Assembly: GCA_017938435.1 (NCBI GenBank)
Contig: JAGBBO010000008.1
Coordinates: 1 to 64,000 of the forward strand
Reading direction: 5' to 3'
From: Alphaproteobacteria bacterium
Lineage (GTDB): Bacteria; Pseudomonadota; Alphaproteobacteria; Rs-D84; CACZYB01
DNA length: 64,000 nucleotides
Shown: positions 1 through 64,000 of the stretch, piece after piece
Numbering within the stretch: position 1 is the stretch's first letter
Layout: each line of letters starts with the position of its first letter
The notes under the pieces: model-generated
What the model was told of the DNA's origin: nothing
What the model saw: the letters and a program-made list of their open reading frames with translations, nothing else
Databases searched by the model: none
Translations under genes and position numbers: made by a program

Positions 1-423
1 ATGGTAGAAAAAACAGGTTGTGATATTGCAACTTGTGGTCGTGTTATGCTTGATGAAAAAGATATAAACGATCCAAATATGGTAAAAATAGTTATGGGTA
101 TTAAAGATGGAGAAACAGAAGGTCGTTGTTTGTATTTTACACGTGCATCTGCTCCTTATATCCGTAATCCAGAAAAATCTATGACACATAATTTCTATCA
201 TCATATTGGAATTTATGTTTACAAGGCTGAATCTTTGAAGCGTATGGTATCACTTCCTGTTGGTGTGTTAGAGGATAGGGAGGCATTGGAACAACTTCGT
301 GCTTTGGAAGCAGGAATGACAATCCGTGCAAAAGTTGTTGATAATATCAAATTGATAGAAGAAGCTCCTGCTGATATAAACACTCCAGAAGAGTATGAAG
401 AAGCAAAAAAATGGATTAAGTAA
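1..423 (+). CDS. kdsB: 3-deoxy-manno-octulosonate cytidylyltransferase, C-terminal part (5' end outside window)
   Basis: The enzyme activates Kdo as CMP-Kdo, the sugar donor for LPS inner-core synthesis in the cytoplasm. The visible 140 residues match the C-terminal half of KdsB: the HHIGIYVYKAESL strand-helix, the LEDREALEQLRALEAGM motif and the closing DINTPEEYEEAKKWI segment. A full KdsB is about 245-260 residues, so the first ~100 residues lie upstream of base 1; the ATG at base 1 is internal to the protein, not a supported start. It is followed after 15 bp by a HAD gene on the same strand, suggesting one transcription unit through about 3.2 kb. Family assignment is firm; the gene is incomplete only because the window cuts it. 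Confidence 0.93.
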   Translation: MVEKTGCDIATCGRVMLDEKDINDPNMVKIVMGIKDGETEGRCLYFTRASAPYIRNPEKSMTHNFYHHIGIYVYKAESLKRMVSLPVGVLEDREALEQLRALEAGMTIRAKVVDNIKLIEEAPADINTPEEYEEAKKWIK

Positions 424-438
424 AAGTGAAAAAATAAA

Positions 439-1323
439 ATGAAAAAACAAAATATTTCAGTGTTTGATTTTGATGGGTGTTTTTATAAAACACCCACATT
501 GGATATTCCTAAATTAGAGGATGCTATTGATGTAGCGATGTTTATTCTTTTTAATGATAAAATTAAAAATGCAAAAAATGCGGATGAAGTTTTATCAAAG
601 TTAGATATTAAATTTGCTACATTAGATAAAAATTCTATTACACCTAATTTGCATAATGAAAATTCAAATAAATTAGGACCAACAGAAAATTTTTTTGGTA
701 AGGATAATTTAAAGTTTTCAGAATATATTGCAAATATTGAAAAAAATGGAAATAAAACTAATGTTGTTTTGGCAAGGACTTTGGCAAAAATGATGGAGCC
801 AAATGGGGCTGGAAATCATAGAGTTTCTGGTATGCTTAATTTAGGGCTTGGTATAACACAAAAAGATATTGAAGATTATTATAAAAAATATGCAACTATT
901 GAATACAAAACTATTCAAAGAAATATTCATTTAGAGCATATTATTGCTGAAGCAAAATTGAATGGTGAAAAGTTGTTTGTTTATACTGATAATTCAAAAA
1001 ATAATGTTATTTCCGGTATGAAATCTCTTGGATATAATCCAAAAGATTTTGAAATGATTATTGATATGTTTGATTGTAATGGTGGACAGACAAAGAAAAT
1101 GCAATCTGGTATTGATGCCTTTAAAACTATTATTAAAAAATATTGTCAGGATAATGATTTTGAATATGATTTGAAAAACCTTAAATTCTATGATGATAAT
1201 AAAAAAATCTGTGAAAATATGTCGGTAAATGGAGTTAAAAGTTTTCATGTGTCAGTTGATGATATACAAAGTGTTTCAAATTCTATTGATGTGGCGATGT
1301 TAAATAATATAAAGGATAGGTAG
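439..1323 (+). CDS. HAD-superfamily hydrolase, pyrimidine 5'-nucleotidase-like
   Basis: Predicted cytosolic phosphatase of 294 residues. HAD motif I is FDFDGC (nucleophile Asp10, acid/base Asp12), motif II is YTDNS near residues 182-186, and motif IV is FYDDNKKI near 250-257. The core around motif II (GEKLFVYTDNSKNN, then a helix and LGYNPKDFEMIID) looks like the SDT1/pyrimidine 5'-nucleotidase branch, but there is a long insert at about residues 40-130 that I do not recognise. It lies 15 bp after kdsB and 26 bp before another HAD gene. The ribosome site is weak, which fits translational coupling to kdsB. Substrate unknown; it is too long and too different to be KdsC. Confidence 0.7.
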   Translation: MKKQNISVFDFDGCFYKTPTLDIPKLEDAIDVAMFILFNDKIKNAKNADEVLSKLDIKFATLDKNSITPNLHNENSNKLGPTENFFGKDNLKFSEYIANIEKNGNKTNVVLARTLAKMMEPNGAGNHRVSGMLNLGLGITQKDIEDYYKKYATIEYKTIQRNIHLEHIIAEAKLNGEKLFVYTDNSKNNVISGMKSLGYNPKDFEMIIDMFDCNGGQTKKMQSGIDAFKTIIKKYCQDNDFEYDLKNLKFYDDNKKICENMSVNGVKSFHVSVDDIQSVSNSIDVAMLNNIKDR

Positions 1324-1349
1324 ACTATATCATAATTTGAGGTGTTTTT

Positions 1350-2318
1350 ATGAAAATATATCAAAATATAAAAGATATTTCAGATAGTTTTTCAGTCTTG
1401 GTTTTTGATTGTCATGGTGTTCTTTGGAGTGGGGATGGCTTTTTTGATGGTGTGTTTGATACTCTTGAATATTTGATGAAACAAGGGAAAATTATTTATA
1501 TTCTTTCCAATAGCACATTTCGTTCTGAATTTGTTGAATCTAAGTATAAAAAATTTGGGCTTGAACAAGGAAAACATTATACTAAATTTATTACAAATGG
1601 TGAAATAGTTCATGAGTTTTTGAAAAAAGGTCTTTTAAAATTTGAAACTAATAAAACTCCTAAAACTTATTATAACTTATTTTATCCTAATAACGAGTTG
1701 TTTATGGATACCAGATATCAAAAAGTTTTTGATATGAAAGATGCTGATTTTGTTTATGTCGGTATTCCTCGACTTCATTCTACTGATGTTGAAAAAATTG
1801 AAAAGTATAAAAATTATATAAGTAATTTTTCTGGTAATAAAAAAACTTTTTTTGATGATACAAATGATGTTTGGTATGATTGTCTTTCGTTGGATCCATT
1901 TATGGATGATATAGAAACTGTGAAACATTTTAATTTACCTGTATTGAGTATAAATCCTGATTTCACTGCAAAGGAAAATGGTGATTATGTGACAAGACAG
2001 GGTTCGATTGCTAATGAATTAAGAAAATCAGGAATTGAGGTAATAGAGTTTGGAAAACCACTTAAAATTACTTTTGAAAATGCTTTGGCTGATGTTAAAA
2101 ATATTTCAAATGATAAAATTTTGATGATTGGTGATTCCATTGCGAATGATATAAAGGGGGCAAATAATTTCGGAATAAAATCAGCACTTGTTTTGAAAAC
2201 TGGTTTTATGTCGGTGGATGTTGTGGATAATAGTGGTATGATTGATGAGAAAAAATTGTGCCAAATTATTGATTCCAGTGATGTTAATTGTGACTTTTTT
2301 ATAGAAAAAATTTCATAA
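1350..2318 (+). CDS. HAD class IIA hydrolase (TIGR01459-like)
   Basis: A 322-residue HAD protein of the NagD/class IIA type. Motif I reads VFDCHGVLWSGDG, with Asp20 as nucleophile but His22 where the second catalytic Asp normally sits. Motif II is YILSNST near residue 53, and motif IV is MIGDSIANDIKGANNFGI near residue 260. The order motif I, cap domain, motif IV and the DCHGVLW style fit the alphaproteobacterial family that replaces the second Asp (often by Trp). GAGGTG precedes the ATG. It sits between another HAD gene and a DMT transporter, all co-oriented with kdsB. Substrate is not predictable from sequence. Confidence 0.75.
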   Translation: MKIYQNIKDISDSFSVLVFDCHGVLWSGDGFFDGVFDTLEYLMKQGKIIYILSNSTFRSEFVESKYKKFGLEQGKHYTKFITNGEIVHEFLKKGLLKFETNKTPKTYYNLFYPNNELFMDTRYQKVFDMKDADFVYVGIPRLHSTDVEKIEKYKNYISNFSGNKKTFFDDTNDVWYDCLSLDPFMDDIETVKHFNLPVLSINPDFTAKENGDYVTRQGSIANELRKSGIEVIEFGKPLKITFENALADVKNISNDKILMIGDSIANDIKGANNFGIKSALVLKTGFMSVDVVDNSGMIDEKKLCQIIDSSDVNCDFFIEKIS

Positions 2319-2349
2319 TATTTTTAGGTTTGTAAAGGTTGGGGTATAA

Positions 2350-3207
2350 ATGAATATTTATCAATTATTAGCAGGATGTTTTATTACATTCATAGTCTTT
2401 TTTCGTTCTATGACTGTGAAAATTGGAACGAAAAATTATTCTTCGAAACAAATAACTTTTGCGAATTATTTTTATATGATGGTTGCACTTTGTTGCACAA
2501 TGCCGTTTATGACTGATATGTTTATTTCCATTGATGCAAGTAAAATAACACCAATAATTGCTGCATTGATAAAAGGTATTATGCTTTATGCATCTGTAAA
2601 ACTTATTGCAGATATTGCAAAGGAAAGTAATTCATCGGCTGTGTTTGCGGGATATATTTCTTTAGGTATTGGTTCACTTTTGAATTATTTTATTTTAAGT
2701 GAAAATCTTACAATGCTTCAAATTGTTGCATGTGTAAGTTTGGGTATTTTGGGGATGGTGTTTTTTTTGCGTGGTCCAGCAAGTGAACTTTCAAAATTTG
2801 GAAAAAAGGCGTTTGTTTTGCTTACTCTTATTATTATATTAAATATGTTTGTGGATGGTGTTGGGATAAAGGGACTTAATTGGTATATGTATTCAATTAT
2901 TAGTAGTGGTTTTAGTTTGCTTATCGCATTCATAATACTTTTATTTGAGAAAAAATATGTATATTTAAAAGAATTAAACAGTCCAATCTTAATTGTGATT
3001 GGTTTGGTATTTGCGATTGGGGAGTTTGTTATACTTTACTCTATGCAAAATTATTTGCCGGTAAGTATTGCATTTTTATTTTTGCGACTTTCGGCACCAA
3101 TTGTGATGTTTGTATCGGCTTATATTTATAAGGAAAGAACACCAAAAGAGCAACTATTGTTTGGCGGTCTTGCTGTATTATTTGCCTTGCCAATATTGTT
3201 TAAATAA
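2350..3207 (+). CDS. DMT-superfamily (EamA-like) inner-membrane transporter
   Basis: A 285-residue protein made almost entirely of hydrophobic segments, consistent with ten transmembrane helices in two five-helix EamA-type halves (about residues 1-125 and 145-285). Small-residue helix ends such as AGYISLGIGSLLNYFILSE and FLFLRLSAPIVMFVSAYIY in the second half are typical of drug/metabolite transporters. It closes the kdsB-HAD-HAD run and ends at an intrinsic terminator whose loop begins 12 bp after the stop. Cargo unknown; export or uptake of a small metabolite related to the two phosphatases is only an inference. Confidence 0.65.
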   Translation: MNIYQLLAGCFITFIVFFRSMTVKIGTKNYSSKQITFANYFYMMVALCCTMPFMTDMFISIDASKITPIIAALIKGIMLYASVKLIADIAKESNSSAVFAGYISLGIGSLLNYFILSENLTMLQIVACVSLGILGMVFFLRGPASELSKFGKKAFVLLTLIIILNMFVDGVGIKGLNWYMYSIISSGFSLLIAFIILLFEKKYVYLKELNSPILIVIGLVFAIGEFVILYSMQNYLPVSIAFLFLRLSAPIVMFVSAYIYKERTPKEQLLFGGLAVLFALPILFK

Positions 3208-3237
3208 AAAAAGAGAGAGTTTATTCTCTCTCTTTTT
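3208..3237 (+). terminator. Intrinsic terminator, works in both directions
   Basis: GAGAGAG (3213-3219) pairs with CTCTCTC (3226-3232) across a 6-nt loop, flanked by A5 and T5, so it can terminate both the transporter operon and the convergent minus-strand gene. The TAA stop of the minus-strand gene lies in the loop. Confidence 0.85.
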
Positions 3238-3706
3238 GTTCTTCTTTAAGTGCTTCATTTAGCGCATCAAAAAATTCTTCTGATGCTGTAGGAATTTTTT
3301 TATCACCAATTTGTTTTATAGCATTACTTGGCATATTTTTCATAGGTTTTGCAAGATAGTTTCTTCTTTCATTATATAATATTTTTTCGCCAGGTTTTGC
3401 TGTATTAGTAAATTTGACACCATCAACATAAAATGTTCTTTCGATTGTATTTAAATTACCATCTAAATCAATGTCAAATTTAGTTTTGTTATCCAAACTT
3501 TCTGCATTTATAACTGTTCCTTGAATTGGTGTAGATTTCATTTCTTCTTTAGGAAGATAACATCCTCTTAAGAAAATAAGAAATAATGCACATTCAATAG
3601 TAAAACCAGTAAAGTTTAATAATAAACTTAAAGTAGTATTTGGTTTTCCATCTACTTTGACAGTTGTTGTATCAAGTAATTTGAACGGGTTTGGAAGAAT
3701 ATTCAT
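3221..3706 (-). CDS. Hypothetical membrane-anchored protein
   Basis: 161 residues, not recognised. It has a short N-terminus, one hydrophobic segment at about residues 26-47 (LLLNFTGFTIECALFLIFL) and then a hydrophilic domain of about 110 residues with a charged Glu/Lys-rich tail. Topology suggests a single-pass protein. AAGGAAAAAA lies just before the ATG. The stop codon is inside the loop of a bidirectional terminator. It is transcribed away from a 106-bp AT-rich gap in which I see no other gene. Confidence 0.55.
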   Translation of the reverse strand: MNILPNPFKLLDTTTVKVDGKPNTTLSLLLNFTGFTIECALFLIFLRGCYLPKEEMKSTPIQGTVINAESLDNKTKFDIDLDGNLNTIERTFYVDGVKFTNTAKPGEKILYNERRNYLAKPMKNMPSNAIKQIGDKKIPTASEEFFDALNEALKEEQKERE

Positions 3707-3812
3707 TTTTTTCCTTTTTGTTTAATGTTCTTGTTCTATTGTGAATTGAATCACATTAGATATATATACAAAAAGAAAAATATTTTGTCAATATAATTTA
3801 ATATATCTTATT

Positions 3813-4898
3813 TTATCTTTCATTTCCTTGTGATGGAAGTTGGGAGTTTGGATTATTTTGCTTTAATTCTTTGGTTGCTTTGATTAAAGCCTCTTCCTTT
3901 TTCCTTTTATTTTCAAGTTTAAGTTGTTTGATTTTATCTTCAAATTCTTCTTTTGTTTTTATGGAAAAAATTTCATTTTTTGAGATAGTAATATTATACA
4001 ATTTAATTGATTCGATATTCTTTCTAAGACTTTTCATATCCTCTTTTGTAGTTTTATCTATAACTTCGTTATCTGTAACTTCGTTATCTAGATATGCATC
4101 TGAAAATCTAAATAATGTTTTGATGGCAGCGTCTATATATGTATCAGTTTTTCCATCAATATTTAGGATGAATGGAACTTCTCTTTTTGCTTTCATATAA
4201 TCTATTGTTGCAACTATTGAGTGAGCAACAAGATATTTATTTATATCTGTGTCTTTTTTATGGGATAAAGTTATAGTATTTGTTTGTGTATCTGCAGTAA
4301 CTTTATTATCTATTTTTTTATCGTTACTTTTGTATTCTATTACAGACTTGTCGCCAATTTTTTGAACAGTATTTTTATATTTTACCTCTTCACCTTTTTC
4401 ATCCTCAGTAATTTCAATTTTACCATTAGTATAGGAAATATCATTTTGTTCCATTCTGTTTAAAAGATAGGTGAGGGGGTGAGATGCCTTTTCATTAAGT
4501 GTTTCAGAAACTGTTGCCTTGGCTTTTTTCCTATTTACTCTTTTAGGTTCAATTTCTTCGAGTATTGTTGCAGAGGGAGTTTCTTTTTTATTTGTATCTG
4601 AAATAATTTTTTCATAATCTTCAGAAAATTCGGTTTGAATATTTCCCATTATTGAAGCTAATGTATCATTTGTAAATTCATCATTTTGTGATAATGGGGA
4701 TAAAATTTCTTCTGCCATTTTAGGAGAAATTTTTGTTAGAAATGTAGAAATATTATACAACTGGTCGATTATATTATCTTGATCTTTATCTTTATCAAGA
4801 GATATCATATAATTTAGCAATTTCTTACAATTTTCTTGTTCATTAGGCCATGTTTTAAATGCAATAACTCTTGCAATTTGTTTTATATCTCTAGGCAT
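3813..4898 (-). CDS. Hypothetical protein, Lys/Glu-rich
   Basis: 361 residues with no signal peptide or membrane segment; not recognised. The N-terminal ~110 residues look helical, and residues ~115-150 form a charged linker (KRVNRKKAKATVSE). Residues ~160-230 look like beta strands with alternating T/V/K. The C-terminus (about 320-350) is a strongly charged helix ending in an Asn/Gln-rich tail. AAGGGAA lies upstream of the ATG. No neighbour gives a functional hint: miaA follows on the same strand 73 bp upstream, the 161-residue membrane protein 106 bp downstream. Confidence 0.55.
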   Translation of the reverse strand: MPRDIKQIARVIAFKTWPNEQENCKKLLNYMISLDKDKDQDNIIDQLYNISTFLTKISPKMAEEILSPLSQNDEFTNDTLASIMGNIQTEFSEDYEKIISDTNKKETPSATILEEIEPKRVNRKKAKATVSETLNEKASHPLTYLLNRMEQNDISYTNGKIEITEDEKGEEVKYKNTVQKIGDKSVIEYKSNDKKIDNKVTADTQTNTITLSHKKDTDINKYLVAHSIVATIDYMKAKREVPFILNIDGKTDTYIDAAIKTLFRFSDAYLDNEVTDNEVIDKTTKEDMKSLRKNIESIKLYNITISKNEIFSIKTKEEFEDKIKQLKLENKRKKEEALIKATKELKQNNPNSQLPSQGNER

Positions 4899-4971
4899 TT
4901 CTAAATTCCCTTTTTGTATATATTTATTGTTATTGCTTTTATTATATCACAAAAATAGATAATGGTCAATA

Positions 4972-5829
4972 TTATTTAGAAAGCTGGGTTCTGAAAAATG
5001 TGCGTTGTCTTTTTGCATATTGACGAGTAAGAAGGTTTAATTCTGCTTTTGCCTCATCAAGAGTTAATTTATTTGCAAGATATCGCCATATTGTGTTTAC
5101 GCCAATAATTTTAAATATAGGTGCATTGTCAGGATATTCTTCACAAAGAATTTTTTTAACTTCGTCAACGACGCCGTTTTTGAACATTTCTTCGGTTCTA
5201 AGATGAATTCGTTTTTCAAGTTCTGGCATTTCAAAATCAATGATTTTTAAATCAAAATCTATGTTAGGAAGTGGGCGAATTTTCTTTTGTTTCTGCCATG
5301 CGGAAAGTGGGGTTCCTGTTGCACGAAAAACTTCAATGCCTCGTAAAACTCTTTGTTTATCAGATGGTTTAACTTTTTTACATAAGTCAGGATCATATTT
5401 TTGAAGTATTGCATAAAGATCTGCATTTTTTGCATGGACACCTTCACGACGGACTTGTTCACGAATGTTTTCAGGTATTGTTGGAATAACGGAAAGACCT
5501 TCGGTTAATGCCTTTATATAAAATCCAGTTCCACCAACAATATATGGTGTCCTATTATTTTTTAGTGCAGTTTCAATTTCTTGTTTTGCATATTCAATCC
5601 AGATGGAGGCATCCATACGCTTTGCTCCATCATAAAATTGGTAAAGTTTATGAGGAACAGTTTCATAATCAGATTGCGTAGGGCAGGCAGTTAAAATAGG
5701 AAGTTCGCGATAAACTTGTTGGCTATCGGCATTTATTATTACGCCATTGCTTTCAAGTGCAAGGTTTATTGCCATAGAACTTTTGCCACTGGCTGTTGGT
5801 CCACAAATGATATATGCTTTTTGATTCAT
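4972..5829 (-). CDS. miaA: tRNA dimethylallyltransferase
   Basis: Adds dimethylallyl to N6 of A37 in tRNAs that read UNN codons. The P-loop GPTASGKSS is followed by INADSQQVYRELPILTACPT, which carries the family's DSxQ-like motif, then VGGTGFYIKALTEG and the C-terminal ANKLTLDEAKAELNLLTRQYAKRQRTFFR region typical of MiaA. I place the start at the ATG at 5829 because AAGAGGAA sits at good distance; an in-frame ATG 45 bp upstream adds residues not expected for the family. The resulting 285 residues are normal length. It is divergent from ftsY across a 71-bp gap. Confidence 0.95.
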   Translation of the reverse strand: MNQKAYIICGPTASGKSSMAINLALESNGVIINADSQQVYRELPILTACPTQSDYETVPHKLYQFYDGAKRMDASIWIEYAKQEIETALKNNRTPYIVGGTGFYIKALTEGLSVIPTIPENIREQVRREGVHAKNADLYAILQKYDPDLCKKVKPSDKQRVLRGIEVFRATGTPLSAWQKQKKIRPLPNIDFDLKIIDFEMPELEKRIHLRTEEMFKNGVVDEVKKILCEEYPDNAPIFKIIGVNTIWRYLANKLTLDEAKAELNLLTRQYAKRQRTFFRTQLSK

Positions 5830-5900
5830 AAATTCCTCTTGAATTTTTTTATTACTTTGGCAATAATAAAACAAAAATAAAATATAATCAAAGGATTTTT

Positions 5901-6767
5901 ATGTTTGGAAAATTAGGATCAAAAATTTCATCGATTTTTTCGGGAAAAAAACTTGATGAAAATATGTTGGAGGAGTTGGAAGAACTTCTTATTACATCAG
6001 ATATTTCTTATGATACTGTTTTACAGTTGATAAATGTGGTTAAGAAACAAAAGTTTGGCAAAGATGTTACTTCGACTGATATAAAAAATATTTTAAAACA
6101 AGAAATGTTGAAAATTCTTAAACCAGCAGAGGGTGAATTTGACACATCTATTGCAAATCCGTTTTCGGTTGTGATGATTGGCGTGAATGGAAGTGGTAAG
6201 ACTACAACAATTGGAAAACTTTCGAACAAATTAAAAAATGATGGTAAAAAAGTTTCGGTTATTGCCTGTGATACCTTTAGAATTTCCGCAACTGAACAAT
6301 TAAAGGAATGGACTGATAAGGTTGGGGTTTCATTGTTTTTTCGTGACAATGCTGATCCATCAGGGCTTGTGTATGATGGATATAATCAGGCAAGGGCTCA
6401 GGGAAGTGATGTTATAATTGTTGATACTGCGGGGCGACTTGCAAATAACGAATCACTTATGGCGGAACTTCAAAAAATTATCAGGACTATGAAAAAGGTG
6501 GATGAAAATGCTCCAACGAAAACTGTTTTGGTTTTGGATGGAAATGGTGGTCAGAACAGTCTTCTTCAAATGGAAAAATTTGGTGCGGATATTAAAATTG
6601 ATGGTTTTGTTATTACAAAGACCGAAGGTTCATCAAAGTCTGGTTTTGTGATTTCTCTTATTCAAAAATACAACCTTCCTATTTACTTTATTACTGATGG
6701 TGAAGGGGTGGATGATATTCATACATTTGATGCAGAGAAGTTTATTGATAATTTATTAGAGATTTAA
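5901..6767 (+). CDS. ftsY: Signal recognition particle receptor FtsY, divergent G-motifs
   Basis: SRP-type GTPase that docks ribosome-nascent chain complexes at the inner membrane. 288 residues: helical N domain (about 1-85) and G domain (90-285), no acidic A domain. G1 is GVNGSGKTTTIGKL (94-107), G2 DTFR, G3 VDTAGRL. Two later motifs deviate: the usual DATTGQN is DGNGGQN (213-219), and the usual TKLDGTAKGG is TKTEGSSKSG (239-248), so Glu242 replaces the guanine-binding Asp. The closing GVGE motif reads TDGE. Followed directly by a TetR gene with its own promoter. Confidence 0.92.
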   Translation: MFGKLGSKISSIFSGKKLDENMLEELEELLITSDISYDTVLQLINVVKKQKFGKDVTSTDIKNILKQEMLKILKPAEGEFDTSIANPFSVVMIGVNGSGKTTTIGKLSNKLKNDGKKVSVIACDTFRISATEQLKEWTDKVGVSLFFRDNADPSGLVYDGYNQARAQGSDVIIVDTAGRLANNESLMAELQKIIRTMKKVDENAPTKTVLVLDGNGGQNSLLQMEKFGADIKIDGFVITKTEGSSKSGFVISLIQKYNLPIYFITDGEGVDDIHTFDAEKFIDNLLEI

Positions 6768-6769
6768 AC

Positions 6770-6798
6770 TTGCATAAAAGAAAAGAATCCTTTATAAT
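6770..6798 (+). promoter_or_regulatory. Sigma70-type promoter for the TetR gene
   Basis: TTGCAT (6770-6775), 17-bp spacer, perfect TATAAT (6793-6798), 24 bp before the start codon; it begins just after the ftsY stop. Confidence 0.8.
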
Positions 6799-6821
6799 TA
6801 TGAGTAAGAAAGGTTTTTAAT

Positions 6822-7442
6822 ATGAATAGTGGATCGCGTGAAAAAATTATTGGTGCTGCAGTTTATGAATTTGCCAGAAAGGGCTATGAACCTGTGACAA
6901 CCCGTGATATTTGTGCGAGGGCGGATATCAATATTTCTGCTATTTACTATTATTTTAAAAACAAGCGTGGACTTTATGAAGAAGTTCTTCGTTATGTGGT
7001 TGAGGTTATAAATTCATATCTTGGTGATGTGATTAAGGAGTATGATGAATTTAAAAAATATACGCCGGTTGCATCGGAGTGCAGAAAAATGCTTCAACAG
7101 ATTATACACAAGTTTATTGAAGGAATTTGTCTTCCTAAGGTGCCAAAGGAAATTGTGACAATTTACCTTATGGAATATGTAAAACCTTCGGAATGTTTCC
7201 ATATTTTTGAGGAAAATTTGAATAAGGTGTATATGCCTATTATTTCGGATTTGCTTATGGAAGCAAATGAGGGTAAAATGACCGAAGAAAATGCAACACT
7301 TTCTACATTTATGCTTTTTTCACAAATTTTCAATGTTGCGGTGCGAAAAGATTCTATTTCAAAGATGATGGGATGGTCAAATTATTCTGAAAAAGAAATA
7401 AAAAAGATTTGTGAAGTAATAGATAACAGCTTCATTTTATAG
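6822..7442 (+). CDS. TetR/AcrR-family transcriptional regulator
   Basis: 206 residues. The N-terminal TetR DNA-binding domain is clear: REKIIGAAVYEFARKGYE, then TTRDICARADINISAIYYYF (helix-turn-helix about residues 25-46) and KNKRGLYEEVL. The C-terminal ~140 residues are helical, resembling the CecR/YbiH (DUF1956) ligand domain. It has its own promoter and AAAGG ribosome site. The next gene, 101 bp downstream on the same strand, is a FadL-type porin, so regulation of that porin or of itself is a reasonable guess; no palindromic operator stands out in the gap. Confidence 0.88.
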   Translation: MNSGSREKIIGAAVYEFARKGYEPVTTRDICARADINISAIYYYFKNKRGLYEEVLRYVVEVINSYLGDVIKEYDEFKKYTPVASECRKMLQQIIHKFIEGICLPKVPKEIVTIYLMEYVKPSECFHIFEENLNKVYMPIISDLLMEANEGKMTEENATLSTFMLFSQIFNVAVRKDSISKMMGWSNYSEKEIKKICEVIDNSFIL

Positions 7443-7479
7443 GCTTTTTTTATTTTTAACAAAAAATTCAAACAAACGC

Positions 7480-7508
7480 TTGATTTATTTTTTTATTAGG
7501 TGTATAGT
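7480..7508 (+). promoter_or_regulatory. Promoter for the FadL-type porin gene
   Basis: TTGATT (7480-7485), 17-bp spacer, TATAGT (7503-7508), 36 bp before the ATG. Confidence 0.65.
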
Positions 7509-7543
7509 CCTATTATGTTTAACAAAACAAAAAGGATTTTATT

Positions 7544-8821
7544 ATGAAAAAAGTTTCTATGTTGGCTTTGGCTTTTGTGATAGCATCAAAGGGGGCTATG
7601 GCTGGTGGTTTTTCACTTTCTGAATATTCAACAACATCACTTGGTCGTGGTTTTGCCGGTATGGGTGTTGTTGGTGATGATTATTCTGCAATTATTTCTA
7701 ACCCTGCAGGTATGACACTTGTTCGTGATGGTATGCAAATTGGTGCAAGTTTTATTGATATTTATGCAAATATTGATGACAATACCAACTCAAATAATAG
7801 TGATTCATTGAATATATTTTCTGCTGTTCCATCATTTTTTGTTCAGACAAGTTTGACTGATAAATTAAAGGGTGGTTTGGCATTCTATACTCCATACGGT
7901 ATTGGAACTGATTATGATAGAAATTGGTGGGGTAGGGATGAAGCATTGGAATCAGAAGTTATTGTTTATGATTTCACACTTTCTGGTGCGTATGAATTGA
8001 ATAGCAAGTTAAGTCTTGGTGCTTCTCTTTCAACACAAATTGCAACTGCAAAGTTGACTAATGATAAAACATTATCTCCTTTACTTCCTCATACTCTTTA
8101 TTCTGATATAGAAGGTGATAGTGATCCAACATTTGCTTATACTTTGGGTGCTATGTATCAATTAAGTGATAATCATAGAATTGGGCTTTCTTATCGTTCA
8201 AAATCAACATATGACTTAGAAGGAACTCATAAGTTGACTGCTAATATTGATATTCCAGCTGGGGCTTTATCATCTATAGGTATTCCAAATGCTTTGCCTT
8301 CTGGATATTCATTTAAAGGTGATGCTCATGCAAAAGTTACACTTCCTGAGAATTTGATGATTTCATCATATCACAAGGTTGATGACAGACTTGCTCTTTC
8401 TGCTACTGCAAAGTGGACAAGATGGAGTAGATTCAAATCTCTTGATGTTTACTCGAATGTAATGGGTGCAGATTCTCGTGTAAGTTCGACAAAGGAAAAT
8501 TGGCGTGATACATGGACATTTTCTGTTGGTGCGGACTATGACTATTCAAAGGATTGGACATTCAGACTTGGTTTAGAAGTTGAACAAACTCCTATTCCAT
8601 CGGATGATCATAGAACTGCAAGAATTCCTGATGATGACAGAAGAATTGCTGCACTTGGTGCAAGTTATAAGTTTAATGGTGGAAAGGTTGACTTTGCTTA
8701 TGCTCATATCTTCCTTGATGGTGGTAATGCAAAGTATTCTGAAACAAATCCAAATGGATTTAATACAGAATATGATCTTCACATTAATATGTTTAGTGTT
8801 GCAATGCAATACTATTTCTAA
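7544..8821 (+). CDS. FadL/OmpP1/TodX-family outer-membrane transport protein
   Basis: 425 residues. A signal peptide (MKKVSMLALAFVIASKGAMA) is followed by GGFSLSEYSTTSLGRGFAGMG, the N-terminal plug segment typical of FadL proteins, then NPAGM. Repeated amphipathic strands follow, with motifs such as IGLSYRSKS and LPENLMISSYHKV that are standard in this family, and the protein ends in a C-terminal aromatic (MQYYF) like an outer-membrane barrel. FadL channels move long-chain fatty acids or other hydrophobic compounds across the outer membrane. An AAAGGA site precedes the ATG and an intrinsic terminator lies ~30 bp after the stop. Substrate unknown. Confidence 0.92.
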   Translation: MKKVSMLALAFVIASKGAMAGGFSLSEYSTTSLGRGFAGMGVVGDDYSAIISNPAGMTLVRDGMQIGASFIDIYANIDDNTNSNNSDSLNIFSAVPSFFVQTSLTDKLKGGLAFYTPYGIGTDYDRNWWGRDEALESEVIVYDFTLSGAYELNSKLSLGASLSTQIATAKLTNDKTLSPLLPHTLYSDIEGDSDPTFAYTLGAMYQLSDNHRIGLSYRSKSTYDLEGTHKLTANIDIPAGALSSIGIPNALPSGYSFKGDAHAKVTLPENLMISSYHKVDDRLALSATAKWTRWSRFKSLDVYSNVMGADSRVSSTKENWRDTWTFSVGADYDYSKDWTFRLGLEVEQTPIPSDDHRTARIPDDDRRIAALGASYKFNGGKVDFAYAHIFLDGGNAKYSETNPNGFNTEYDLHINMFSVAMQYYF

Positions 8822-8853
8822 ACGAAAGTTTATTTCCTTTATTTGTGTTAATA

Positions 8854-8881
8854 AAAACCTCTTGGCAACAGGAGGTTTTTT
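8854..8881 (+). terminator. Intrinsic terminator after the FadL gene
   Basis: AAAACCTC / GAGGTTTT stem with a 10-nt loop and a T-run. Confidence 0.85.
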
Positions 8882-8941
8882 GTTGCGAAATGCTATTTTT
8901 TAAATTATCATTTTATTAGTCTAACAACAATGGAGGTTATA

Positions 8942-9814
8942 ATGGTAAAAAAGACTGTTAAATCTGGTGAAGAATACAAACTTAAAAAACAAACATCAAG
9001 GGCAAAAAAAATTGCATGGGTATTTTCATTTTTGTGGATTATTTTTGCAATTTTTCCAGCAGTGAATTATTTTTATAAGAATTCTTCTGCAATAAGAAAT
9101 TTTGTTGTGGTAAGTGGGGTTTATGAGGCAAATAAAGTTTTGATGGATCAATATAATGATCTTTCGAATAACCTTTCGAAAAATATAAATATTTCAAAAT
9201 ATACTGCAAAAATTTCTGTGCCTGAAATCAAACTTGATAAGGTGTCAGAGAAGACAGAAAAAGTTTCAAAGACCGCAGGATTCCTTTCAAAGGTTGGGGT
9301 AAAGGGTGCTGGTAAAATTGCTGATAAATCTGATGCTCTTCAGAAACAAGTTGATAAGGTAAATAAGGAAATTAAAGAAAAGACCGAAGGTATTGCAAAA
9401 ACTTTGGAACGCGATTTGGATAAGGCATTAAAAGATGAACTTAAATCATTTGGTTCAAATCAGATGCAAAAACAACTTAACCTAACTGATGCAAATTATA
9501 AAAATTTGGTTAATGGAAATTATGGTATTATGACAGATGGTGCAAGAAAAATTTCTGCATCTATTTATGCCGAAATTTCTAAAACAAAAATTGGCGTTGT
9601 TCGTAATCTTATGAAGCAAATCAATACTTATTATGATTGGATTTCGTATGGTGTGATTGCATTGATGATTTTAGTAGGGTTTGTTCCAGTTGTTATTGCA
9701 TTAAAGATTGCAAAAATGATTTCAGGAACATTTACAACTTGTCCATACTGTGGAAAGGTATTCCTTTCAAAAAAGGCAAAGTTTAAGTTATTATCATTCA
9801 TTAAATTTTGGTAA
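8942..9814 (+). CDS. Hypothetical protein: two membrane helices, coiled coil, C-terminal Cys motif
   Basis: 290 residues, not recognised as a family. Layout: basic N-terminus, transmembrane helix (IAWVFSFLWIIFAIFPAV, about residues 22-42), a ~170-residue middle with long Lys/Glu heptad-like stretches (coiled coil, e.g. DALQKQVDKVNKEIKEKTEG), a second helix (WISYGVIALMILVGFVPVVIA) and a cytoplasmic tail with CPYCGK. Two helices put the coiled coil outside the cytoplasm, in the periplasm. Only one CxxC is present, so zinc binding would need a second protomer. The ATG at 8942 is chosen because GGAGG lies 5 bp before it; an ATG 12 bp upstream overlaps that site. Confidence 0.6.
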   Translation: MVKKTVKSGEEYKLKKQTSRAKKIAWVFSFLWIIFAIFPAVNYFYKNSSAIRNFVVVSGVYEANKVLMDQYNDLSNNLSKNINISKYTAKISVPEIKLDKVSEKTEKVSKTAGFLSKVGVKGAGKIADKSDALQKQVDKVNKEIKEKTEGIAKTLERDLDKALKDELKSFGSNQMQKQLNLTDANYKNLVNGNYGIMTDGARKISASIYAEISKTKIGVVRNLMKQINTYYDWISYGVIALMILVGFVPVVIALKIAKMISGTFTTCPYCGKVFLSKKAKFKLLSFIKFW

Positions 9815-9832
9815 TATCTTTTATCTTTTACA

Positions 9833-9868
9833 TAAAAATATCCTCGAATTTTTTGGGGATATTTTTTT
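9833..9868 (+). terminator. Intrinsic terminator
   Basis: AAATATCC pairs with GGGATATTT across a loop, followed by eight T; ends the gene upstream. Confidence 0.8.
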
Positions 9869-9929
9869 TGTTAGTGTGAGTATGTGTGATTGTAAAAATA
9901 GGTTTTTGTTTTCGATATTTGTAATGAAA

Positions 9930-9955
9930 CAAAAAACTCGGACCGAAGCCCGAGT
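9930..9955 (-). terminator. Intrinsic terminator with UUCG loop, minus strand
   Basis: Read on the minus strand: ACTCGG, G-C closing pairs, UUCG tetraloop, CCGAGT, then six T. It terminates the large Cys-rich gene that ends at 9973. Confidence 0.85.
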
Positions 9956-9972
9956 ATTGTTTGTGTATAAAT

Positions 9973-12150
9973 TTAATTATTTTTAGGTGAAATAATTACT
10001 GTTCCAGGATTATCAATTCTGTAGCTAGATGGTACAATACAATATACACAATTTTTATCTGGATTCATTATCATCCATGGGGTATTAGAAGGACATCCTC
10101 TTTCTTTTGGAATATTTACTGATATACCTGGTGCATTTTTAGGTACGTCAGTACACCATTTTGTGTAGCATTGACCATTGGCTAATTGTATTTGATATAC
10201 TGGATCACAATTAAATGGAACACATTTTCCATTGGTTTTTTTCGTATAACCACTTTCTAAACTATAATGTACTCTACAAGTTCCATCACCATTTATAGAA
10301 TCAGAGGGGACAGAACAACCAGGGGTTGTTTCTCTATTGCATACAGCTATATGACTATTAACCATAGATGCAGAAGATTGTTCTATATCAACACTTTCTG
10401 TATTTTTTGGGGCCATATCAAATCCACAAGGGGATGCACTATCGAATTTCCACATACTGTTGTGAGTGTTTTCAGGGTCGCAAGTAAAACATCCCCACAT
10501 TTTAGAATTGGCGTCATAACGCAAACCCCAATATTTACCATTGAATATCCCCTTTTTTATAGAAGTTCTTTGGTTTTCTGAACACGTCCTTATAAGGCAA
10601 CCTTTTGTTCCTTTTGATGTTCTTTCCATACTAAGTTTTTCAAGAATATTCTTATTTTTTAAATCATTTTCCGTGTAGTCTTTACATTTCCATTTATTAT
10701 TTATTTTATCAAATTCTACTCCCTGGCAAGGATTGCAGTTTTCCGAGGATTTCGCGTTGTTAGCATCTGCTGTAACACATACAGGACGATATACATTTGA
10801 ATTTTTAAATTTTGCATAGCCTTGTTCTTTATTAAATGTTTTTCCAATAGATGTGGATGGAATTTTATTTATTTCAAAAGTTGAAGCATCAAGAACAGTG
10901 TTATTTTTTAATTCATCAATTTTTAAGAATGAAATACCGTTTTCACCATCTTCTTGTTTTGCTTTACATGTATCAACCCATGCTTGATATTTTAATTTAC
11001 ATTCAAACTTCTGCTTTTCCTTATTATATTGTGGTGTTGCAGCAGAATGTTCATTATCGGAACCGACGGTTAATTCTCCCTTTATCGTTGAATTTTCATC
11101 TATCCATATCATTTTAGATGTTCCTTTACAATAATCTTTTACATTTGAACATTTATAGTATCGATAGTCATCATCCCATGTTTTATCAAGACCTTCTGGA
11201 CAGCAATTTGCAGGTCGTTTATTTGCATCATCTACCTTACATTTTGTATTGTAATTAGGATCAGAAATTCCGTAAAATTCATTTATTGCACAACAATATT
11301 TTCCATCTGATATTTTTGTACATTTGGTTTTATTTATTTTGTTATTTACTCCAGAATATGTATAATTTTTTCCATCTATATTTAGTGTAAATTTTCCATC
11401 TTTATCTTTTATTTCTTTTTCATAGTTTGTGCAAGGGCTGGCATCTGTGTTTTGGGCACATATCCATTCGTTATTTATAAGTGTAGGAGTGGTTCCTTCT
11501 GGACATTTGTTTTCTTTCATTTTTATTTGGGCAAAAACTTTTCGTTCATCAACACAAGAAACAATACCAATACCAATGGTTGTTTTTGAATCATCGTTTG
11601 AACTATCTGTGTTTGCAGTTGGATTTGTAAAGTATCCAACTTTATCCTTTAATTTGAAAAATCCGGCTGCTGGAGCGGTTCCTAATGCTGCTATTTGAAT
11701 ATTGGATTTTAAAATTTGGGACATAAGGTATTTATCATTTGTATCAAATGTTTTCCATTTTGTTGTAGATACACAATGGAATCCTGTTGCTGGGGTTGTT
11801 TGTTGTTGTGAAAAATCAATATCTTGTACTTCAGCGGTGTTACAATTTTTTTTGCTTCCGTCAGGGTTAATGCAATATTTTGATACGGCAAGAGTAGCAT
11901 CATCAGAGCCGGTGCAAGTATAGTTTACTTTGTTTTCACCAGTTCCCTTTAATGACACAACTGTATCACCGGTTTGTGTAATATATTCATTCCTTGAGGT
12001 TGCAAATTCGTGATATTGTTTCATACAGGTAAGTTCAGCCTGTAACTTCAATTCATCCTTGTTCAAAACGACATCGGATGAGCGTTTAGTTGTAAAATAT
12101 TGATAGGTGGCTAACATAACAGCCATAATAAGTATAACAAAGATATTCAT
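9973..12150 (-). CDS. Large membrane-anchored, Cys-rich extracytoplasmic protein
   Basis: 725 residues, not recognised. The N-terminus MNIFVILIMAVMLATYQYF is a short hydrophobic anchor without a clear cleavage site. The rest is hydrophilic and Cys-rich, with repeated small modules of the form CPEG...N..W.C or CCPEGLDKTW...YYKC, spaced like disulfide-bonded knots. No enzyme motif seen. Disulfides imply a periplasmic or surface location. GAGAGGAATTT precedes the ATG, and the gene ends at a UUCG-loop terminator. It is divergent from the 696-residue secreted protein at 12302, which has one similar CPAG...C module, suggesting related surface functions. The pilin-like short N-terminus makes a pseudopilin relation conceivable but unproven. 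Confidence 0.6.
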   Translation of the reverse strand: MNIFVILIMAVMLATYQYFTTKRSSDVVLNKDELKLQAELTCMKQYHEFATSRNEYITQTGDTVVSLKGTGENKVNYTCTGSDDATLAVSKYCINPDGSKKNCNTAEVQDIDFSQQQTTPATGFHCVSTTKWKTFDTNDKYLMSQILKSNIQIAALGTAPAAGFFKLKDKVGYFTNPTANTDSSNDDSKTTIGIGIVSCVDERKVFAQIKMKENKCPEGTTPTLINNEWICAQNTDASPCTNYEKEIKDKDGKFTLNIDGKNYTYSGVNNKINKTKCTKISDGKYCCAINEFYGISDPNYNTKCKVDDANKRPANCCPEGLDKTWDDDYRYYKCSNVKDYCKGTSKMIWIDENSTIKGELTVGSDNEHSAATPQYNKEKQKFECKLKYQAWVDTCKAKQEDGENGISFLKIDELKNNTVLDASTFEINKIPSTSIGKTFNKEQGYAKFKNSNVYRPVCVTADANNAKSSENCNPCQGVEFDKINNKWKCKDYTENDLKNKNILEKLSMERTSKGTKGCLIRTCSENQRTSIKKGIFNGKYWGLRYDANSKMWGCFTCDPENTHNSMWKFDSASPCGFDMAPKNTESVDIEQSSASMVNSHIAVCNRETTPGCSVPSDSINGDGTCRVHYSLESGYTKKTNGKCVPFNCDPVYQIQLANGQCYTKWCTDVPKNAPGISVNIPKERGCPSNTPWMIMNPDKNCVYCIVPSSYRIDNPGTVIISPKNN

Positions 12151-12245
12151 TTTAAATTCCTCTCTTTTAGAAACCCTATGAAATTTTTATAATATAAAAT
12201 GTTAAAAATCAACAGATTTTTTTTGATAAAATATGTTGAAAATAC

Positions 12246-12274
12246 TTGCTATTTTATTTATTTAGTGATAAAAT
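12246..12274 (+). promoter_or_regulatory. Promoter for the 696-residue secreted protein
   Basis: TTGCTA (12246-12251), 17-bp spacer, TAAAAT (12269-12274), 27 bp before the ATG. Confidence 0.65.
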
Positions 12275-12301
12275 GACAAAAGAATTGGAAAGGAAATCAA
12301 A

Positions 12302-14392
12302 ATGAATATATTAAAAAAGGGATTTGTTTTTGTTTTAGCGCTATCAATGTTGTTGGGCGATGTTTCTGTGTCGTTTGCAGCAAGAAAGACTAAAGTTAGA
12401 AAGAGTTCTACAGCTAAAAAGAGTTCTACTAGTAAAAAGGGATCTCATAGATCGGCTAGTTCGAAAAGTGTGAGGGCTTCTAGCACAAGGCGTGCTGCTG
12501 CTAATAAAAAGCGTGTTGCCGTTGGTGGAACAAACACTGCTTCAAATAGTTCTTCTACGGAGACATCAACTGCATCGACAAAGGCTACTGTATGTAGAAC
12601 TGCATATTCCGAATGTATGGATATGCAAATTGCTGGGTTCCTTTCAAAATATGCTTATCTTGGGGAAGATCCTTCTGTTGAAGTTATTCAAGAAGGAAGC
12701 GAACCTCTTCGTTGTATTTATTATTATGATGTAAATAATTTGAATACAGAAACTGCAAAGACTACTACTGATAAAAACGTAAATAACCTTTATTATGGTT
12801 ATAATTATTACTGTGAGCCAGAACTGGGAACTGGTAATGATGGTCAACCAATAAATAAATGTAAGTGGAATACAAATAATGGAACTTATGCAACTCGTGG
12901 TTCTTATGCATTTTATAAAGAAGCATACGATAGATTAAAATCTGATGAACTTACAATTTTGAATTTCACACAAACAAAACTTTATCAGAATAAATTTAAA
13001 TCTGTGATGGGAGATAGTGTTGATCTTTCAACTTATTCTGTTTCAACAGATGATGTTTCTGATATGTTGAAATCATTAGGTTTGGATACAGGTGTTGTAT
13101 CTTCCAAGGAAAATGTTACTTTGTTTTCTGTGAATGTAACTCCACCGGTTGGGGCTGGAACATTGGACCCAAAGGGTATATTTACAAAAGCACATGATAT
13201 ATGTATGGGAAATATGACTGTGCCAACTGCTACACAAAGTGGTTTGACTGATGCAAATATTACTGAACTCAAGAAATATATTAAAACTTTGGGTGGAAGT
13301 GCTTGTCAATCTTTGAATGATGAATATATTGCATATTATCAAAAAGGTGTATGGGAAGGTTGTCCAGCTGGATATAAGTATAATTCATCAGATTCAACAT
13401 GTGTAAGCAAGTCGAATTCTGAGGAAACTGCTGAATTGACAGAGATTGATACTGGTTTCTTATCAGCAAAGAATTCATGTTCTTTGTATGAAAGTGCATT
13501 GATTTCTTCTCGTGATCAGATTTATGCGAAATTCCAGGATCAGATGACCAATTATTTAAATGATAATTTAGCTCAGCTTATTAAAAAGGAAGCTAAAAAT
13601 CAATCTACTATCACTTCCGCTTTCAATACCCTTTATAAAGCTGATGCTCAAAATAAAATTTCTAAAACTCAAACTGAATCTGAAATCTCTAAATTAAAAG
13701 CTCAAGCCGAAGCCGATAAAGCTCAGATTGCTGCAGATTCCGCTGCTACTATCGCTAAAGCTAAAGCTCAACAATCTAAAGCCGAACTAGAACAGGCTCA
13801 AGCCGAGGCTAATGCTATCATCGAAAAAGCTAAAGCTGAACAGGCTAAAGTCGAAGCTACCGCTAAAGCAGAGAAATTTGAACAAGATAAAGCAGAAATT
13901 TCAAAGGTTGTAGCTGGTGGAGATATTAACTGGAATGATAAATCTAAGTACACAGAAGTATCTATTTCTGGTTCAGGAATTTTAGGTGTTGGACTTTATA
14001 AGGTTGTTGTCGCGGGTGCTGCTGGTGGAACATCTGCCGATTCTGGTATCGTTGCTGTTTGGTGTGGTGGAAATGCTGGTGGAAAAGGTGATGTTAAAGA
14101 AAAAATATTTAAAGTAACAAGTGGTGAAGTAAATTACACTATGACCACAGGAACTAAACCAAGTAAACCAGGACGCCCAGCTATATTGACAAAAGGAGCT
14201 AATGGTACCGATGGTCCAAAATCAACCTTTGTTATTAGTGGTTTGGTTGATATTACCGCAGAAGGTGGTAAGGGAGGAATTTCCCATGATGGAGGTTGGA
14301 TTGGATGTCGAAATGGACGTGACGGTGCAAACGCTGGAAATGGTAAAAATTCCGGTAATGGTTATGTAAAACTTTACAAGGCTAAATTATAA
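12302..14392 (+). CDS. Secreted multidomain protein: basic S/T/K region, Cys domain, Ala-rich coiled coil, Gly-rich C-terminus
   Basis: 696 residues. Order: signal peptide ending near SVSFA; a very basic Ser/Thr/Lys/Arg stretch to about residue 75; a globular region (95-440) with scattered Cys, including GCPAGYKYNSSDSTC; an Ala/Lys/Glu coiled coil (about 450-535, many AKA and AEA repeats); and a C-terminal ~150-residue Gly-rich beta region (VVVAGAAGG, GGKGG, ANAGNGKNSGNG) resembling Gly-rich domains of phage tail-tip and adhesin proteins. The coiled-coil DNA prefers GCT/GCC for Ala, CAG and ATC, unlike the surrounding sequence, which favours GCA. GGAAAGGA precedes the ATG. Likely a surface or periplasmic structural protein; function unknown. 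Confidence 0.65.
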   Translation: MNILKKGFVFVLALSMLLGDVSVSFAARKTKVRKSSTAKKSSTSKKGSHRSASSKSVRASSTRRAAANKKRVAVGGTNTASNSSSTETSTASTKATVCRTAYSECMDMQIAGFLSKYAYLGEDPSVEVIQEGSEPLRCIYYYDVNNLNTETAKTTTDKNVNNLYYGYNYYCEPELGTGNDGQPINKCKWNTNNGTYATRGSYAFYKEAYDRLKSDELTILNFTQTKLYQNKFKSVMGDSVDLSTYSVSTDDVSDMLKSLGLDTGVVSSKENVTLFSVNVTPPVGAGTLDPKGIFTKAHDICMGNMTVPTATQSGLTDANITELKKYIKTLGGSACQSLNDEYIAYYQKGVWEGCPAGYKYNSSDSTCVSKSNSEETAELTEIDTGFLSAKNSCSLYESALISSRDQIYAKFQDQMTNYLNDNLAQLIKKEAKNQSTITSAFNTLYKADAQNKISKTQTESEISKLKAQAEADKAQIAADSAATIAKAKAQQSKAELEQAQAEANAIIEKAKAEQAKVEATAKAEKFEQDKAEISKVVAGGDINWNDKSKYTEVSISGSGILGVGLYKVVVAGAAGGTSADSGIVAVWCGGNAGGKGDVKEKIFKVTSGEVNYTMTTGTKPSKPGRPAILTKGANGTDGPKSTFVISGLVDITAEGGKGGISHDGGWIGCRNGRDGANAGNGKNSGNGYVKLYKAKL

Positions 14393-14396
14393 AATA

Positions 14397-14424
14397 AATT
14401 CCCTCTTCGGAGGGGATTTTTTTA
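14397..14424 (+). terminator. Intrinsic terminator with TTCG loop
   Basis: CCCTC-TTCG-GAGGG stem-loop (14401-14414), followed by a run of seven T. Confidence 0.88.
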
Positions 14425-14508
14425 CGATGAAATATAAAATCCTTATATGTAATAATTTTTATTACAATAGCTGGATTTTTGCTTTGGAACAATGCAAAAA
14501 TGTGAGGG

Positions 14509-14838
14509 TTAGTATAAGACTTGCTTTTCTTTTTTTAGTTTTTTATTTAGTTGTGAATCAAAAATAAGTTTCACAGAATATTGTCTGGTTGGAACGCTTT
14601 CCTCTGTCATTTCAGTGACAAGAATTTCAGTGGCGGATCTTAAAACTTTTAATGCCTTTCGTGGAATGTCGGTTAATTTGATTATTTCATTTTTATCGCG
14701 GAAAAGTGCCATAGTCTTTTTCCTATCGAATACCAAAAATGGATTTTGTTGCATATCAGGACGCGACATTATTACCAACATTATTTTTTGGTCTTGGGTG
14801 ATAAGTATGTCAAAAGCAGGTTCCAATATTGTTATCAT
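14509..14838 (-). CDS. Hypothetical cytoplasmic protein
   Basis: 109 residues, not recognised. No signal or membrane segment; composition and pattern (ILEPAFDILITQDQKIMLVIM, then FLVFDRKKTMALFRD) suggest a small alpha/beta fold. The ATG at 14838 is chosen because GAGGTGG lies just upstream; an in-frame ATG 18 bp further up would include that site. It is divergent from the popZ-like gene, 108 bp away, so the two may share a regulatory region. No function proposed. Confidence 0.55.
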   Translation of the reverse strand: MITILEPAFDILITQDQKIMLVIMSRPDMQQNPFLVFDRKKTMALFRDKNEIIKLTDIPRKALKVLRSATEILVTEMTEESVPTRQYSVKLIFDSQLNKKLKKEKQVLY

Positions 14839-14946
14839 TTTCCACCTCTTTTTCAATATAACATATAATTATTTTTTTTTAAATATTTTTATGCTTTATT
14901 TTATAAGAAAAATCTGTTATTATATAAGAAAATATATGAGGTAAAA

Positions 14947-15369
14947 ATGGCAAATTATTCTGATAATCCTTCGATGGATGAAATTTTAAAGCGTATTAAA
15001 AAGGCTTTGGCTGATAGAGAAAAACGCGCCGAAGTGGAGATGACCATTGCTCCGGATGATAATGTGCAAAGTTTTCCATTGGAAATTTCTCCTATGGATA
15101 AGGTGGTTGAGGAACCTAAAAAATCACAGGATATTTTTATTAAACCTAATGTTAAATCTGAAAAATCTGGGGTTTTTGTGTTGACAAAGGATATGAAACT
15201 TAATTCTATGGCAAAAATTACAGATACTGATTTTCAACAACTTTGTTTTAATATTGCTGATGAAATGTCAAAGGATTTGGCAATGGCGTATATGGGGCCA
15301 AAGATGGAAACTTGGCTTTTGAATCATTTTTGGGAAGTAGTAGCAAAGTCAAAAAAGAATCTTTTTTAA
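14947..15369 (+). CDS. PopZ-like protein (DUF2497)
   Basis: 140 residues. The N-terminal SMDEILKRIKKALADREKR matches the conserved first helix of DUF2497/PopZ proteins (consensus PSMEEILASIRR), which in Caulobacter binds partner proteins. The middle is acidic and Pro-rich (about 30-80), as in PopZ. The C-terminal helix region YMGPKMETWLLNHFWEVV corresponds to the oligomerisation helices (consensus P-L-W-L-N-LP-VE). PopZ assembles into a polar matrix that anchors ParB-bound origins. GAGGTAAAA precedes the ATG. Assignment rests on the two ends only, so moderately sure; it supports an alphaproteobacterial host. Confidence 0.7.
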   Translation: MANYSDNPSMDEILKRIKKALADREKRAEVEMTIAPDDNVQSFPLEISPMDKVVEEPKKSQDIFIKPNVKSEKSGVFVLTKDMKLNSMAKITDTDFQQLCFNIADEMSKDLAMAYMGPKMETWLLNHFWEVVAKSKKNLF

Positions 15370-15576
15370 TTACTTTTGCGTTTCAATAAGTTCTGGAAAA
15401 AATGTTTCATAGTGACGATATTTTGCGATTTTTTCACAGAAAAAATCAATGCTTACAGAATCTTCGTAGTTGTCTATATCATCAAAAGAGCGGTATTTCT
15501 TTTTATATAATTTTAATTTATTTAATGCTAGTTTATAATCGCTTTTACACATTTTTATTTTAATATTTTTATTCAT
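15370..15576 (-). CDS. Small hypothetical protein
   Basis: 68 residues, basic, not recognised (SDYKLALNKLKLYKKKYRSFDDIDN). Its ATG lies inside the 3' end of the MBL hydrolase gene, overlapping by 8 bp, with CGGAGC upstream, so it is probably translated by coupling to that gene. Its stop abuts the convergent popZ-like stop with no spacer. No Cys, signal or membrane segment. Confidence 0.55.
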   Translation of the reverse strand: MNKNIKIKMCKSDYKLALNKLKLYKKKYRSFDDIDNYEDSVSIDFFCEKIAKYRHYETFFPELIETQK

Positions 15577-16216
15577 TTTTTGCTCCGTAAAAATTTAATT
15601 CTTCGTTTATTGTTGTTTCATTGCCGTGTCCAGGAAGAACGACGGTTTCCTTGGGTAGTGATAGGAGTAAATCAAGACTTTTAAAGATTTCTGTTTCATT
15701 GCCACTGGGAAGATCAGTTCTCCCATAACTGTGGTAAAACATTGTATCACCAGAAAATAAAGTGTCGTTTAAAAGAAAGCAAACACTACCACTTGTGTGT
15801 CCAGGGGTTGAGATAACTTTTATTTCATTATTGCCAATTTTGAATGAGATATCATTGTCAAAATAATTATCAATTACAGGAATTTTTGTATCAGGGGTGT
15901 AATTTGGAATACTGTTAAGAGTATTTTTTGTATTTTCAATATAATCGAGCATATGGTTGATTATATCTTTATCTTTTGCTGGTGCAAATACCGGTGCAGG
16001 ACATTTATCCCTAAAATAATTAAGCCCCATTATATGGTCAAAGTGACCGTGGGTGATAAGAATGTATTTTAGGTTTGCTTTATTATCCTTTAAAAATTCG
16101 ATTATGTCTGGTGATGGTGCACTGCAATCAATAAGGACGGCGTCGTGACTTGATTCGTCAATTATTAAATAGTTATTGTTGCCAAATGGAGGATTTATAA
16201 AAGTTTTTATTATCAT
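15569..16216 (-). CDS. MBL-fold metallohydrolase, glyoxalase II-like
   Basis: 215 residues of the metallo-beta-lactamase fold. Metal ligands are visible: THGHFDH (about residues 55-61), the third-site His in STPGHTSGSV, the bridging Asp in LFSGDTMF, and the late His in VLPGHGNETT. The GRTDLPSG segment is typical of the short YcbL/glyoxalase II-like branch, which hydrolyses S-lactoylglutathione or related thioesters. It lacks the extra C-terminal domain of true GloB, so the physiological thioester or other substrate is uncertain. It is followed, with overlap, by a 68-residue unknown gene. Confidence 0.85.
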   Translation of the reverse strand: MIIKTFINPPFGNNNYLIIDESSHDAVLIDCSAPSPDIIEFLKDNKANLKYILITHGHFDHIMGLNYFRDKCPAPVFAPAKDKDIINHMLDYIENTKNTLNSIPNYTPDTKIPVIDNYFDNDISFKIGNNEIKVISTPGHTSGSVCFLLNDTLFSGDTMFYHSYGRTDLPSGNETEIFKSLDLLLSLPKETVVLPGHGNETTINEELNFYGAKNE

Positions 16217-16279
16217 ATTTTATTCCTTTTCCTATATATTATAAGTAAAAATTTTTAAGTCAATATATTTAAATTTTTG

Positions 16280-16307
16280 TTGATAAATAAGAATTTTTAT
16301 GTAATTC
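16280..16307 (+). promoter_or_regulatory. Possible promoter for a leaderless gene
   Basis: TTGATA, 16-bp spacer, TAATTC. The -10 ends 7 bp before the ATG at 16315 and there is no Shine-Dalgarno site between. Confidence 0.4.
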
Positions 16308-16314
16308 TTTTAGT

Positions 16315-16857
16315 ATGGAAAGACTTTGTATTGAATATTGTTGTAAAAATAAAAAAGACCATTCTTGCGATTTTTCGTTTAGGGGGTTTTCTACATTTGT
16401 TGCTTCGGGAATTATGCCGAAAGATGCAGAAAGGATTGCATTATTCCTTTTGAATAGAAAAAATGATAAAAGGATAATGAAGGATTGGAATAAACTTCAA
16501 AAAGATGAAAAAAGTCTTGAAAAATATCAAGGTCTTTTAGATCAACTTGAAAAAGCAAGAGAAATTGCAGATGAAGTTGGTATTGAAAATATTTATGCGG
16601 CGGCACTTTTGGATATTGCTTATTATTGTCCGAAATGTCATAAGTTTCAGGTGCAGTTTGGATTTTTTATGACTTGGATTAATAAAAAGGGAAAACGGCA
16701 GATTTTTAGTTTTGAACATAGGTGTCGTTATTGTAAGGCTGAACTTTTGAGACTGACTGGAACTTCGAAACAGACATCAAAACTTAGATGCCCTAAATGT
16801 AATGGTGCGATAGAGGTTGATAATTCTTCGGTTATAAATGTTGTGACAAGGTATTGA
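16315..16857 (+). CDS. Zinc-ribbon hypothetical protein
   Basis: 180 residues. Residues ~1-35 include several Cys and His (CIEYCC, HSC). A charged helical segment (about 36-100) precedes two CxxC pairs (YYCPKC at 105-108 and HRCRYC at 137-140) and a third CPKC at 159-162, a pattern of one or two zinc ribbons as in nucleic-acid-binding proteins. Family not recognised. There is no Shine-Dalgarno site before the ATG at 16315; translation could start leaderless there or at the internal ATG at 16414, which has a GGGAA upstream. The next gene, kamA-like, has its own promoter. Confidence 0.55.
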   Translation: MERLCIEYCCKNKKDHSCDFSFRGFSTFVASGIMPKDAERIALFLLNRKNDKRIMKDWNKLQKDEKSLEKYQGLLDQLEKAREIADEVGIENIYAAALLDIAYYCPKCHKFQVQFGFFMTWINKKGKRQIFSFEHRCRYCKAELLRLTGTSKQTSKLRCPKCNGAIEVDNSSVINVVTRY

Positions 16858-16925
16858 TTTTGGTTGAAATGTTGTTTGGCGAAAACAATATTTGATGATA
16901 AAGAATGTCTTTCTACAACTTTTAT

Positions 16926-16953
16926 TTGTAAATTTTATATAAAGGCATATAAT
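16926..16953 (+). promoter_or_regulatory. Promoter for the KamA-family gene
   Basis: TTGTAA (16926-16931), 16-bp spacer, perfect TATAAT (16948-16953), 22 bp before the ATG. Confidence 0.6.
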
Positions 16954-16974
16954 CCATATAAAATGGAGTAAGTT

Positions 16975-18024
16975 ATGATTAACAATTTTGATGATTTAAA
17001 AAAGTTTCAACCTGATATAAATCCAGAAATCAAACAAGTGATTGAAAAGTATGGTGTGCATATTACTGAGTATTATGCAAATCTTGTTGATTGGAAAAAT
17101 CCCAATGATGCGTTGTATAAAATTGTTGTTCCTTGTATGAAAGAGTTGGTAGATAAAAAAGATGAACTTGAGGATCCAATAGGGGATGATAGTCAAATAT
17201 TCAAAACTTTGAAAACAAAAATGTTGATTCATCGCTATCCAGACAGGGTTTTGTTGCTTACCACAAATAAATGTGCAAGTCGTTGTAGATATTGTTTTAG
17301 AAAATGTAAAGTTTTTGGTAATAATGATATTTTTGATGAACAAGAGTTTAAAAAATCATTGGAATATATAAAAAATACTAAGTCAATATCAGAGGTAGTT
17401 CTTTCTGGAGGTGATCCTTTTTGTATGCCAAGAGAAAAATTCAAGCAAGTGTTTGAATTTATTATTAGTGAGTGTTTGCATATAAAAGGAATAAGAATCC
17501 ATTCAAGGGCTTTTGTTTATAATCCTGATATTATAACTGATGATCTAGCAGATTTTTTAAATAGTATGAATAAAAAATTGCCTATTATACTTATGACCCA
17601 TATTGTTCATGCAAGGGAGGTTACTGATAACCTTTGTAACTCACTTAAAAAACTTGATTTGATTAAGGTAAATCAAGCACCACTTCTTAAAGGTGTTAAT
17701 GGAACGGTGGAGGATTTAATAAATCTTAGTTGGGCATTGGTAAAGGCAGGAGTGCTTCCTCATTATCTTCATTATTTGGATAAGGCAAAAGGAACATCTT
17801 ATTTCAGAATGTCTATTGATGAAGCAAGGGAATTAGTTGCTGGTATGTGGGGACATATTGGAGGGCATTTGATTCCGAAACTTATTTTAGATTTACCTGA
17901 TGGTCAGGGAAAAATTGCTTTGGATAAATCTTTTATTTTATCAGAAGATTATAGTGATGGGCATAGTTTGACTATTAAATCAACTTATTCTGATAAAGTT
18001 AGTGTATATAAAGAACAAAAATAA
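16975..18024 (+). CDS. KamA-family radical SAM aminomutase (EpmB/lysine 2,3-aminomutase-like)
   Basis: 349 residues. The radical-SAM cluster motif is CASRCRYCFRKC (CxxxCxxC), then VVLSGGDPFCM for SAM binding, as in KamA proteins. LLKGVNGTVEDL, HYLHYLDKAKGTSYFRM and LILDLPDGQGK correspond to PLP- and substrate-contacting regions, and the Asp residues that hold the substrate epsilon-amino group in lysine 2,3-aminomutase appear kept (YLD, LDLPDG). The length fits EpmB, which makes (R)-beta-lysine for EF-P, better than the ~416-residue lysine-fermenting enzyme. The usual HTRxPVVxP segment is HSRAFVYNP, so it is divergent. No efp, epmA or lysine-degradation genes are in view. GGAG precedes the ATG. 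Confidence 0.8.
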   Translation: MINNFDDLKKFQPDINPEIKQVIEKYGVHITEYYANLVDWKNPNDALYKIVVPCMKELVDKKDELEDPIGDDSQIFKTLKTKMLIHRYPDRVLLLTTNKCASRCRYCFRKCKVFGNNDIFDEQEFKKSLEYIKNTKSISEVVLSGGDPFCMPREKFKQVFEFIISECLHIKGIRIHSRAFVYNPDIITDDLADFLNSMNKKLPIILMTHIVHAREVTDNLCNSLKKLDLIKVNQAPLLKGVNGTVEDLINLSWALVKAGVLPHYLHYLDKAKGTSYFRMSIDEARELVAGMWGHIGGHLIPKLILDLPDGQGKIALDKSFILSEDYSDGHSLTIKSTYSDKVSVYKEQK

Positions 18025-18035
18025 AATAAATTCTT

Positions 18036-18064
18036 TTGCATAAAGGATTATTTTGTGGTATTAT
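18036..18064 (+). promoter_or_regulatory. Promoter for a 49-residue membrane peptide
   Basis: TTGCAT (18036-18041), 17-bp spacer, TATTAT (18059-18064), 28 bp before the ATG. Confidence 0.7.
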
Positions 18065-18092
18065 ATATTTGTATGTAAGAGAGGAGGCCACA

Positions 18093-18242
18093 ATGAATCT
18101 TTTTAAAAATATTTTAAAAGTTTTTGCGTTGATTATTTTAGTATTATTTGTTTTTGTTATGTTGTGGTGTGCATATTTTTCAAGTGAAAAAGACAACAAG
18201 AGAAATACTGAAAATCTTGAGATAGAAAAGAAAATATCTTAA
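18093..18242 (+). CDS. Small single-pass membrane protein
   Basis: 49 residues: MNLFKNILK, one hydrophobic helix (VFALIILVLFVFVMLWCAYF, about residues 10-29), then a charged tail of 20 residues rich in Lys and Glu. The start is set by a strong GAGGAGG 7-8 bp upstream and a good promoter ahead; a longer frame from 18036 would run through that promoter. The lone membrane helix near a Cys could suggest a lipoprotein, but there is no lipobox. Role unknown; it stands alone between the kamA-like gene and glmS. Confidence 0.6.
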   Translation: MNLFKNILKVFALIILVLFVFVMLWCAYFSSEKDNKRNTENLEIEKKIS

Positions 18243-18315
18243 AATATCTTGTAAAATCAAAGTGATAAAATTCTAAAAATATAAGAATTATTTCTAAATA
18301 TTTCATAAAATTGTT

Positions 18316-18344
18316 TTGCATAGGGGGCTGTTATGCAGTAAAAT
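18316..18344 (+). promoter_or_regulatory. Promoter for glmS
   Basis: TTGCAT (18316-18321), 17-bp spacer, TAAAAT (18339-18344), 36 bp before the ATG. The short leader leaves no room for a glmS ribozyme. Confidence 0.7.
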
Positions 18345-18380
18345 TATCTTATGTTTCAAACAAAATGAAAGGAATTTTTT

Positions 18381-20225
18381 ATGTGTGGAATAGTTGGTTA
18401 TATTGGAAACTCTGATGTAGTAGAAATACTTGTAAATGGTCTTAATACATTAAAGTATCGTGGATATGATTCCGCTGGGGTTGCTTTGTTTGATGAAAAT
18501 AAAATAAAGGTATATAAGGCAGTTGGAAAGTTGGAAAATTTAAAAGATAAACTTTCTACTGTGAAATCAGAAATAAAAAATCCATTTATGGGAATTGGTC
18601 ATATAAGGTGGGCAACGCATGGAAAGGCAAATGAAGTAAATGCTCATCCTCATACATCAACAACTTCGGATATTGTTATTGTTCATAATGGTATTATTGA
18701 AAACTTTAAAGAACTTAGAGAAGAACTTATTAAAAAGGGTTGTGTTTTTAAATCAGAAACAGATACAGAGGTTGTTGCTCATTTAATATCAGAGGAATAT
18801 AAAAATACAAAAAATTTAAAAGAGGCTGTAAAAAATGCTTTGCCTCAATTAAAAGGAGCTTATGCCCTTTGTATTATGAGTATAAATGAGCCAGATAATA
18901 TTGTGTGTGTTAGAAAGAATGCACCTCTTATTATTGGTGTAGGGGAAAATGAAAATATAATCGCAAGTGATATTCCTGCAATTATATCTTTGACCTCAAA
19001 TATTATCTATCTTAATGATGACGAGATTGCAGTTGTTAAAAAGGACAGTGTAAGTATTGAAAATTTAGATGGAACTATAATTCCATGTAAAATTGTAAAA
19101 ATGTTCGTGGAAACAGATGCTATTTCAAAAATGGGGTATAAGCATTATATGCTTAAAGAAATACACGAACAACCAAATATTGTTAGAAATCTTTTGAATG
19201 GAAGAATTATTGATGTTAATAGTTCAGTTGAGCTTCCTGAAATTAAAATATCAAAAGATACTCTTAAAAATCTTTCAAAGGTTCAAATTATTGCATGTGG
19301 AACTTCGCTTCATGCGGGGCAGATTGGAAAATATTTGATAGAAGATTTTGCCGGTGTAAGTGTGGAGGTAGAACCTGCTAGTGAATATATTTATAGAAAA
19401 AATACTACTGATGAAAATAGTTTGGTTATTGCAATTTCACAAAGTGGAGAAACTGCGGATACTATTACTGCTGTGAAACAGGCAAAGGGAAAAGGCGCAT
19501 ATATTGTTGTGATTACCAATAGACCAGATTCAAATATTACTAGGTATGCGGATAGTGTTTTAAATGTTAATGCAGGAATAGAAGTTAGTGTGGCTGCTAC
19601 AAAATCTTATACAGCTCAACTTTTAACACTTTATTTATTTGCAATTTATCTTGCTGAGATAAAGGGTGAAAATTTAGATAAACTTTCTGATTTAAAAAGA
19701 GAACTTTTATCTATTCCAACAAAAATGGAAGAAATTTTAACAACAGAAGGTGATATTGAGAAAAAGTCAGAGCAACTTTCAAAATATAAAAACTTTGTTT
19801 ATATAGGTCGTGGTGTGAATTTGCCAACTGCGATGGAAGGTGCTTTGAAACTTAAAGAAATAAGTTATATAAATGCAAATGCGTATCCCGCTGGGGAGTT
19901 AAAGCATGGGCCTATTGCTCTTCTTGATGAAAATATGCCGGTGGTGTCAGTTCTTATTCCAGGACATATTTCGTATGATAAAACCATTTCAAATTGTGAA
20001 GAGGCAAAGGCAAGAAATGCAAAACTTATTACAGTTACATCATCGAATGATGAAAAACTTTCAAAACTTTTTGATGTAATTATAAAAATTCCAGAAGTGT
20101 CAGATATATTATCTCCTCTTTTGTCAGTTATTCCGTTCCAACTTTTGGCTTATCATATAAGTAATTTCCTTGGAAAGGATGTAGATCAACCAAGAAATTT
20201 AGCGAAGTCTGTGACTGTGGAATAA
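18381..20225 (+). CDS. glmS: Glutamine--fructose-6-phosphate aminotransferase (isomerizing)
   Basis: Makes glucosamine-6-phosphate from fructose-6-phosphate and glutamine, the first step to UDP-GlcNAc for peptidoglycan and lipid A. The N-terminal glutaminase domain begins MCGIVGYIG with the nucleophile Cys2 and has GHIRWATHG. Two SIS domains follow (ACGTSLHAGQIGKY near residue 311, and the second near 470). The C-terminus ends PRNLAKSVTVE, the normal GlmS ending. 614 residues is the usual length. It has its own promoter, an AAAGGAA site and an intrinsic terminator, so it is probably monocistronic. Confidence 0.97.
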   Translation: MCGIVGYIGNSDVVEILVNGLNTLKYRGYDSAGVALFDENKIKVYKAVGKLENLKDKLSTVKSEIKNPFMGIGHIRWATHGKANEVNAHPHTSTTSDIVIVHNGIIENFKELREELIKKGCVFKSETDTEVVAHLISEEYKNTKNLKEAVKNALPQLKGAYALCIMSINEPDNIVCVRKNAPLIIGVGENENIIASDIPAIISLTSNIIYLNDDEIAVVKKDSVSIENLDGTIIPCKIVKMFVETDAISKMGYKHYMLKEIHEQPNIVRNLLNGRIIDVNSSVELPEIKISKDTLKNLSKVQIIACGTSLHAGQIGKYLIEDFAGVSVEVEPASEYIYRKNTTDENSLVIAISQSGETADTITAVKQAKGKGAYIVVITNRPDSNITRYADSVLNVNAGIEVSVAATKSYTAQLLTLYLFAIYLAEIKGENLDKLSDLKRELLSIPTKMEEILTTEGDIEKKSEQLSKYKNFVYIGRGVNLPTAMEGALKLKEISYINANAYPAGELKHGPIALLDENMPVVSVLIPGHISYDKTISNCEEAKARNAKLITVTSSNDEKLSKLFDVIIKIPEVSDILSPLLSVIPFQLLAYHISNFLGKDVDQPRNLAKSVTVE

Positions 20226-20233
20226 GTGTTTTA

Positions 20234-20260
20234 AAAACCGCTCTGTGTGAGCGGTTTTTT
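20234..20260 (+). terminator. Intrinsic terminator after glmS
   Basis: AAAACCGCTC / GAGCGGTTTT stem, 5-nt loop, T-run. Confidence 0.9.
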
Positions 20261-20267
20261 AATATTG

Positions 20268-20468
20268 TTATCTTGAATATAATGGAATTTCTAAAAGAAT
20301 ACCTTTTTCTCGCATAAGGAGTAATTCTTTTAAAGTATAACGACCAATATATTCTCTTGCTAGGAATCCGGTTTTGGCTATAACTTCGTAGGTATCAACA
20401 CCTATTTCATAAATATTACAAGGATATTGATTGCCTTTTTTATCTTTTAATTCATATTTTACACGCAT
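20268..20468 (-). CDS. Small hypothetical protein
   Basis: 66 residues, not recognised: MRVKYELKDKKGNQYPC, then IYEIGVDTYEVIAKTG, a pattern of short beta strands, and a Leu-rich C-terminal helix (LKELLLMREKGILLEI). No signal or membrane segment. AGGAAA precedes the ATG. It lies on the minus strand between the glmS terminator and xerC, downstream of xerC by 75 bp. Confidence 0.5.
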   Translation of the reverse strand: MRVKYELKDKKGNQYPCNIYEIGVDTYEVIAKTGFLAREYIGRYTLKELLLMREKGILLEIPLYSR

Positions 20469-20543
20469 TTTTTTCCTGATTTCAAATTTATTGATATTAT
20501 TTATATAATAAAATGAAAATTTGTCAATAAATAGATTTTCTTT

Positions 20544-21455
20544 TTATTTTGCATGAGGATGTGCGGAGTTATAACTTTCTATAACTTTACCCATATCAAC
20601 TTTTGTATAAAGTTGGGTTGTGGAGAGAGAACTGTGACCAAGTAATTCTTGGATAGTGCGTAAATCCGTTCCGTTTGCAAGAAGGTGTGTTGCAAAACTA
20701 TGTCTTAGACTGTGGGGTGTTGTTGTTTGAGGTAGCCCAATATAATCTCGGGCATTTGCTATATCTCGTTCTGCAACTCGGGAGGTAAGACGCCCACCTT
20801 TTTCACCACGGAAAAGAGGGGTTTTTGCCTTGAAATCAAAAGGTGCAATTTTAAGATAGTCGTTTATTTTTTCCTTTATAACATCAAGTAGAGGAACAAG
20901 TCGAGTTTTGTTTCCCTTTCCGGTAATCCTTAACATATCATTTGAAGAAACATCAGAAACATTTAAATTTAATGCTTCGGAAATACGAAGTCCACATCCG
21001 TATATTAAAGTGAAAAGTGCAATGTCGCGTTTAGCAATCCATGGATATTTCGCAAGTTTATTAAAGCTATCAAATAATTTTATAATATCAACACTTGCAA
21101 CGGATTTTGAAAGTTTTTTGGGAATTTTAGGAGAATGAAGAATTTGTATTGCTTGATTATTGGCAATTTCATTTTGTTCCATAAATTTGAAAAAATTTTT
21201 TATGCTGGAAACATTTCGTGCTATGGAAACATTGCTTTTGTTTTCACGGGTAAGAGATGCAAGAAAACTTCGAAATGTGGAAATAGAGATATTATTTAAA
21301 AATTTATTATCTATATTTTTTATATCTTCAAATTGTGTGAGATATTTTATGAAAAAATCAATATCACGACTGTATCCATCAACGGTGTTTTGTGATACTC
21401 GTCTTTCAGAGATAAGAAAATCTAACCATAATTCTTTTATTTTTGAAATGTGCAT
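20544..21455 (-). CDS. xerC: Tyrosine recombinase XerC/XerD
   Basis: 303 residues. The N-terminal SAM-like core-binding domain (SQNTVDGYSRDIDFFIKYL) precedes the catalytic domain. The catalytic set is visible: Arg in GCGLRISEALNL, Lys in ITGKGNKTRLVPL, His and Arg in PHSLRHSFATHLL, His in LLGHSSLSTTQLY, and Tyr in that last motif. The Xer pair resolves chromosome dimers at dif with FtsK. The ending SAHPHAK favours XerC over XerD, but the partner is not in the window. It is a housekeeping-type recombinase with no integrative element beside it. It is divergent from the deaminase gene. Confidence 0.85.
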   Translation of the reverse strand: MHISKIKELWLDFLISERRVSQNTVDGYSRDIDFFIKYLTQFEDIKNIDNKFLNNISISTFRSFLASLTRENKSNVSIARNVSSIKNFFKFMEQNEIANNQAIQILHSPKIPKKLSKSVASVDIIKLFDSFNKLAKYPWIAKRDIALFTLIYGCGLRISEALNLNVSDVSSNDMLRITGKGNKTRLVPLLDVIKEKINDYLKIAPFDFKAKTPLFRGEKGGRLTSRVAERDIANARDYIGLPQTTTPHSLRHSFATHLLANGTDLRTIQELLGHSSLSTTQLYTKVDMGKVIESYNSAHPHAK

Positions 21456-21525
21456 TTTTTCTTGTATATTCTCCTTTACTTTTTTATAATATCACAAGTT
21501 TTGTTAAAAGAAAAGGAGTTTAAAA

Positions 21526-22026
21526 ATGCAGTGGGATGAATATTTTATTGGAATTGCTGAGCAGGTTGCCTTGAAATCAAAAGATCCATCAACGAAAACT
21601 GGGACTGTGATTGTTGATAAAAATTATAGACCTGTGTCATTTGGTTATAATGGCTTTATTAGTGGTTGTAATGAAAGTAAAATGACACAAGAACGACCAA
21701 TGAAATATCATCTTGTTATTCATGCAGAAATGAATGCAATTTTGTTTGCTAAACGAGATTTGACTGATTGTATTTTATATACTTTGTATGCTCCGTGTGA
21801 AAATTGTTTAAAACATATTTTACAGGTTGGTATAAAACGAATTATTTATAAATATCCATTTGTTCAAAGTAAAATGAATAAGGATTGTAAAACTATGTCC
21901 ACGGATGCGACAACCGAATCTTTGACACGACTTTTGCAATCACTTCCTGATGTGGAATGTAGAAATATAAATGGAAAAAGTTATTTAGAAGAAATTTGGG
22001 GGGATTGTGAAATACCTCAATTTTAG
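21526..22026 (+). CDS. Deoxycytidylate deaminase-like protein (ComEB family)
   Basis: 166 residues. The zinc site reads HAEMNA (His ligand and catalytic Glu) and PCENC (two Cys ligands), at the usual spacing for cytidine/dCMP deaminases. KDPSTKTGTVIVDK and SFGYNGF match dCMP deaminase of the ComEB type, which supplies dUMP for thymidylate synthesis; this fits the flavin-dependent ThyX found later in the window. AAAGGAGTT precedes the ATG. The classic dCMP/dCTP allosteric motif is not clear, so a broader deaminase role is possible. Confidence 0.85.
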   Translation: MQWDEYFIGIAEQVALKSKDPSTKTGTVIVDKNYRPVSFGYNGFISGCNESKMTQERPMKYHLVIHAEMNAILFAKRDLTDCILYTLYAPCENCLKHILQVGIKRIIYKYPFVQSKMNKDCKTMSTDATTESLTRLLQSLPDVECRNINGKSYLEEIWGDCEIPQF

Positions 22027-22029
22027 GTA

Positions 22030-22485
22030 TTATTCCTCTTCTTCTTCATATTCATATTCTTCTTCATATTCTTCCTCGTATTCTTCCTCTTCATCGGAGT
22101 TTTTAGAAGATTTGTTGATCTTTCCTTCGTGTAAATCTTTCATAGAATAAACCGGAGGAGTTGTGTATTTTTCATCTTGGATTTTATAATTTATAGATGT
22201 CTTTTTTTGAGTTGTTTCTAACTCACGATAAACATCATCCATAGTATAAATTAGTTGGTATTTGTCTTGTGATTGAGAAGGAAGTTGATCTTCGTCTAAA
22301 TAATAAGGAGGTTCCGGTTCTTCCTCAAGTTGAATTGGTCCTTCGTTAAATATTTCACTACCTTCATTAAGAATTACACGACCGTATTCATCTTTTCTAT
22401 ATGAAAAACCACCAAAGCGAGCAGGTGAGGCCAAAACTTCGGTATGAAAAAATAAAAATAGCAAAATCAATCCTAATTTTCTCAT
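22030..22485 (-). CDS. Secreted hypothetical protein with acidic Glu/Tyr tail
   Basis: 151 residues. A signal peptide (MRKLGLILLFLFFHTEVLA) leads into a Tyr- and Pro-rich hydrophilic region. The last ~25 residues are almost only Glu, Tyr and Asp (EEEYEEEYEEEYEY). No domain recognised; likely periplasmic or exported and disordered. It converges on the deaminase gene with a 3-bp gap and is divergent from rnpB, so its promoter and the rnpB promoter share the 22486-22537 interval. Confidence 0.55.
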   Translation of the reverse strand: MRKLGLILLFLFFHTEVLASPARFGGFSYRKDEYGRVILNEGSEIFNEGPIQLEEEPEPPYYLDEDQLPSQSQDKYQLIYTMDDVYRELETTQKKTSINYKIQDEKYTTPPVYSMKDLHEGKINKSSKNSDEEEEYEEEYEEEYEYEEEEE

Positions 22486-22508
22486 ATTAAAAGTGTATCA
22501 TATTCTTA

Positions 22509-22537
22509 TTGATTTTTAAACTAAAAAAATATATTAT
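22509..22537 (+). promoter_or_regulatory. Promoter for rnpB
   Basis: TTGATT (22509-22514), 17-bp spacer, TATTAT (22532-22537). The predicted start about 7 nt later coincides with the 5' strand of P1. Confidence 0.7.
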
Positions 22538-22542
22538 CAATT

Positions 22543-22838
22543 TGTGGACAGTCGAGGGACTACTGTATGACTTGTTGTGCAGAGGAAAGTCCGGACACCG
22601 CAAGGGAAAGATAGTGGGTAATGCCCACCCGAAGAAATTCGAGGATAAGAGCCACAGAGACGAGCCCATTTAGTTGGGAGTGAAACGCGGCAATCTCTAT
22701 CTGGTGCAAGACTAAATATGGGGGTGTTGATTACTCTTGGGAGCCCTCGGGTAAGTTGCAATGAAATATGCAGTAATGTATATTCAAGATGAATGGTCCC
22801 TGATTACAGAATCCGGCTTATAGATTGTCCACTTTTTT
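22543..22838 (+). ncRNA. rnpB: RNase P RNA (bacterial type A)
   Basis: The catalytic RNA that matures tRNA 5' ends. The conserved regions are present: GAGGAAAGTCCGGACACC (CR I, about 22578-22595), the GTGAAACGCGGCAATCTCT-to-GGTGCAAGAC section (about 22680-22710) and ACAGAATCCGGCTTATAG (CR V, about 22806-22823). Ends pair as P1: GTGGACA at 22544 with TGTCCAC ending at 22832, followed by seven T, so P1 plus the T-run looks like the terminator. About 290 nt is compact for the type A fold. Boundaries are from the P1 stem and may shift by a few bases. rlmE starts 12 bp after the T-run. Confidence 0.95.
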
Positions 22839-22850
22839 TAGAGGTGTTTT

Positions 22851-23510
22851 ATGGTCGCAACAGTAAATAGAATAAAAGTTAGGGTTAAGACAGCTAAGTA
22901 TAGAAAAAAATCTTCTACACAATGGCTTCAAAGACAATTAAATGATCCTTTTGTGAAAAAGGCCCATGAAATGGGATATAGATCTCGTGCAACTTTTAAG
23001 ATTATGGAAATAGATGATAAATTTCATATTTTTAAAAAGGGTAAAAAAGTTGTCGATATAGGTTCGGCTCCGGGTGGTTGGAGTGATGTTGCTGTGAAAC
23101 GCGTTGGAAAAGGAAATGTTGTTGCTATTGATATTTTGGATATGAAACCTATTGATGGAGTTCACTTTAAACAGATAGATTTCAATAAAGATGAAGCAAA
23201 GGAATTTTTGATTGATGCCTTGAATGGAAAGGCTGATGCTGTGATTTCGGATATTGCCCCTAATACAACTGGAAATGCGACACTTGACCATTTACAGATT
23301 ATGGCTTTGGTTGAGCAGGGGTTTTATTTTGCAGTAGATGTTTTGCGTGAGGGTGGGGCTTTTGTTGCAAAAGTTCGTCAAGGTGGAACTGAGGTTGGGT
23401 TGCTTCAGGAAATGAAAAAACGATTTACGACAGTTAAACATTTTAAACCAGAATCTTCGCGAAAGGAAAGTGCCGAAACTTATGTTGTGGCACAAGGATT
23501 TAAGGGATAA
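22851..23510 (+). CDS. rlmE: 23S rRNA (uridine2552-2'-O)-methyltransferase
   Basis: Methylates U2552 in the A-loop of 23S rRNA. 219 residues of the RrmJ/FtsJ fold. The N-terminal WLQRQLNDPFVKKAHEMGYRS and KIMEIDDKF are family hallmarks. SAM binding is at DIGSAPGGWSD, and the catalytic tetrad is in YRSRATFK (Lys), SDIAPN (Asp), VAKVRQGG (Lys) and SAETYVVA (Glu). GAGGTG precedes the ATG. It begins 12 bp after the rnpB T-run and ends at an intrinsic terminator. Confidence 0.95.
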   Translation: MVATVNRIKVRVKTAKYRKKSSTQWLQRQLNDPFVKKAHEMGYRSRATFKIMEIDDKFHIFKKGKKVVDIGSAPGGWSDVAVKRVGKGNVVAIDILDMKPIDGVHFKQIDFNKDEAKEFLIDALNGKADAVISDIAPNTTGNATLDHLQIMALVEQGFYFAVDVLREGGAFVAKVRQGGTEVGLLQEMKKRFTTVKHFKPESSRKESAETYVVAQGFKG

Positions 23511-23511
23511 A

Positions 23512-23543
23512 AAATACCTTGGAAAAACCAAGGCATTTTTTTT
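23512..23543 (+). terminator. Intrinsic terminator after rlmE
   Basis: TACCTTGG / CCAAGGCA stem, AAAAA loop, eight T; it overlaps the stop region of the convergent gene. Confidence 0.85.
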
Positions 23544-24090
23544 AATATGTTTTTGTGTTTATCTTTTCCAAAATTTTTTCTTTTTTTCTTTCTGGATAAA
23601 GTTCTTCTATTTGATGATAAATTTCGTAGTTAGTATCAGGATGTTGAATTTCATCTTTTGCTGCTTTTTCAAGAGCAATGCAATATTGGATATGTTTTTC
23701 AGCAGCAGTTTTATTCCTATCAATCGCACGAATCATTTCGTTTAATAAACGAACTCTTGCTTTTAAAATTGCATCACGCAATTTTGCATCTTGTTTTTGT
23801 TTATGTAGGAAATTTTCATCTACTGTAATGCGAGAAATTCCTTGTTTATTTATATCCTTTTCATTTTCAAAAAATTCAGTATTGCTGTCTGTTAATTGAT
23901 GAGAAATTTTATATAAAAATTCAAAATTATACCATTCAAGTTTTTGGTATTCATTATTTTTTCCTTTTGGGCTATTGTGAATAGTCCAATCAACATTATC
24001 GAAAATATTTGAATGGAGTAAAAAAGATACCTTCTCAATATCGGATAAAATATTTCTTATATCAGAATATGTATAATTGTGTTTGTTCAT
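23542..24090 (-). CDS. Hypothetical protein
   Basis: 182 residues, not recognised; no signal or membrane segment. Mostly helical: a helix near residues 8-30 (SDIRNILSDIEKVSFLLHS), and a long charged helix at 105-150 (DAILKARVRLLNEMIRAIDRNK) that continues into a region ending ELYPERKKEKILEKI. CAAGGATAT precedes the ATG. It ends at the shared rlmE terminator region. No contextual clue to function. Confidence 0.5.
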   Translation of the reverse strand: MNKHNYTYSDIRNILSDIEKVSFLLHSNIFDNVDWTIHNSPKGKNNEYQKLEWYNFEFLYKISHQLTDSNTEFFENEKDINKQGISRITVDENFLHKQKQDAKLRDAILKARVRLLNEMIRAIDRNKTAAEKHIQYCIALEKAAKDEIQHPDTNYEIYHQIEELYPERKKEKILEKINTKTY

Positions 24091-24157
24091 TTTTATATCC
24101 TTGTTTTTTTATATAATATCATTTTGTATGGTATCATATTTTTAAGGGAAAGTAAAA

Positions 24158-24182
24158 TAAAAAACGCCCCCAAAAGGAGCGT
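24158..24182 (-). terminator. Intrinsic terminator of the nrdD operon
   Basis: Minus strand: ACGCTCC / GGGGCGT stem with a TTTTG loop, then six T; it lies 24 bp beyond the stop of the small radical-domain gene. Confidence 0.8.
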
Positions 24183-24206
24183 CCTTTTAATAAAACGATG
24201 ATTTTT

Positions 24207-24413
24207 TTATGCAACTTGTGCTTCACAGCAATCGCATGAAAGTGCTTGCATGGAGGAAATTGCTTTTTCTTCTGTAAAATATTTTCTTTCATAGAATTCA
24301 GATTTTTTTCCCTTATTGAAATTTGATACTGGACGGCAATATCCCATAGCACGAGTCCAAACTTCACATTTAGTTCTTTGTGAATTATCAAGTGTTGTTT
24401 CGAATGTTTTCAT
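24207..24413 (-). CDS. Class III ribonucleotide reductase, separate glycyl-radical segment
   Basis: 68 residues. KCEVWTRAMGYCRPVSNFNKG followed by KKSEFYERKYF aligns with the C-terminal end of normal NrdD, where the xRVxGYxRPV loop carries the glycyl radical; here the Gly would be residue 24 of this chain. After that come AISSMQALSCDCC and an Ala-Gln end, with extra Cys not usual in NrdD. GGAGG lies 8 bp before the ATG at 24413 (an ATG 6 bp further up is closer than optimal). The gene lies 57 bp after the nrdD stop and before the shared terminator, so it is co-transcribed. Likely the radical-bearing subunit of a split NrdD. Confidence 0.8.
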   Translation of the reverse strand: MKTFETTLDNSQRTKCEVWTRAMGYCRPVSNFNKGKKSEFYERKYFTEEKAISSMQALSCDCCEAQVA

Positions 24414-24470
24414 TTTCATTTCCTCCTTTTTGTTATTATATCTTTTTTTCTCTTTTTATTCAATCAAAAA

Positions 24471-26522
24471 CTAAAATTTTTTTTCAGATTTTGATATTAT
24501 TTCTTCATCGCATATTGGACAATACTCGTGTTCACCTGCAATATATCCATGTTTTGGACAGATTGAGAATGTTGGAGTGATTGTTATATATGGGACGCGA
24601 TAGTTTTCAAATACACGTTTGATTATGTTCTTACAATTATTTATATCAGAAATTCTTTCTGCCATATACAAGTGAAGAACTGTTCCACCAGTGTATTTTG
24701 TTTGCAAATCATCTTGCATATCAAGAACTTCGAATGGGTCATCAGTATAGCTAACTGGAATTTGAGTCGAGTTAGTATAGTAAGGAGCATCCTTTGTTCC
24801 TGCTTGAATAATGTCTGCAAAATATTTTGCATCTTCTTTAGCAAATCTATATGTTGTTCCTTCGGCAGGTGTTGCCTCAAGATTATAAAGATTGCCAGTT
24901 TCCTCTTGGAATTCGACCATTTTACTTCTGATGTGTTCAAGAAGGTCAGCAGCCATCTTGTGTCCGCGTGGATCAGTAATGTCGTATTCATCATTAGAGA
25001 AATTTCTTATCATTTCGTTTACACCATTTACACCGATTGTTGCAAAGTGGTTACGAAGTGAGCCAAGATATCTTTTTGTGAATGGGTAAAGTCCACCATC
25101 CATAAGTTTTTGAATTGTTTTTCTTTTGATTTCAAGACTTGTTTTAGCAAGTTCCATAAGATGATCAAGTTGGTAATATAATCCTTCGATATTGCCTTTG
25201 TAATTATAACCCAATCTTGCACAGTTTATTGTTACAACCCCAATAGAACCAGTTTGTTCAGCAGAACCAAAAAGTCCATTACCGCGTTTCAAAAGTTCAC
25301 GAACATCAAGACGAAGACGGCAACACATTGAACGAACATCGGTTGGTTTTAAATCTGAATTCATAAAGTTTTGGAAGTATGGAAGACCATATTTTGCAGT
25401 CATTTCAAAAAGCAAATCTGCATTTTCGCCTTCCCAAATAAAATCATTTGTAATGTTGTATGTTGGAATAGGGAATGTAAATGGACGACCCTTTGCATCA
25501 CCAGCAGTCATAACTTCGATATATGCTTTGTTAATCATATCCATTTCTTTTTGTAAATCACCATAGGTGAAGTCAACTTCTTTACCACCAATTTTTGGAT
25601 GTTGCGGTGCTAAATCCTTTGGACATACCCAATCGAATGTGAAGTTTGTAAATGGAGTTTGTGTTCCCCAACGACTTGGAACATTAAGGTTATAGATAAG
25701 TTCTTGAATCTTTTGTTTTACTTGATCATATGTCATATTATCAAGTCTTATGAATGGAGCAAGGTATGTATCAACAGAAGAGAATGCCTGTGCACCAGCC
25801 CATTCATTTTGAAGTGTGCCCATAAAGTTTACCATTTGACCAACAGCAGATGATAAATGTTTCGGTGCAACAGATTCAATGTGTCCAGGAACACCGTTGA
25901 AACCTTCTTCTAATAATGCACGAAGTGACCAACCTGCACAGTATCCAGAAAGCATACTTAAATCATGAATGTGGAAATCACCGTTTCTGTGTGCTTCGCC
26001 AATTTCTTTTGGATAAATGTATGAAAGCCAATAATTTGCAACAACTTTACCAGAAATATTAAGAATCATTCCACCCAAAGAATATCCCTGGTTTGCATTT
26101 TCATTTACACGCCAATCAAGTTGTTTTAAATATTCAGTAATTGATTTTTCAACATCAATTTTAATCTTTTCAGCTTCACGATTTTGTGCACGTTTTTCTC
26201 TATATAATATATAAGCCTTTGCTGTTTCATAATAGTTGGAATCAATTAAAGCCTGTTCTATAACATCTTGAACCTTTTCGATGAATACAGCTTGTTCGGC
26301 ACTATATTTGTGGTTTAGGAATTTTGCAACAGTGTTTGTTAATCTTAAAAGTTCTTCTTCTGAAAATGGGGTAGTAGCTTCACCAGCTTGTTTTATAGCA
26401 TTAGAAATTTTTTCAATATCAAAGTCAACGACTTCGCCATCTCTTTTTACTATTTTTGTTATATTGAGTTTATTTACTGGTGTCATGGATACAATGTTTG
26501 TATCTTTTGTATTATCAGCCAC
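24471..26522 (-). CDS. nrdD: Anaerobic ribonucleoside-triphosphate reductase, catalytic core lacking glycyl-radical end
   Basis: Reduces ribonucleotides to deoxyribonucleotides without oxygen. 683 residues starting with GTG at 26522 (GGAGG upstream). An N-terminal ATP cone (about 20-110, ITKIVKRDGEVVDFD) precedes the 10-stranded barrel. HIHDLSMLSGYCAGW and VRSMCCRLRLD (Cys400, Cys401) are active-site regions, and GNGLFGS, GSIGVVTIN are standard NrdD. The zinc site near the end keeps CPKHG and CPIC (Cys655, 668, 671). It stops at SEKKF, before the segment that normally holds the radical Gly; that piece is a separate gene downstream. The double Cys may mean reduction by a redoxin rather than formate, but I am not sure. 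No nrdG in view. Confidence 0.92.
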   Translation of the reverse strand: MADNTKDTNIVSMTPVNKLNITKIVKRDGEVVDFDIEKISNAIKQAGEATTPFSEEELLRLTNTVAKFLNHKYSAEQAVFIEKVQDVIEQALIDSNYYETAKAYILYREKRAQNREAEKIKIDVEKSITEYLKQLDWRVNENANQGYSLGGMILNISGKVVANYWLSYIYPKEIGEAHRNGDFHIHDLSMLSGYCAGWSLRALLEEGFNGVPGHIESVAPKHLSSAVGQMVNFMGTLQNEWAGAQAFSSVDTYLAPFIRLDNMTYDQVKQKIQELIYNLNVPSRWGTQTPFTNFTFDWVCPKDLAPQHPKIGGKEVDFTYGDLQKEMDMINKAYIEVMTAGDAKGRPFTFPIPTYNITNDFIWEGENADLLFEMTAKYGLPYFQNFMNSDLKPTDVRSMCCRLRLDVRELLKRGNGLFGSAEQTGSIGVVTINCARLGYNYKGNIEGLYYQLDHLMELAKTSLEIKRKTIQKLMDGGLYPFTKRYLGSLRNHFATIGVNGVNEMIRNFSNDEYDITDPRGHKMAADLLEHIRSKMVEFQEETGNLYNLEATPAEGTTYRFAKEDAKYFADIIQAGTKDAPYYTNSTQIPVSYTDDPFEVLDMQDDLQTKYTGGTVLHLYMAERISDINNCKNIIKRVFENYRVPYITITPTFSICPKHGYIAGEHEYCPICDEEIISKSEKKF

Positions 26523-26611
26523 TTTTGCCTCCTTTTCTCTTTTTCTTCTTGTGAAAAGAATCCAGAGATTCTTTCATAAGTGTTTGTTTTTTAATCCTTC
26601 TTTTCCTGTAT

Positions 26612-26658
26612 TTACAATATATAGTGTTTTTGAAATGAATGCAAACTATATTTTGTGT
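26612..26658 (-). promoter_or_regulatory. Tandem NrdR boxes on the nrdD promoter
   Basis: Two 16-bp matches to the NrdR consensus ACACWATATATWGTGT: 26612-26627 (14 of 16) and 26643-26658 (14 of 16), centres 31 bp apart, three helical turns, as is usual for NrdR. They overlap the -10 and the -35. Confidence 0.8.
26616..26644 (-). promoter_or_regulatory. Promoter for nrdD
   Basis: Minus strand TTGCAT (26644-26639), 17-bp spacer, TATATT (26621-26616), about 94 bp before the GTG start. Confidence 0.75.
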
Positions 26659-26770
26659 TTTTTTGAAAATAAAATGCTTGACTAAGGAAAAGTATAGAAA
26701 AATCTATAATTTAAGATTTTTTTGTGATATAATACTTTAAGATTTTAATTAAAAATGGGAGAAAACAGGG

Positions 26771-27565
26771 ATGTCTGTGCTTTATTATATTATTGGTTTT
26801 ATTTGTTTTTTATGTATTTTTTGGGGATTTTGGGGAAGTCATTATTTCCTTTCAAGCTACGGTTTTGGGGGAGTCGCGGAAGTTTTGCCAAGTGATATGT
26901 CGTATGTATTATTTGCTGTTGGTCTTCCTATTCTTATATTGCTTATGATTGCACTTGTTATTTATGTAATAGCGTCTATGAACCAAACAAAAATGATAAT
27001 TGCGAATCTTTTACAGATTTCAAAGTCAGAAATGTCCGGTATTCAAACAGTAGGTAAGTCATTGATTGAAGTAAGAAAACTTGGTTTTACAAATCAGTTT
27101 TTTGTAAATATGCCTATGATTTTGAATGATATGAGCCAATTTATTGCGGATATTATTGCAAAGGCGGGAATCGCATCGGATGTTGTTATTTATGATGCAC
27201 TTTCAAAGACAGGAGATAACAGACTTTATGCTGTTTGTAGAATTATTTTAGATAAAAGAGAATCGACTCCTCATTTTGATGAAAGTTTGAGAAGACTTCT
27301 TAAAAGGGACGAATCTCTTGCTGGGGTTATTTCTATATTTTCAGATAAATATGATAAACTTTTAAGAATTGTTTCAAAATATGATTTGGATGGTTTTGTT
27401 TCTTCTATTTTGGAGGAGGGGGAACTTGGAAAAGTTAGAAATGTTCTTCTTAACGCTCTTAATATGAAAGATGAAGCTACTGGTCGTCATGCAAATGTAT
27501 TCGATTCTATTGAGGATGAATCGTTTATGCAGGAAAATTTGGAAATTTCACCAATAGAAAAATAG
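26771..27565 (+). CDS. Hypothetical membrane protein
   Basis: 264 residues, not recognised. Two transmembrane helices: about 4-25 (YYIIGFICFLCIFWGFW) and 45-70 (LFAVGLPILILLMIALVIYVI). A cytoplasmic domain of ~190 residues follows, with helices (QTKMIIANLLQISKSEM) and conserved-looking stretches around AVCRIILDKR and FDESLRRLLKRDESLAGV. GGGAGAAAACAGGG precedes the ATG. It precedes the suf genes by 70 bp on the same strand, but that gap is long enough for a separate promoter. Function unknown. Confidence 0.55.
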   Translation: MSVLYYIIGFICFLCIFWGFWGSHYFLSSYGFGGVAEVLPSDMSYVLFAVGLPILILLMIALVIYVIASMNQTKMIIANLLQISKSEMSGIQTVGKSLIEVRKLGFTNQFFVNMPMILNDMSQFIADIIAKAGIASDVVIYDALSKTGDNRLYAVCRIILDKRESTPHFDESLRRLLKRDESLAGVISIFSDKYDKLLRIVSKYDLDGFVSSILEEGELGKVRNVLLNALNMKDEATGRHANVFDSIEDESFMQENLEISPIEK

Positions 27566-27635
27566 TTTTATTCTTGAAAAACTTTTTTTTGTGTATTACT
27601 TTAACTATATTACAAAGTAATATAGGATTGATAAT

Positions 27636-29057
27636 ATGGCAAGTGAAGACAGAATCAAAGATATAGCAAAAAATGGTGTGGAGTATAAGGCAGGATTTGA
27701 TCCAAAAATTGATTTAGATGTGATTGAAAAAAAAGGTGTATCCGAAGAAGTTATTAGATACATTAGTAAAAAAAATAACGAATCCGAAGATATTTTGAAT
27801 TTTCGTTTAGATGCTTATTCAAAGTGGCTTAAAATGAAAGAACCTCATTGGGCTGCATTTGAATATGATCCTATAAATTATAATGATATTTACTTTTTTG
27901 CAAAGCCTAAGCAAAACAAAAGCGTTGATGATAAAATTGAGGCTACATATAAAAGGTTGGGTGTTCCTTTGGAGGAGCAAAAAATTCTTAAAGGTCAGGC
28001 CGTTGATGCTGTTGTCGATAGTAGTTCTGTAAGAACGACATATGGAAAGCAACTTTTGGAAATGGGAATTATTTTCTGTCCTATTTCTATGGCATTACAA
28101 AAGTATCCGGATTTGGTTAAGAAATTTTTGGCACATGTTGTGCCTCCGGAGGATAATTTCTTTGCTGCACTTAATGCTGCGGTGTTTTCGGATGGAACAT
28201 TTGTTTATATTCCGAAAAATGTAAAATGTCCGATTGAACTTAGTTCTTATTTCCGTCTTCAAACTGAAAAATTGGGACAATTTGAACGAACATTGATTGT
28301 TGCTGATGAAGGGAGTGAAGTTTCTTATTTGGAGGGGTGTTCTGCTCCGATAAGGGATTCAAATCAGCTACATTCTGGGGTGGTTGAACTTGTTGCTTGT
28401 AAAGGGGCAAAGATAAAATATTCTACTGTGCAAAATTGGTATGCAGGCGATGAAAATGGAAAGGGTGGTGTTTATAATTTCGTAACAAAACGAGGTGTGT
28501 GTTTCGAAGATGCTACTATTTCATGGACACAGTTAGAAGTTGGTTCTATAAAAACTTGGAAATATCCATCGTGTATTTTAAAGGGTGATAGAAGTAAAGG
28601 GGAGTTTTTCTCGGTTGCACTGACAAATAATATGCAGATGACAGATACAGGAACGAAAATGATTCACCTTGGGCGTGATACAACAAGTACTATTATAACA
28701 AAGGGAATCGCTCTTGGAAAATCAGTTAATGGTTATAGGGGAATGGTGAAGTTTGCTCCAACAGCTGAGAATGCGAGAAATTTTACAAAGTGTGATACTT
28801 TGGTTGTTGGTGATAATTCAAAGGCTTTGGCTTTGCCTGATATTATTGGTGCAAATATGTCAACGGTGGTTGAACATGAGGCTTCTGTTTCATCAGTTAG
28901 TGAGGAACAATTATTCTTTATGATGCAAAGGGGGCTTGATGAAGATAAAGCATTGGGTCTTATTGTGAATGGATTTTGTTCGGATATTATTAAAAAACTT
29001 CCTGCGGAATTTGCTATGGAAGCAAAGGAATTGATAAATATTAGTATAGAGGGTTAA
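27636..29057 (+). CDS. sufB: Fe-S cluster assembly protein SufB
   Basis: Scaffold subunit of the SufBC2D complex that builds Fe-S clusters in the cytosol. 473 residues, normal length. The C-terminal beta-helix is clear: PIELSSYFRLQTEKLGQFERT, GSEVSYLEGCSAP, VQNWYAGDENGKGGVYNFVTKR, and VEHEASVSSVSEEQLFFMMQRG near the end, with the Cys and Glu used as cluster-assembly residues in known SufB. One base separates its stop from sufC. No sufS, sufE/sufU or iscR lies beside it, so sulfur supply must be encoded elsewhere. Confidence 0.96.
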   Translation: MASEDRIKDIAKNGVEYKAGFDPKIDLDVIEKKGVSEEVIRYISKKNNESEDILNFRLDAYSKWLKMKEPHWAAFEYDPINYNDIYFFAKPKQNKSVDDKIEATYKRLGVPLEEQKILKGQAVDAVVDSSSVRTTYGKQLLEMGIIFCPISMALQKYPDLVKKFLAHVVPPEDNFFAALNAAVFSDGTFVYIPKNVKCPIELSSYFRLQTEKLGQFERTLIVADEGSEVSYLEGCSAPIRDSNQLHSGVVELVACKGAKIKYSTVQNWYAGDENGKGGVYNFVTKRGVCFEDATISWTQLEVGSIKTWKYPSCILKGDRSKGEFFSVALTNNMQMTDTGTKMIHLGRDTTSTIITKGIALGKSVNGYRGMVKFAPTAENARNFTKCDTLVVGDNSKALALPDIIGANMSTVVEHEASVSSVSEEQLFFMMQRGLDEDKALGLIVNGFCSDIIKKLPAEFAMEAKELINISIEG

Positions 29058-29058
29058 A

Positions 29059-29799
29059 ATGTTAGATATAAAAGATTTAAAAGTTAGTGTAGAAGGAAAA
29101 CAAATTTTAAATGGTGTCAATTTGCATATTGGACCATCGGAAACTCATGTCATTATGGGAAAAAATGGAAGTGGTAAAAGTTCGCTTTTAAATACTATTG
29201 TTAAGAATCCAAAATATGAAATTATTGGTGGAGATATTTCTTTTTTGGGTGAAAGTATTCTTGAAAAGTCCGTTTGTGATGTTGCAAGGGCTGGGATATT
29301 TTTAAGTTTTCAAAGTGCACCTGCAATTTCAGGACTTTCGGTATCGAATCTTCTTAAAAATGCAGTGAATAGTGTTAGAAAGGCGAGGGGAGAAAAACCT
29401 TTGACTGCACCTGAATATTTTAAGTTGGCAAAGGAATATTGTGAACTTTTGGAAATTCCAAATGAATGGCTTAAACGACAAGTGAATTTAGGATTTAGTG
29501 GTGGTGAAAAGAAAAAATTAAGTATGCTTGAAATGTTGTTTTTGAAACCCAAACTTGCTTTGCTTGATGAACCTGATAGTGGTGTGGATGTGGATGCAGT
29601 GAATATTATTGCAAGGGCTATTGATTATTTGAAACAGTTTGGAGTTTCTTTTATTATAGTATCACATTATGAAAAACTTATATCTTTATCAAAACCTAAT
29701 TTTGTTCATGTTATGCAAGATGGTGTTGTGGTACAAAATGGAGATATAACATTGGCTGAGAAAGTTATAAAACAAGGATTTTGTGATGATGAAAAGTAA
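29059..29799 (+). CDS. sufC: Fe-S cluster assembly ATPase SufC
   Basis: ABC-type ATPase of SufBC2D. 246 residues with Walker A GKNGSGKSS, Q-loop FLSFQSAPAISGLS, signature GFSGGEKKKLSMLEM, Walker B LALLDEPDSGVDVDA and the SufC-specific HYEKLI end. The ATG follows the sufB stop by one base, with GAGGG ahead, so translation is coupled. Its end overlaps the sufD start by 17 bp. Confidence 0.96.
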   Translation: MLDIKDLKVSVEGKQILNGVNLHIGPSETHVIMGKNGSGKSSLLNTIVKNPKYEIIGGDISFLGESILEKSVCDVARAGIFLSFQSAPAISGLSVSNLLKNAVNSVRKARGEKPLTAPEYFKLAKEYCELLEIPNEWLKRQVNLGFSGGEKKKLSMLEMLFLKPKLALLDEPDSGVDVDAVNIIARAIDYLKQFGVSFIIVSHYEKLISLSKPNFVHVMQDGVVVQNGDITLAEKVIKQGFCDDEK

Positions 29800-31063
29800 T
29801 TTTTCTATGATTGAAAATGATGAACATATTCCTTTTGCAAAGGAGTATAGTTTGTTGGCTTCTTCGTCATTTCCAGAGTGGTTTTTGAAATTTAAACGCC
29901 AAGGGTTCGAATCGTATTTGAAAAATTATGAAACGATAAATCCGTTTATTTCAAATTTTATTTCTGGTGATGATTTTAAACATCCTTTGTGTGATGTGGC
30001 TCCGTCTTTTGATATAATGTTAAAGTATCCAATGCTTGATGTGGAGGCATATACAATAGTTCTTGTTAATGGAAGGTATAGTTCTGAACTTTCATCAGAG
30101 GAAGAACTTCCATTTTCGATTTTTTCGGATGGAATTTTGTGTTCATTGAATGATGATGCGGATTTTTTAGATGACAAATTGCGTTGTGATGATAATGCTT
30201 TGGTTGCTCTTAATTCTGCATATTTATCAAATGGAATTGTTGTTGATGTTGCAGATAATACAAAACTTGAAAAACCAATACACATTATTTCTATTGTTTG
30301 TTCTGATACACAAAAACTTTTTGTTAATCCAAGAATTGTTGTAAAGGTTGGTAAAAATTCTTTTGTTGATATTATAGAATCTAATTTTTCATTGGATGAA
30401 AAATATTTTGAGAACAAGGTTTGTCAGTTTGATATTGGTGAAAACTCTTTTGTAAATCATTATAGATATTATAATGTTTCGCAAAATTCGTGTATGGCTG
30501 AAAATAATTTCTTTACTATTTCTGATTATGCAAAGTTTAATCAGGCTGTATTTATTAAGCAAATGGGAATTTTTAGAAGTTTTTATCAATTTGATGCTGA
30601 AAAAGAAATTAAGTTTGATAGTGTTTTATCTGTTGATGCAAAGAATAAGGAAAATTCTGATATTAGTTTCCTTATAAAACACAATAAGGATGATGCCGTA
30701 AGTAATGTTTCTTTGTTTGCGACAGTGAATGATGAGGCTGATGTGAACTTTATGACTTCGGTTCAGTGTGCAAATGGCACAAGTGGTGTTGATACTGCAC
30801 AAATTTCGCGAATTCTTCTTAATTCTCCGAATGCAAAAGGTAGAATAAAACCGTTGCAGGATATCTGGTCAGAGAAAGTGAAGGCTTATCATGGTGCGGT
30901 TATAAGTGGTGTTGATAAAAAAGATTTATTCTTTTTGGAAAGTCGTGGAATTGATACCGAAAGTGCAAAAATTTTGGTGTTAAAGTCTTGTTTGGCTAAT
31001 ATTTTACAAAATATTCATAATGAAAAAATTTCTGATGCTTTTTATAATTTAATTTGGTTATAA
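29783..31063 (+). CDS. sufD: Fe-S cluster assembly protein SufD
   Basis: SufB paralogue in SufBC2D. 426 residues, with the weakly conserved N-terminal half usual for SufD and a clear C-terminal part: RIKPLQDIWSEKVKAYHGAVISGVDKKDLFFLESRGID, where the His in AYHGA is the conserved SufD residue at the SufB interface. It overlaps sufC by 17 bp. The mlaC-like gene follows 29 bp later on the same strand. Confidence 0.93.
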   Translation: MMMKSNFSMIENDEHIPFAKEYSLLASSSFPEWFLKFKRQGFESYLKNYETINPFISNFISGDDFKHPLCDVAPSFDIMLKYPMLDVEAYTIVLVNGRYSSELSSEEELPFSIFSDGILCSLNDDADFLDDKLRCDDNALVALNSAYLSNGIVVDVADNTKLEKPIHIISIVCSDTQKLFVNPRIVVKVGKNSFVDIIESNFSLDEKYFENKVCQFDIGENSFVNHYRYYNVSQNSCMAENNFFTISDYAKFNQAVFIKQMGIFRSFYQFDAEKEIKFDSVLSVDAKNKENSDISFLIKHNKDDAVSNVSLFATVNDEADVNFMTSVQCANGTSGVDTAQISRILLNSPNAKGRIKPLQDIWSEKVKAYHGAVISGVDKKDLFFLESRGIDTESAKILVLKSCLANILQNIHNEKISDAFYNLIWL

Positions 31064-31092
31064 TTTATTTGAATTTAAAATGGAGGTTTAAA

Positions 31093-31719
31093 ATGAAAAA
31101 ATTTGTATCGTTTTTATTTTTGTTTTTAGGATTGTCTGTTTCTGTATTTGCGTCGGATGCTGATGATGTTAAGAAATATACGCAAAATCTTATTGATGAT
31201 GCTATTGTTAAAATTTTTAAAACTGGGGTTGCTTCGAATGAAAGAGTGATTCCGTTTAGAAAAGTTTTAAATGACAATTTCGATTTTGATATTATTGCAA
31301 AAAATGTTTTGGGTGTATATGGAAAGGGAATTAGCGAATCGCAACTTTCTAATTTTGTGAAACAATTTTCCGAACTTAATGTTTATAGTTATGTTAAAAA
31401 ATTCGAATCATACACTGATTCAAAAATTGATGTGATTGATGTTAAAAATGGAAAAAAAGAAGGGCAATATTTTGTTTCAAGTAAAGTGCGTGCAATGACA
31501 AGTGGTGATAAAGACTATAGCGTTGATTGGCGTATTGTAAAAGTTGGTGATAAATACAAGGTTATTGATGTTATTATTGAAGGCGTTTCTATGGTTTTAA
31601 GTTATAGAAATGAATATGCTCCGATTTTGAAATCTGCTGCTGATGAAGGAAAAAATCCTGTTGATGTTTTAACAGAAAAAATCGAAGATAAAGTTATAAA
31701 GTTAAAATTGGCAAAATAA
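31093..31719 (+). CDS. mlaC: MlaC/Ttg2D-family periplasmic phospholipid-binding protein
   Basis: 208 residues with a signal peptide (MKKFVSFLFLFLGLSVSVFAS). The mature part has the MlaC fold pattern: VIPFRKVLNDNFDFDIIAKNVLG, then FVKQFSELNVYSYVKKFESY, VRAMTSGDKDYSVDWRIVK and VIDVIIEGVSMVLSYRNEY. MlaC carries phospholipid between the outer and inner membranes. The start at 31093 has GGAGG upstream. It follows sufD by 29 bp and ends at an intrinsic terminator; no mlaDEF lies next to it, so other Mla parts are elsewhere. Confidence 0.85.
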   Translation: MKKFVSFLFLFLGLSVSVFASDADDVKKYTQNLIDDAIVKIFKTGVASNERVIPFRKVLNDNFDFDIIAKNVLGVYGKGISESQLSNFVKQFSELNVYSYVKKFESYTDSKIDVIDVKNGKKEGQYFVSSKVRAMTSGDKDYSVDWRIVKVGDKYKVIDVIIEGVSMVLSYRNEYAPILKSAADEGKNPVDVLTEKIEDKVIKLKLAK

Positions 31720-31738
31720 ATTTTACGAATAATAAATA

Positions 31739-31770
31739 AAATCCTTGGAGTATGTCCGAGGATTTTTTTT
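31739..31770 (+). terminator. Intrinsic terminator after mlaC
   Basis: ATCCTTGGA / TCCGAGGAT stem, 5-nt loop, eight T. Confidence 0.85.
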
Positions 31771-31820
31771 ATTGTTTATTTAGTTGTGTAAAATATTTAA
31801 TCCTGATGTTACAAAAGTGT

Positions 31821-33077
31821 TTAGAACATATACTTTAATTTGATACCGTATTGTCTAAAATTCATATCACCAGATTGAACACGGCGTTGTGTTGATGATT
31901 GAATTCCTTCATCAGTTATTACATCAGCAACACAGACAAGGTAAGTGCCATCATCTGAAGCAATAGTAAAACCATCAGCACACTCAGACTCTTCTGATGA
32001 TATATAGAATTCAGTCGTATCGATATCATATATTGATAAAGAATTACCAGAAGTTTTTACCTTTCCAAAATTATTCATTTTATAGAAAATGTCGATTGAA
32101 AGGTTTCCTTCTAGTTCAACAGAGAAACCAACTTCTGCACCAATGGCGAATGAACGAGTTGTATCTCCGATAAAGTTTATTTCACCATTATAATAAGATT
32201 CTTCAAAATAAGATGTCCCATCTGGACTTAAATCGCCAATAGGGTCTTCTTCGTCCTCAGAATTCAAATCTGGTATAAAATCTCCATCATAATAACCTTC
32301 TTCATCACTAACAGTAAAGTCATCGATTGAATTTTCAGCGAGACCAAGTTGTAAACCAAAGTACGGCTTTAGTCTTCCAGCAATAGAGCCGAAAAGATTT
32401 TCCAAATTATATTTGAAACCAAGCCCAATAAACCTTGAAGTAATACCACCACCACTTACAACTTCGTATGTAGTGTCATCAACAAATGGAACTTCTTCTA
32501 CTTCTCCAGTATCTTCTCCGTTTTCATCAAAGATAGGTTCTTCTGTGATAGAATTAATCTTTACCCAATCACCGTATTTCATTTTACTGTAATTTGAATA
32601 CATAAATTCAACACTTAATGAATTAGACATTACACGACCAACACCAAGTGTTAATCCGGTTGCAGTTCCCATATCATCGTTTGCATCAGCTTCACCATTT
32701 GAAATTTCACCATGTTCAAGATTGATACCATCTTCAGTCTTTCCAGTTGAAAAAGCAGCGAACATATAAAGTCCAGAACCAGAAAATGAACCTTCATCCT
32801 TTTTTGGTTGTCCGTAAAAATATACGTTTTTGTTTTTGCCATAAAGTGGAATTTCACTTACACGATTCATTGGTCGTGCGTATATGGAATTTATTTGTGG
32901 TGCGACATATTTTGTTTGTGTATTTGGATTTACAATAGTTGTATTTTGCCCAGTATATTGTTGTGATCCTACATAACGCATACCAACAGGATTTGCATTT
33001 TGTGCAAATACAGGAGATGATGACAATTCGAAGATTGCAATCGCAGATAATAATATGTTTTTTAAATCTTTTTTCAT
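31821..33077 (-). CDS. Outer-membrane beta-barrel, surface-antigen-like
   Basis: 418 residues. A signal peptide (MKKDLKNILLSAIAIFELSSSPVFA) is followed by a Gln/Asn/Tyr-rich linker (about 27-90) and a barrel from about residue 95. Strand pairs such as GLYMFAAFSTG, LTLGVGRVMSNSLSVEFMYSNYS and KPYFGLQLGLAEN, and the end FRQYGIKLKYMF, resemble P44/Msp2-type surface antigens of Rickettsiales. Long acidic loops (EPIFDENGEDTGEVEEVP and a Gly/Asp/Glu loop near 270) are probably surface-exposed. Ten bp downstream of the paralogue at 33088; GGAGA precedes the ATG. Ligand and role unknown. Confidence 0.75.
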   Translation of the reverse strand: MKKDLKNILLSAIAIFELSSSPVFAQNANPVGMRYVGSQQYTGQNTTIVNPNTQTKYVAPQINSIYARPMNRVSEIPLYGKNKNVYFYGQPKKDEGSFSGSGLYMFAAFSTGKTEDGINLEHGEISNGEADANDDMGTATGLTLGVGRVMSNSLSVEFMYSNYSKMKYGDWVKINSITEEPIFDENGEDTGEVEEVPFVDDTTYEVVSGGGITSRFIGLGFKYNLENLFGSIAGRLKPYFGLQLGLAENSIDDFTVSDEEGYYDGDFIPDLNSEDEEDPIGDLSPDGTSYFEESYYNGEINFIGDTTRSFAIGAEVGFSVELEGNLSIDIFYKMNNFGKVKTSGNSLSIYDIDTTEFYISSEESECADGFTIASDDGTYLVCVADVITDEGIQSSTQRRVQSGDMNFRQYGIKLKYMF

Positions 33078-33087
33078 CTTTTTCTCC

Positions 33088-34437
33088 TTAGAATATCAAT
33101 CTAAGTTTTACTCCTATTTCTGTTGTTTCAATTTTGCCCTTTTCCGAGCCGTCGCTTATATATCCTTCTTCAGAGTAAGGTTCACTTTCACACCACTCTG
33201 TATCAGGGTTATATAGAAATCCATAATCCAAAGCCTCTTGTGTACAATAGTCGGTGATAGAACCATCAGTGCTTGTATTTGTTTCATCAGTTGGATCAAC
33301 GATATCAACAACATCGTAAACATAGTAAACATAATCTTTTGATTTAATGGAACCATAGTTTGCAGTTCTATAGTAAACATCAAGCATTGTTTTTTTATCA
33401 AGGTTTACAGTAAATCCAGCCTCAATCGCCCAAGCGACACTATTAGTCATTGCACCAAAGTGAGTAATTGCACCATTATATTGATAGTAACCAGTAAGAT
33501 CATCGGCATAACCACTTGCGTCAGGAACTGTTGTTGGGAAACCTAAATTACCATCATCATCAGGCAATGGAATTTCAGCATCACCGTATTCATCATATAC
33601 GGTATAATCACTTATACTATTGAAAGCGATACCAATACCACCACCAATGTATGGTGTTAGTATTCCATCAAGTATTGGCCCACCAAATAAATCGTTAAGT
33701 GGAACCTGAACATTTAACATCAAAGCATTAGATTTTATTGAACCGCCAGATACAGCAGATTCATCAACGCAATCATACATAAAATCGCCACTAGAACTAA
33801 ACTCGATTGGACCACACCATTGTTCTTCGGTATAGGCAGTAGAATCATATTTAAGTCCGGATATATTTGTATAACTTACATCAATCCTTGTATCACGATC
33901 CTGCATAACACCAAAACCAATATGAAGAAGTTTTGGATCACCCAATCCATTAGAAATATTATTCATTGGAGGAATTATCTGACTGTTTGTTAAACCCTCA
34001 CCTTCGAATGACCCCATTCCATAGCCGAGGGTTAAGTAATATTCAGTTCCAAATTCTTCGGATAATTTTTGATTTTGAGCCATAGCCTGTGTCCGAGCCT
34101 GAACCGATGGACTTCGTAAAACATATCTGTTTGGAGTTTGGTATCCGTTTGTATTTTCGTAAAGTTGCTGACTCATTGTTGGATATTTTGAATAATCGAC
34201 AACAGTTTTTTGTTTCATAGATGGATTAACAGTGTATGGGTTTGCATATACTCGTTTACCAGTATTTCTTTGATATATGCCAACTTGTTGTGGCAACTGC
34301 ATTTGAGAAGCATTTGAGGAATTTGCAGAATAAACACCAACCTGTTGAGGTAGTTGCATATTGGAGGTTTGAGAATATGCAGTATCACATAGCATAAAGC
34401 TAGTTATCAATAAAAGATAATTTTTTATTTTATACAC
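33088..34437 (-). CDS. Outer-membrane beta-barrel, paralogue of the next gene
   Basis: 449 residues, GTG start at 34437 with GAGGAAAGAG upstream. Signal peptide ending near CDTAYS. The N-terminal linker has two copies of MQLPQQVG(V/I)Y (near residues 27 and 46). The barrel follows from about residue 130: YLTLGYGMGSFEGEG, DTRIDVSYTNISG, TPYIGGGIGIAFNSISDY, and it ends TTEIGVKLRLIF. Loops are Asp/Tyr/Thr-rich and Cys-containing. The shared barrel pattern and the 10-bp gap show tandem duplication with the gene at 31821. It has its own promoter. Likely a surface-exposed outer-membrane protein. Confidence 0.75.
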   Translation of the reverse strand: MYKIKNYLLLITSFMLCDTAYSQTSNMQLPQQVGVYSANSSNASQMQLPQQVGIYQRNTGKRVYANPYTVNPSMKQKTVVDYSKYPTMSQQLYENTNGYQTPNRYVLRSPSVQARTQAMAQNQKLSEEFGTEYYLTLGYGMGSFEGEGLTNSQIIPPMNNISNGLGDPKLLHIGFGVMQDRDTRIDVSYTNISGLKYDSTAYTEEQWCGPIEFSSSGDFMYDCVDESAVSGGSIKSNALMLNVQVPLNDLFGGPILDGILTPYIGGGIGIAFNSISDYTVYDEYGDAEIPLPDDDGNLGFPTTVPDASGYADDLTGYYQYNGAITHFGAMTNSVAWAIEAGFTVNLDKKTMLDVYYRTANYGSIKSKDYVYYVYDVVDIVDPTDETNTSTDGSITDYCTQEALDYGFLYNPDTEWCESEPYSEEGYISDGSEKGKIETTEIGVKLRLIF

Positions 34438-34469
34438 TTCTCTTTCCTCTCTCTAAGAAATACAGTGTC

Positions 34470-34498
34470 ATTTTATCATAACAGTATTAAGAAGTCTA
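34470..34498 (-). promoter_or_regulatory. Promoter for the tandem barrel genes
   Basis: Minus strand TAGACT (34498-34493), 17-bp spacer, TAAAAT (34475-34470). Confidence 0.6.
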
Positions 34499-34506
34499 GT
34501 ATTTTT

Positions 34507-35055
34507 TTATAATTTAGATAGAATTTTATCAAATTTTTTTGAAATTATATTTTCAAAGTTTTCTGAAATTGTATTTATTGATTTTTGAATTTTTTCATAT
34601 TCGTCAGTGGTAAACTTGCCTAAAACATAACTTGCGACATCAATTTGAGGTGTGTGATTTCGTGGGTGATCAATACCAATACGAATCCTGTGATAATTAG
34701 GACCTATGGTCTTATCAATACTTTTAAGCCCATTATGCCCACCATTTCCGCCACCTTGTTTTATTTTAATTTTTCCGGTGTCCAAATCCAAATCATCGTG
34801 AATTATGATAAAGTCATCTGGTTTTATTTTATACATAGAGGATAGGGCAAGGACAGCATCGCCAGAAAGGTTCATATATGTTGTTGGTTTTGCAAGAATT
34901 ACATCACCAAGTTTTGAAAATAAGTATTTATTTTTTTCTTTGAAATCAGGAAAATTGTATTCTTCTTTTATTTTATTAACTGTCATAAAACCTATGTTAT
35001 GACGGGTATTTTCGTATTCTGGACCAATATTTCCCAAACCAACAATTACAATCAT
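34507..35055 (-). CDS. pth: Peptidyl-tRNA hydrolase
   Basis: Releases peptides from prematurely dissociated peptidyl-tRNA. 182 residues: VGLGNIGPEYENTRHNIGFM with the catalytic His, AKPTTYMNLSGDAV, DFIIIHDDLDLDTGKIK, and GGGNGGHNGLKSID, all canonical. The ATG at 35055 is chosen because AAGGAA is at a good distance; one 18 bp further up would lie inside the preceding gene. The upstream metallopeptidase gene stops one base before this start, so translation is coupled. Confidence 0.95.
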   Translation of the reverse strand: MIVIVGLGNIGPEYENTRHNIGFMTVNKIKEEYNFPDFKEKNKYLFSKLGDVILAKPTTYMNLSGDAVLALSSMYKIKPDDFIIIHDDLDLDTGKIKIKQGGGNGGHNGLKSIDKTIGPNYHRIRIGIDHPRNHTPQIDVASYVLGKFTTDEYEKIQKSINTISENFENIISKKFDKILSKL

Positions 35056-35056
35056 T

Positions 35057-35965
35057 TTATTCCTTTTCTGCATTAAATAGTGCGATTACTTGTTTTGTTG
35101 CAATATCTTTTATGTATTCATCGTTTATGGCGACCATTTCTTCCATAAATTCAGGTCTTATTTTTTCTTTTATCGTTTTTATTATTTCATCAGTATTTTG
35201 GTAATTTTCGAATATTCCATCATTAAATTTAGCGACGGTTTTTTGTAATGAAAGTCGAGGATCCTTATCATCATAATTTTTACCGACAAGAAAACCCTGT
35301 TGAGTGTAATTTTCAAGTGAAGGTGTCATATTATTTAGACATTCAAATGCAGAATTTGGTGTCCAATAGTCATACTCTGTTGCAACATAGGACTTACATA
35401 TAGCATCAAGTTCAGCAATAGTGTAGATAATAGAACTTTCAATAGGGGTCATTTGTTTTGCATCTTTAAAAATTCCATTTTTATCTTGCAACATATGAGT
35501 TGTTTCATGGGCAATGGCACGTTTAAGGCGAAGCAATGCCATTTTATCATCTGTTTCAAAAATTTTTGTAAGGTTATTTTTAGGGATTAAAATTTTATCT
35601 TCCCCTATCATATAAGAACCAGCATATAAATCACTTTCCTTACAAACTTCGAAAACAATGTTGTTTTGTTCTAAAGATTTAACAAGTTTTTTTGTGATTT
35701 CATTATCATTTTCAAAATCGATTAGGACTTTTTTTAATTTTTTTGCTAAGTATTCGTCCGAATCATCGCATGTAATATTTATTCCTATATCAGGGATGAT
35801 GTTTTCAATAGGAGTGTTGTGTGGTTCTTCGGCGACAAGGTCACAATTAAGTTTTCCACGGGATAAAAGGACGCCTGATAAAACAAGAATTTTTAAAAGT
35901 CTTGATTTTTTTAATTTAAAAGTGGCATTTTTAAATTTATCTTTTGTTTTTGAATTTATGCTCAT
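35057..35965 (-). CDS. Putative membrane-anchored zinc metallopeptidase (HExxH)
   Basis: 302 residues. Basic N-terminus and one hydrophobic segment (LLKILVLSGVLLS, about 23-36), so probably anchored or secreted. The core has IAHETTHMLQ: an HExxH motif with His153, Glu154, His157, and AELDA at 184-188, whose Glu185 could be the third ligand as in gluzincins. Similar layouts occur in DUF6782-type putative peptidases. No signal-peptide cleavage site is clear. AAGGAAG precedes the ATG. It is co-transcribed with pth, with one base between stop and start. Confidence 0.6.
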   Translation of the reverse strand: MSINSKTKDKFKNATFKLKKSRLLKILVLSGVLLSRGKLNCDLVAEEPHNTPIENIIPDIGINITCDDSDEYLAKKLKKVLIDFENDNEITKKLVKSLEQNNIVFEVCKESDLYAGSYMIGEDKILIPKNNLTKIFETDDKMALLRLKRAIAHETTHMLQDKNGIFKDAKQMTPIESSIIYTIAELDAICKSYVATEYDYWTPNSAFECLNNMTPSLENYTQQGFLVGKNYDDKDPRLSLQKTVAKFNDGIFENYQNTDEIIKTIKEKIRPEFMEEMVAINDEYIKDIATKQVIALFNAEKE

Positions 35966-36055
35966 ATTCTTCCTTTTACATTATATTATAATGATAACAT
36001 ATTTTTAAAATAATTGCTATTATTATTTTTTTATACAAATTTTGTGAAAAAAATG

Positions 36056-36084
36056 TTGCCTATGTCCAAAAAATATGATATTAT
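36056..36084 (+). promoter_or_regulatory. Promoter for the single-copy barrel gene
   Basis: TTGCCT (36056-36061), 17-bp spacer, TATTAT (36079-36084), 31 bp before the ATG at 36116. Confidence 0.65.
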
Positions 36085-36115
36085 ATGTGTAAATAACTTA
36101 GGAAAGGATTTTATT

Positions 36116-37096
36116 ATGAGAAAAGTTATATTAGGTCTTGCCTTGATTCTTGGTGCATCGAGTGCGAATGCTGCAGGTCTTTATGTAAGTGCAGGATATG
36201 GTCGATCAAACCCAGATTTAAAATCTTCAGCAATAACAGAATTTGGTTCTGCTGATAAGTGTATAGATGCTAATGGGGAAGAAGTTTTTTGTTATGAGGA
36301 TGCATTAGATTTGCCTGGTTTTCCAAATGGTAATGTTCTTGCAAATTATAATGGTAGTGTTGGTTATCAGGCTGCTGATTGGAGAGCTGGGGCTTTGGAA
36401 GGATATGATTATGAAACAAAAAGTGGTAATACAATGGCTCTTGCTATTGGTTGGGATATTTCTCAAAATCCATTTAGACTTGAATTTGAATACCAAAAAA
36501 CAAAGTTTAAATCACCTGGATATGTATGGACAGTTTATGGAAATGAAGAAGTTAATGGTTATTTAGCAGGTCAATATGGTGATGAGCCAACTACATGGAG
36601 TTGTCCGGCAGACGATCCAGACTGTCCTACTCCTTGGACGCCAACTGGAACAAACGCAACACTTGGCGATGTTTGGGTTAATACTAATATAGAAGATGGT
36701 GGTATAGAGTCAAATTCTTATGTATTTGATGTAAGTTTTTATGATGATATGAGTGCAACAGTTGATTCATATATGTTAAATGCTTACTTTGAAATACCTG
36801 GATTTGGTGCCGTTGATCCATATATTGGATTTGGTTATGGTAAGGCAAAGGTAAATTATGACTTTGCAAATGAAGATGGATCAGTCGCTTCTGGTGGTTC
36901 AGATGGTTATGTTAATGCTCAACAACTTATTGCTGGTGTTGAATATAGATTTAATGAATCTCCAATAATTGCGGGTGTTGAATATCGTCAATTTAAGGTT
37001 GATTTCGATGAACGCGATGATAAAGTCCCTTATGAACTTGAGCATAAATATGTTATGTTTAAGTTAAGATATGACTTTATTTCAGAAGATTACTAA
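36116..37096 (+). CDS. Outer-membrane beta-barrel protein
   Basis: 326 residues. A signal peptide (MRKVILGLALILGASSANA) leads into AGLYVSAGYGRSNPD. Alternating strands include NPFRLEFEYQKTKF, GAVDPYIGFGYGKAKVNYDF and IAGVEYRQFKVDF, ending MFKLRYDF, an aromatic C-terminus typical of outer-membrane barrels. Long loops rich in Cys, Trp and Pro (SCPADDPDC) probably face outward. The barrel style is shared with the two minus-strand paralogues at 31.8-34.4 kb, but this one lacks the long linker. Start chosen by AGGAAAGGA and the promoter position. Confidence 0.8.
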   Translation: MRKVILGLALILGASSANAAGLYVSAGYGRSNPDLKSSAITEFGSADKCIDANGEEVFCYEDALDLPGFPNGNVLANYNGSVGYQAADWRAGALEGYDYETKSGNTMALAIGWDISQNPFRLEFEYQKTKFKSPGYVWTVYGNEEVNGYLAGQYGDEPTTWSCPADDPDCPTPWTPTGTNATLGDVWVNTNIEDGGIESNSYVFDVSFYDDMSATVDSYMLNAYFEIPGFGAVDPYIGFGYGKAKVNYDFANEDGSVASGGSDGYVNAQQLIAGVEYRFNESPIIAGVEYRQFKVDFDERDDKVPYELEHKYVMFKLRYDFISEDY

Positions 37097-37121
37097 TCTT
37101 TTCTGGTAGTTATTAGATTTT

Positions 37122-37154
37122 TCCCCGATTTTTGACAGGTCGGGGACTTTTTTT
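37122..37154 (+). terminator. Intrinsic terminator
   Basis: TCCCCGA / TCGGGGA stem, 11-nt loop, T-run. Confidence 0.88.
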
Positions 37155-37168
37155 ACTTTAAATATTTC

Positions 37169-37197
37169 TTGAGTTTTCTTTTACTTTCAGATATCAT
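37169..37197 (+). promoter_or_regulatory. Promoter for obgE
   Basis: TTGAGT (37169-37174), 17-bp spacer, TATCAT (37192-37197), 28 bp before the ATG. Confidence 0.5.
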
Positions 37198-37210
37198 TTA
37201 ATAAAAATAA

Positions 37211-39119
<1,909 letters not shown>

Positions 39120-39147
<28 letters not shown>

Positions 39148-39851
39148 ACCTTTCTTGCGTCAGGGTTTGCAACGATTTCTTCTGGTGTTCCTTCACATAA
39201 AACAACACCGTTATGAAGAACATATGCACGGTCAGTGATTTCCAATGTTTCACGAACATTGTGGTCAGTAATTAAAACACCATATCCCTTGTCTTTTAAA
39301 TGAGAAACAAGATTTCGTATGTCATTAACAGCGATAGGGTCAACACCAGCAAATGGCTCATCAAGTAAGATAAAATCAGGGTTTGCTGCCAATGCACGAG
39401 CAATTTCAAGACGGCGTCTTTCACCACCGGAAAGGGCGATAGATGGACTTTCACGAAGATGAGTTATTGAAAATTCAGCAAGAAGTTCCTCTAGCTTTTG
39501 CATACGATTATCCTTGTATTTTTCAACAACTTCTAAGACTGCCATAATATTTTGTTCTACGGTTAAGGAACGGAAAATAGAAGCCTCTTGTGGAAGATAG
39601 CCAATACCTTTTTGGGCACGGCGATAAAATGGAAGTTTCGTAATATTTTCACCGGCAAGAGTAATAGTTCCAAAATCAGGTGTAATCAATCCAGTTATAC
39701 AATAAAAACATGTTGTTTTACCGGCACCGTTTGGACCCAAAAGCCCAACAGCTTCACCTTGCTTTATATTGATAGAAACATTTTTTAAAACAGGGCGTTT
39801 TGCATAAGTTTTTGCAATATTTTTAACAATTATTTCTTTTGGATTTTCCAT
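39120..39851 (-). CDS. lptB: LPS export ABC transporter ATP-binding protein LptB
   Basis: Drives LPS extraction from the inner membrane with LptFG and LptC. 243 residues: Walker A GPNGAGKTT, GIGYLPQEASIFRSLTVEQN (the LptB-specific Q-loop region), signature ALSGGERRRLEIARALA, Walker B FILLDEPFAGVDPIA, and ITDHNVRETLEITDRAYVLHNG, typical of LptB. It lies 9 bp after lptA in one operon. lptC, lptF and lptG are not in the window. The 3' end overlaps the convergent glycosyltransferase gene by 28 bp. Confidence 0.95.
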
Positions 39852-39860
39852 TTTAAACCT

Positions 39861-40619
39861 TTATTTTTTTGATGTAGTTTGTGTCGAAAATACACCACTT
39901 ACTTTACTATCTTTGTCCTTTGGTAATATTTTTGCGATACCAGTATTCATATTATAAACAATTTTTCCACCGGAAAGATTTGCTTCGGTTCCCTTTTTAA
40001 AGTGAACATTTCCATCGATTGTAGCGAATCCGTTTTGTGGATTGTATTCGGCACGGTCACCGTAAAGTTCTTCGGTTCCATCAATAAGTTTTATGTTTCC
40101 ATCGGCATGGATATATTTTACCTGATTTTTACCGTTTTTATTTTCAAATGTTATTCTTATATAATCGGAAAAAATTTGACGGCCGGAGTGGGTTATTTCT
40201 GCATTATCAGCAGTTGCATAATTTTTATCTTTAAAATAAATGATTTTATCCTTTGTTGTAATCTTGCTATCACTACTTTTCATAACAGTAGGGTTTGTGT
40301 TTGAAAGCAAATCAATTCTTTCTGCATCAATATCATATATCATTTTATCGGTGAAAATATTTTCGGTTGCAGATTTGATTTTGACATTATCATTGGCATA
40401 AATTTTGTAAATTTTTTTGTTATTACCTTTGTATAATGCCTCAATATTATCGGCCTTAAGTTCATAAGAAGGAGTTTTTGCAGTCGCATTTTTGTGCATA
40501 ATAATTTTATTATCCTTTTGATTCCATTCCAATCCATCATCGGCAAAAAGTTCGATGTTTTCCGCATAAGATGGAATGCTTCCTATGAATAAAAACGCAA
40601 TTAAAAAAAGTTTTAACAT
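39861..40619 (-). CDS. lptA: LPS transport periplasmic protein LptA (OstA-like)
   Basis: 252 residues with a signal peptide (MLKLFLIAFLFIGSIPSYA). The repeated short beta strands (IELFADDGLEWNQKDNKIIM, YELKADNIEALY, GTEELYGDRAEYNPQNGFATIDG) are those of the OstA/LptA beta-jellyroll that bridges the periplasm. It is longer than E. coli LptA (~185), as in many alphaproteobacteria. AAAGGATAT precedes the ATG. First gene of an lptA-lptB pair. Confidence 0.88.
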   Translation of the reverse strand: MLKLFLIAFLFIGSIPSYAENIELFADDGLEWNQKDNKIIMHKNATAKTPSYELKADNIEALYKGNNKKIYKIYANDNVKIKSATENIFTDKMIYDIDAERIDLLSNTNPTVMKSSDSKITTKDKIIYFKDKNYATADNAEITHSGRQIFSDYIRITFENKNGKNQVKYIHADGNIKLIDGTEELYGDRAEYNPQNGFATIDGNVHFKKGTEANLSGGKIVYNMNTGIAKILPKDKDSKVSGVFSTQTTSKK

Positions 40620-40677
40620 ATAATATCCTTTATTTGTGTTTTTGTATTATAAGGTATATAAGTTTTAAAAACAATCA

Positions 40678-43454
<2,777 letters not shown>

Positions 43455-43501
43455 AATTTGTCCTTTTGTTGTTTTTTTTGTGTATTATATAATAATTTTA
43501 A

Positions 43502-43530
43502 TTTAAAAAAAGAAAAAAATTTGCTATAAT
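43502..43530 (+). promoter_or_regulatory. Extended -10 promoter for ftsQ
   Basis: TGCTATAAT: a TG extension and perfect TATAAT (43525-43530), with only a weak -35 (TTTAAA at 43502), 26 bp before the ATG. Confidence 0.55.
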
Positions 43531-43556
43531 ACCATTGCAATTAGGAATAAGGAAAA

Positions 43557-44297
43557 ATGCAGAAGTTTTTTTTGAAGGTTAGATTTTTTTGTTTGACATT
43601 TTTTGCTTTTATGTCAGTAGTCTTGATGATTTTGCTTTTCAGGCAAAAACTTGTTTCTGATGATGCTTTTAAAATGACATATCCAGAAGTGGTTTTTGAA
43701 AATAAAATTTTATTTGATAGAGATTTGGCTATTTCTTCACTTAGGGATTTAATAGTTCCATTTTTGGAGCAAGATAAACTTTTGGATTTGGATATTGTTG
43801 CTTTATCAAATGAAATTATGGTTCTTCCTTGGGTGGAAAATGTTTCTGTTATTCGAGATTTTCCGAATGTTTTAAAAATTATTATCAAGCCAAAGGAAGT
43901 TATTGCATACAAGGCAAATGAAAATGGATATTATCCTATAGATAAAAATGGTAAAGTTTTAAATATGTCTGTTGAATATCAAAATGGTCTTTTGGTTTTT
44001 GGCGAGGAGGCGGAAGAAAACCTTTTGACATTGTTGGAATATTTAAAAAATTATCCGAATATTATGAAGAATGTTGTTGGTGTCCAATTTGTGAATAAGT
44101 TAAGGTGGAATTTGCTTTTTTTTAATATGGATGAAAGTGGTATTTTGGTAAAGTTGGATAATGATTTTGAAGAAGGTTTATCAAAATTGGCTGAACTTGA
44201 ATTTTTACAGGGAATTTTAAGTAAAAACATTTCAGAAATTGATTTACGAGATTTGGATAAAATTCTTGTAAAACAGAGGGGTAATTATGGGATTTGA
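43557..44297 (+). CDS. ftsQ: Cell division protein FtsQ
   Basis: 246 residues, single-pass inner-membrane divisome protein. Short cytoplasmic N-terminus, one helix (about 10-27, FFCLTFFAFMSVVLMILLF), a POTRA domain with LPWVENVSVIRDFPNVLKIIIKPKEVIAY, then the FtsQ beta domain (NKLRWNLLF, EIDLRDLDKILVK). AGGAATAAGGA precedes the ATG. It overlaps ftsA by 11 bp. murB and ddl, the usual neighbours in the division cluster, are not upstream. Confidence 0.88.
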   Translation: MQKFFLKVRFFCLTFFAFMSVVLMILLFRQKLVSDDAFKMTYPEVVFENKILFDRDLAISSLRDLIVPFLEQDKLLDLDIVALSNEIMVLPWVENVSVIRDFPNVLKIIIKPKEVIAYKANENGYYPIDKNGKVLNMSVEYQNGLLVFGEEAEENLLTLLEYLKNYPNIMKNVVGVQFVNKLRWNLLFFNMDESGILVKLDNDFEEGLSKLAELEFLQGILSKNISEIDLRDLDKILVKQRGNYGI

Positions 44298-45540
44298 TAG
44301 AAGAAAAACTATTGGTTTTATTGATGTCGCATCAGGCAAGGTGTGTGTTATGCTTATGTCTATTGATAAGGATTCAAATTTTTCTTTGATTGGTAGTGGA
44401 GAAGTGGAATCTTTTGGATATAAGGGGGGTAAAATTTTAGATTTTACTGCTTTTTCTAAATCAATAAACCAAGCCTTAGAAATGGCAGAAAAAGAAGCAA
44501 AAGAAAATATTTCTGATGTTGTGATTTCTCTTTCCGATTTTAAATATAAATCTTATTTTTTACCATCTAAAATAGGTTTTTCTTTTGAACGAAAGATAAC
44601 TGCAAAAGATATAAAAAATGTGACATCACTTATTCCTTTACAGCAAAATATTGATGTGGATAAAGAGGCTTTGGTTCATATTATTCCTATGGAGTTTATT
44701 ATTGATAATGATAAAATTGTTGATAATCCAGAAGGTGAAATTGCAAAAAATTTGACTGTGCATTATCATGTGATTACTGTTGATGCAAGGATGTATTCTG
44801 ATTTAATTTCTGTTTTCAAAAGTTTGAATTTGAATGTTAAACGAGTTGTTGCTGGTGGTTATGCTTCGGCTTTGGCAGTGTTGATTGAAGATGATAAAAA
44901 AGTAGGAAGTTTGGTTTTGGATATTGGAAAGTCAACTATGTCGGCTGCGATATTTATGGATGATAAACTTGTTTATAATTATTCGCTTCCTTTGGGTGGA
45001 GATGCAATTACAAATTCGCTTTCAAAACAAATAAATGTAAGGGTGGCTGAGGCAGAGCGTTTGAAAATAAAATATGGTGCAAAGGCTCCTGTTTCATTAG
45101 ATTTTTCTGATTATATAAATTTATTTATGATTGGGGAAAATGGCGAAAATGATGAGCAAGAAGTTTTGAAATCTGATTTTTTGACTGTTTCAAACAATAT
45201 TACAAAGGGATTTTTTTCGATTTTGAAAAAATGTTTGGATGATAGACGAGTTTTATCTTGTGTTCATCGTGTTGTTATTACTGGTGGTGGTTCAAAACTT
45301 TTGGGACTTAAGGATATAGTAAAGGATATTTTTAATTGTCCAGTGAGAATTGCAAAACCAATAATACAATCTGAACTTTCTGAAAAGTTTAATGAACCTG
45401 AATATTCAACTTTGCTTGGGCTTTTTGCTTTTTATAAAACAAAGGTTTCAGGGGATTATGTTTTTGAAACATCGGATGATGGGGATGGAAAAAATTTTTG
45501 GAATAAATTTATGAAATTTTGGATGGAAAATTTTGGATAG
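44287..45540 (+). CDS. ftsA: Cell division protein FtsA
   Basis: Actin-like protein that ties FtsZ filaments to the membrane. 417 residues: phosphate-1 region GFIDVASGKVCVM, SHS2/1C insert (about 85-165), phosphate-2 region VLDIGKSTMSAAIF and adenosine motif ITGGGSKLLGL. The C-terminal NFWNKFMKFWMENFG is an amphipathic membrane-targeting helix. The phosphate-2 motif is unusual: canonical DIGGGTT is DIGKSTM. It overlaps ftsQ by 11 bp and precedes a degenerate ABC exporter by 12 bp, where ftsZ would be expected. Confidence 0.9.
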   Translation: MGFDRRKTIGFIDVASGKVCVMLMSIDKDSNFSLIGSGEVESFGYKGGKILDFTAFSKSINQALEMAEKEAKENISDVVISLSDFKYKSYFLPSKIGFSFERKITAKDIKNVTSLIPLQQNIDVDKEALVHIIPMEFIIDNDKIVDNPEGEIAKNLTVHYHVITVDARMYSDLISVFKSLNLNVKRVVAGGYASALAVLIEDDKKVGSLVLDIGKSTMSAAIFMDDKLVYNYSLPLGGDAITNSLSKQINVRVAEAERLKIKYGAKAPVSLDFSDYINLFMIGENGENDEQEVLKSDFLTVSNNITKGFFSILKKCLDDRRVLSCVHRVVITGGGSKLLGLKDIVKDIFNCPVRIAKPIIQSELSEKFNEPEYSTLLGLFAFYKTKVSGDYVFETSDDGDGKNFWNKFMKFWMENFG

Positions 45541-45552
45541 AAAGGATTTAAT

Positions 45553-47361
45553 ATGGCAAATATAAAAAATCAAATTGCAAATGTGTATTATGATAAATCA
45601 AGGTATGATATTGCTTCGATTATTGCTCCGTTTAAAAAGGAAATAAAAAAGGTATTTTTACTTTCATTTTTTATTAATCTTTTGACGGTGATGATACCTC
45701 TTTTTGTTATGTTTTTGTTTGATGAAAAATTTAAGTTGTCACTTCAAGGGGATGGCCTTTTGAATTTGATAGTCCTTATTTCTGTTGTTTGTTTTAATTT
45801 TTTGTTTAGGTATGAAAGGGCGTCAGTTATTAACTTTATTTTGCGTTCTATTGATACTAATATTTGTAATGGAATTTTGGAAAAAGTTTTTAAAATTCCA
45901 GCAAAAAAAATGGAAAAGAAAAATGATGCGTTTTGGCATTCTGTATTTTCTGATATTGATGTAATAAGGAATGGGCTTTCTGGTTCTTATATTATCAATT
46001 TATTTGATATTCCATTTGTTCTTTTGTTTATGAGTTTTATTGGAATATTGCTTGGAAAATATTTCTTTGTTATGTTGTTTATTGCGTTATTTTATATAGT
46101 TGTTATTGTTTCAACAGGATACACTTTGGGTATAGTTGATGATAAGGAAAAATTGGCGATAAAGGAACGTGATGAACTTGTTTCAAATACAATTCGTGAT
46201 TTATCATCCCTTAAAAGCCTTTCTCTTTCTGATAAGGTTATGTATATGTGGAAAGATTATCAACGAGGAATTATTGATAATACATACAAGCGTAATTACA
46301 CATTGGATATGTTTTTGGTGATTGCATTTGTTATTTATTGTGTCGGGCTTGTAATTTTTTCACTTATTGGGGAACATTCTTATAATCTTGGGTTTATGAG
46401 TTTAGGGGCTTTGGTTGCGATACTTTTGCTTTTTTCACATAGTTTCTATCTTATAAATAATTTTATAAAATATTTTCCACAATATTTTAAGTTTTCTAAT
46501 TCAACAGAGCGTCTTGCACAGGTTATGGCAGAACAGGTTGATGCAATAAAAACAGAAGTTATTGAAGATATTACTTTGGGTAATATTGAACTTAAAAACT
46601 TTACATTGGAAGATAATAGAAATAATGTAATTTTAAAAGATGTTAATTTTACATTTAAAGATGGGCTTTTGTATGTGGTAAGGGCAAAAAATACATTTGA
46701 GGGTTCTTTGTTCTTGCGTTCACTTTTTGGTGGATACGAAGCATCATCTGGTGAAATATTATTTGATAGATATGATGTGTCAAATCTTAAGACTGATAGT
46801 TTAAAAGATTATATACATTATGCAAGTGAAACAGCTTTTGTTATGGAAGGGACAATCAAGGAAAATTTGACTTGTCTTGTTTCAAAAAATTCGGCTGATA
46901 ACAATTTTGCAGGTTTTATGGATTACAAAGAGGTTTCTAAACTTTTGGGATTTGATGAGATTGTTAAAGGTTTGCCAAATGGTTATAATACTTTGATTGC
47001 ACCAAAAACAGATTTGCTTTCTTTGGAAGAACTTAAACTTTTAAGTATTGTTCGTGTATTCGTAGGTAATCCACGAGTAATTCTTCTTGATCAGCCATTT
47101 TTGGGCTTAAGAAAGAAGTATAAAGAAAATATTATCAAGTTATTGCAAAGTATTGCAAAAGATAAAATTATTATTATTTCAACACAAGAAAAGGAACTTT
47201 CAAAGCGTTTGGTTTTGAATATAGAAGATGAAAAAATTTCGACTTTGACTGTGGAAGCGTTTGAAGATGCGTCAAAGGATTTGCAAAATAAAATTTATGG
47301 GGATGATATGGATCCATCGGAAACACATGCTTTGTTTAGAAGAATTTTTAGGAAAAAGTAA
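45553..47361 (+). CDS. ABC exporter with degenerate nucleotide-binding domain
   Basis: 602 residues. Residues ~1-320 form a six-helix ABC exporter membrane domain like those of type I secretion permease-ATPases (VFLLSFFINLLTVMIPLFVM, ending NSTERLAQVM). Residues ~335-570 align to an ATPase domain (GNIELKNFTL, VSNLKTDSLKDYIHYASE, IKENLT, LPNGYNTLIAPKTDLLSLEE), but the active-site motifs are lost: Walker A is VVRAKNTFEGS (374-384), the signature is LSLEEL (~488), Walker B ends LLDQP (~512) and the H-loop reads STQEK. The frame is intact, so it is kept, perhaps as a non-hydrolysing or structural protein. AAAGGA precedes the ATG. Confidence 0.8.
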   Translation: MANIKNQIANVYYDKSRYDIASIIAPFKKEIKKVFLLSFFINLLTVMIPLFVMFLFDEKFKLSLQGDGLLNLIVLISVVCFNFLFRYERASVINFILRSIDTNICNGILEKVFKIPAKKMEKKNDAFWHSVFSDIDVIRNGLSGSYIINLFDIPFVLLFMSFIGILLGKYFFVMLFIALFYIVVIVSTGYTLGIVDDKEKLAIKERDELVSNTIRDLSSLKSLSLSDKVMYMWKDYQRGIIDNTYKRNYTLDMFLVIAFVIYCVGLVIFSLIGEHSYNLGFMSLGALVAILLLFSHSFYLINNFIKYFPQYFKFSNSTERLAQVMAEQVDAIKTEVIEDITLGNIELKNFTLEDNRNNVILKDVNFTFKDGLLYVVRAKNTFEGSLFLRSLFGGYEASSGEILFDRYDVSNLKTDSLKDYIHYASETAFVMEGTIKENLTCLVSKNSADNNFAGFMDYKEVSKLLGFDEIVKGLPNGYNTLIAPKTDLLSLEELKLLSIVRVFVGNPRVILLDQPFLGLRKKYKENIIKLLQSIAKDKIIIISTQEKELSKRLVLNIEDEKISTLTVEAFEDASKDLQNKIYGDDMDPSETHALFRRIFRKK

Positions 47362-47362
47362 A

Positions 47363-48019
47363 ATGAGAAATAAAAAAGTTTTAGTTGGTGCAAGTATTTT
47401 ATCAGAAGATTTTTTTGATATTCAAAAGACTATTAAAAAATTGAATTCTTCGGATGTGGATTTTATACATTTAGATGTTATGGATGGAGTGTTTGTGCCG
47501 AATATTTCTTTTGGTCCGGCGTTTATTAAAAATATTCGCCCATATACAAAAAAGTTTTTTGATGTGCATTTAATGGTAAAAAATCCGTTGCCATATATTG
47601 AACGATTTGTGGAGGCTGGGGCTGATGCAATTTCTGTGCATATAGAGGCAAAAAATGCTATGAAATCGATAAAACTTATTAAATCATTTGGAAAAAAATG
47701 TTGTATTGTTGTCAATCCTAAAACTGATGCAAAAAAGGTTAAAAAGTTTTTGGATTTTGTTGATGCTGTTATGGTTATGACTGTTGAACCGGGTTTTGGT
47801 GGGCAAAAATTTATGGAAAATCAGCTTGTGAAAATTTCAAAAATTTCTAATTTAATTAAAAAGAGTGGTAGAAAAATTTCATTAGAAGTTGATGGAGGAA
47901 TAAATTTTGAAACAGGAAAACTTGCAGTGCAAAATGGGGTGAATATTTTGGTCGTTGGAAGTTTTTTGTTTAAGCAAAAAAAATTTAATGAGACAATATT
48001 GAAATTAAAATCTTATTAA
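47363..48019 (+). CDS. rpe: Ribulose-phosphate 3-epimerase
   Basis: Interconverts ribulose-5-phosphate and xylulose-5-phosphate. 218 residues of the TIM-barrel family: VGASILSEDFFD, HLDVMDGVFVPNISFG, FDVHLMV, AISVHIEA, MTVEPGFGGQKFM, LEVDGGIN, all canonical, with the metal-binding His and Asp pairs present. The start at 47363 lies one base after the ABC-exporter stop, with GGAAAAAG as ribosome site; coupled translation is likely. Confidence 0.95.
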   Translation: MRNKKVLVGASILSEDFFDIQKTIKKLNSSDVDFIHLDVMDGVFVPNISFGPAFIKNIRPYTKKFFDVHLMVKNPLPYIERFVEAGADAISVHIEAKNAMKSIKLIKSFGKKCCIVVNPKTDAKKVKKFLDFVDAVMVMTVEPGFGGQKFMENQLVKISKISNLIKKSGRKISLEVDGGINFETGKLAVQNGVNILVVGSFLFKQKKFNETILKLKSY

Positions 48020-48079
48020 GTTTCAAACTTGATTTTTATGTGTTTTATATATTACTATTTTTAAAGAAAGGAGCCATAG

Positions 48080-49369
48080 ATGATTTCTGTTATTATACCT
48101 GCGTTTAATGTGGAAAAATATGTTGAAAAGTGTTTGCAATCTGTGGTTTGGCAGACATATAAAGATTTGGAAATTATTTGTATAAATGATGGATCAAATG
48201 ATGAAACACAGCGTATTTTGGAAAAATATGCAAGGCTTGATTCAAGAGTTAAAATATTGATTCAAAAAAATAAAAGTGTTTCTAGTGCACGAAATTTAGG
48301 TCTAAAAAATGCTAAGGCTGAGTATATAGCTTTTGTTGATTCTGATGATATTATTGGAAAAAACTATATGCAAAATCTTTGGGATAATAGGGAAAAGGCT
48401 GATTGTATTCAAGTTAATATGAAAAGATTTAGTGATGAAATTGCTTTGGATAAAAGTGAACTTGAATGGTATAAAAGATTTAATATGGAAAGTTCAACAG
48501 GACTTTATGAAATAACTCCAAGATATATTGTTAAAGTATTTATGTCTTGTTGGGGAAAACTTTTTAAAAAATCTATTATAGATAAGTATAATTTAAAATT
48601 TTATGAGGGGGTTATTCACGAGGATAATGCTTGGACTTATGAATATTTGATTCATTGTAAAAATTTGTATTATATACATGATGAAATTTATCATTATAGG
48701 AAAAGACCGGGATCCCTTACTTATAATATAATGGCAAGCCAAAATAAAAAGATTAGAAAAATTGCAAAACAATCTGTTTATGATATTTTAAAAGTTTATA
48801 TTCATATTGCAAAACATTTTAAAAAATATGGTGCCCTTAGAAAATATAGACGAGCTTTACTTCTTATGATTATGAATAATGAAAATAGACTTCAAACTGC
48901 TTTTAATGCTGGGATAATGGGGCATATTTATATAAGGAAATTTGTTAATCTTTTAAATATTTCATATAAAAAATTTATAAATCTTTTTATAGATAATAAT
49001 TTGATAAAAATATATATTCAAAATGTAAAAAATTCAAAAAAAATTGATGTTGTTTCCTTTTCAAGAAGTCCTGTTATTGAAAAAGATAGGTTTATGCAAA
49101 AGATGGAAAAATTTGGCTTAGTTTCTTTTGTTAGAAATTCAGACTTTAAATTAAAATTAAAATCATCGTATAATGGAGAGGTCTATGTTTGGTTTCATCC
49201 GGTAAGTAAAACAGCTAAATTTAAGGTATTATCAGTAAAGGTAAATGGTGGAATGTTGGATAATGCGGTTAAAAAATTTGATAGTGAAAATCATTATGAA
49301 CTTTATCTTTTTTGCAAAAAAAATGAAGTTGTCGATGTGGAAATTGTTACAAAACAATTAAGAAAATAA
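48080..49369 (+). CDS. Family 2 glycosyltransferase
   Basis: 429 residues. The GT-A catalytic domain (about 1-215) begins MISVIIPAFNVEKYVEKC and has EIICINDGSNDETQ and YIAFVDSDDIIGKNYM, whose SDD supplies the metal-binding DxD. EDNAWTYEYLI contains the usual catalytic ED, and YHYRKRPGSLT follows. Residues ~230-429 are Lys- and aromatic-rich and unassigned. GGAG precedes the ATG. A role in LPS or capsule sugar transfer is plausible but the sugar is unknown. Confidence 0.88.
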   Translation: MISVIIPAFNVEKYVEKCLQSVVWQTYKDLEIICINDGSNDETQRILEKYARLDSRVKILIQKNKSVSSARNLGLKNAKAEYIAFVDSDDIIGKNYMQNLWDNREKADCIQVNMKRFSDEIALDKSELEWYKRFNMESSTGLYEITPRYIVKVFMSCWGKLFKKSIIDKYNLKFYEGVIHEDNAWTYEYLIHCKNLYYIHDEIYHYRKRPGSLTYNIMASQNKKIRKIAKQSVYDILKVYIHIAKHFKKYGALRKYRRALLLMIMNNENRLQTAFNAGIMGHIYIRKFVNLLNISYKKFINLFIDNNLIKIYIQNVKNSKKIDVVSFSRSPVIEKDRFMQKMEKFGLVSFVRNSDFKLKLKSSYNGEVYVWFHPVSKTAKFKVLSVKVNGGMLDNAVKKFDSENHYELYLFCKKNEVVDVEIVTKQLRK

Positions 49370-49373
49370 TACC

Positions 49374-49402
49374 TTGAAAAAATATTCTGCTTCTTTTATA
49401 AT
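49374..49402 (+). promoter_or_regulatory. Promoter for trxB
   Basis: TTGAAA (49374-49379), 17-bp spacer, perfect TATAAT (49397-49402), 30 bp before the ATG. Confidence 0.75.
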
Positions 49403-49432
49403 GCAAATAACATTTATTAAAAGGAGATAAAA

Positions 49433-50365
49433 ATGAACAGACATCACGAAGTTGTTATAATTGGTTCTGGCCCTGCTGGATATTCTGCTGGAATTTATGC
49501 TGCAAGAAATGGAAATAAACCTCTTATTATTACAGGTATGGAATTTGGTGGACAGATTACAAAATCTTTTGATTTAGAAAATTATCCTGGATTTACAGAA
49601 AAAATTGATGGTTTGTATCTTACTGAACAGATGAGAAAACAGGCTGAAATTTTTGGTGCTGAAATCCTTGCTGATACAGTGGTTGAAGCCGATTTGAAAA
49701 ATCGTCCATTTACTCTTAAGACAGAAAATGGAGATGTTGTGACTGCTGATGCTGTGATTATTGCGACAGGTGCATCATGTAGGACTCTTGGGCTCTCAAA
49801 TGAAAAGGCATTGACTGGGCATGGTGTTTCATACTGTGCAACTTGTGATGGTTTCTTTTTCCGTGATAAGGAAGTTTTTGTTGTTGGTGGTGGAAATACT
49901 GCTGTGTATGAAGCATTACATCTTTCAACCGTTTGTAAAAAAGTTACTGTTATTCATAGAAGGGATCATTTTACTGCTGAAAACATAAATCAAAAACATT
50001 TCTTTGATATGTCAAATTGTTCAGTTATTTGGAATTCTACTTTGGAAGAAATTGTTGAAAAAGATGGTAAAGTTTCTGCTGTGAAGGTTAAAAATGTGCA
50101 AACCGGTGATGTAACAGAATATGCAACAGAAGGAGTGTTTATTGCTATTGGTAATAAACCAAATACTGATATTTTTGCTGGGCAAATAAAACTTGATGAT
50201 GCAGGGTATATTCAAACAAAACCAAATCTTTGTGCAACAGAGGTTGAAGGTGTGTTTGCTGCTGGTGATGTGAAAAATCCTCATTTTAAACAAGTAGTAA
50301 TTGCTGCGGCAAGTGGTGCACAGGCTGCGATGGAAGCAACAGAGTATTTACTTTCTAATAAATAG
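49433..50365 (+). CDS. trxB: Thioredoxin-disulfide reductase
   Basis: 310 residues. FAD site IIGSGPAGYSAGIYAAR, redox motif CATCDGFFF, NADPH site VVGGGNTAVYEALHLS with HRR (VIHRRDHF) for the 2'-phosphate, and C-terminal FAD motif GVFAAGDVKNPHFKQVVIAAASG. Keeps thioredoxin reduced, and could feed ribonucleotide reductase. AAAGGAG precedes the ATG. Followed 12 bp later by prmC. Confidence 0.97.
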   Translation: MNRHHEVVIIGSGPAGYSAGIYAARNGNKPLIITGMEFGGQITKSFDLENYPGFTEKIDGLYLTEQMRKQAEIFGAEILADTVVEADLKNRPFTLKTENGDVVTADAVIIATGASCRTLGLSNEKALTGHGVSYCATCDGFFFRDKEVFVVGGGNTAVYEALHLSTVCKKVTVIHRRDHFTAENINQKHFFDMSNCSVIWNSTLEEIVEKDGKVSAVKVKNVQTGDVTEYATEGVFIAIGNKPNTDIFAGQIKLDDAGYIQTKPNLCATEVEGVFAAGDVKNPHFKQVVIAAASGAQAAMEATEYLLSNK

Positions 50366-50377
50366 GAACATCTACTT

Positions 50378-51307
50378 GTGGAAATATTGAAGTATTTGTG
50401 TCATCATATTTTTATGATAGACATTTGTAAGGCACATAGTTTGGAAGAAACTTTGAAAACTGGTAAATCTTTTTTGAAAGAAGCTGGGGTTGAAAGTTTT
50501 GATTTAGATGCAAAAGTTTTGCTTTCGTATGTTTTGGGTATGGAAAGTTATGAGTTGGTTGCAAATCCAAATATTGAAATCCCATTAAAATTTTGCCATC
50601 AGTATATGAAACTTTTAAAAAGAAGAGGGGCTTTTGAACCTATTGCACAAATTACTAAATCAAAGGAATTTTGGGCTTTACCTTTTAAAATTTCAAAAAA
50701 AACTCTTATTCCTAGGCCTGATAGTGAAACTATGATTGAGGCGGTAAAGTCGGAGTTTAAGGATAAAAATTTTTCATATAAAATTTTGGATATGGGAACC
50801 GGAAGTGGATGTTTGCTTTTAAGTTTGATGTCGGAATTTAAACAGGCGTTTGGAATTGGTATTGATATTCAATCTGGTGCTGTAAAGGTGGCAAAGGAAA
50901 ATGCAAAGATTTTATCGCTTGATAACAGGGCTGTGATTTTGAAACAAAATTGGCATAAAAAAAAGCCAAGTAAAAAAATTACTAAACATAAATTTCATAT
51001 AATAATTTCTAATCCTCCGTATATAACTTCACAAGATATGAAATCTTTGGCAAAAGATGTAAAAAACTATGAACCAAAGAAGGCTTTGTGGGGTGGTCGT
51101 GATGGACTTGATGAATATAGATCTTTGTCACAGGCTATTTATGATTGGGAAATTTTAGAAGATGGAGGCAGAATTTTTCTTGAACTTGGAAGGGGGCAAG
51201 AAAATGATGTTAAGCAAATTTTTGAGGCATTTGGTTTTAACTTTGAAAAATATTTTAAGGATTTAAGTGGTATAATTAGGGTTATTGAATTTTCAAAGAA
51301 AAAGTAA
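50378..51307 (+). CDS. prmC: Peptide chain release factor N5-glutamine methyltransferase
   Basis: Methylates the GGQ glutamine of RF1/RF2. 309 residues from a GTG at 50378 (AGGAA 9 bp upstream); an internal ATG at 50414 has no ribosome site, so GTG is preferred. PrmC signs: N-terminal helical domain, KEFWALPFKISKKTLIPRPDSE, SAM motif LDMGTGSGCLLLSL, IISNPPYI (active site), and the LGRGQENDVKQIF end. 12 bp after trxB, so probably in the same transcript. Confidence 0.92.
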   Translation: MEILKYLCHHIFMIDICKAHSLEETLKTGKSFLKEAGVESFDLDAKVLLSYVLGMESYELVANPNIEIPLKFCHQYMKLLKRRGAFEPIAQITKSKEFWALPFKISKKTLIPRPDSETMIEAVKSEFKDKNFSYKILDMGTGSGCLLLSLMSEFKQAFGIGIDIQSGAVKVAKENAKILSLDNRAVILKQNWHKKKPSKKITKHKFHIIISNPPYITSQDMKSLAKDVKNYEPKKALWGGRDGLDEYRSLSQAIYDWEILEDGGRIFLELGRGQENDVKQIFEAFGFNFEKYFKDLSGIIRVIEFSKKK

Positions 51308-51317
51308 AATTATTGTT

Positions 51318-51346
51318 TTGACTTGTTTTGTAGTTTTTGCTATCCT
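51318..51346 (+). promoter_or_regulatory. Promoter for the metal-exporter-like permease
   Basis: TTGACT (51318-51323), 17-bp spacer, TATCCT (51341-51346), 26 bp before the ATG at 51373. Confidence 0.6.
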
Positions 51347-51372
51347 ATATTTATATTCTTAGGAGGTTTTCT

Positions 51373-52221
51373 ATGGTTAATATTTGGGATATAGTTACAG
51401 ATAGTTTTTTTGATACATTAAATCTTGTTCCGTTTTTATTTATTGCATATTTGATTTTAGAGTTTATTGAGCATACTTCACAAAAAAATATGGTGAACAT
51501 TATTAAAAAATCAAACAAGTATGGACCTTTGTTTGGTGCAATTTGTGGACTTTTCCCTCATTGTGGGTTTAGTGCTGTTGCATCAAGTTTTTATTCGACA
51601 AGGGTTATTACGATTGGAACTTTGTTTGCGGTGTTCATTGCTACATCGGATGAAATGGTTCCGATATTTTTATCAAAAGGTATTTCATTAGAGTTTATTT
51701 TCGAGTTGCTTAGTATAAAATTTATTTGTGCACTTGTTGTTGGTTTTGTGCTTGATTTTATTTTTAAAAAGAAAAAGCAAAATATTAAGATTAAAGAATT
51801 TTGTGATTGTTCACATTGTCATTGTGGGGAAAATATTTTGTATTCTGCATTTGAACATACGGTAAAAATAATATTTTTAATTTTTATAGTAAGTTTTATT
51901 TTTGGAAGTTTGGTTGAAGGTATTGGTGAAGAAAAAATCAGTATGCTTCTTTCCGATCATTTTATATTTTCAAAATTTATTGTGACAGGAATTGGACTTA
52001 TTCCGAATTGTGCCGCATCAGTGATTTTATCGAAACTTTATCTTAATGGAGCGATAAGTGTTTCATCACTTTTATCCGGACTTTTGGTCGGTGCAGGTGT
52101 TGGTTTGGTTGTCCTTTTCAAGATGAATAAAGATATGAAAGAAAATCTTAAAATCCTTGGTATGCTTTATGCAATAGGTGTGATTTTAGGATTTATTTTA
52201 GAGTTGATTTTACATTCTTAA
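51373..52221 (+). CDS. Putative heavy-metal/manganese exporter-like permease (ArsP_2/PF11449-like)
   Basis: 282 residues, about eight to ten membrane helices. LFPHCGFSAVASSFYSTRVI and GLIPNCAASVILSKLYL, in the two halves, are the repeated signature of this putative metal exporter family. A cytoplasmic loop has EFCDCSHCHCGEN, a Cys/His cluster that could bind metal ions. The start at 51373 has AGGAGG upstream. Family knowledge suggests Mn or other metal ion export; the metal is not determined. Its terminator lies inside the convergent xseA gene, whose end it overlaps by 4 bp. Confidence 0.78.
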   Translation: MVNIWDIVTDSFFDTLNLVPFLFIAYLILEFIEHTSQKNMVNIIKKSNKYGPLFGAICGLFPHCGFSAVASSFYSTRVITIGTLFAVFIATSDEMVPIFLSKGISLEFIFELLSIKFICALVVGFVLDFIFKKKKQNIKIKEFCDCSHCHCGENILYSAFEHTVKIIFLIFIVSFIFGSLVEGIGEEKISMLLSDHFIFSKFIVTGIGLIPNCAASVILSKLYLNGAISVSSLLSGLLVGAGVGLVVLFKMNKDMKENLKILGMLYAIGVILGFILELILHS

Positions 52222-53564
52222 AACAAGTCGCCCTGCAAATTTTGTGGGGCTTCTTTTTTATTCTTTTTATGTTTTTGTTGAGGTTGGGAGGTTGTGAAAA
52301 TATCAACCTTGCCGTTTGCAAATTCAATAGTTGCAGTAGAAAGTTTTTGTAAATCATCCTTGCTACTTATTGTTTCATTACCATTCCAAACAATAGAATA
52401 TCCTCGTTTAAGGACATTTTTAAAAGAATAACTTTCAAGCATTTTTGATGCAAAATTAACCTTGTCAGACAAAGAATTTAATTTTGAAGATATAAGCAAA
52501 TCAAGTTTCGAACTTTTATCGTCAAGTCGTTGTATTGCATCACCAATATATTGGGTTGGGTTCTTTATTGCAGAGGCAAGACTTTTGATTTTAAGTCCAA
52601 ATGTTTCAAACATACGGAAAATCGTGTTGGTTAAAAAGTTTTCTTTTTCCTTAATATTCCTTATTAAATCAGAACGAACAGGCACAGCCTTTTCTGCGGC
52701 ACCAGTTGGTGTTGGGGCGCGTAAATCAGAAACATAATCAATCAATGTTGTATCAGTTTCATGTCCGACTGCGGATATAACAGGAATAGTTGATGCAAAA
52801 ACGGCACGGACGACATTTTCTTCGTTGAATGGCATAAGGTCTTGGACACTTCCACCACCGCGTGCAACAATTATTACATCAGGTCGGTTTTGACCTTGGA
52901 TTTTGTTAAAATTATTTATAGCTTCGGTTATTTGAATATCAGCACCTTCTCCCTGAACAGCCACAGGATAAACAATAATTCGTGTTGGGCAACGGTCGGT
53001 TATTCGATGGATAATATCTTGGATAACAGCACCGGTTGGAGATGTCACAACACCGATTGTGCGAGGGAAAAGTGGAATAGGCTTTTTGTATTTTTCATCA
53101 AATAAACCTTCGGCAGCAAGTTTTTGTTTTCTTTCCTCGATAAGTTTTAAAAGTGCCCCAATACCGGCGACTTCGACACTTTCGACGGTAATTTGATATG
53201 ATGAACGACCAGTGTAGGCAGTTATTTTTCCACCTATTACGACCTCTAAACCTTCTTCTAATTTTACATCAATTTTGGTCCATTTCCAAAGGACGCAATT
53301 TAAAATATAATCTTTGCCACCATAGTTTTCCTTTAAATCAAAATAGTATGTGCCGGAGGAATGGCGTTTTAAACCTTGGATTTCACCTTTTATTTTTATT
53401 TTTTTAAAAGCACCTTCTAAAATTTCCTTTAGCACCATAGAAAATTCAGCAACGCTGAAAACTTTTTCAACTTGTGGTGTTTGTGGTATTTCAGAGGGGC
53501 CCAAAGTGTTTGTTTTTGGAGCTTCGGAAACTTCGGAAATTATGTCATCAAAAAAATCACTCAT
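52218..53564 (-). CDS. xseA: Exodeoxyribonuclease VII large subunit
   Basis: 448 residues. N-terminal OB fold (about 30-130, FSVAEFSMVLKEILEGAFKKIKIKGEI), then the catalytic domain with PLFPRTIGVVTSPTGAVIQDI, DVIIVARGGGSVQDLMPFNEENVVRAV, and ISAVGHETDTTLIDYVSDLRAPTPTGAAE, and a coiled C-terminal region that binds XseB. GGAGG precedes the ATG. Its start overlaps the tsaD stop by 8 bp. The 3' end holds the hairpin of the convergent permease terminator. xseB is not in the window. Confidence 0.95.
   Translation of the reverse strand: MSDFFDDIISEVSEAPKTNTLGPSEIPQTPQVEKVFSVAEFSMVLKEILEGAFKKIKIKGEIQGLKRHSSGTYYFDLKENYGGKDYILNCVLWKWTKIDVKLEEGLEVVIGGKITAYTGRSSYQITVESVEVAGIGALLKLIEERKQKLAAEGLFDEKYKKPIPLFPRTIGVVTSPTGAVIQDIIHRITDRCPTRIIVYPVAVQGEGADIQITEAINNFNKIQGQNRPDVIIVARGGGSVQDLMPFNEENVVRAVFASTIPVISAVGHETDTTLIDYVSDLRAPTPTGAAEKAVPVRSDLIRNIKEKENFLTNTIFRMFETFGLKIKSLASAIKNPTQYIGDAIQRLDDKSSKLDLLISSKLNSLSDKVNFASKMLESYSFKNVLKRGYSIVWNGNETISSKDDLQKLSTATIEFANGKVDIFTTSQPQQKHKKNKKEAPQNLQGDLF
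52230..52259 (+). terminator. Intrinsic terminator for the permease, inside xseA
   Basis: GCCCTGCA / TGTGGGGC stem (two G-U pairs), AATTT loop, then TTCTTTTTT; it sits within the 3' coding end of xseA on the other strand. Confidence 0.65.
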
Positions 53565-54585
53565 TCTTTAATTCCTCCAATGGCCAACGAGGGCGAGGCA
53601 TTACTGAAAAACTAGAAGTTTTACCTTTTAAATAATTTTGTTCGCCAGCAAATGCAATCATAACACCATTATCCGAGCAATATTTTGGTTCGGCAACAAT
53701 AAGTTTCATTCCATTTGATGTTGCAATTTTATCAAGGACATTTCTGATTGCTGAATTACGGGCAACACCACCACTTGTGACAATATGTTTTATACCAAGA
53801 TTTTTTATTTTTTTTACGGCAAGTTTCATTTTCTTTTCAATTATATCACAAATTGCACTTTGAAAACTTGCACAAATATCAGCCTTTGTTTCATCATCGA
53901 TATTTTCGCCAAATTTTTCGATTGTTGTTCGAACAGCAGTTTTAAGTCCTGAAAATGAAAAATTTAAATCTTTTGAATAAATCATTGGACGAGGAAAATC
54001 AAATGCTTTTGGATTTCCGTGTTTTGCAAATTCCTCAATATCCTTTCCTCCCATATATTCCCAACCAAGCATTTTTGCAGTTTTATCGAAGCATTCTCCA
54101 CAGGCATCATCAATCGTGGAACCAAGAAGTTCATAATTACCAACATCCTTTACAATTAAAATTTGAGTATGTCCACCACTGGCAAGTAAAAGTAAATATG
54201 GAAATTTTAATTCTGGATTAAAAAACATTGGCATAAGAGAGTGTGCCTCCAGATGATTAACACCCACGAATGGTTTATTAAGTGCAAATGCTAATGATTT
54301 TGCCATATTTGCACCAACAATTAAACCTCCAATCAATCCAGGTCCGATACCAGCAGAAAATACATCAATGTCGCTTGCTTTGATTTTTGCATCGACTAAT
54401 GCTTGTTTTAAAAGAACATCCATATATTCAAGATGAGCCCGAGATGCAATTTCTGGAACAACACCACCGTAAATACTATGCTCCTTATATTGAGTAATAA
54501 GTTGGTGGGCAAGTATTTCGTGCTTGTCATTTATTATTGCGATTGCTGTTTCATCACAGCTACTTTCTATACCAAGTGTTATCAT
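53557..54585 (-). CDS. tsaD: tRNA N6-threonylcarbamoyladenosine transferase subunit TsaD
   Basis: 342 residues. LGIESSCDETAIAI, GVVPEIASRAHLE, the metal ligands in VGVNHLEAHSLM, LLASGGHTQIL, STIDDACGECFDKTAKML, VTSGGVARNS and CSDNGVMIAFAG are all standard. Works with TsaB/TsaE to make t6A37 in ANN-decoding tRNAs. The ribosome site before the ATG is weak. Its stop overlaps xseA by 8 bp. Confidence 0.97.
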   Translation of the reverse strand: MITLGIESSCDETAIAIINDKHEILAHQLITQYKEHSIYGGVVPEIASRAHLEYMDVLLKQALVDAKIKASDIDVFSAGIGPGLIGGLIVGANMAKSLAFALNKPFVGVNHLEAHSLMPMFFNPELKFPYLLLLASGGHTQILIVKDVGNYELLGSTIDDACGECFDKTAKMLGWEYMGGKDIEEFAKHGNPKAFDFPRPMIYSKDLNFSFSGLKTAVRTTIEKFGENIDDETKADICASFQSAICDIIEKKMKLAVKKIKNLGIKHIVTSGGVARNSAIRNVLDKIATSNGMKLIVAEPKYCSDNGVMIAFAGEQNYLKGKTSSFSVMPRPRWPLEELKNE

Positions 54586-54667
54586 CTTTTTTATTTGCTT
54601 TTTACTAAATTGCTTTTATACTGTTATTATAGAAAGTTTTTTAAATTTTTAAAGGAGAAAGTGAAAA

Positions 54668-55285
54668 ATGAAAAATATATCTTTACTATTTGTTTTAATT
54701 GCACTTGCTTCTTGTTCTTCGAAATCGGAAGAATATGCGAAACCAGTTGTTAATTATGCGTCTGCGAATAGAAGTTCTTTGACTGGGAAAAGTAAGATTG
54801 TTCAAAAACCAACGCTTATTAAACTTGGAATAAAACCTCTTACTTTGACAGAGGCAAGAGGGTATATGTATAATTTGTTTGATGCACTTATTCCTGATTT
54901 GGAAAAAACAAATATTACATATCAGATGGCGGGGAATGATATAATTCTTACTATTCAGTCGCATATTATTTTGGATGATGATATGAATATTATAAGTTCG
55001 ATAAGACCTCAACTTGATAATATTATAAAATTGTTGGCTGTGAATGATAGGAATTTTATTGAAATTATTGGTCATACATCTAGTGTTGGTCCAAGTTATA
55101 CAAATCTTGTAAAATCAAAAAATATGGCGATAAGTGTTGCAAAATATTTTATGGATAGAAATATTATTCCAGAGCGAATCTTTATGAATGGAGTAGGTGA
55201 ATCGCAATGGATTGCCGATAATTCGACAAGGGAAGGGCGACTTCTTAACCACAGAATTGAAATAAGAATTTCTCCACTTATTTAA
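54668..55285 (+). CDS. OmpA-family lipoprotein
   Basis: 205 residues. Lipobox LIALASC with lipidated Cys16, then an OmpA C-terminal domain (about 90-205) that binds peptidoglycan: IEIIGHTSSVGPSYTNLVKSKNMAISVAKYFMDRNIIPERIFMNGVGES and NHRIEIRI. This is a Pal-like layout (outer-membrane lipid anchor plus peptidoglycan-binding domain), though no tol genes are beside it. AAAGGAGAAAGTG precedes the ATG; ends at a bidirectional terminator. Confidence 0.88.
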   Translation: MKNISLLFVLIALASCSSKSEEYAKPVVNYASANRSSLTGKSKIVQKPTLIKLGIKPLTLTEARGYMYNLFDALIPDLEKTNITYQMAGNDIILTIQSHIILDDDMNIISSIRPQLDNIIKLLAVNDRNFIEIIGHTSSVGPSYTNLVKSKNMAISVAKYFMDRNIIPERIFMNGVGESQWIADNSTREGRLLNHRIEIRISPLI

Positions 55286-55320
55286 AAAAATTCCCCATCT
55301 TTTGGTGGGGAAAATTTTTT
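55286..55320 (+). terminator. Intrinsic terminator, bidirectional
   Basis: TTCCCCA / TGGGGAA stem (55291-55312) with A-runs and T-runs on both sides, so it can also end the convergent minus-strand gene. Confidence 0.85.
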
Positions 55321-55353
55321 GAAAAATAAAAATTCAAACAAGTGCTTTAATTT

Positions 55354-55902
55354 TTATACAATCACAGCAAGGTTGTCAGGGGTTCCCTTTGATGCCTTGA
55401 TGTTTACGGTTATTATTATTAAAAGTTCGTAATCGTGATTTCGTTTTTGAACAGCATCTTTGTATAACAAGTGGCTTGTGTTGATTGTCATTTTTGTGAC
55501 TAAATGATCATCATCAAGCAATGTATAACAAACATCTTTTTTATTCATATGTTCCGAAATTTCGTGCGAACTTTGAGGTCTTTTTAATGCGTCCAACAAT
55601 GTTTTCATTCTGTTATCAATATCAGCCCTTGGGGTTTCAAGAAGTTCAGGATGAAGAATTTGTATATCAAGTTCAGCAAGTAAATTTAAGTCTGGGGTAA
55701 TAAGTGGAAAAAATTTTACACCGCCAACAGTTTTGATTGCTTTCCCCTTTTTTTCCAATCTTGATTTTATTTCATTATAAGGAGAAATTTCAGATAATCT
55801 TTTTAATTGAGGGGATAAAATATCGCGAATATCTTGTAGGTGTTGACTGCGTTTTTTAGGATTGATTTTTACTTCACCAACATAAACTAACTTAAATTTC
55901 AT
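55354..55902 (-). CDS. Hypothetical protein, possibly RusA-like nuclease fold
   Basis: 182 residues. The pattern RADIDNRMKTLLDALKRP, then LLDDDHLVTKMTI resembles RusA-type resolvases (D-x-D-N-xxK-xxxDAL, later DD), where the acidic residues bind Mg. The N-terminal KLVYVGEVKINPKKRSQHLQDI is not typical of RusA. Length is larger than RusA (~120). GGAGG precedes the ATG. Assignment is based on one motif pair, so it is tentative; no phage genes are nearby. Confidence 0.5.
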   Translation of the reverse strand: MKFKLVYVGEVKINPKKRSQHLQDIRDILSPQLKRLSEISPYNEIKSRLEKKGKAIKTVGGVKFFPLITPDLNLLAELDIQILHPELLETPRADIDNRMKTLLDALKRPQSSHEISEHMNKKDVCYTLLDDDHLVTKMTINTSHLLYKDAVQKRNHDYELLIIITVNIKASKGTPDNLAVIV

Positions 55903-55961
55903 ACTAGCCTCCTTATGCCTTTACAATAAATTATATCATAAGATTGGATATATTTCTATAT

Positions 55962-56255
55962 TTATTTTGTTTGTGTAAGGAAATCTTTTATTATTTTTAT
56001 GTTTTGATTGTAAATATTTTTTTCTGTTTTGGTTAATGAAAAATAGACTGTATCCATATTTATAATACAAGTAACAGCATTTTCGTATTCTTCTTCGGAT
56101 ATAGTTTTTGTTTGTATGATTTCCAGTTCTGATTTTATATGTTTCGTTGGGGTATAAAAAAACTCTTTGTTATTACAAAGAGTTGAATTTTTAATTGGTA
56201 AAATAAAAGGGAAATCCGAAGATTTTTTTTGTGGTAGTGTGTTGACTTTTTTCAT
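55962..56255 (-). CDS. Small hypothetical protein
   Basis: 97 residues, not recognised; basic N-terminus, central charged helix (KSELEIIQTKTISEEEYENAV) and a C-terminal helix (LTKTEKNIYNQNIKIIKDFLT). No signal peptide or membrane segment. GGAGAGAGAG precedes the ATG. Independent of pgk: the pgk terminator region starts 65 bp upstream of this gene on the same strand, so a promoter between is likely. Confidence 0.5.
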   Translation of the reverse strand: MKKVNTLPQKKSSDFPFILPIKNSTLCNNKEFFYTPTKHIKSELEIIQTKTISEEEYENAVTCIINMDTVYFSLTKTEKNIYNQNIKIIKDFLTQTK

Positions 56256-56319
56256 ATTCTCTCTCTCCTGATTCTTATTTTAATACTTTTGAAAAAAGAA
56301 AGTCAATTAAAATAAAAAA

Positions 56320-56347
56320 AATCCAGCAACTTTTTTATTGCTGGATT
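56320..56347 (-). terminator. Intrinsic terminator after pgk
   Basis: Minus strand: ATCCAGCAA / TTGCTGGAT stem, 8-nt loop, eight T. Confidence 0.88.
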
Positions 56348-56366
56348 AAAACATATTGTTTTTACA

Positions 56367-57563
56367 TTATTTTTTTAGTGGTGGAATAGCAGGAAGTTCT
56401 TTTCCTTCTAGCCATTCAAGGAATGCTCCACCAGCAGTTGAAATATATGAAAAGTCAGATTCTACACCAGCGTTGTTTAATGCAGAAACTGTATCACCAC
56501 CACCAGCAACGGAAATAAGTTGACCTTCACGAGTTAATTTTGCAACGGTTTTTGCAAGTTCGTTTGTGCCACGATCAAATGGAACAAGTTCAAATACTCC
56601 GAGAGGTCCATTCCAAAGAACTGTTTTTGCATTTGCGAATTTTTCATCAAGCATTTTTGAAGTTTCTGGGCCAATATCAAAGATTTTCCAATCGCCATCA
56701 ACATCATTGATACCTACAAATTTGTTTTCAGCATTTGCCTTAAATTCTTTTGCAACACAAACATCGATTGGAAGAATGATTTCACAGCCGTTTTTCTTTG
56801 CTTCATCAATAATTTTAAGTGCAGTATCTGTCATATCAGGTTCAGCCATTGATGCTCCGATGTTGTGACCTTGGGCAAGCAAAAATGTGTTTGCCATTGC
56901 GCCACCAATAACCAAAGCATCAACTTTTTTAGTTATATTTTCAAGAACAGCAAGTTTTGTTGATACCTTTGATCCACCAACTATTGCGATTGCAGGGTGT
57001 GCAGGATTTTCCAATGCTTTTGTTAAGGCGTTGATTTCTTCTTCCATCAAAAGTCCAGCATAAGATGGGAGGAATTTTGTGATACCTTCGGTTGAAGCGT
57101 GTGCACGGTGGGATGTTGAAAATGCATCATTTACATATACATCACCAAGAGATGCGAGCTTTTTTGAAAATTCAGAATCGTTAGCTTCTTCTTCGGCATA
57201 GAAACGAACATTTTCAAGAAGAATAATATCACCATTATTCATAGAAGAAATTGCGTTTTCAACTTTTTCACCAACTGTATCATCAATAAATTTAACTGGT
57301 TTACCGATTGCATTAGCAAGACTTTCAACCATAAATTCGACAGAAAATTCAGGAGATTTTTTACCCTTTGGACGACCAAAGTGAGTGATAATTATAACTT
57401 TTGCCCCTTTATCTGATAAAAGTTTTGCAGTAGGTGCAAATCTTTCAATACGACTATTGTCTGTGATAGTTGTTCCTTCGGTTGGAACATTTAAATCAGC
57501 ACGAACAACAACCTTTTTACCTTGGATATTTTCTATGTCATTGATTGTCTTTAATGTAGACAT
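56367..57563 (-). CDS. pgk: Phosphoglycerate kinase
   Basis: Makes ATP from 1,3-bisphosphoglycerate in glycolysis. 398 residues: VVVRADLNVPTEGTTITD, VIIITHFGRPKG, LLENVRFYAEEEANDSEFSKKLA, VYVNDAFSTSHRAHAS, AIVGGSKVSTKLAVL and the GGGDTVSALNNAG nucleotide loop, all canonical. AAGGAAAAT precedes the ATG. Monocistronic by its surroundings. Confidence 0.98.
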   Translation of the reverse strand: MSTLKTINDIENIQGKKVVVRADLNVPTEGTTITDNSRIERFAPTAKLLSDKGAKVIIITHFGRPKGKKSPEFSVEFMVESLANAIGKPVKFIDDTVGEKVENAISSMNNGDIILLENVRFYAEEEANDSEFSKKLASLGDVYVNDAFSTSHRAHASTEGITKFLPSYAGLLMEEEINALTKALENPAHPAIAIVGGSKVSTKLAVLENITKKVDALVIGGAMANTFLLAQGHNIGASMAEPDMTDTALKIIDEAKKNGCEIILPIDVCVAKEFKANAENKFVGINDVDGDWKIFDIGPETSKMLDEKFANAKTVLWNGPLGVFELVPFDRGTNELAKTVAKLTREGQLISVAGGGDTVSALNNAGVESDFSYISTAGGAFLEWLEGKELPAIPPLKK

Positions 57564-57633
57564 TTTATTTTCCTTTCATATTTGTTAAATTACGGATATT
57601 TTATATCAAAAAATTTTTTCTTACAATAGGTTT

Positions 57634-59145
57634 TTATTTTATCACAACACGACGATTTTCAGCGTTTCTTTCACCAACTTTTGTTTTTACTTTTGGTTCA
57701 CTGCTTCCAACACCTTGGAGAATAATTTTATCACGAGGAACACCATAAGACATAATTATTTTACCAACATTTTCAGCGCGTTTTTTTGATAGTTTTTGGT
57801 TGTATGCTGGTGTGCCACTTGCATCAGTATGTCCCTTTATAACAATTATTTCACCAGAATCAAGTGCACTTTCAGCAATTTCTTTTAATTCATCAGTTAG
57901 TTCAGGATTGACAGTTGCATCGTTCCAATTAAAAAATATTTCGTATGGAAGTAGGTTTGATGAGGCATCATTTACTTCTATTTCAAGATATTCTTCTTCG
58001 TCAACAATTTCGAATTCTGGTTCTTCATCTTCGGAAGAATCTTCTTCGAAATATTCTTCAGTATCTTCTTCACCTTCTTCTGGTTCGTTATTTTCTTCGG
58101 AAGAATCTTCTTCTATGACTTCTTCCTCAATAATAACTTCGTCCACCATTTCATCATCAGATGATTCAGGGGTAGGGGTTTCTTCTTTTACTTCTTGAGA
58201 GCAAGAAACATTTGATAATTTTTCTTCTAATTCGGAAAGTTTAGCCTTTAGTCCATCAAAATCACCCTGTGGAGTATTTTCGATTAAATTTTTTAATCCA
58301 GAAATTTCATTTTTCAAATTATCAATATCAGTTTTTGCACCATTTGATTTTATATTAAATTCGTTTTGGTTAGATGCAATTTTTGCGTTTATATCACTTA
58401 TTGATTGTTCAATTCTTGCAATAGCCTCGGTAATTTGTTTGCTTACAGTTAATTCCTTTACAACAGTTTGTTTTATAACTGGAATAGGAGGATTGTTTGT
58501 TATAACAGGAAGATTTGGCCACTTTGGAATAGGAAGAATCTTTCCATCATATTTTTTTAATGTCTTTTTTGTTATGGTTTTTGATGTTTTCTTTTTTCTA
58601 CAATTACAATCGTTTAATTTTGCGAAAAGATGATTTCTTGCTTTCATAAAACGACTTTGGCAAGCCGAAGATTGTTTCTTGCTTAATCCATTAGATTCAC
58701 TATCTACCCAACAATCAAATTTTGCCTGAGCTTCGGCCATAAGTTGTGGATATTTGAATACCAAATCCGAATCAAGCAAGTGTTTTAAATCTTCGTAATA
58801 ATTGCTTATTTCAATGATAGAATCGGATGATAAATTTCTATTGTAAATATTTTCTGGTCTAACATTTTCACCATGGTATGCGTTTAATGCCTTTGTCGCA
58901 AAATAGTTTGCCATTTCATAGTCTGGTGTATAATTTGCCTTGAACAAAGCATACGATTTATATTCATTTGCAAGGGATGCAAGGAAATTATTATCTATTC
59001 TATTTGAATAAAAATCAATCGCACGAATAGTTTCAATATAATCCTGTGGAGGAAGAGTTATTTTTGCAAATGTTGGTGTAGAAAATACCATAAGGGAAAA
59101 ACAAACTCCCTTTAGTATTGTGTTTATACATTTTCTTTTTGACAT
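57634..59145 (-). CDS. Large OmpA-family protein with coiled coil and acidic linker
   Basis: 503 residues. Signal peptide ending near STPTFA; helical domain (about 35-195) with Cys; basic linker; a coiled coil near 240-320 (IARIEQSISDINAKIASN, DIDNLKNEISGLKNLIEN); a very acidic linker (335-400, Glu/Asp/Ser repeats); then a C-terminal OmpA domain (VIKGHTDASGTPAYNQKLSKKRAENVGK, GVGSSEP, NRRVVI). It probably spans from the outer layers to peptidoglycan, with the OmpA domain holding the cell wall. The N-terminal domain is unassigned. GGAGAGAGAG precedes the ATG; a promoter with a palindrome lies 27 bp up. Confidence 0.85.
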   Translation of the reverse strand: MSKRKCINTILKGVCFSLMVFSTPTFAKITLPPQDYIETIRAIDFYSNRIDNNFLASLANEYKSYALFKANYTPDYEMANYFATKALNAYHGENVRPENIYNRNLSSDSIIEISNYYEDLKHLLDSDLVFKYPQLMAEAQAKFDCWVDSESNGLSKKQSSACQSRFMKARNHLFAKLNDCNCRKKKTSKTITKKTLKKYDGKILPIPKWPNLPVITNNPPIPVIKQTVVKELTVSKQITEAIARIEQSISDINAKIASNQNEFNIKSNGAKTDIDNLKNEISGLKNLIENTPQGDFDGLKAKLSELEEKLSNVSCSQEVKEETPTPESSDDEMVDEVIIEEEVIEEDSSEENNEPEEGEEDTEEYFEEDSSEDEEPEFEIVDEEEYLEIEVNDASSNLLPYEIFFNWNDATVNPELTDELKEIAESALDSGEIIVIKGHTDASGTPAYNQKLSKKRAENVGKIIMSYGVPRDKIILQGVGSSEPKVKTKVGERNAENRRVVIK

Positions 59146-59171
59146 TTTTAACTCTCTCTCCTATGGAATAT

Positions 59172-59201
59172 ATTATACACTATTTAGGTGTATAGAATCA
59201 A
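59172..59201 (-). promoter_or_regulatory. Promoter with palindrome, for the large OmpA-family gene
   Basis: Minus strand TTGATT (59201-59196), 18-bp spacer, TATAAT (59177-59172). The spacer and -10 contain a perfect inverted repeat, TATACAC-N7-GTGTATA (59174-59194), operator-like. Confidence 0.65.
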
Positions 59202-59209
59202 TAGAAAAA

Positions 59210-59845
59210 TTAAGAAACTTCTTCTAATACTTTGTCAAATACAACAGGAATTTGTTTTTGAAATTCATGTGCAAGTGGAATCATTAGTTCACGCATACTT
59301 GGGTGTGCAGCAGGGGATGTCCTTAGACTTAAAATATGTTTCCATTCGCGGATGTTTGTAGTGATAACTATTTCTGTTTTGATATCTATTGGAAGGACAC
59401 CGCGAGCATTTTCTGGTTTTGAACCGTTTGCCATCATTTCCATATATGATTTTTCAGCATTTTCCATTGCGTTAACCCAGATATCATATTCTTTTGTGCC
59501 TTCGTTAATTTCGGCTGGTTTTATGACTGTAATTTCATTACCAAACTTGTCTTTTGTATAATTGCAATATCTTGTTGATTCTTGAGAAAAAGAAGCAAGT
59601 CTGTGGCGAACAAGTTCGTGAGTAAAACCTCGGTTGCAAATAAAACGAACTGTTATATTGAAGTGTTCAAGAACTGATTCATGTCCTCGTTTTGCAATTT
59701 TTTCAACGAAATTTTTTGCCGAATCTTCGGTGATTAAATCATTAGATTTATAGCAAGTTCTTCCGGCTATTTCTATCAATTTAAGTATTTCATTGCCATT
59801 GATTGGGGTTAAAATTTCAAATGAAGGTTTTATTATTTTTACCAT
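59210..59845 (-). CDS. thyX: Flavin-dependent thymidylate synthase
   Basis: Makes dTMP from dUMP using methylene-THF and FAD. 211 residues with the ThyX signature RHRLASFSQESTRYC (RHRxxSxxxxSxRY), EHFNITVRFICNRGFTHE upstream and ITTNIREWKHILSLRTSPAAHPSMRELMIPLA downstream. ThyX in place of ThyA suits a DHFR-poor small genome and fits the deaminase gene at 21.5 kb. AAAAGGAGAG precedes the ATG. 19 bp after the lipoprotein gene, so co-transcribed. Confidence 0.96.
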   Translation of the reverse strand: MVKIIKPSFEILTPINGNEILKLIEIAGRTCYKSNDLITEDSAKNFVEKIAKRGHESVLEHFNITVRFICNRGFTHELVRHRLASFSQESTRYCNYTKDKFGNEITVIKPAEINEGTKEYDIWVNAMENAEKSYMEMMANGSKPENARGVLPIDIKTEIVITTNIREWKHILSLRTSPAAHPSMRELMIPLAHEFQKQIPVVFDKVLEEVS

Positions 59846-59864
59846 ACTTTCTCTCCTTTTTTAT

Positions 59865-60773
59865 TTAAAACTGTGGTGGAATTTTATATTCCTGTTTTTT
59901 ATATAACTTTAAAGCTTGTCTTTTTCTTTTATTATTTTCTAATTTTTTTAGAAGCAAGGCAAACAATTTTTTTATCAAAATTATTATCAAATAAATAAAT
60001 ATAATGATTATTGCAATATGTATGTATTCTATTGCATACAGAAATGCGTTTTGTATTCTGGATTTAACAAAAGCAAAAGTAGAGTTATATCCTCTTTCAA
60101 CAGTTATTGTAACATGTCTTTTATTTTTAAGAGATGTAAGATATTTGATATCATTTTCTATTATGTTTATTTTTTTATTTAGTTTTTCAGCATATTCTTG
60201 CATTTCTTTTATGCGTTCGAAATTATAAACTTCGTTTTTTGAAAGCATTTCATTTATTTTTACAAGAGAGGAACGAAGCGGAATTAGAGAATCATAAAAT
60301 AATGCTAAGTCTTTTTCTATATATTCATCTTTTTTATAGGAGTTTTTTACAATATTTCCGTATTTGCCAATGGAGTTGATAAAGTTTGGGGCGTTGGATG
60401 TGCTTATATCTAATTCAATTCTTCCAACGATATTTTCTGGAAAAATAAGATTTTTTGTAATTTCTTTTTCTAGGACATTACATTCAAATGTTTGACATTC
60501 ATTTAAAATACTTTGGAAACCAGATATTTGTGTATTTCTTGAGGTTTCAAGATTTATGATTTGATTTTCGCTGTATCTTGATTTGTTTGCGATGTTAAAT
60601 GCGGTTTTGATATTATACCACGCATCAGAAAATTTGTATTCTGAAATTTCATGGATGATAGAGTTTGTTTGGGATTCCGTTTCTTTTGCAAAGTCGCGAA
60701 ATGAATTATCTTTACATCCAAAAAGTAGGATGAAACTTAAAAATATTGATATTTTTTTTCCTAAATTCATCAT
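59865..60773 (-). CDS. DUF4349-like membrane lipoprotein
   Basis: About 302 residues. Lipobox LFGC (SFILLFGCKDN); a middle domain with VGRIELDISTSNAPNFINSIGKYGNIVKNS, which resembles the DUF4349 strand-helix repeat; a coiled coil (EMQEYAEKLNKKINIIENDI); then one transmembrane helix near the C-terminus (IHIAIIIIFIYLIIILI) and a basic tail (KKLENNKRKRQALKL). The start is uncertain: ATGs at 60791, 60773 and 60770 have no clear ribosome site. Likely anchored in the inner membrane by both ends. Co-transcribed with thyX. Confidence 0.6.
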   Translation of the reverse strand: MMNLGKKISIFLSFILLFGCKDNSFRDFAKETESQTNSIIHEISEYKFSDAWYNIKTAFNIANKSRYSENQIINLETSRNTQISGFQSILNECQTFECNVLEKEITKNLIFPENIVGRIELDISTSNAPNFINSIGKYGNIVKNSYKKDEYIEKDLALFYDSLIPLRSSLVKINEMLSKNEVYNFERIKEMQEYAEKLNKKINIIENDIKYLTSLKNKRHVTITVERGYNSTFAFVKSRIQNAFLYAIEYIHIAIIIIFIYLIIILIKKLFALLLKKLENNKRKRQALKLYKKQEYKIPPQF

Positions 60774-60896
60774 ATTTATGATTATTAGCATATAGTTTTA
60801 TAAAATAAAAGATAATTTTTTTGAAAAAAAACTTGACAAAGAAAAAATTTTTATTTAAATTATTCCTACAAATTCGAAAGATTTTTTAAATTGTGC

Positions 60897-60925
60897 TAGA
60901 CAAGAACGAAATCTTGTGGTATATT
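60897..60925 (+). promoter_or_regulatory. Promoter with operator-like palindrome
   Basis: TAGACA (60897-60902), 17-bp spacer, TATATT (60920-60925). ACAAGA-N6-TCTTGT (60900-60917) is a perfect 6-bp inverted repeat inside the promoter. An alternative weaker promoter, TTGACA-17-TAAATT, lies at 60833-60861. Confidence 0.6.
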
Positions 60926-60952
60926 TAAGAAAAACTAAGAAAGAGGTTTATT

Positions 60953-61129
60953 ATGGCAAATAAGAATGAAATGTTTGAAGGTGGCGTTGTAAAACTTGAT
61001 TTTTTAGCTAAAGAAGAATCTGATTTTAATAAAGCTATGGCTAAAATTAATGAAAAGGCAACTGCTGAAAAAAATGCACAAGATATGGCTAATGTTGTTG
61101 CAGGTCAAAAACGCGGTTCTTCAAAGTAA
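60953..61129 (+). CDS. Small hypothetical protein
   Basis: 58 residues (MANKNEMFEGGVVKLDFL, ending GQKRGSSK): one short beta-like stretch (VVKLDFL), a charged helix (SDFNKAMAKINEKATAEKNAQ) and a basic Gly/Ser tail. No Cys, signal or membrane segment. AAGAGG lies 8 bp before the ATG; good promoter ahead and intrinsic terminator after, so it is a separate gene. Function unknown. Confidence 0.65.
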   Translation: MANKNEMFEGGVVKLDFLAKEESDFNKAMAKINEKATAEKNAQDMANVVAGQKRGSSK

Positions 61130-61158
61130 TTTTTATTTAGATTTTTAGTTACAAAATT

Positions 61159-61190
61159 GGATACCTTCCTTTGTTGGAGGGTATTTTTTT
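61159..61190 (+). terminator. Intrinsic terminator of the small gene
   Basis: ATACCTTCC / GGAGGGTAT stem (one T-G pair), loop TTTGTT, T-run. Confidence 0.85.
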
Positions 61191-61267
61191 GTAAATTATA
61201 TTTTGTATTATGCTATAAAGTCTTTGATTTATCAATAATTTTTCTCAAATAAGAATGCAAATTAAAT

Positions 61268-61391
61268 GGTGGTTTAAAATTAAGTATAATTAAAAGGAAT
61301 ATTTTTGCAAGAAAATTCCTAAAAATAGCCAATTTTATTTTTTAAAAGATATTGAAAATTAAACCACCCTTTTTTCTTTAATATAAAGGGT
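61268..61391 (+). promoter_or_regulatory. Structured leader with mutually exclusive stems before a lipoprotein gene
   Basis: The 291-bp gap before the lipoprotein gene holds no ORF. A 10-bp outer stem (GGTGGTTTAA at 61268 with TTAAACCACC at 61359-61368) encloses an inner hairpin (AGGAAT/ATTCCT at 61295 and 61315). ACCCTTT (61366-61372) can instead pair with AAAGGGT (61385-61391), which would disrupt the outer stem. A T-run follows the outer stem. Layout is like an attenuator or riboswitch; unproven. Confidence 0.4.
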
Positions 61392-61420
61392 AAAATATAA
61401 ACAAAAGAAAGGAATTGATT

Positions 61421-62989
61421 ATGAATAAAAAAATTAGTTTAACTGTATTGCTTTTAACACTTACTGCTTGTGGTGGTGGAAATTCCCCTGTTTCTACATT
61501 GCCTGAAATTGTACCAACAAATGCTGATTTTTCTAAAATATCATCAATGAAAACAAGAGTTGATAATAAAGCAGAAATTGTTGCCTATGTTGAAAGTTTA
61601 GGAATCAATTTAACAACAGATATATCTTCTTCTGGAGATGAAAACAGATCTGCAAGTTCAAGAAGAAGAACAGCATCAAATTCTGGGACACTTGCAACGA
61701 TAGAATCAAAATATGCTGTTGCCGTGAAAAAATATGCGGATGCAAAAAAACTTTTGGATAAGGGAATAGAAAATATTCGTAACGCATCGGAAAATGCTAT
61801 TGCTGAATTACTAAAATTCTTTGGTAAGTGGCAAGATGGAAGAACTGGAAAAGATATTGTTGAAAGTATGGATCAATCTGAACTTGAAAATATTGATAAA
61901 AGTAGTATTGCTAATAAAATGACATTAAAGACTATTGAACTTGATCAAGTAAAATTCCGCACAGTTGATGTTTACAGTGAAACACATGAAGAAAGTCTTA
62001 ATTTTGAAAAAGATGAAAATGGAAATTACAGTAAGTTGAAGTGGATAACAGATGATGGACATTCTCATATTGGAAATGTTAATGAAGATGGTTCATATAA
62101 ATTTAGTAAAAAGCAATATACTTATGATTTCCGTTCTACTTATGGTCAGTTGACTGCAACTTTTGAAGAAGGGGTTGTTCCTTCACTTCAGGAGGTTAAG
62201 GATAAGTTGATTGAAAATATTTATAATAATCCAAATATTCATTTTTATTCTGATGAAGAAAGAGTTGCTACAGTTAAAGCAGAAATAGATGCTTTGACTG
62301 AAGGAGACTTAGAAAATGGTAATGATAGACTTGAAGTTGATGTTTTTGAACCACTTGATCTTACCTATGTATTGTTAGGAAAGAATTTGAATTTGTCTTA
62401 CTCCGATTATGGATATATAACGATAAAAGATGGCCTTGATGGTGATAGAGGTTTTGCTTATGGTGGATACGATGATAAACATATTTCTGATGAAGTTATT
62501 AAAAACATAAATGAAGAAATGGTTTTTAAAGGAAATGCCATTGGTGAAGTATTGTATGAAGAAAAAGATGGAAATTCTGAATTTTTGCCGTTGGACGGAG
62601 ATGCAACACTTAATTTGAATAAAGGGTTATCAACATTAGATGTAAAATTTGATAATTGGTATAATGTTAAGGTGGTTGATTCTGTTGCTGATGCAAATGG
62701 TACTCATACAATGGAATTTACAAATGGTGACCGTATTACTAATGAAAAATTTAAGTTTAGTGCTAATGACTTTAATGTAGATAGAAGTGGTTCTGAGTAT
62801 AAAGAAAGTGGACTTTATAAAAGAACAGAAAATCCAAGTGTTGCTGTAATATCTGATATTCAATATTATGGTGATGCAAATGATCCGGTTGAAGCCATTG
62901 GTCAAATTGGATATTCCGAAGGAAATACTCATAGTAACGACGATATTGAAAAACGTTTTGAAATGGTCTTTGGTGTGAAAAAACAATAA
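61421..62989 (+). CDS. Surface lipoprotein, possibly TbpB/Slam-type
   Basis: 522 residues. Lipobox LTLTAC then GGGNSPVS, a typical Gly/Ser tether. A short S/R/T-rich stretch (ASSRRRTASNS near 78-90) precedes a helical region (100-140), then beta-rich repeats. The part MVFKGNAIGEVLYEE...DATLNLNKGLSTLDVKFDNWYNVKV resembles the beta-barrel modules of Slam-dependent surface lipoproteins such as TbpB, but ligand motifs are not recognised. AAAGGAA precedes the ATG. A longer start (TTG at 61415) is less likely. The 5' leader holds a possible switch structure; an intrinsic terminator follows. Confidence 0.6.
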   Translation: MNKKISLTVLLLTLTACGGGNSPVSTLPEIVPTNADFSKISSMKTRVDNKAEIVAYVESLGINLTTDISSSGDENRSASSRRRTASNSGTLATIESKYAVAVKKYADAKKLLDKGIENIRNASENAIAELLKFFGKWQDGRTGKDIVESMDQSELENIDKSSIANKMTLKTIELDQVKFRTVDVYSETHEESLNFEKDENGNYSKLKWITDDGHSHIGNVNEDGSYKFSKKQYTYDFRSTYGQLTATFEEGVVPSLQEVKDKLIENIYNNPNIHFYSDEERVATVKAEIDALTEGDLENGNDRLEVDVFEPLDLTYVLLGKNLNLSYSDYGYITIKDGLDGDRGFAYGGYDDKHISDEVIKNINEEMVFKGNAIGEVLYEEKDGNSEFLPLDGDATLNLNKGLSTLDVKFDNWYNVKVVDSVADANGTHTMEFTNGDRITNEKFKFSANDFNVDRSGSEYKESGLYKRTENPSVAVISDIQYYGDANDPVEAIGQIGYSEGNTHSNDDIEKRFEMVFGVKKQ

Positions 62990-63009
62990 AGAATAAAGTC
63001 GTAAATAAA

Positions 63010-63041
63010 ATCCCCTCTAATTAGAGGGGATGATTTTTTTT
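63010..63041 (+). terminator. Intrinsic terminator after the lipoprotein gene
   Basis: ATCCCCTCT / AGAGGGGAT stem, AATT loop, then eight T. Confidence 0.9.
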
Positions 63042-63056
63042 CCAAGTTCAAGAAAA

Positions 63057-63227
63057 TTAGATTTTGTTTTCAACAAAAATTTCGTGCTTTCTTGTTTTTT
63101 TATCATACTTTCTGAAAGAAAGTTTTTCAGTAGTATTTGGTGATTTTGGATTTCTGTAAGTTGTATAGAATGTTCCAGTTTCTGGATTTCTTAACTTAAC
63201 TAATATTTTTACGCCTTTTTTAGCCAT
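63057..63227 (-). CDS. rpmG: 50S ribosomal protein L33
   Basis: 56 residues: MAKKGVKILVKLRNPETGTF, then YTTYRNPKSPNTTEKLSFRKYDKK and the RKHEIFVENKI end. This is a complete L33; it lacks the zinc-binding Cys pairs, as many C-minus forms do. AAGAGAGTAAAAA precedes the ATG. It lies 21 bp downstream of rpmB on the same strand, so they form a unit. Confidence 0.93.
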   Translation of the reverse strand: MAKKGVKILVKLRNPETGTFYTTYRNPKSPNTTEKLSFRKYDKKTRKHEIFVENKI

Positions 63228-63248
63228 TTTTTACTCTCTTTCACAAAA

Positions 63249-63548
63249 TTATTTTTTAGCAGCCTTTTTTGCTTGGCATTTTTGAATTCTTGCTTTAATA
63301 GCTTTTGCTTCTGGTGTTAACTTTGAATTACCAGTGTTAAGAAGGTAAGAATCGATTCCTCCGTTTGCTTCAACTGTTTTAATTCCACGACTTGTTACAT
63401 ACAATTTAACCTTTGTTCCAAGTATTTCTGATAAGAAAGAAACGATTTGAAGATTAGGTAAAAATCTTCTTTTAGTCTTTATTTCAGAATGAGAAACATT
63501 ATGACCAGACATAGGTTTTTTCTTTGTAATTTCACATACTCTTGACAT
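63249..63548 (-). CDS. rpmB: 50S ribosomal protein L28
   Basis: 99 residues: MSRVCEITKKKPMSGHNVSHS, KTKRRFLPNLQ, LYVTSRGIKTVEANGGIDSYLL, and a basic tail KCQAKKAAKK. Standard L28, with N-terminal Cys5 but no full zinc site. AAAGGATAAAA precedes the ATG. Followed by rpmG. Confidence 0.95.
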   Translation of the reverse strand: MSRVCEITKKKPMSGHNVSHSEIKTKRRFLPNLQIVSFLSEILGTKVKLYVTSRGIKTVEANGGIDSYLLNTGNSKLTPEAKAIKARIQKCQAKKAAKK

Positions 63549-63664
63549 TTTTTTATCCTTTAATTTCGTAATTAGATTGCTGAATTGTATCGTATATTAT
63601 TTTATATGTCAAGGGAAAAATAGGGAATTTGTATCTATAAATCTTAAAAAATATTAAAACCCTA

Positions 63665-63693
63665 TTGACAATATAAAATATTTTGGATATAAG
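63665..63693 (+). promoter_or_regulatory. Promoter for the truncated last gene
   Basis: Perfect TTGACA (63665-63670), 17-bp spacer, TATAAG (63688-63693), 31 bp before the ATG. Confidence 0.7.
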
Positions 63694-63724
63694 ATTTGAA
63701 ATTATTAAAAAGAGGTGTGTAAAA

Positions 63725-64000
63725 ATGGATAATATTATTGATAAAGAACCAATTTATTCAAACAGAGATATGGTCAAATTGGCAAATTCTTTTGGAATAG
63801 GACTTGATGATTTAGTAATAAGGCATTATGCAGAAATTGCAAAAATTGACGATGCAATTAATTTATTTGATATATATAATGAGGAAAGAAAAGAATTAGA
63901 GGCTTTTCTTATTGATGGGGTGGCTCCGAAATTCGTTTCTGCAGAGTTTATTTTGTTGTGTTTGAAATTTAATCCTCAATTCTATAGTTTCGCTCAGATG
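63725..64000 (+). CDS. Hypothetical protein, N-terminal part (3' end outside window)
   Basis: First 92 residues only; the frame continues beyond the window. MDNIIDKEPIYSNRDMVKLANSFGIGLDDLVIRHYAEIAKIDDAIN is hydrophilic and helical, with no signal peptide. AAGAGGTGTG lies before the ATG and a good promoter is 31 bp upstream. Not recognised. Confidence 0.55.
   Translation, partial: MDNIIDKEPIYSNRDMVKLANSFGIGLDDLVIRHYAEIAKIDDAINLFDIYNEERKELEAFLIDGVAPKFVSAEFILLCLKFNPQFYSFAQM

Follow-up and report, generated by a model that had tools for sequence, protein, structure and literature searches.

An apparently ATPase-dead ABC exporter kept beside ftsA in small-genome gut Alphaproteobacteria

Gene X and its locus

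The window, which is the whole stretch of 64,000 nucleotides that we analysed, carries ftsQ, ftsA, an exporter-like gene and rpe in a row (Table 1). We refer to the exporter-like ORF at 45553-47361(+) as X, to the window's genome as G000 and to its family as f1. The hosts of X are a family of small-genome gut Alphaproteobacteria. X starts with ATG and runs for 602 aa without interruption, and the RBS-like sequence GAAAGGA lies 6 bases upstream. ftsQ and ftsA overlap by 11 bp, and 12 bp separate ftsA from X. The most likely start of rpe is the ATG at 47363, 1 bp past the stop codon of X.

Table 1. Genes of the X locus and features within X, in window coordinates.
Feature	Position	Strand	Basis
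ftsQ	43557..44297	+	POTRA_1 and FtsQ_DivIB_C domains (Pfam)
ftsA	44287..45540	+	TIGR01174, 251.8 bits (cut-off 175.85)
RBS-like GAAAGGA ahead of X	45540..45546	+	sequence
X, predicted ATPase-dead type I ABC exporter half-molecule, 602 aa	45553..47361	+	ORF, Pfam, alignment
X membrane domain, aa about 20-332, long helices (type I exporter-like)	45610..46548	+	PF00664, AlphaFold2 model
X pseudo-NBD, aa about 340-566	46570..47250	+	PF00005, AlphaFold2 model
ex-Walker A AKNTFEGSL, aa 378-386, no P-loop Lys, Phe382 in 10/11	46684..46710	+	alignment
ex-Q-loop Gln, here Glu426, Glu in 9/11 orthologues	46828..46830	+	alignment
ex-signature LSLEELK, aa 489-495, invariant Glu492 in place of the second Gly	47017..47037	+	alignment
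ex-Walker B VILLDQP, aa 509-515, Q/K/R/N in place of the catalytic Glu in every orthologue	47077..47097	+	alignment
ex-H-loop Ser543-Thr544, no His	47179..47184	+	alignment
conserved basic C-terminal tail ALFRRIFRKK, after variable acidic linker	47323..47358	+	orthologue comparison
rpe, ribulose-phosphate 3-epimerase, likely ATG 47363	47363..48019	+	PF00834, sequence

Pfam found ABC_membrane (39 bits) and ABC_tran (34.5 bits) on the one chain of X, both above their cut-offs. The AlphaFold2 model (pLDDT 76, pTM 0.51) has long membrane helices and an ABC-type alpha/beta domain. When the model was compared with the PDB by Foldseek, the best matches were HlyB, PCAT1 and PrtD. The TM-scores were only about 0.45 and the rmsd was large, which leaves the arrangement of the two domains relative to each other uncertain. 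Taken together, the domains, the model and the Foldseek matches indicate that the predicted fold of X is that of a type I ABC exporter.

The ATP site and selection on X

The motifs of X were read from an alignment with 10 canonical alphaproteobacterial type I secretion system (T1SS) exporters and 3 MsbA-type exporters, in all of which they were canonical or near-canonical. In X, Walker A has changed from GxNGxGK[ST]T to AKNTFEGSL, the signature from LSGG to LSLE and Walker B from DEP to DQP. An earlier note on this DNA had claimed that all ATPase motifs of X are degenerate. The alignment confirmed this claim, and all 11 orthologues are dead as well. The earlier note did not list four further losses: the Q-loop Gln, which is now Glu, the X-loop GExG, the D-loop LD, which is now LR, and the aromatic residue of the A-loop. 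It had also read the H-loop His as Gln, which was a small misalignment. The aligned residue is Ser543, or Thr544 under another gap placement, and His is absent either way.

None of the catalytic residues of an ABC ATPase (Walker A Lys, Q-loop Gln, LSGG, Walker B Glu, H-loop His) is present in X, and none is restored in any of the 11 orthologues in the alignment. X does keep ABC features beyond the ATP site, namely GTxxEN, LPxGYxT, R501, P507 and P515. Normal ATP binding does not tolerate bulky or charged side chains at the P-loop or in place of the second signature Gly. Judged by its sequence, X is missing every part of the composite ATP site and has almost certainly lost its ATPase function.

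Orthologues of X were found in 10 genomes of f1 and in one genome (G016) of a second family, f2. Their frames are open and 582-607 aa long, with one cut by a contig end. The Walker A Lys, the signature Gly-Gly, the Walker B Glu and the H-loop His are lacking in all 11. At many former catalytic positions one new residue recurs across the orthologues: Glu492 in 11/11, Ser543 and Phe382 in 10/11 each, and Glu426 in 9/11. Where the Walker B Glu would be, every orthologue has Q, K, R or N. As far as the alignment goes, the former catalytic positions are re-fixed and not drifting.

We calculated dN/dS by the Nei-Gojobori method, with G000 and G004 as the main pair. For this pair, X has a dN/dS of 0.070 overall, 0.087 in the membrane domain, 0.050 in the pseudo-NBD and only 0.038 over the stretch from signature to H-loop. 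Other pairs gave 0.13-0.23, with dS near saturation, and the range across all domains was 0.04-0.24. Between G000 and G004, X is 91% identical, compared with 70% for FtsA and 68% for FtsQ. X was more conserved than both in every pair compared, at every distance. Among distant orthologues, conservation is higher in the dead NBD than in the membrane domain (46% vs 29% in G008). The substitution pattern indicates that X is under purifying selection for a non-catalytic function and is not decaying, and such a maintained role is very probable. The description of X as intact and maintained was thus borne out (602-aa open frame, dN/dS 0.07), as was the purifying selection that the earlier note had proposed to look for on the altered motifs (dN/dS 0.05 in the NBD, 11/11 orthologues dead).

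The earlier note had named a pseudogene or a sequencing error in the motifs as possible refutations. A recent pseudogene, or sequencing or assembly errors, would account for the absence of every catalytic motif. However, X comes from 11 independent assemblies with full-length open frames (one ends at a contig end), and dN/dS stays at 0.04-0.24 in all domains. Because the 11 orthologues are from separate assemblies, chance or artefact is excluded, and we treat this explanation as ruled out.

Origin of X and gene order around ftsA

In a maximum-likelihood tree, the 11 rows of X form one clade with an SH-aLRT of 100. X and the alphaproteobacterial T1SS exporters are separated from the MsbA-type and other exporters of the same genomes, also with an SH-aLRT of 100. 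Whether X is sister to the T1SS exporters or nested in them hangs on a node with a support of 42. The T1SS ABC proteins LssB, PrtD and HlyB form the nearest branch and gave the best NCBIfam scores of X, with 191 bits to TIGR03375 (cut-off 693), 147 bits to TIGR01842 (cut-off 510) and 103 bits to TIGR01846 (cut-off 726). X differs from these proteins in that it scores far below every family cut-off and has no catalytic motif left. It also has an extra C-terminal linker and tail, and its genomes encode no HlyD-type adaptor above cut-off. By the tree and these scores, X is a former T1SS-type ABC exporter with a single origin.

No X-like gene was found in other orders among 385 genomes of the class at E <= 1e-60; the next relatives were canonical T1SS exporters. 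A scan of named genomes returned two loci only, both near copies of loci already found. One further candidate, the T1SS-like gene L107 of f54, gave a match that reached the C-terminus. It has intact Walker A and Walker B motifs and a HlyD-like neighbour, so it is an ordinary secretion exporter and was rejected.

X lies directly 3′ of ftsA in 10 of the 10 genomes with both genes visible on one contig, and these represent two families, f1 and f2. In all 10 f1 genomes the next gene after X is rpe, which in one case is truncated by the contig end. G016 of f2 keeps ftsQ-ftsA-X, and no rpe was found downstream. ftsA is followed by rpe, with no X, in G011 (f2), G012 (f3), and G015 and G018 (both f6). 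By this comparison the order-level arrangement is ftsQ-ftsA-rpe, with X inserted into it. The earlier note had placed X at the position expected for ftsZ. This does not hold, because ftsQ-ftsA-rpe is the arrangement in the order's other families; X was inserted and ftsZ was not displaced. In X-bearing genomes ftsZ is intact on another contig or 10-20 kb away, and it is present in all f1 genomes tested. X as a replacement for ftsZ was therefore ruled out. A single gain of X close to the base of f1 and f2, followed by its loss in G011, could explain this distribution, as could a transfer of X between the two families.

Two other apparent patterns were dismissed. G003, from the same genus, seemed to have lost ftsA and X jointly. 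Its ligA lies 780 bp from the end of the contig, so the apparent absence is an assembly gap. Degeneration of FtsA specific to X-bearing genomes was unsupported, as FtsA evolves fast throughout the order.

Possible partners and proposed function

ABC exporters in which one of the ATP sites is weakened are a familiar class. In the degenerate-site heterodimers TM287/288, TmrAB, CydDC and TAP (reviewed in PMC7756269), an exporter half likewise has an altered signature, Walker B and H-loop. The changes there are partial: the degenerate site usually binds ATP and the other site is active. In contrast, neither Walker A nor either half of the composite site is left in X, and no partner gene adjoins it. 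With both sites dead, strong purifying selection across a bacterial family and a fixed place beside ftsA, X is unusual for a whole exporter. In the open-licence literature we found no fully dead exporter linked to ftsA; reviews cover single degenerate sites.

We looked for other ABC_membrane proteins in G000, G001, G002 and G004 and found only one in each, which is MsbA-like; the G000 genome is 93% complete, which leaves a small chance of an unseen partner. In G000 this protein scores 598 bits to TIGR02203 (cut-off 602). X could be the inactive half of a heterodimer with it, since an MsbA-type protein is present in every genome examined and exporters with one degenerate site are common as partly active heterodimers, usually still ATP-binding (PMC7756269). 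Such degenerate subunits usually keep Walker A and bind ATP, however, and by sequence the Walker A of X is lost. In addition, all 11 orthologues have Glu in place of the signature Gly with which X would contribute to the ATP site of its partner, so both composite sites of the heterodimer should be dead. MsbA shares the half-exporter architecture of X, but it has canonical motifs and falls on a separate, fully supported branch. The genes beside X are ftsA and rpe, neither of which encodes an active exporter half. We consider this pairing improbable. The suggestion in the earlier note that X works with an active partner is therefore weak at best. The search for an active paralogue did turn up the MsbA-like protein of G000, but this sits in a branch of the tree apart from X.

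Two known roles for such a protein were also rejected. X does not fit the ABC protein of a type I secretion system, as no HlyD-type adaptor scored above the TIGR01843 cut-off in any of 13 genomes and none lies beside X. The best TIGR01843 match in G000 (54.5 bits) adjoins a separate ABC ATPase and looks MacA-like. FtsEX is an ABC-type regulator of the divisome, that is, an ABC-fold membrane system used for division control and not for transport. X does not replace it, since X-bearing genomes encode a true FtsE elsewhere and X is one chain with an ABC_membrane domain. FtsEX is a functional analogy only: the membrane fold of FtsX differs, and the ATPase activity resides in FtsE, a separate chain.

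An ATP-independent conduit was also weighed, in which the membrane domain of X would passively let substrates through as a channel or facilitator, or scramble lipids, while the pseudo-NBDs served as a lock. The membrane domain is indeed kept under purifying selection (dN/dS 0.087). Its faster divergence than the NBD in distant orthologues is the reverse of what a conserved pore would lead one to expect, and the lack of a secretion adaptor above cut-off in the 13 genomes also speaks against it. We regard a conduit as quite unlikely.

Because the ATP engine is lost while other conserved residues are in place, X is probably a scaffold or regulator and not a pump. Of the functional classes, the "pseudo-transporter or scaffold" of the earlier note appears to be the best for X. 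We propose that X keeps the exporter fold without ATP binding or hydrolysis and is retained for a non-catalytic job. It would most likely form a homodimer in the inner membrane, with the pseudo-NBDs locked without ATP into a rigid platform on the cytoplasmic side. Expressed from the ftsQ-ftsA operon, X would assist the division apparatus as an accessory scaffold or regulator in the membrane, most likely with FtsA or FtsQ. The flexible acidic linker and the basic/aromatic tail would form a probable docking peptide. We give this reading of X, as a membrane protein of ABC fold that works with FtsQA as scaffold or regulator and catalyses nothing, a probability of roughly 0.4; homodimer, scaffold, division role and tail docking are all steps that we infer. 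The division role, taken from gene order, falls somewhat short of an even chance. Linkage to ftsA alone is no proof of shared function, as the gene on the other side of X, rpe, belongs to metabolism. That cells in other families of the order divide without X also counts against a division role. We know of no cultured strain of the X-bearing bacteria.

X could instead be a membrane protein for an envelope function other than division, such as a lipid or small-molecule sensor or an assembly factor, that uses the ftsQA operon for co-expression only. The metabolic third gene of the operon fits this, and so do the f3 and f6 genomes with ftsA-rpe and no X. However, the adjacency of ftsA and X extends to G016, which showed no rpe further downstream, and none of the other linkages of X is conserved over such a distance. 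We hold this alternative to be on the unlikely side.

The tail bears on the proposed scaffold in the division apparatus. It reads (R/H)(A/S)xF(R/K)(R/K) in 11/11 orthologues, a basic/aromatic motif behind an acidic linker of variable length. Of the roughly 190 ORFs in the neighbourhoods compared, only those of X end in the motif [AS]xF[RK][RK]. In the window, the last codons of X also hold AGGAAAA ahead of rpe. The tail is not just a ribosome-binding site for rpe, because it is kept in G016, which showed no rpe after X. The C-terminus of f1 FtsZ is EIPAIFKK or similar, a type of peptide that presumably binds FtsA in these species. ALFRR in X resembles it; the likeness is short and may be chance, and a docking role for the tail is a guess. 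A stronger version makes X a dedicated division protein derived from an inactive exporter: as a membrane-embedded pseudo-ABC dimer, it would use its conserved tail to recruit or regulate FtsA. This is improbable on present data, but if it were true, X might anchor FtsA or compete with FtsZ for FtsA. More broadly, X suggests that a scaffold or regulator in the membrane, with no catalysis of its own, can be made out of an exporter fold. Should X indeed take part in division, it would be an unexpected part of a reduced divisome in uncultured gut Alphaproteobacteria.

Other observations in the order

G016 carries two adjacent ABC exporter genes (G016:C36:10563-13171; L059 and L084), and a pattern search found no standard Walker A in the first. 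By sequence the two resemble a common type of heterodimeric exporter in which one half is degenerate.

The division genes of the host order are clearly being rebuilt, with an FtsA-Rpe fusion and apparent FtsZ loss in the sister family f5. FtsZ/tubulin (PF00091) matched in only 10 of 129 genomes of the order (at least 90% complete), all in f1, f2 and f6. There was no match in the f4 and f5 genomes listed, which are G014, G023, G026, G027 (one contig) and G013. On this profile f5 looks like an FtsZ-less family of gut Alphaproteobacteria. In the f5 genomes examined, ftsA and rpe are fused in one frame of about 594 aa (L120:739-2523(-), L121:733-2508(-) and L124:697-2484(-)). The N-terminal part is FtsA-like, and a C-terminal ribulose-phosphate epimerase takes the place of the usual membrane-binding helix of FtsA. 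The fusion together with the apparent loss of FtsZ is more striking than X itself.

In G016, FtsZ (L055, G016:C29:39104-40090) has no usual C-terminal peptide, and FtsA is short (353 aa) with altered nucleotide-binding motifs. In G000, the 353-aa ORF L056 (G000:C39:11678-11977) has a C-terminal part that scores 32 bits against the C-terminal subdomain of FtsZ. Its N-terminal part is unrelated and phage-like, and is followed by a Glu/Val-rich linker. L056 is possibly a gene fusion or a chimeric contig.
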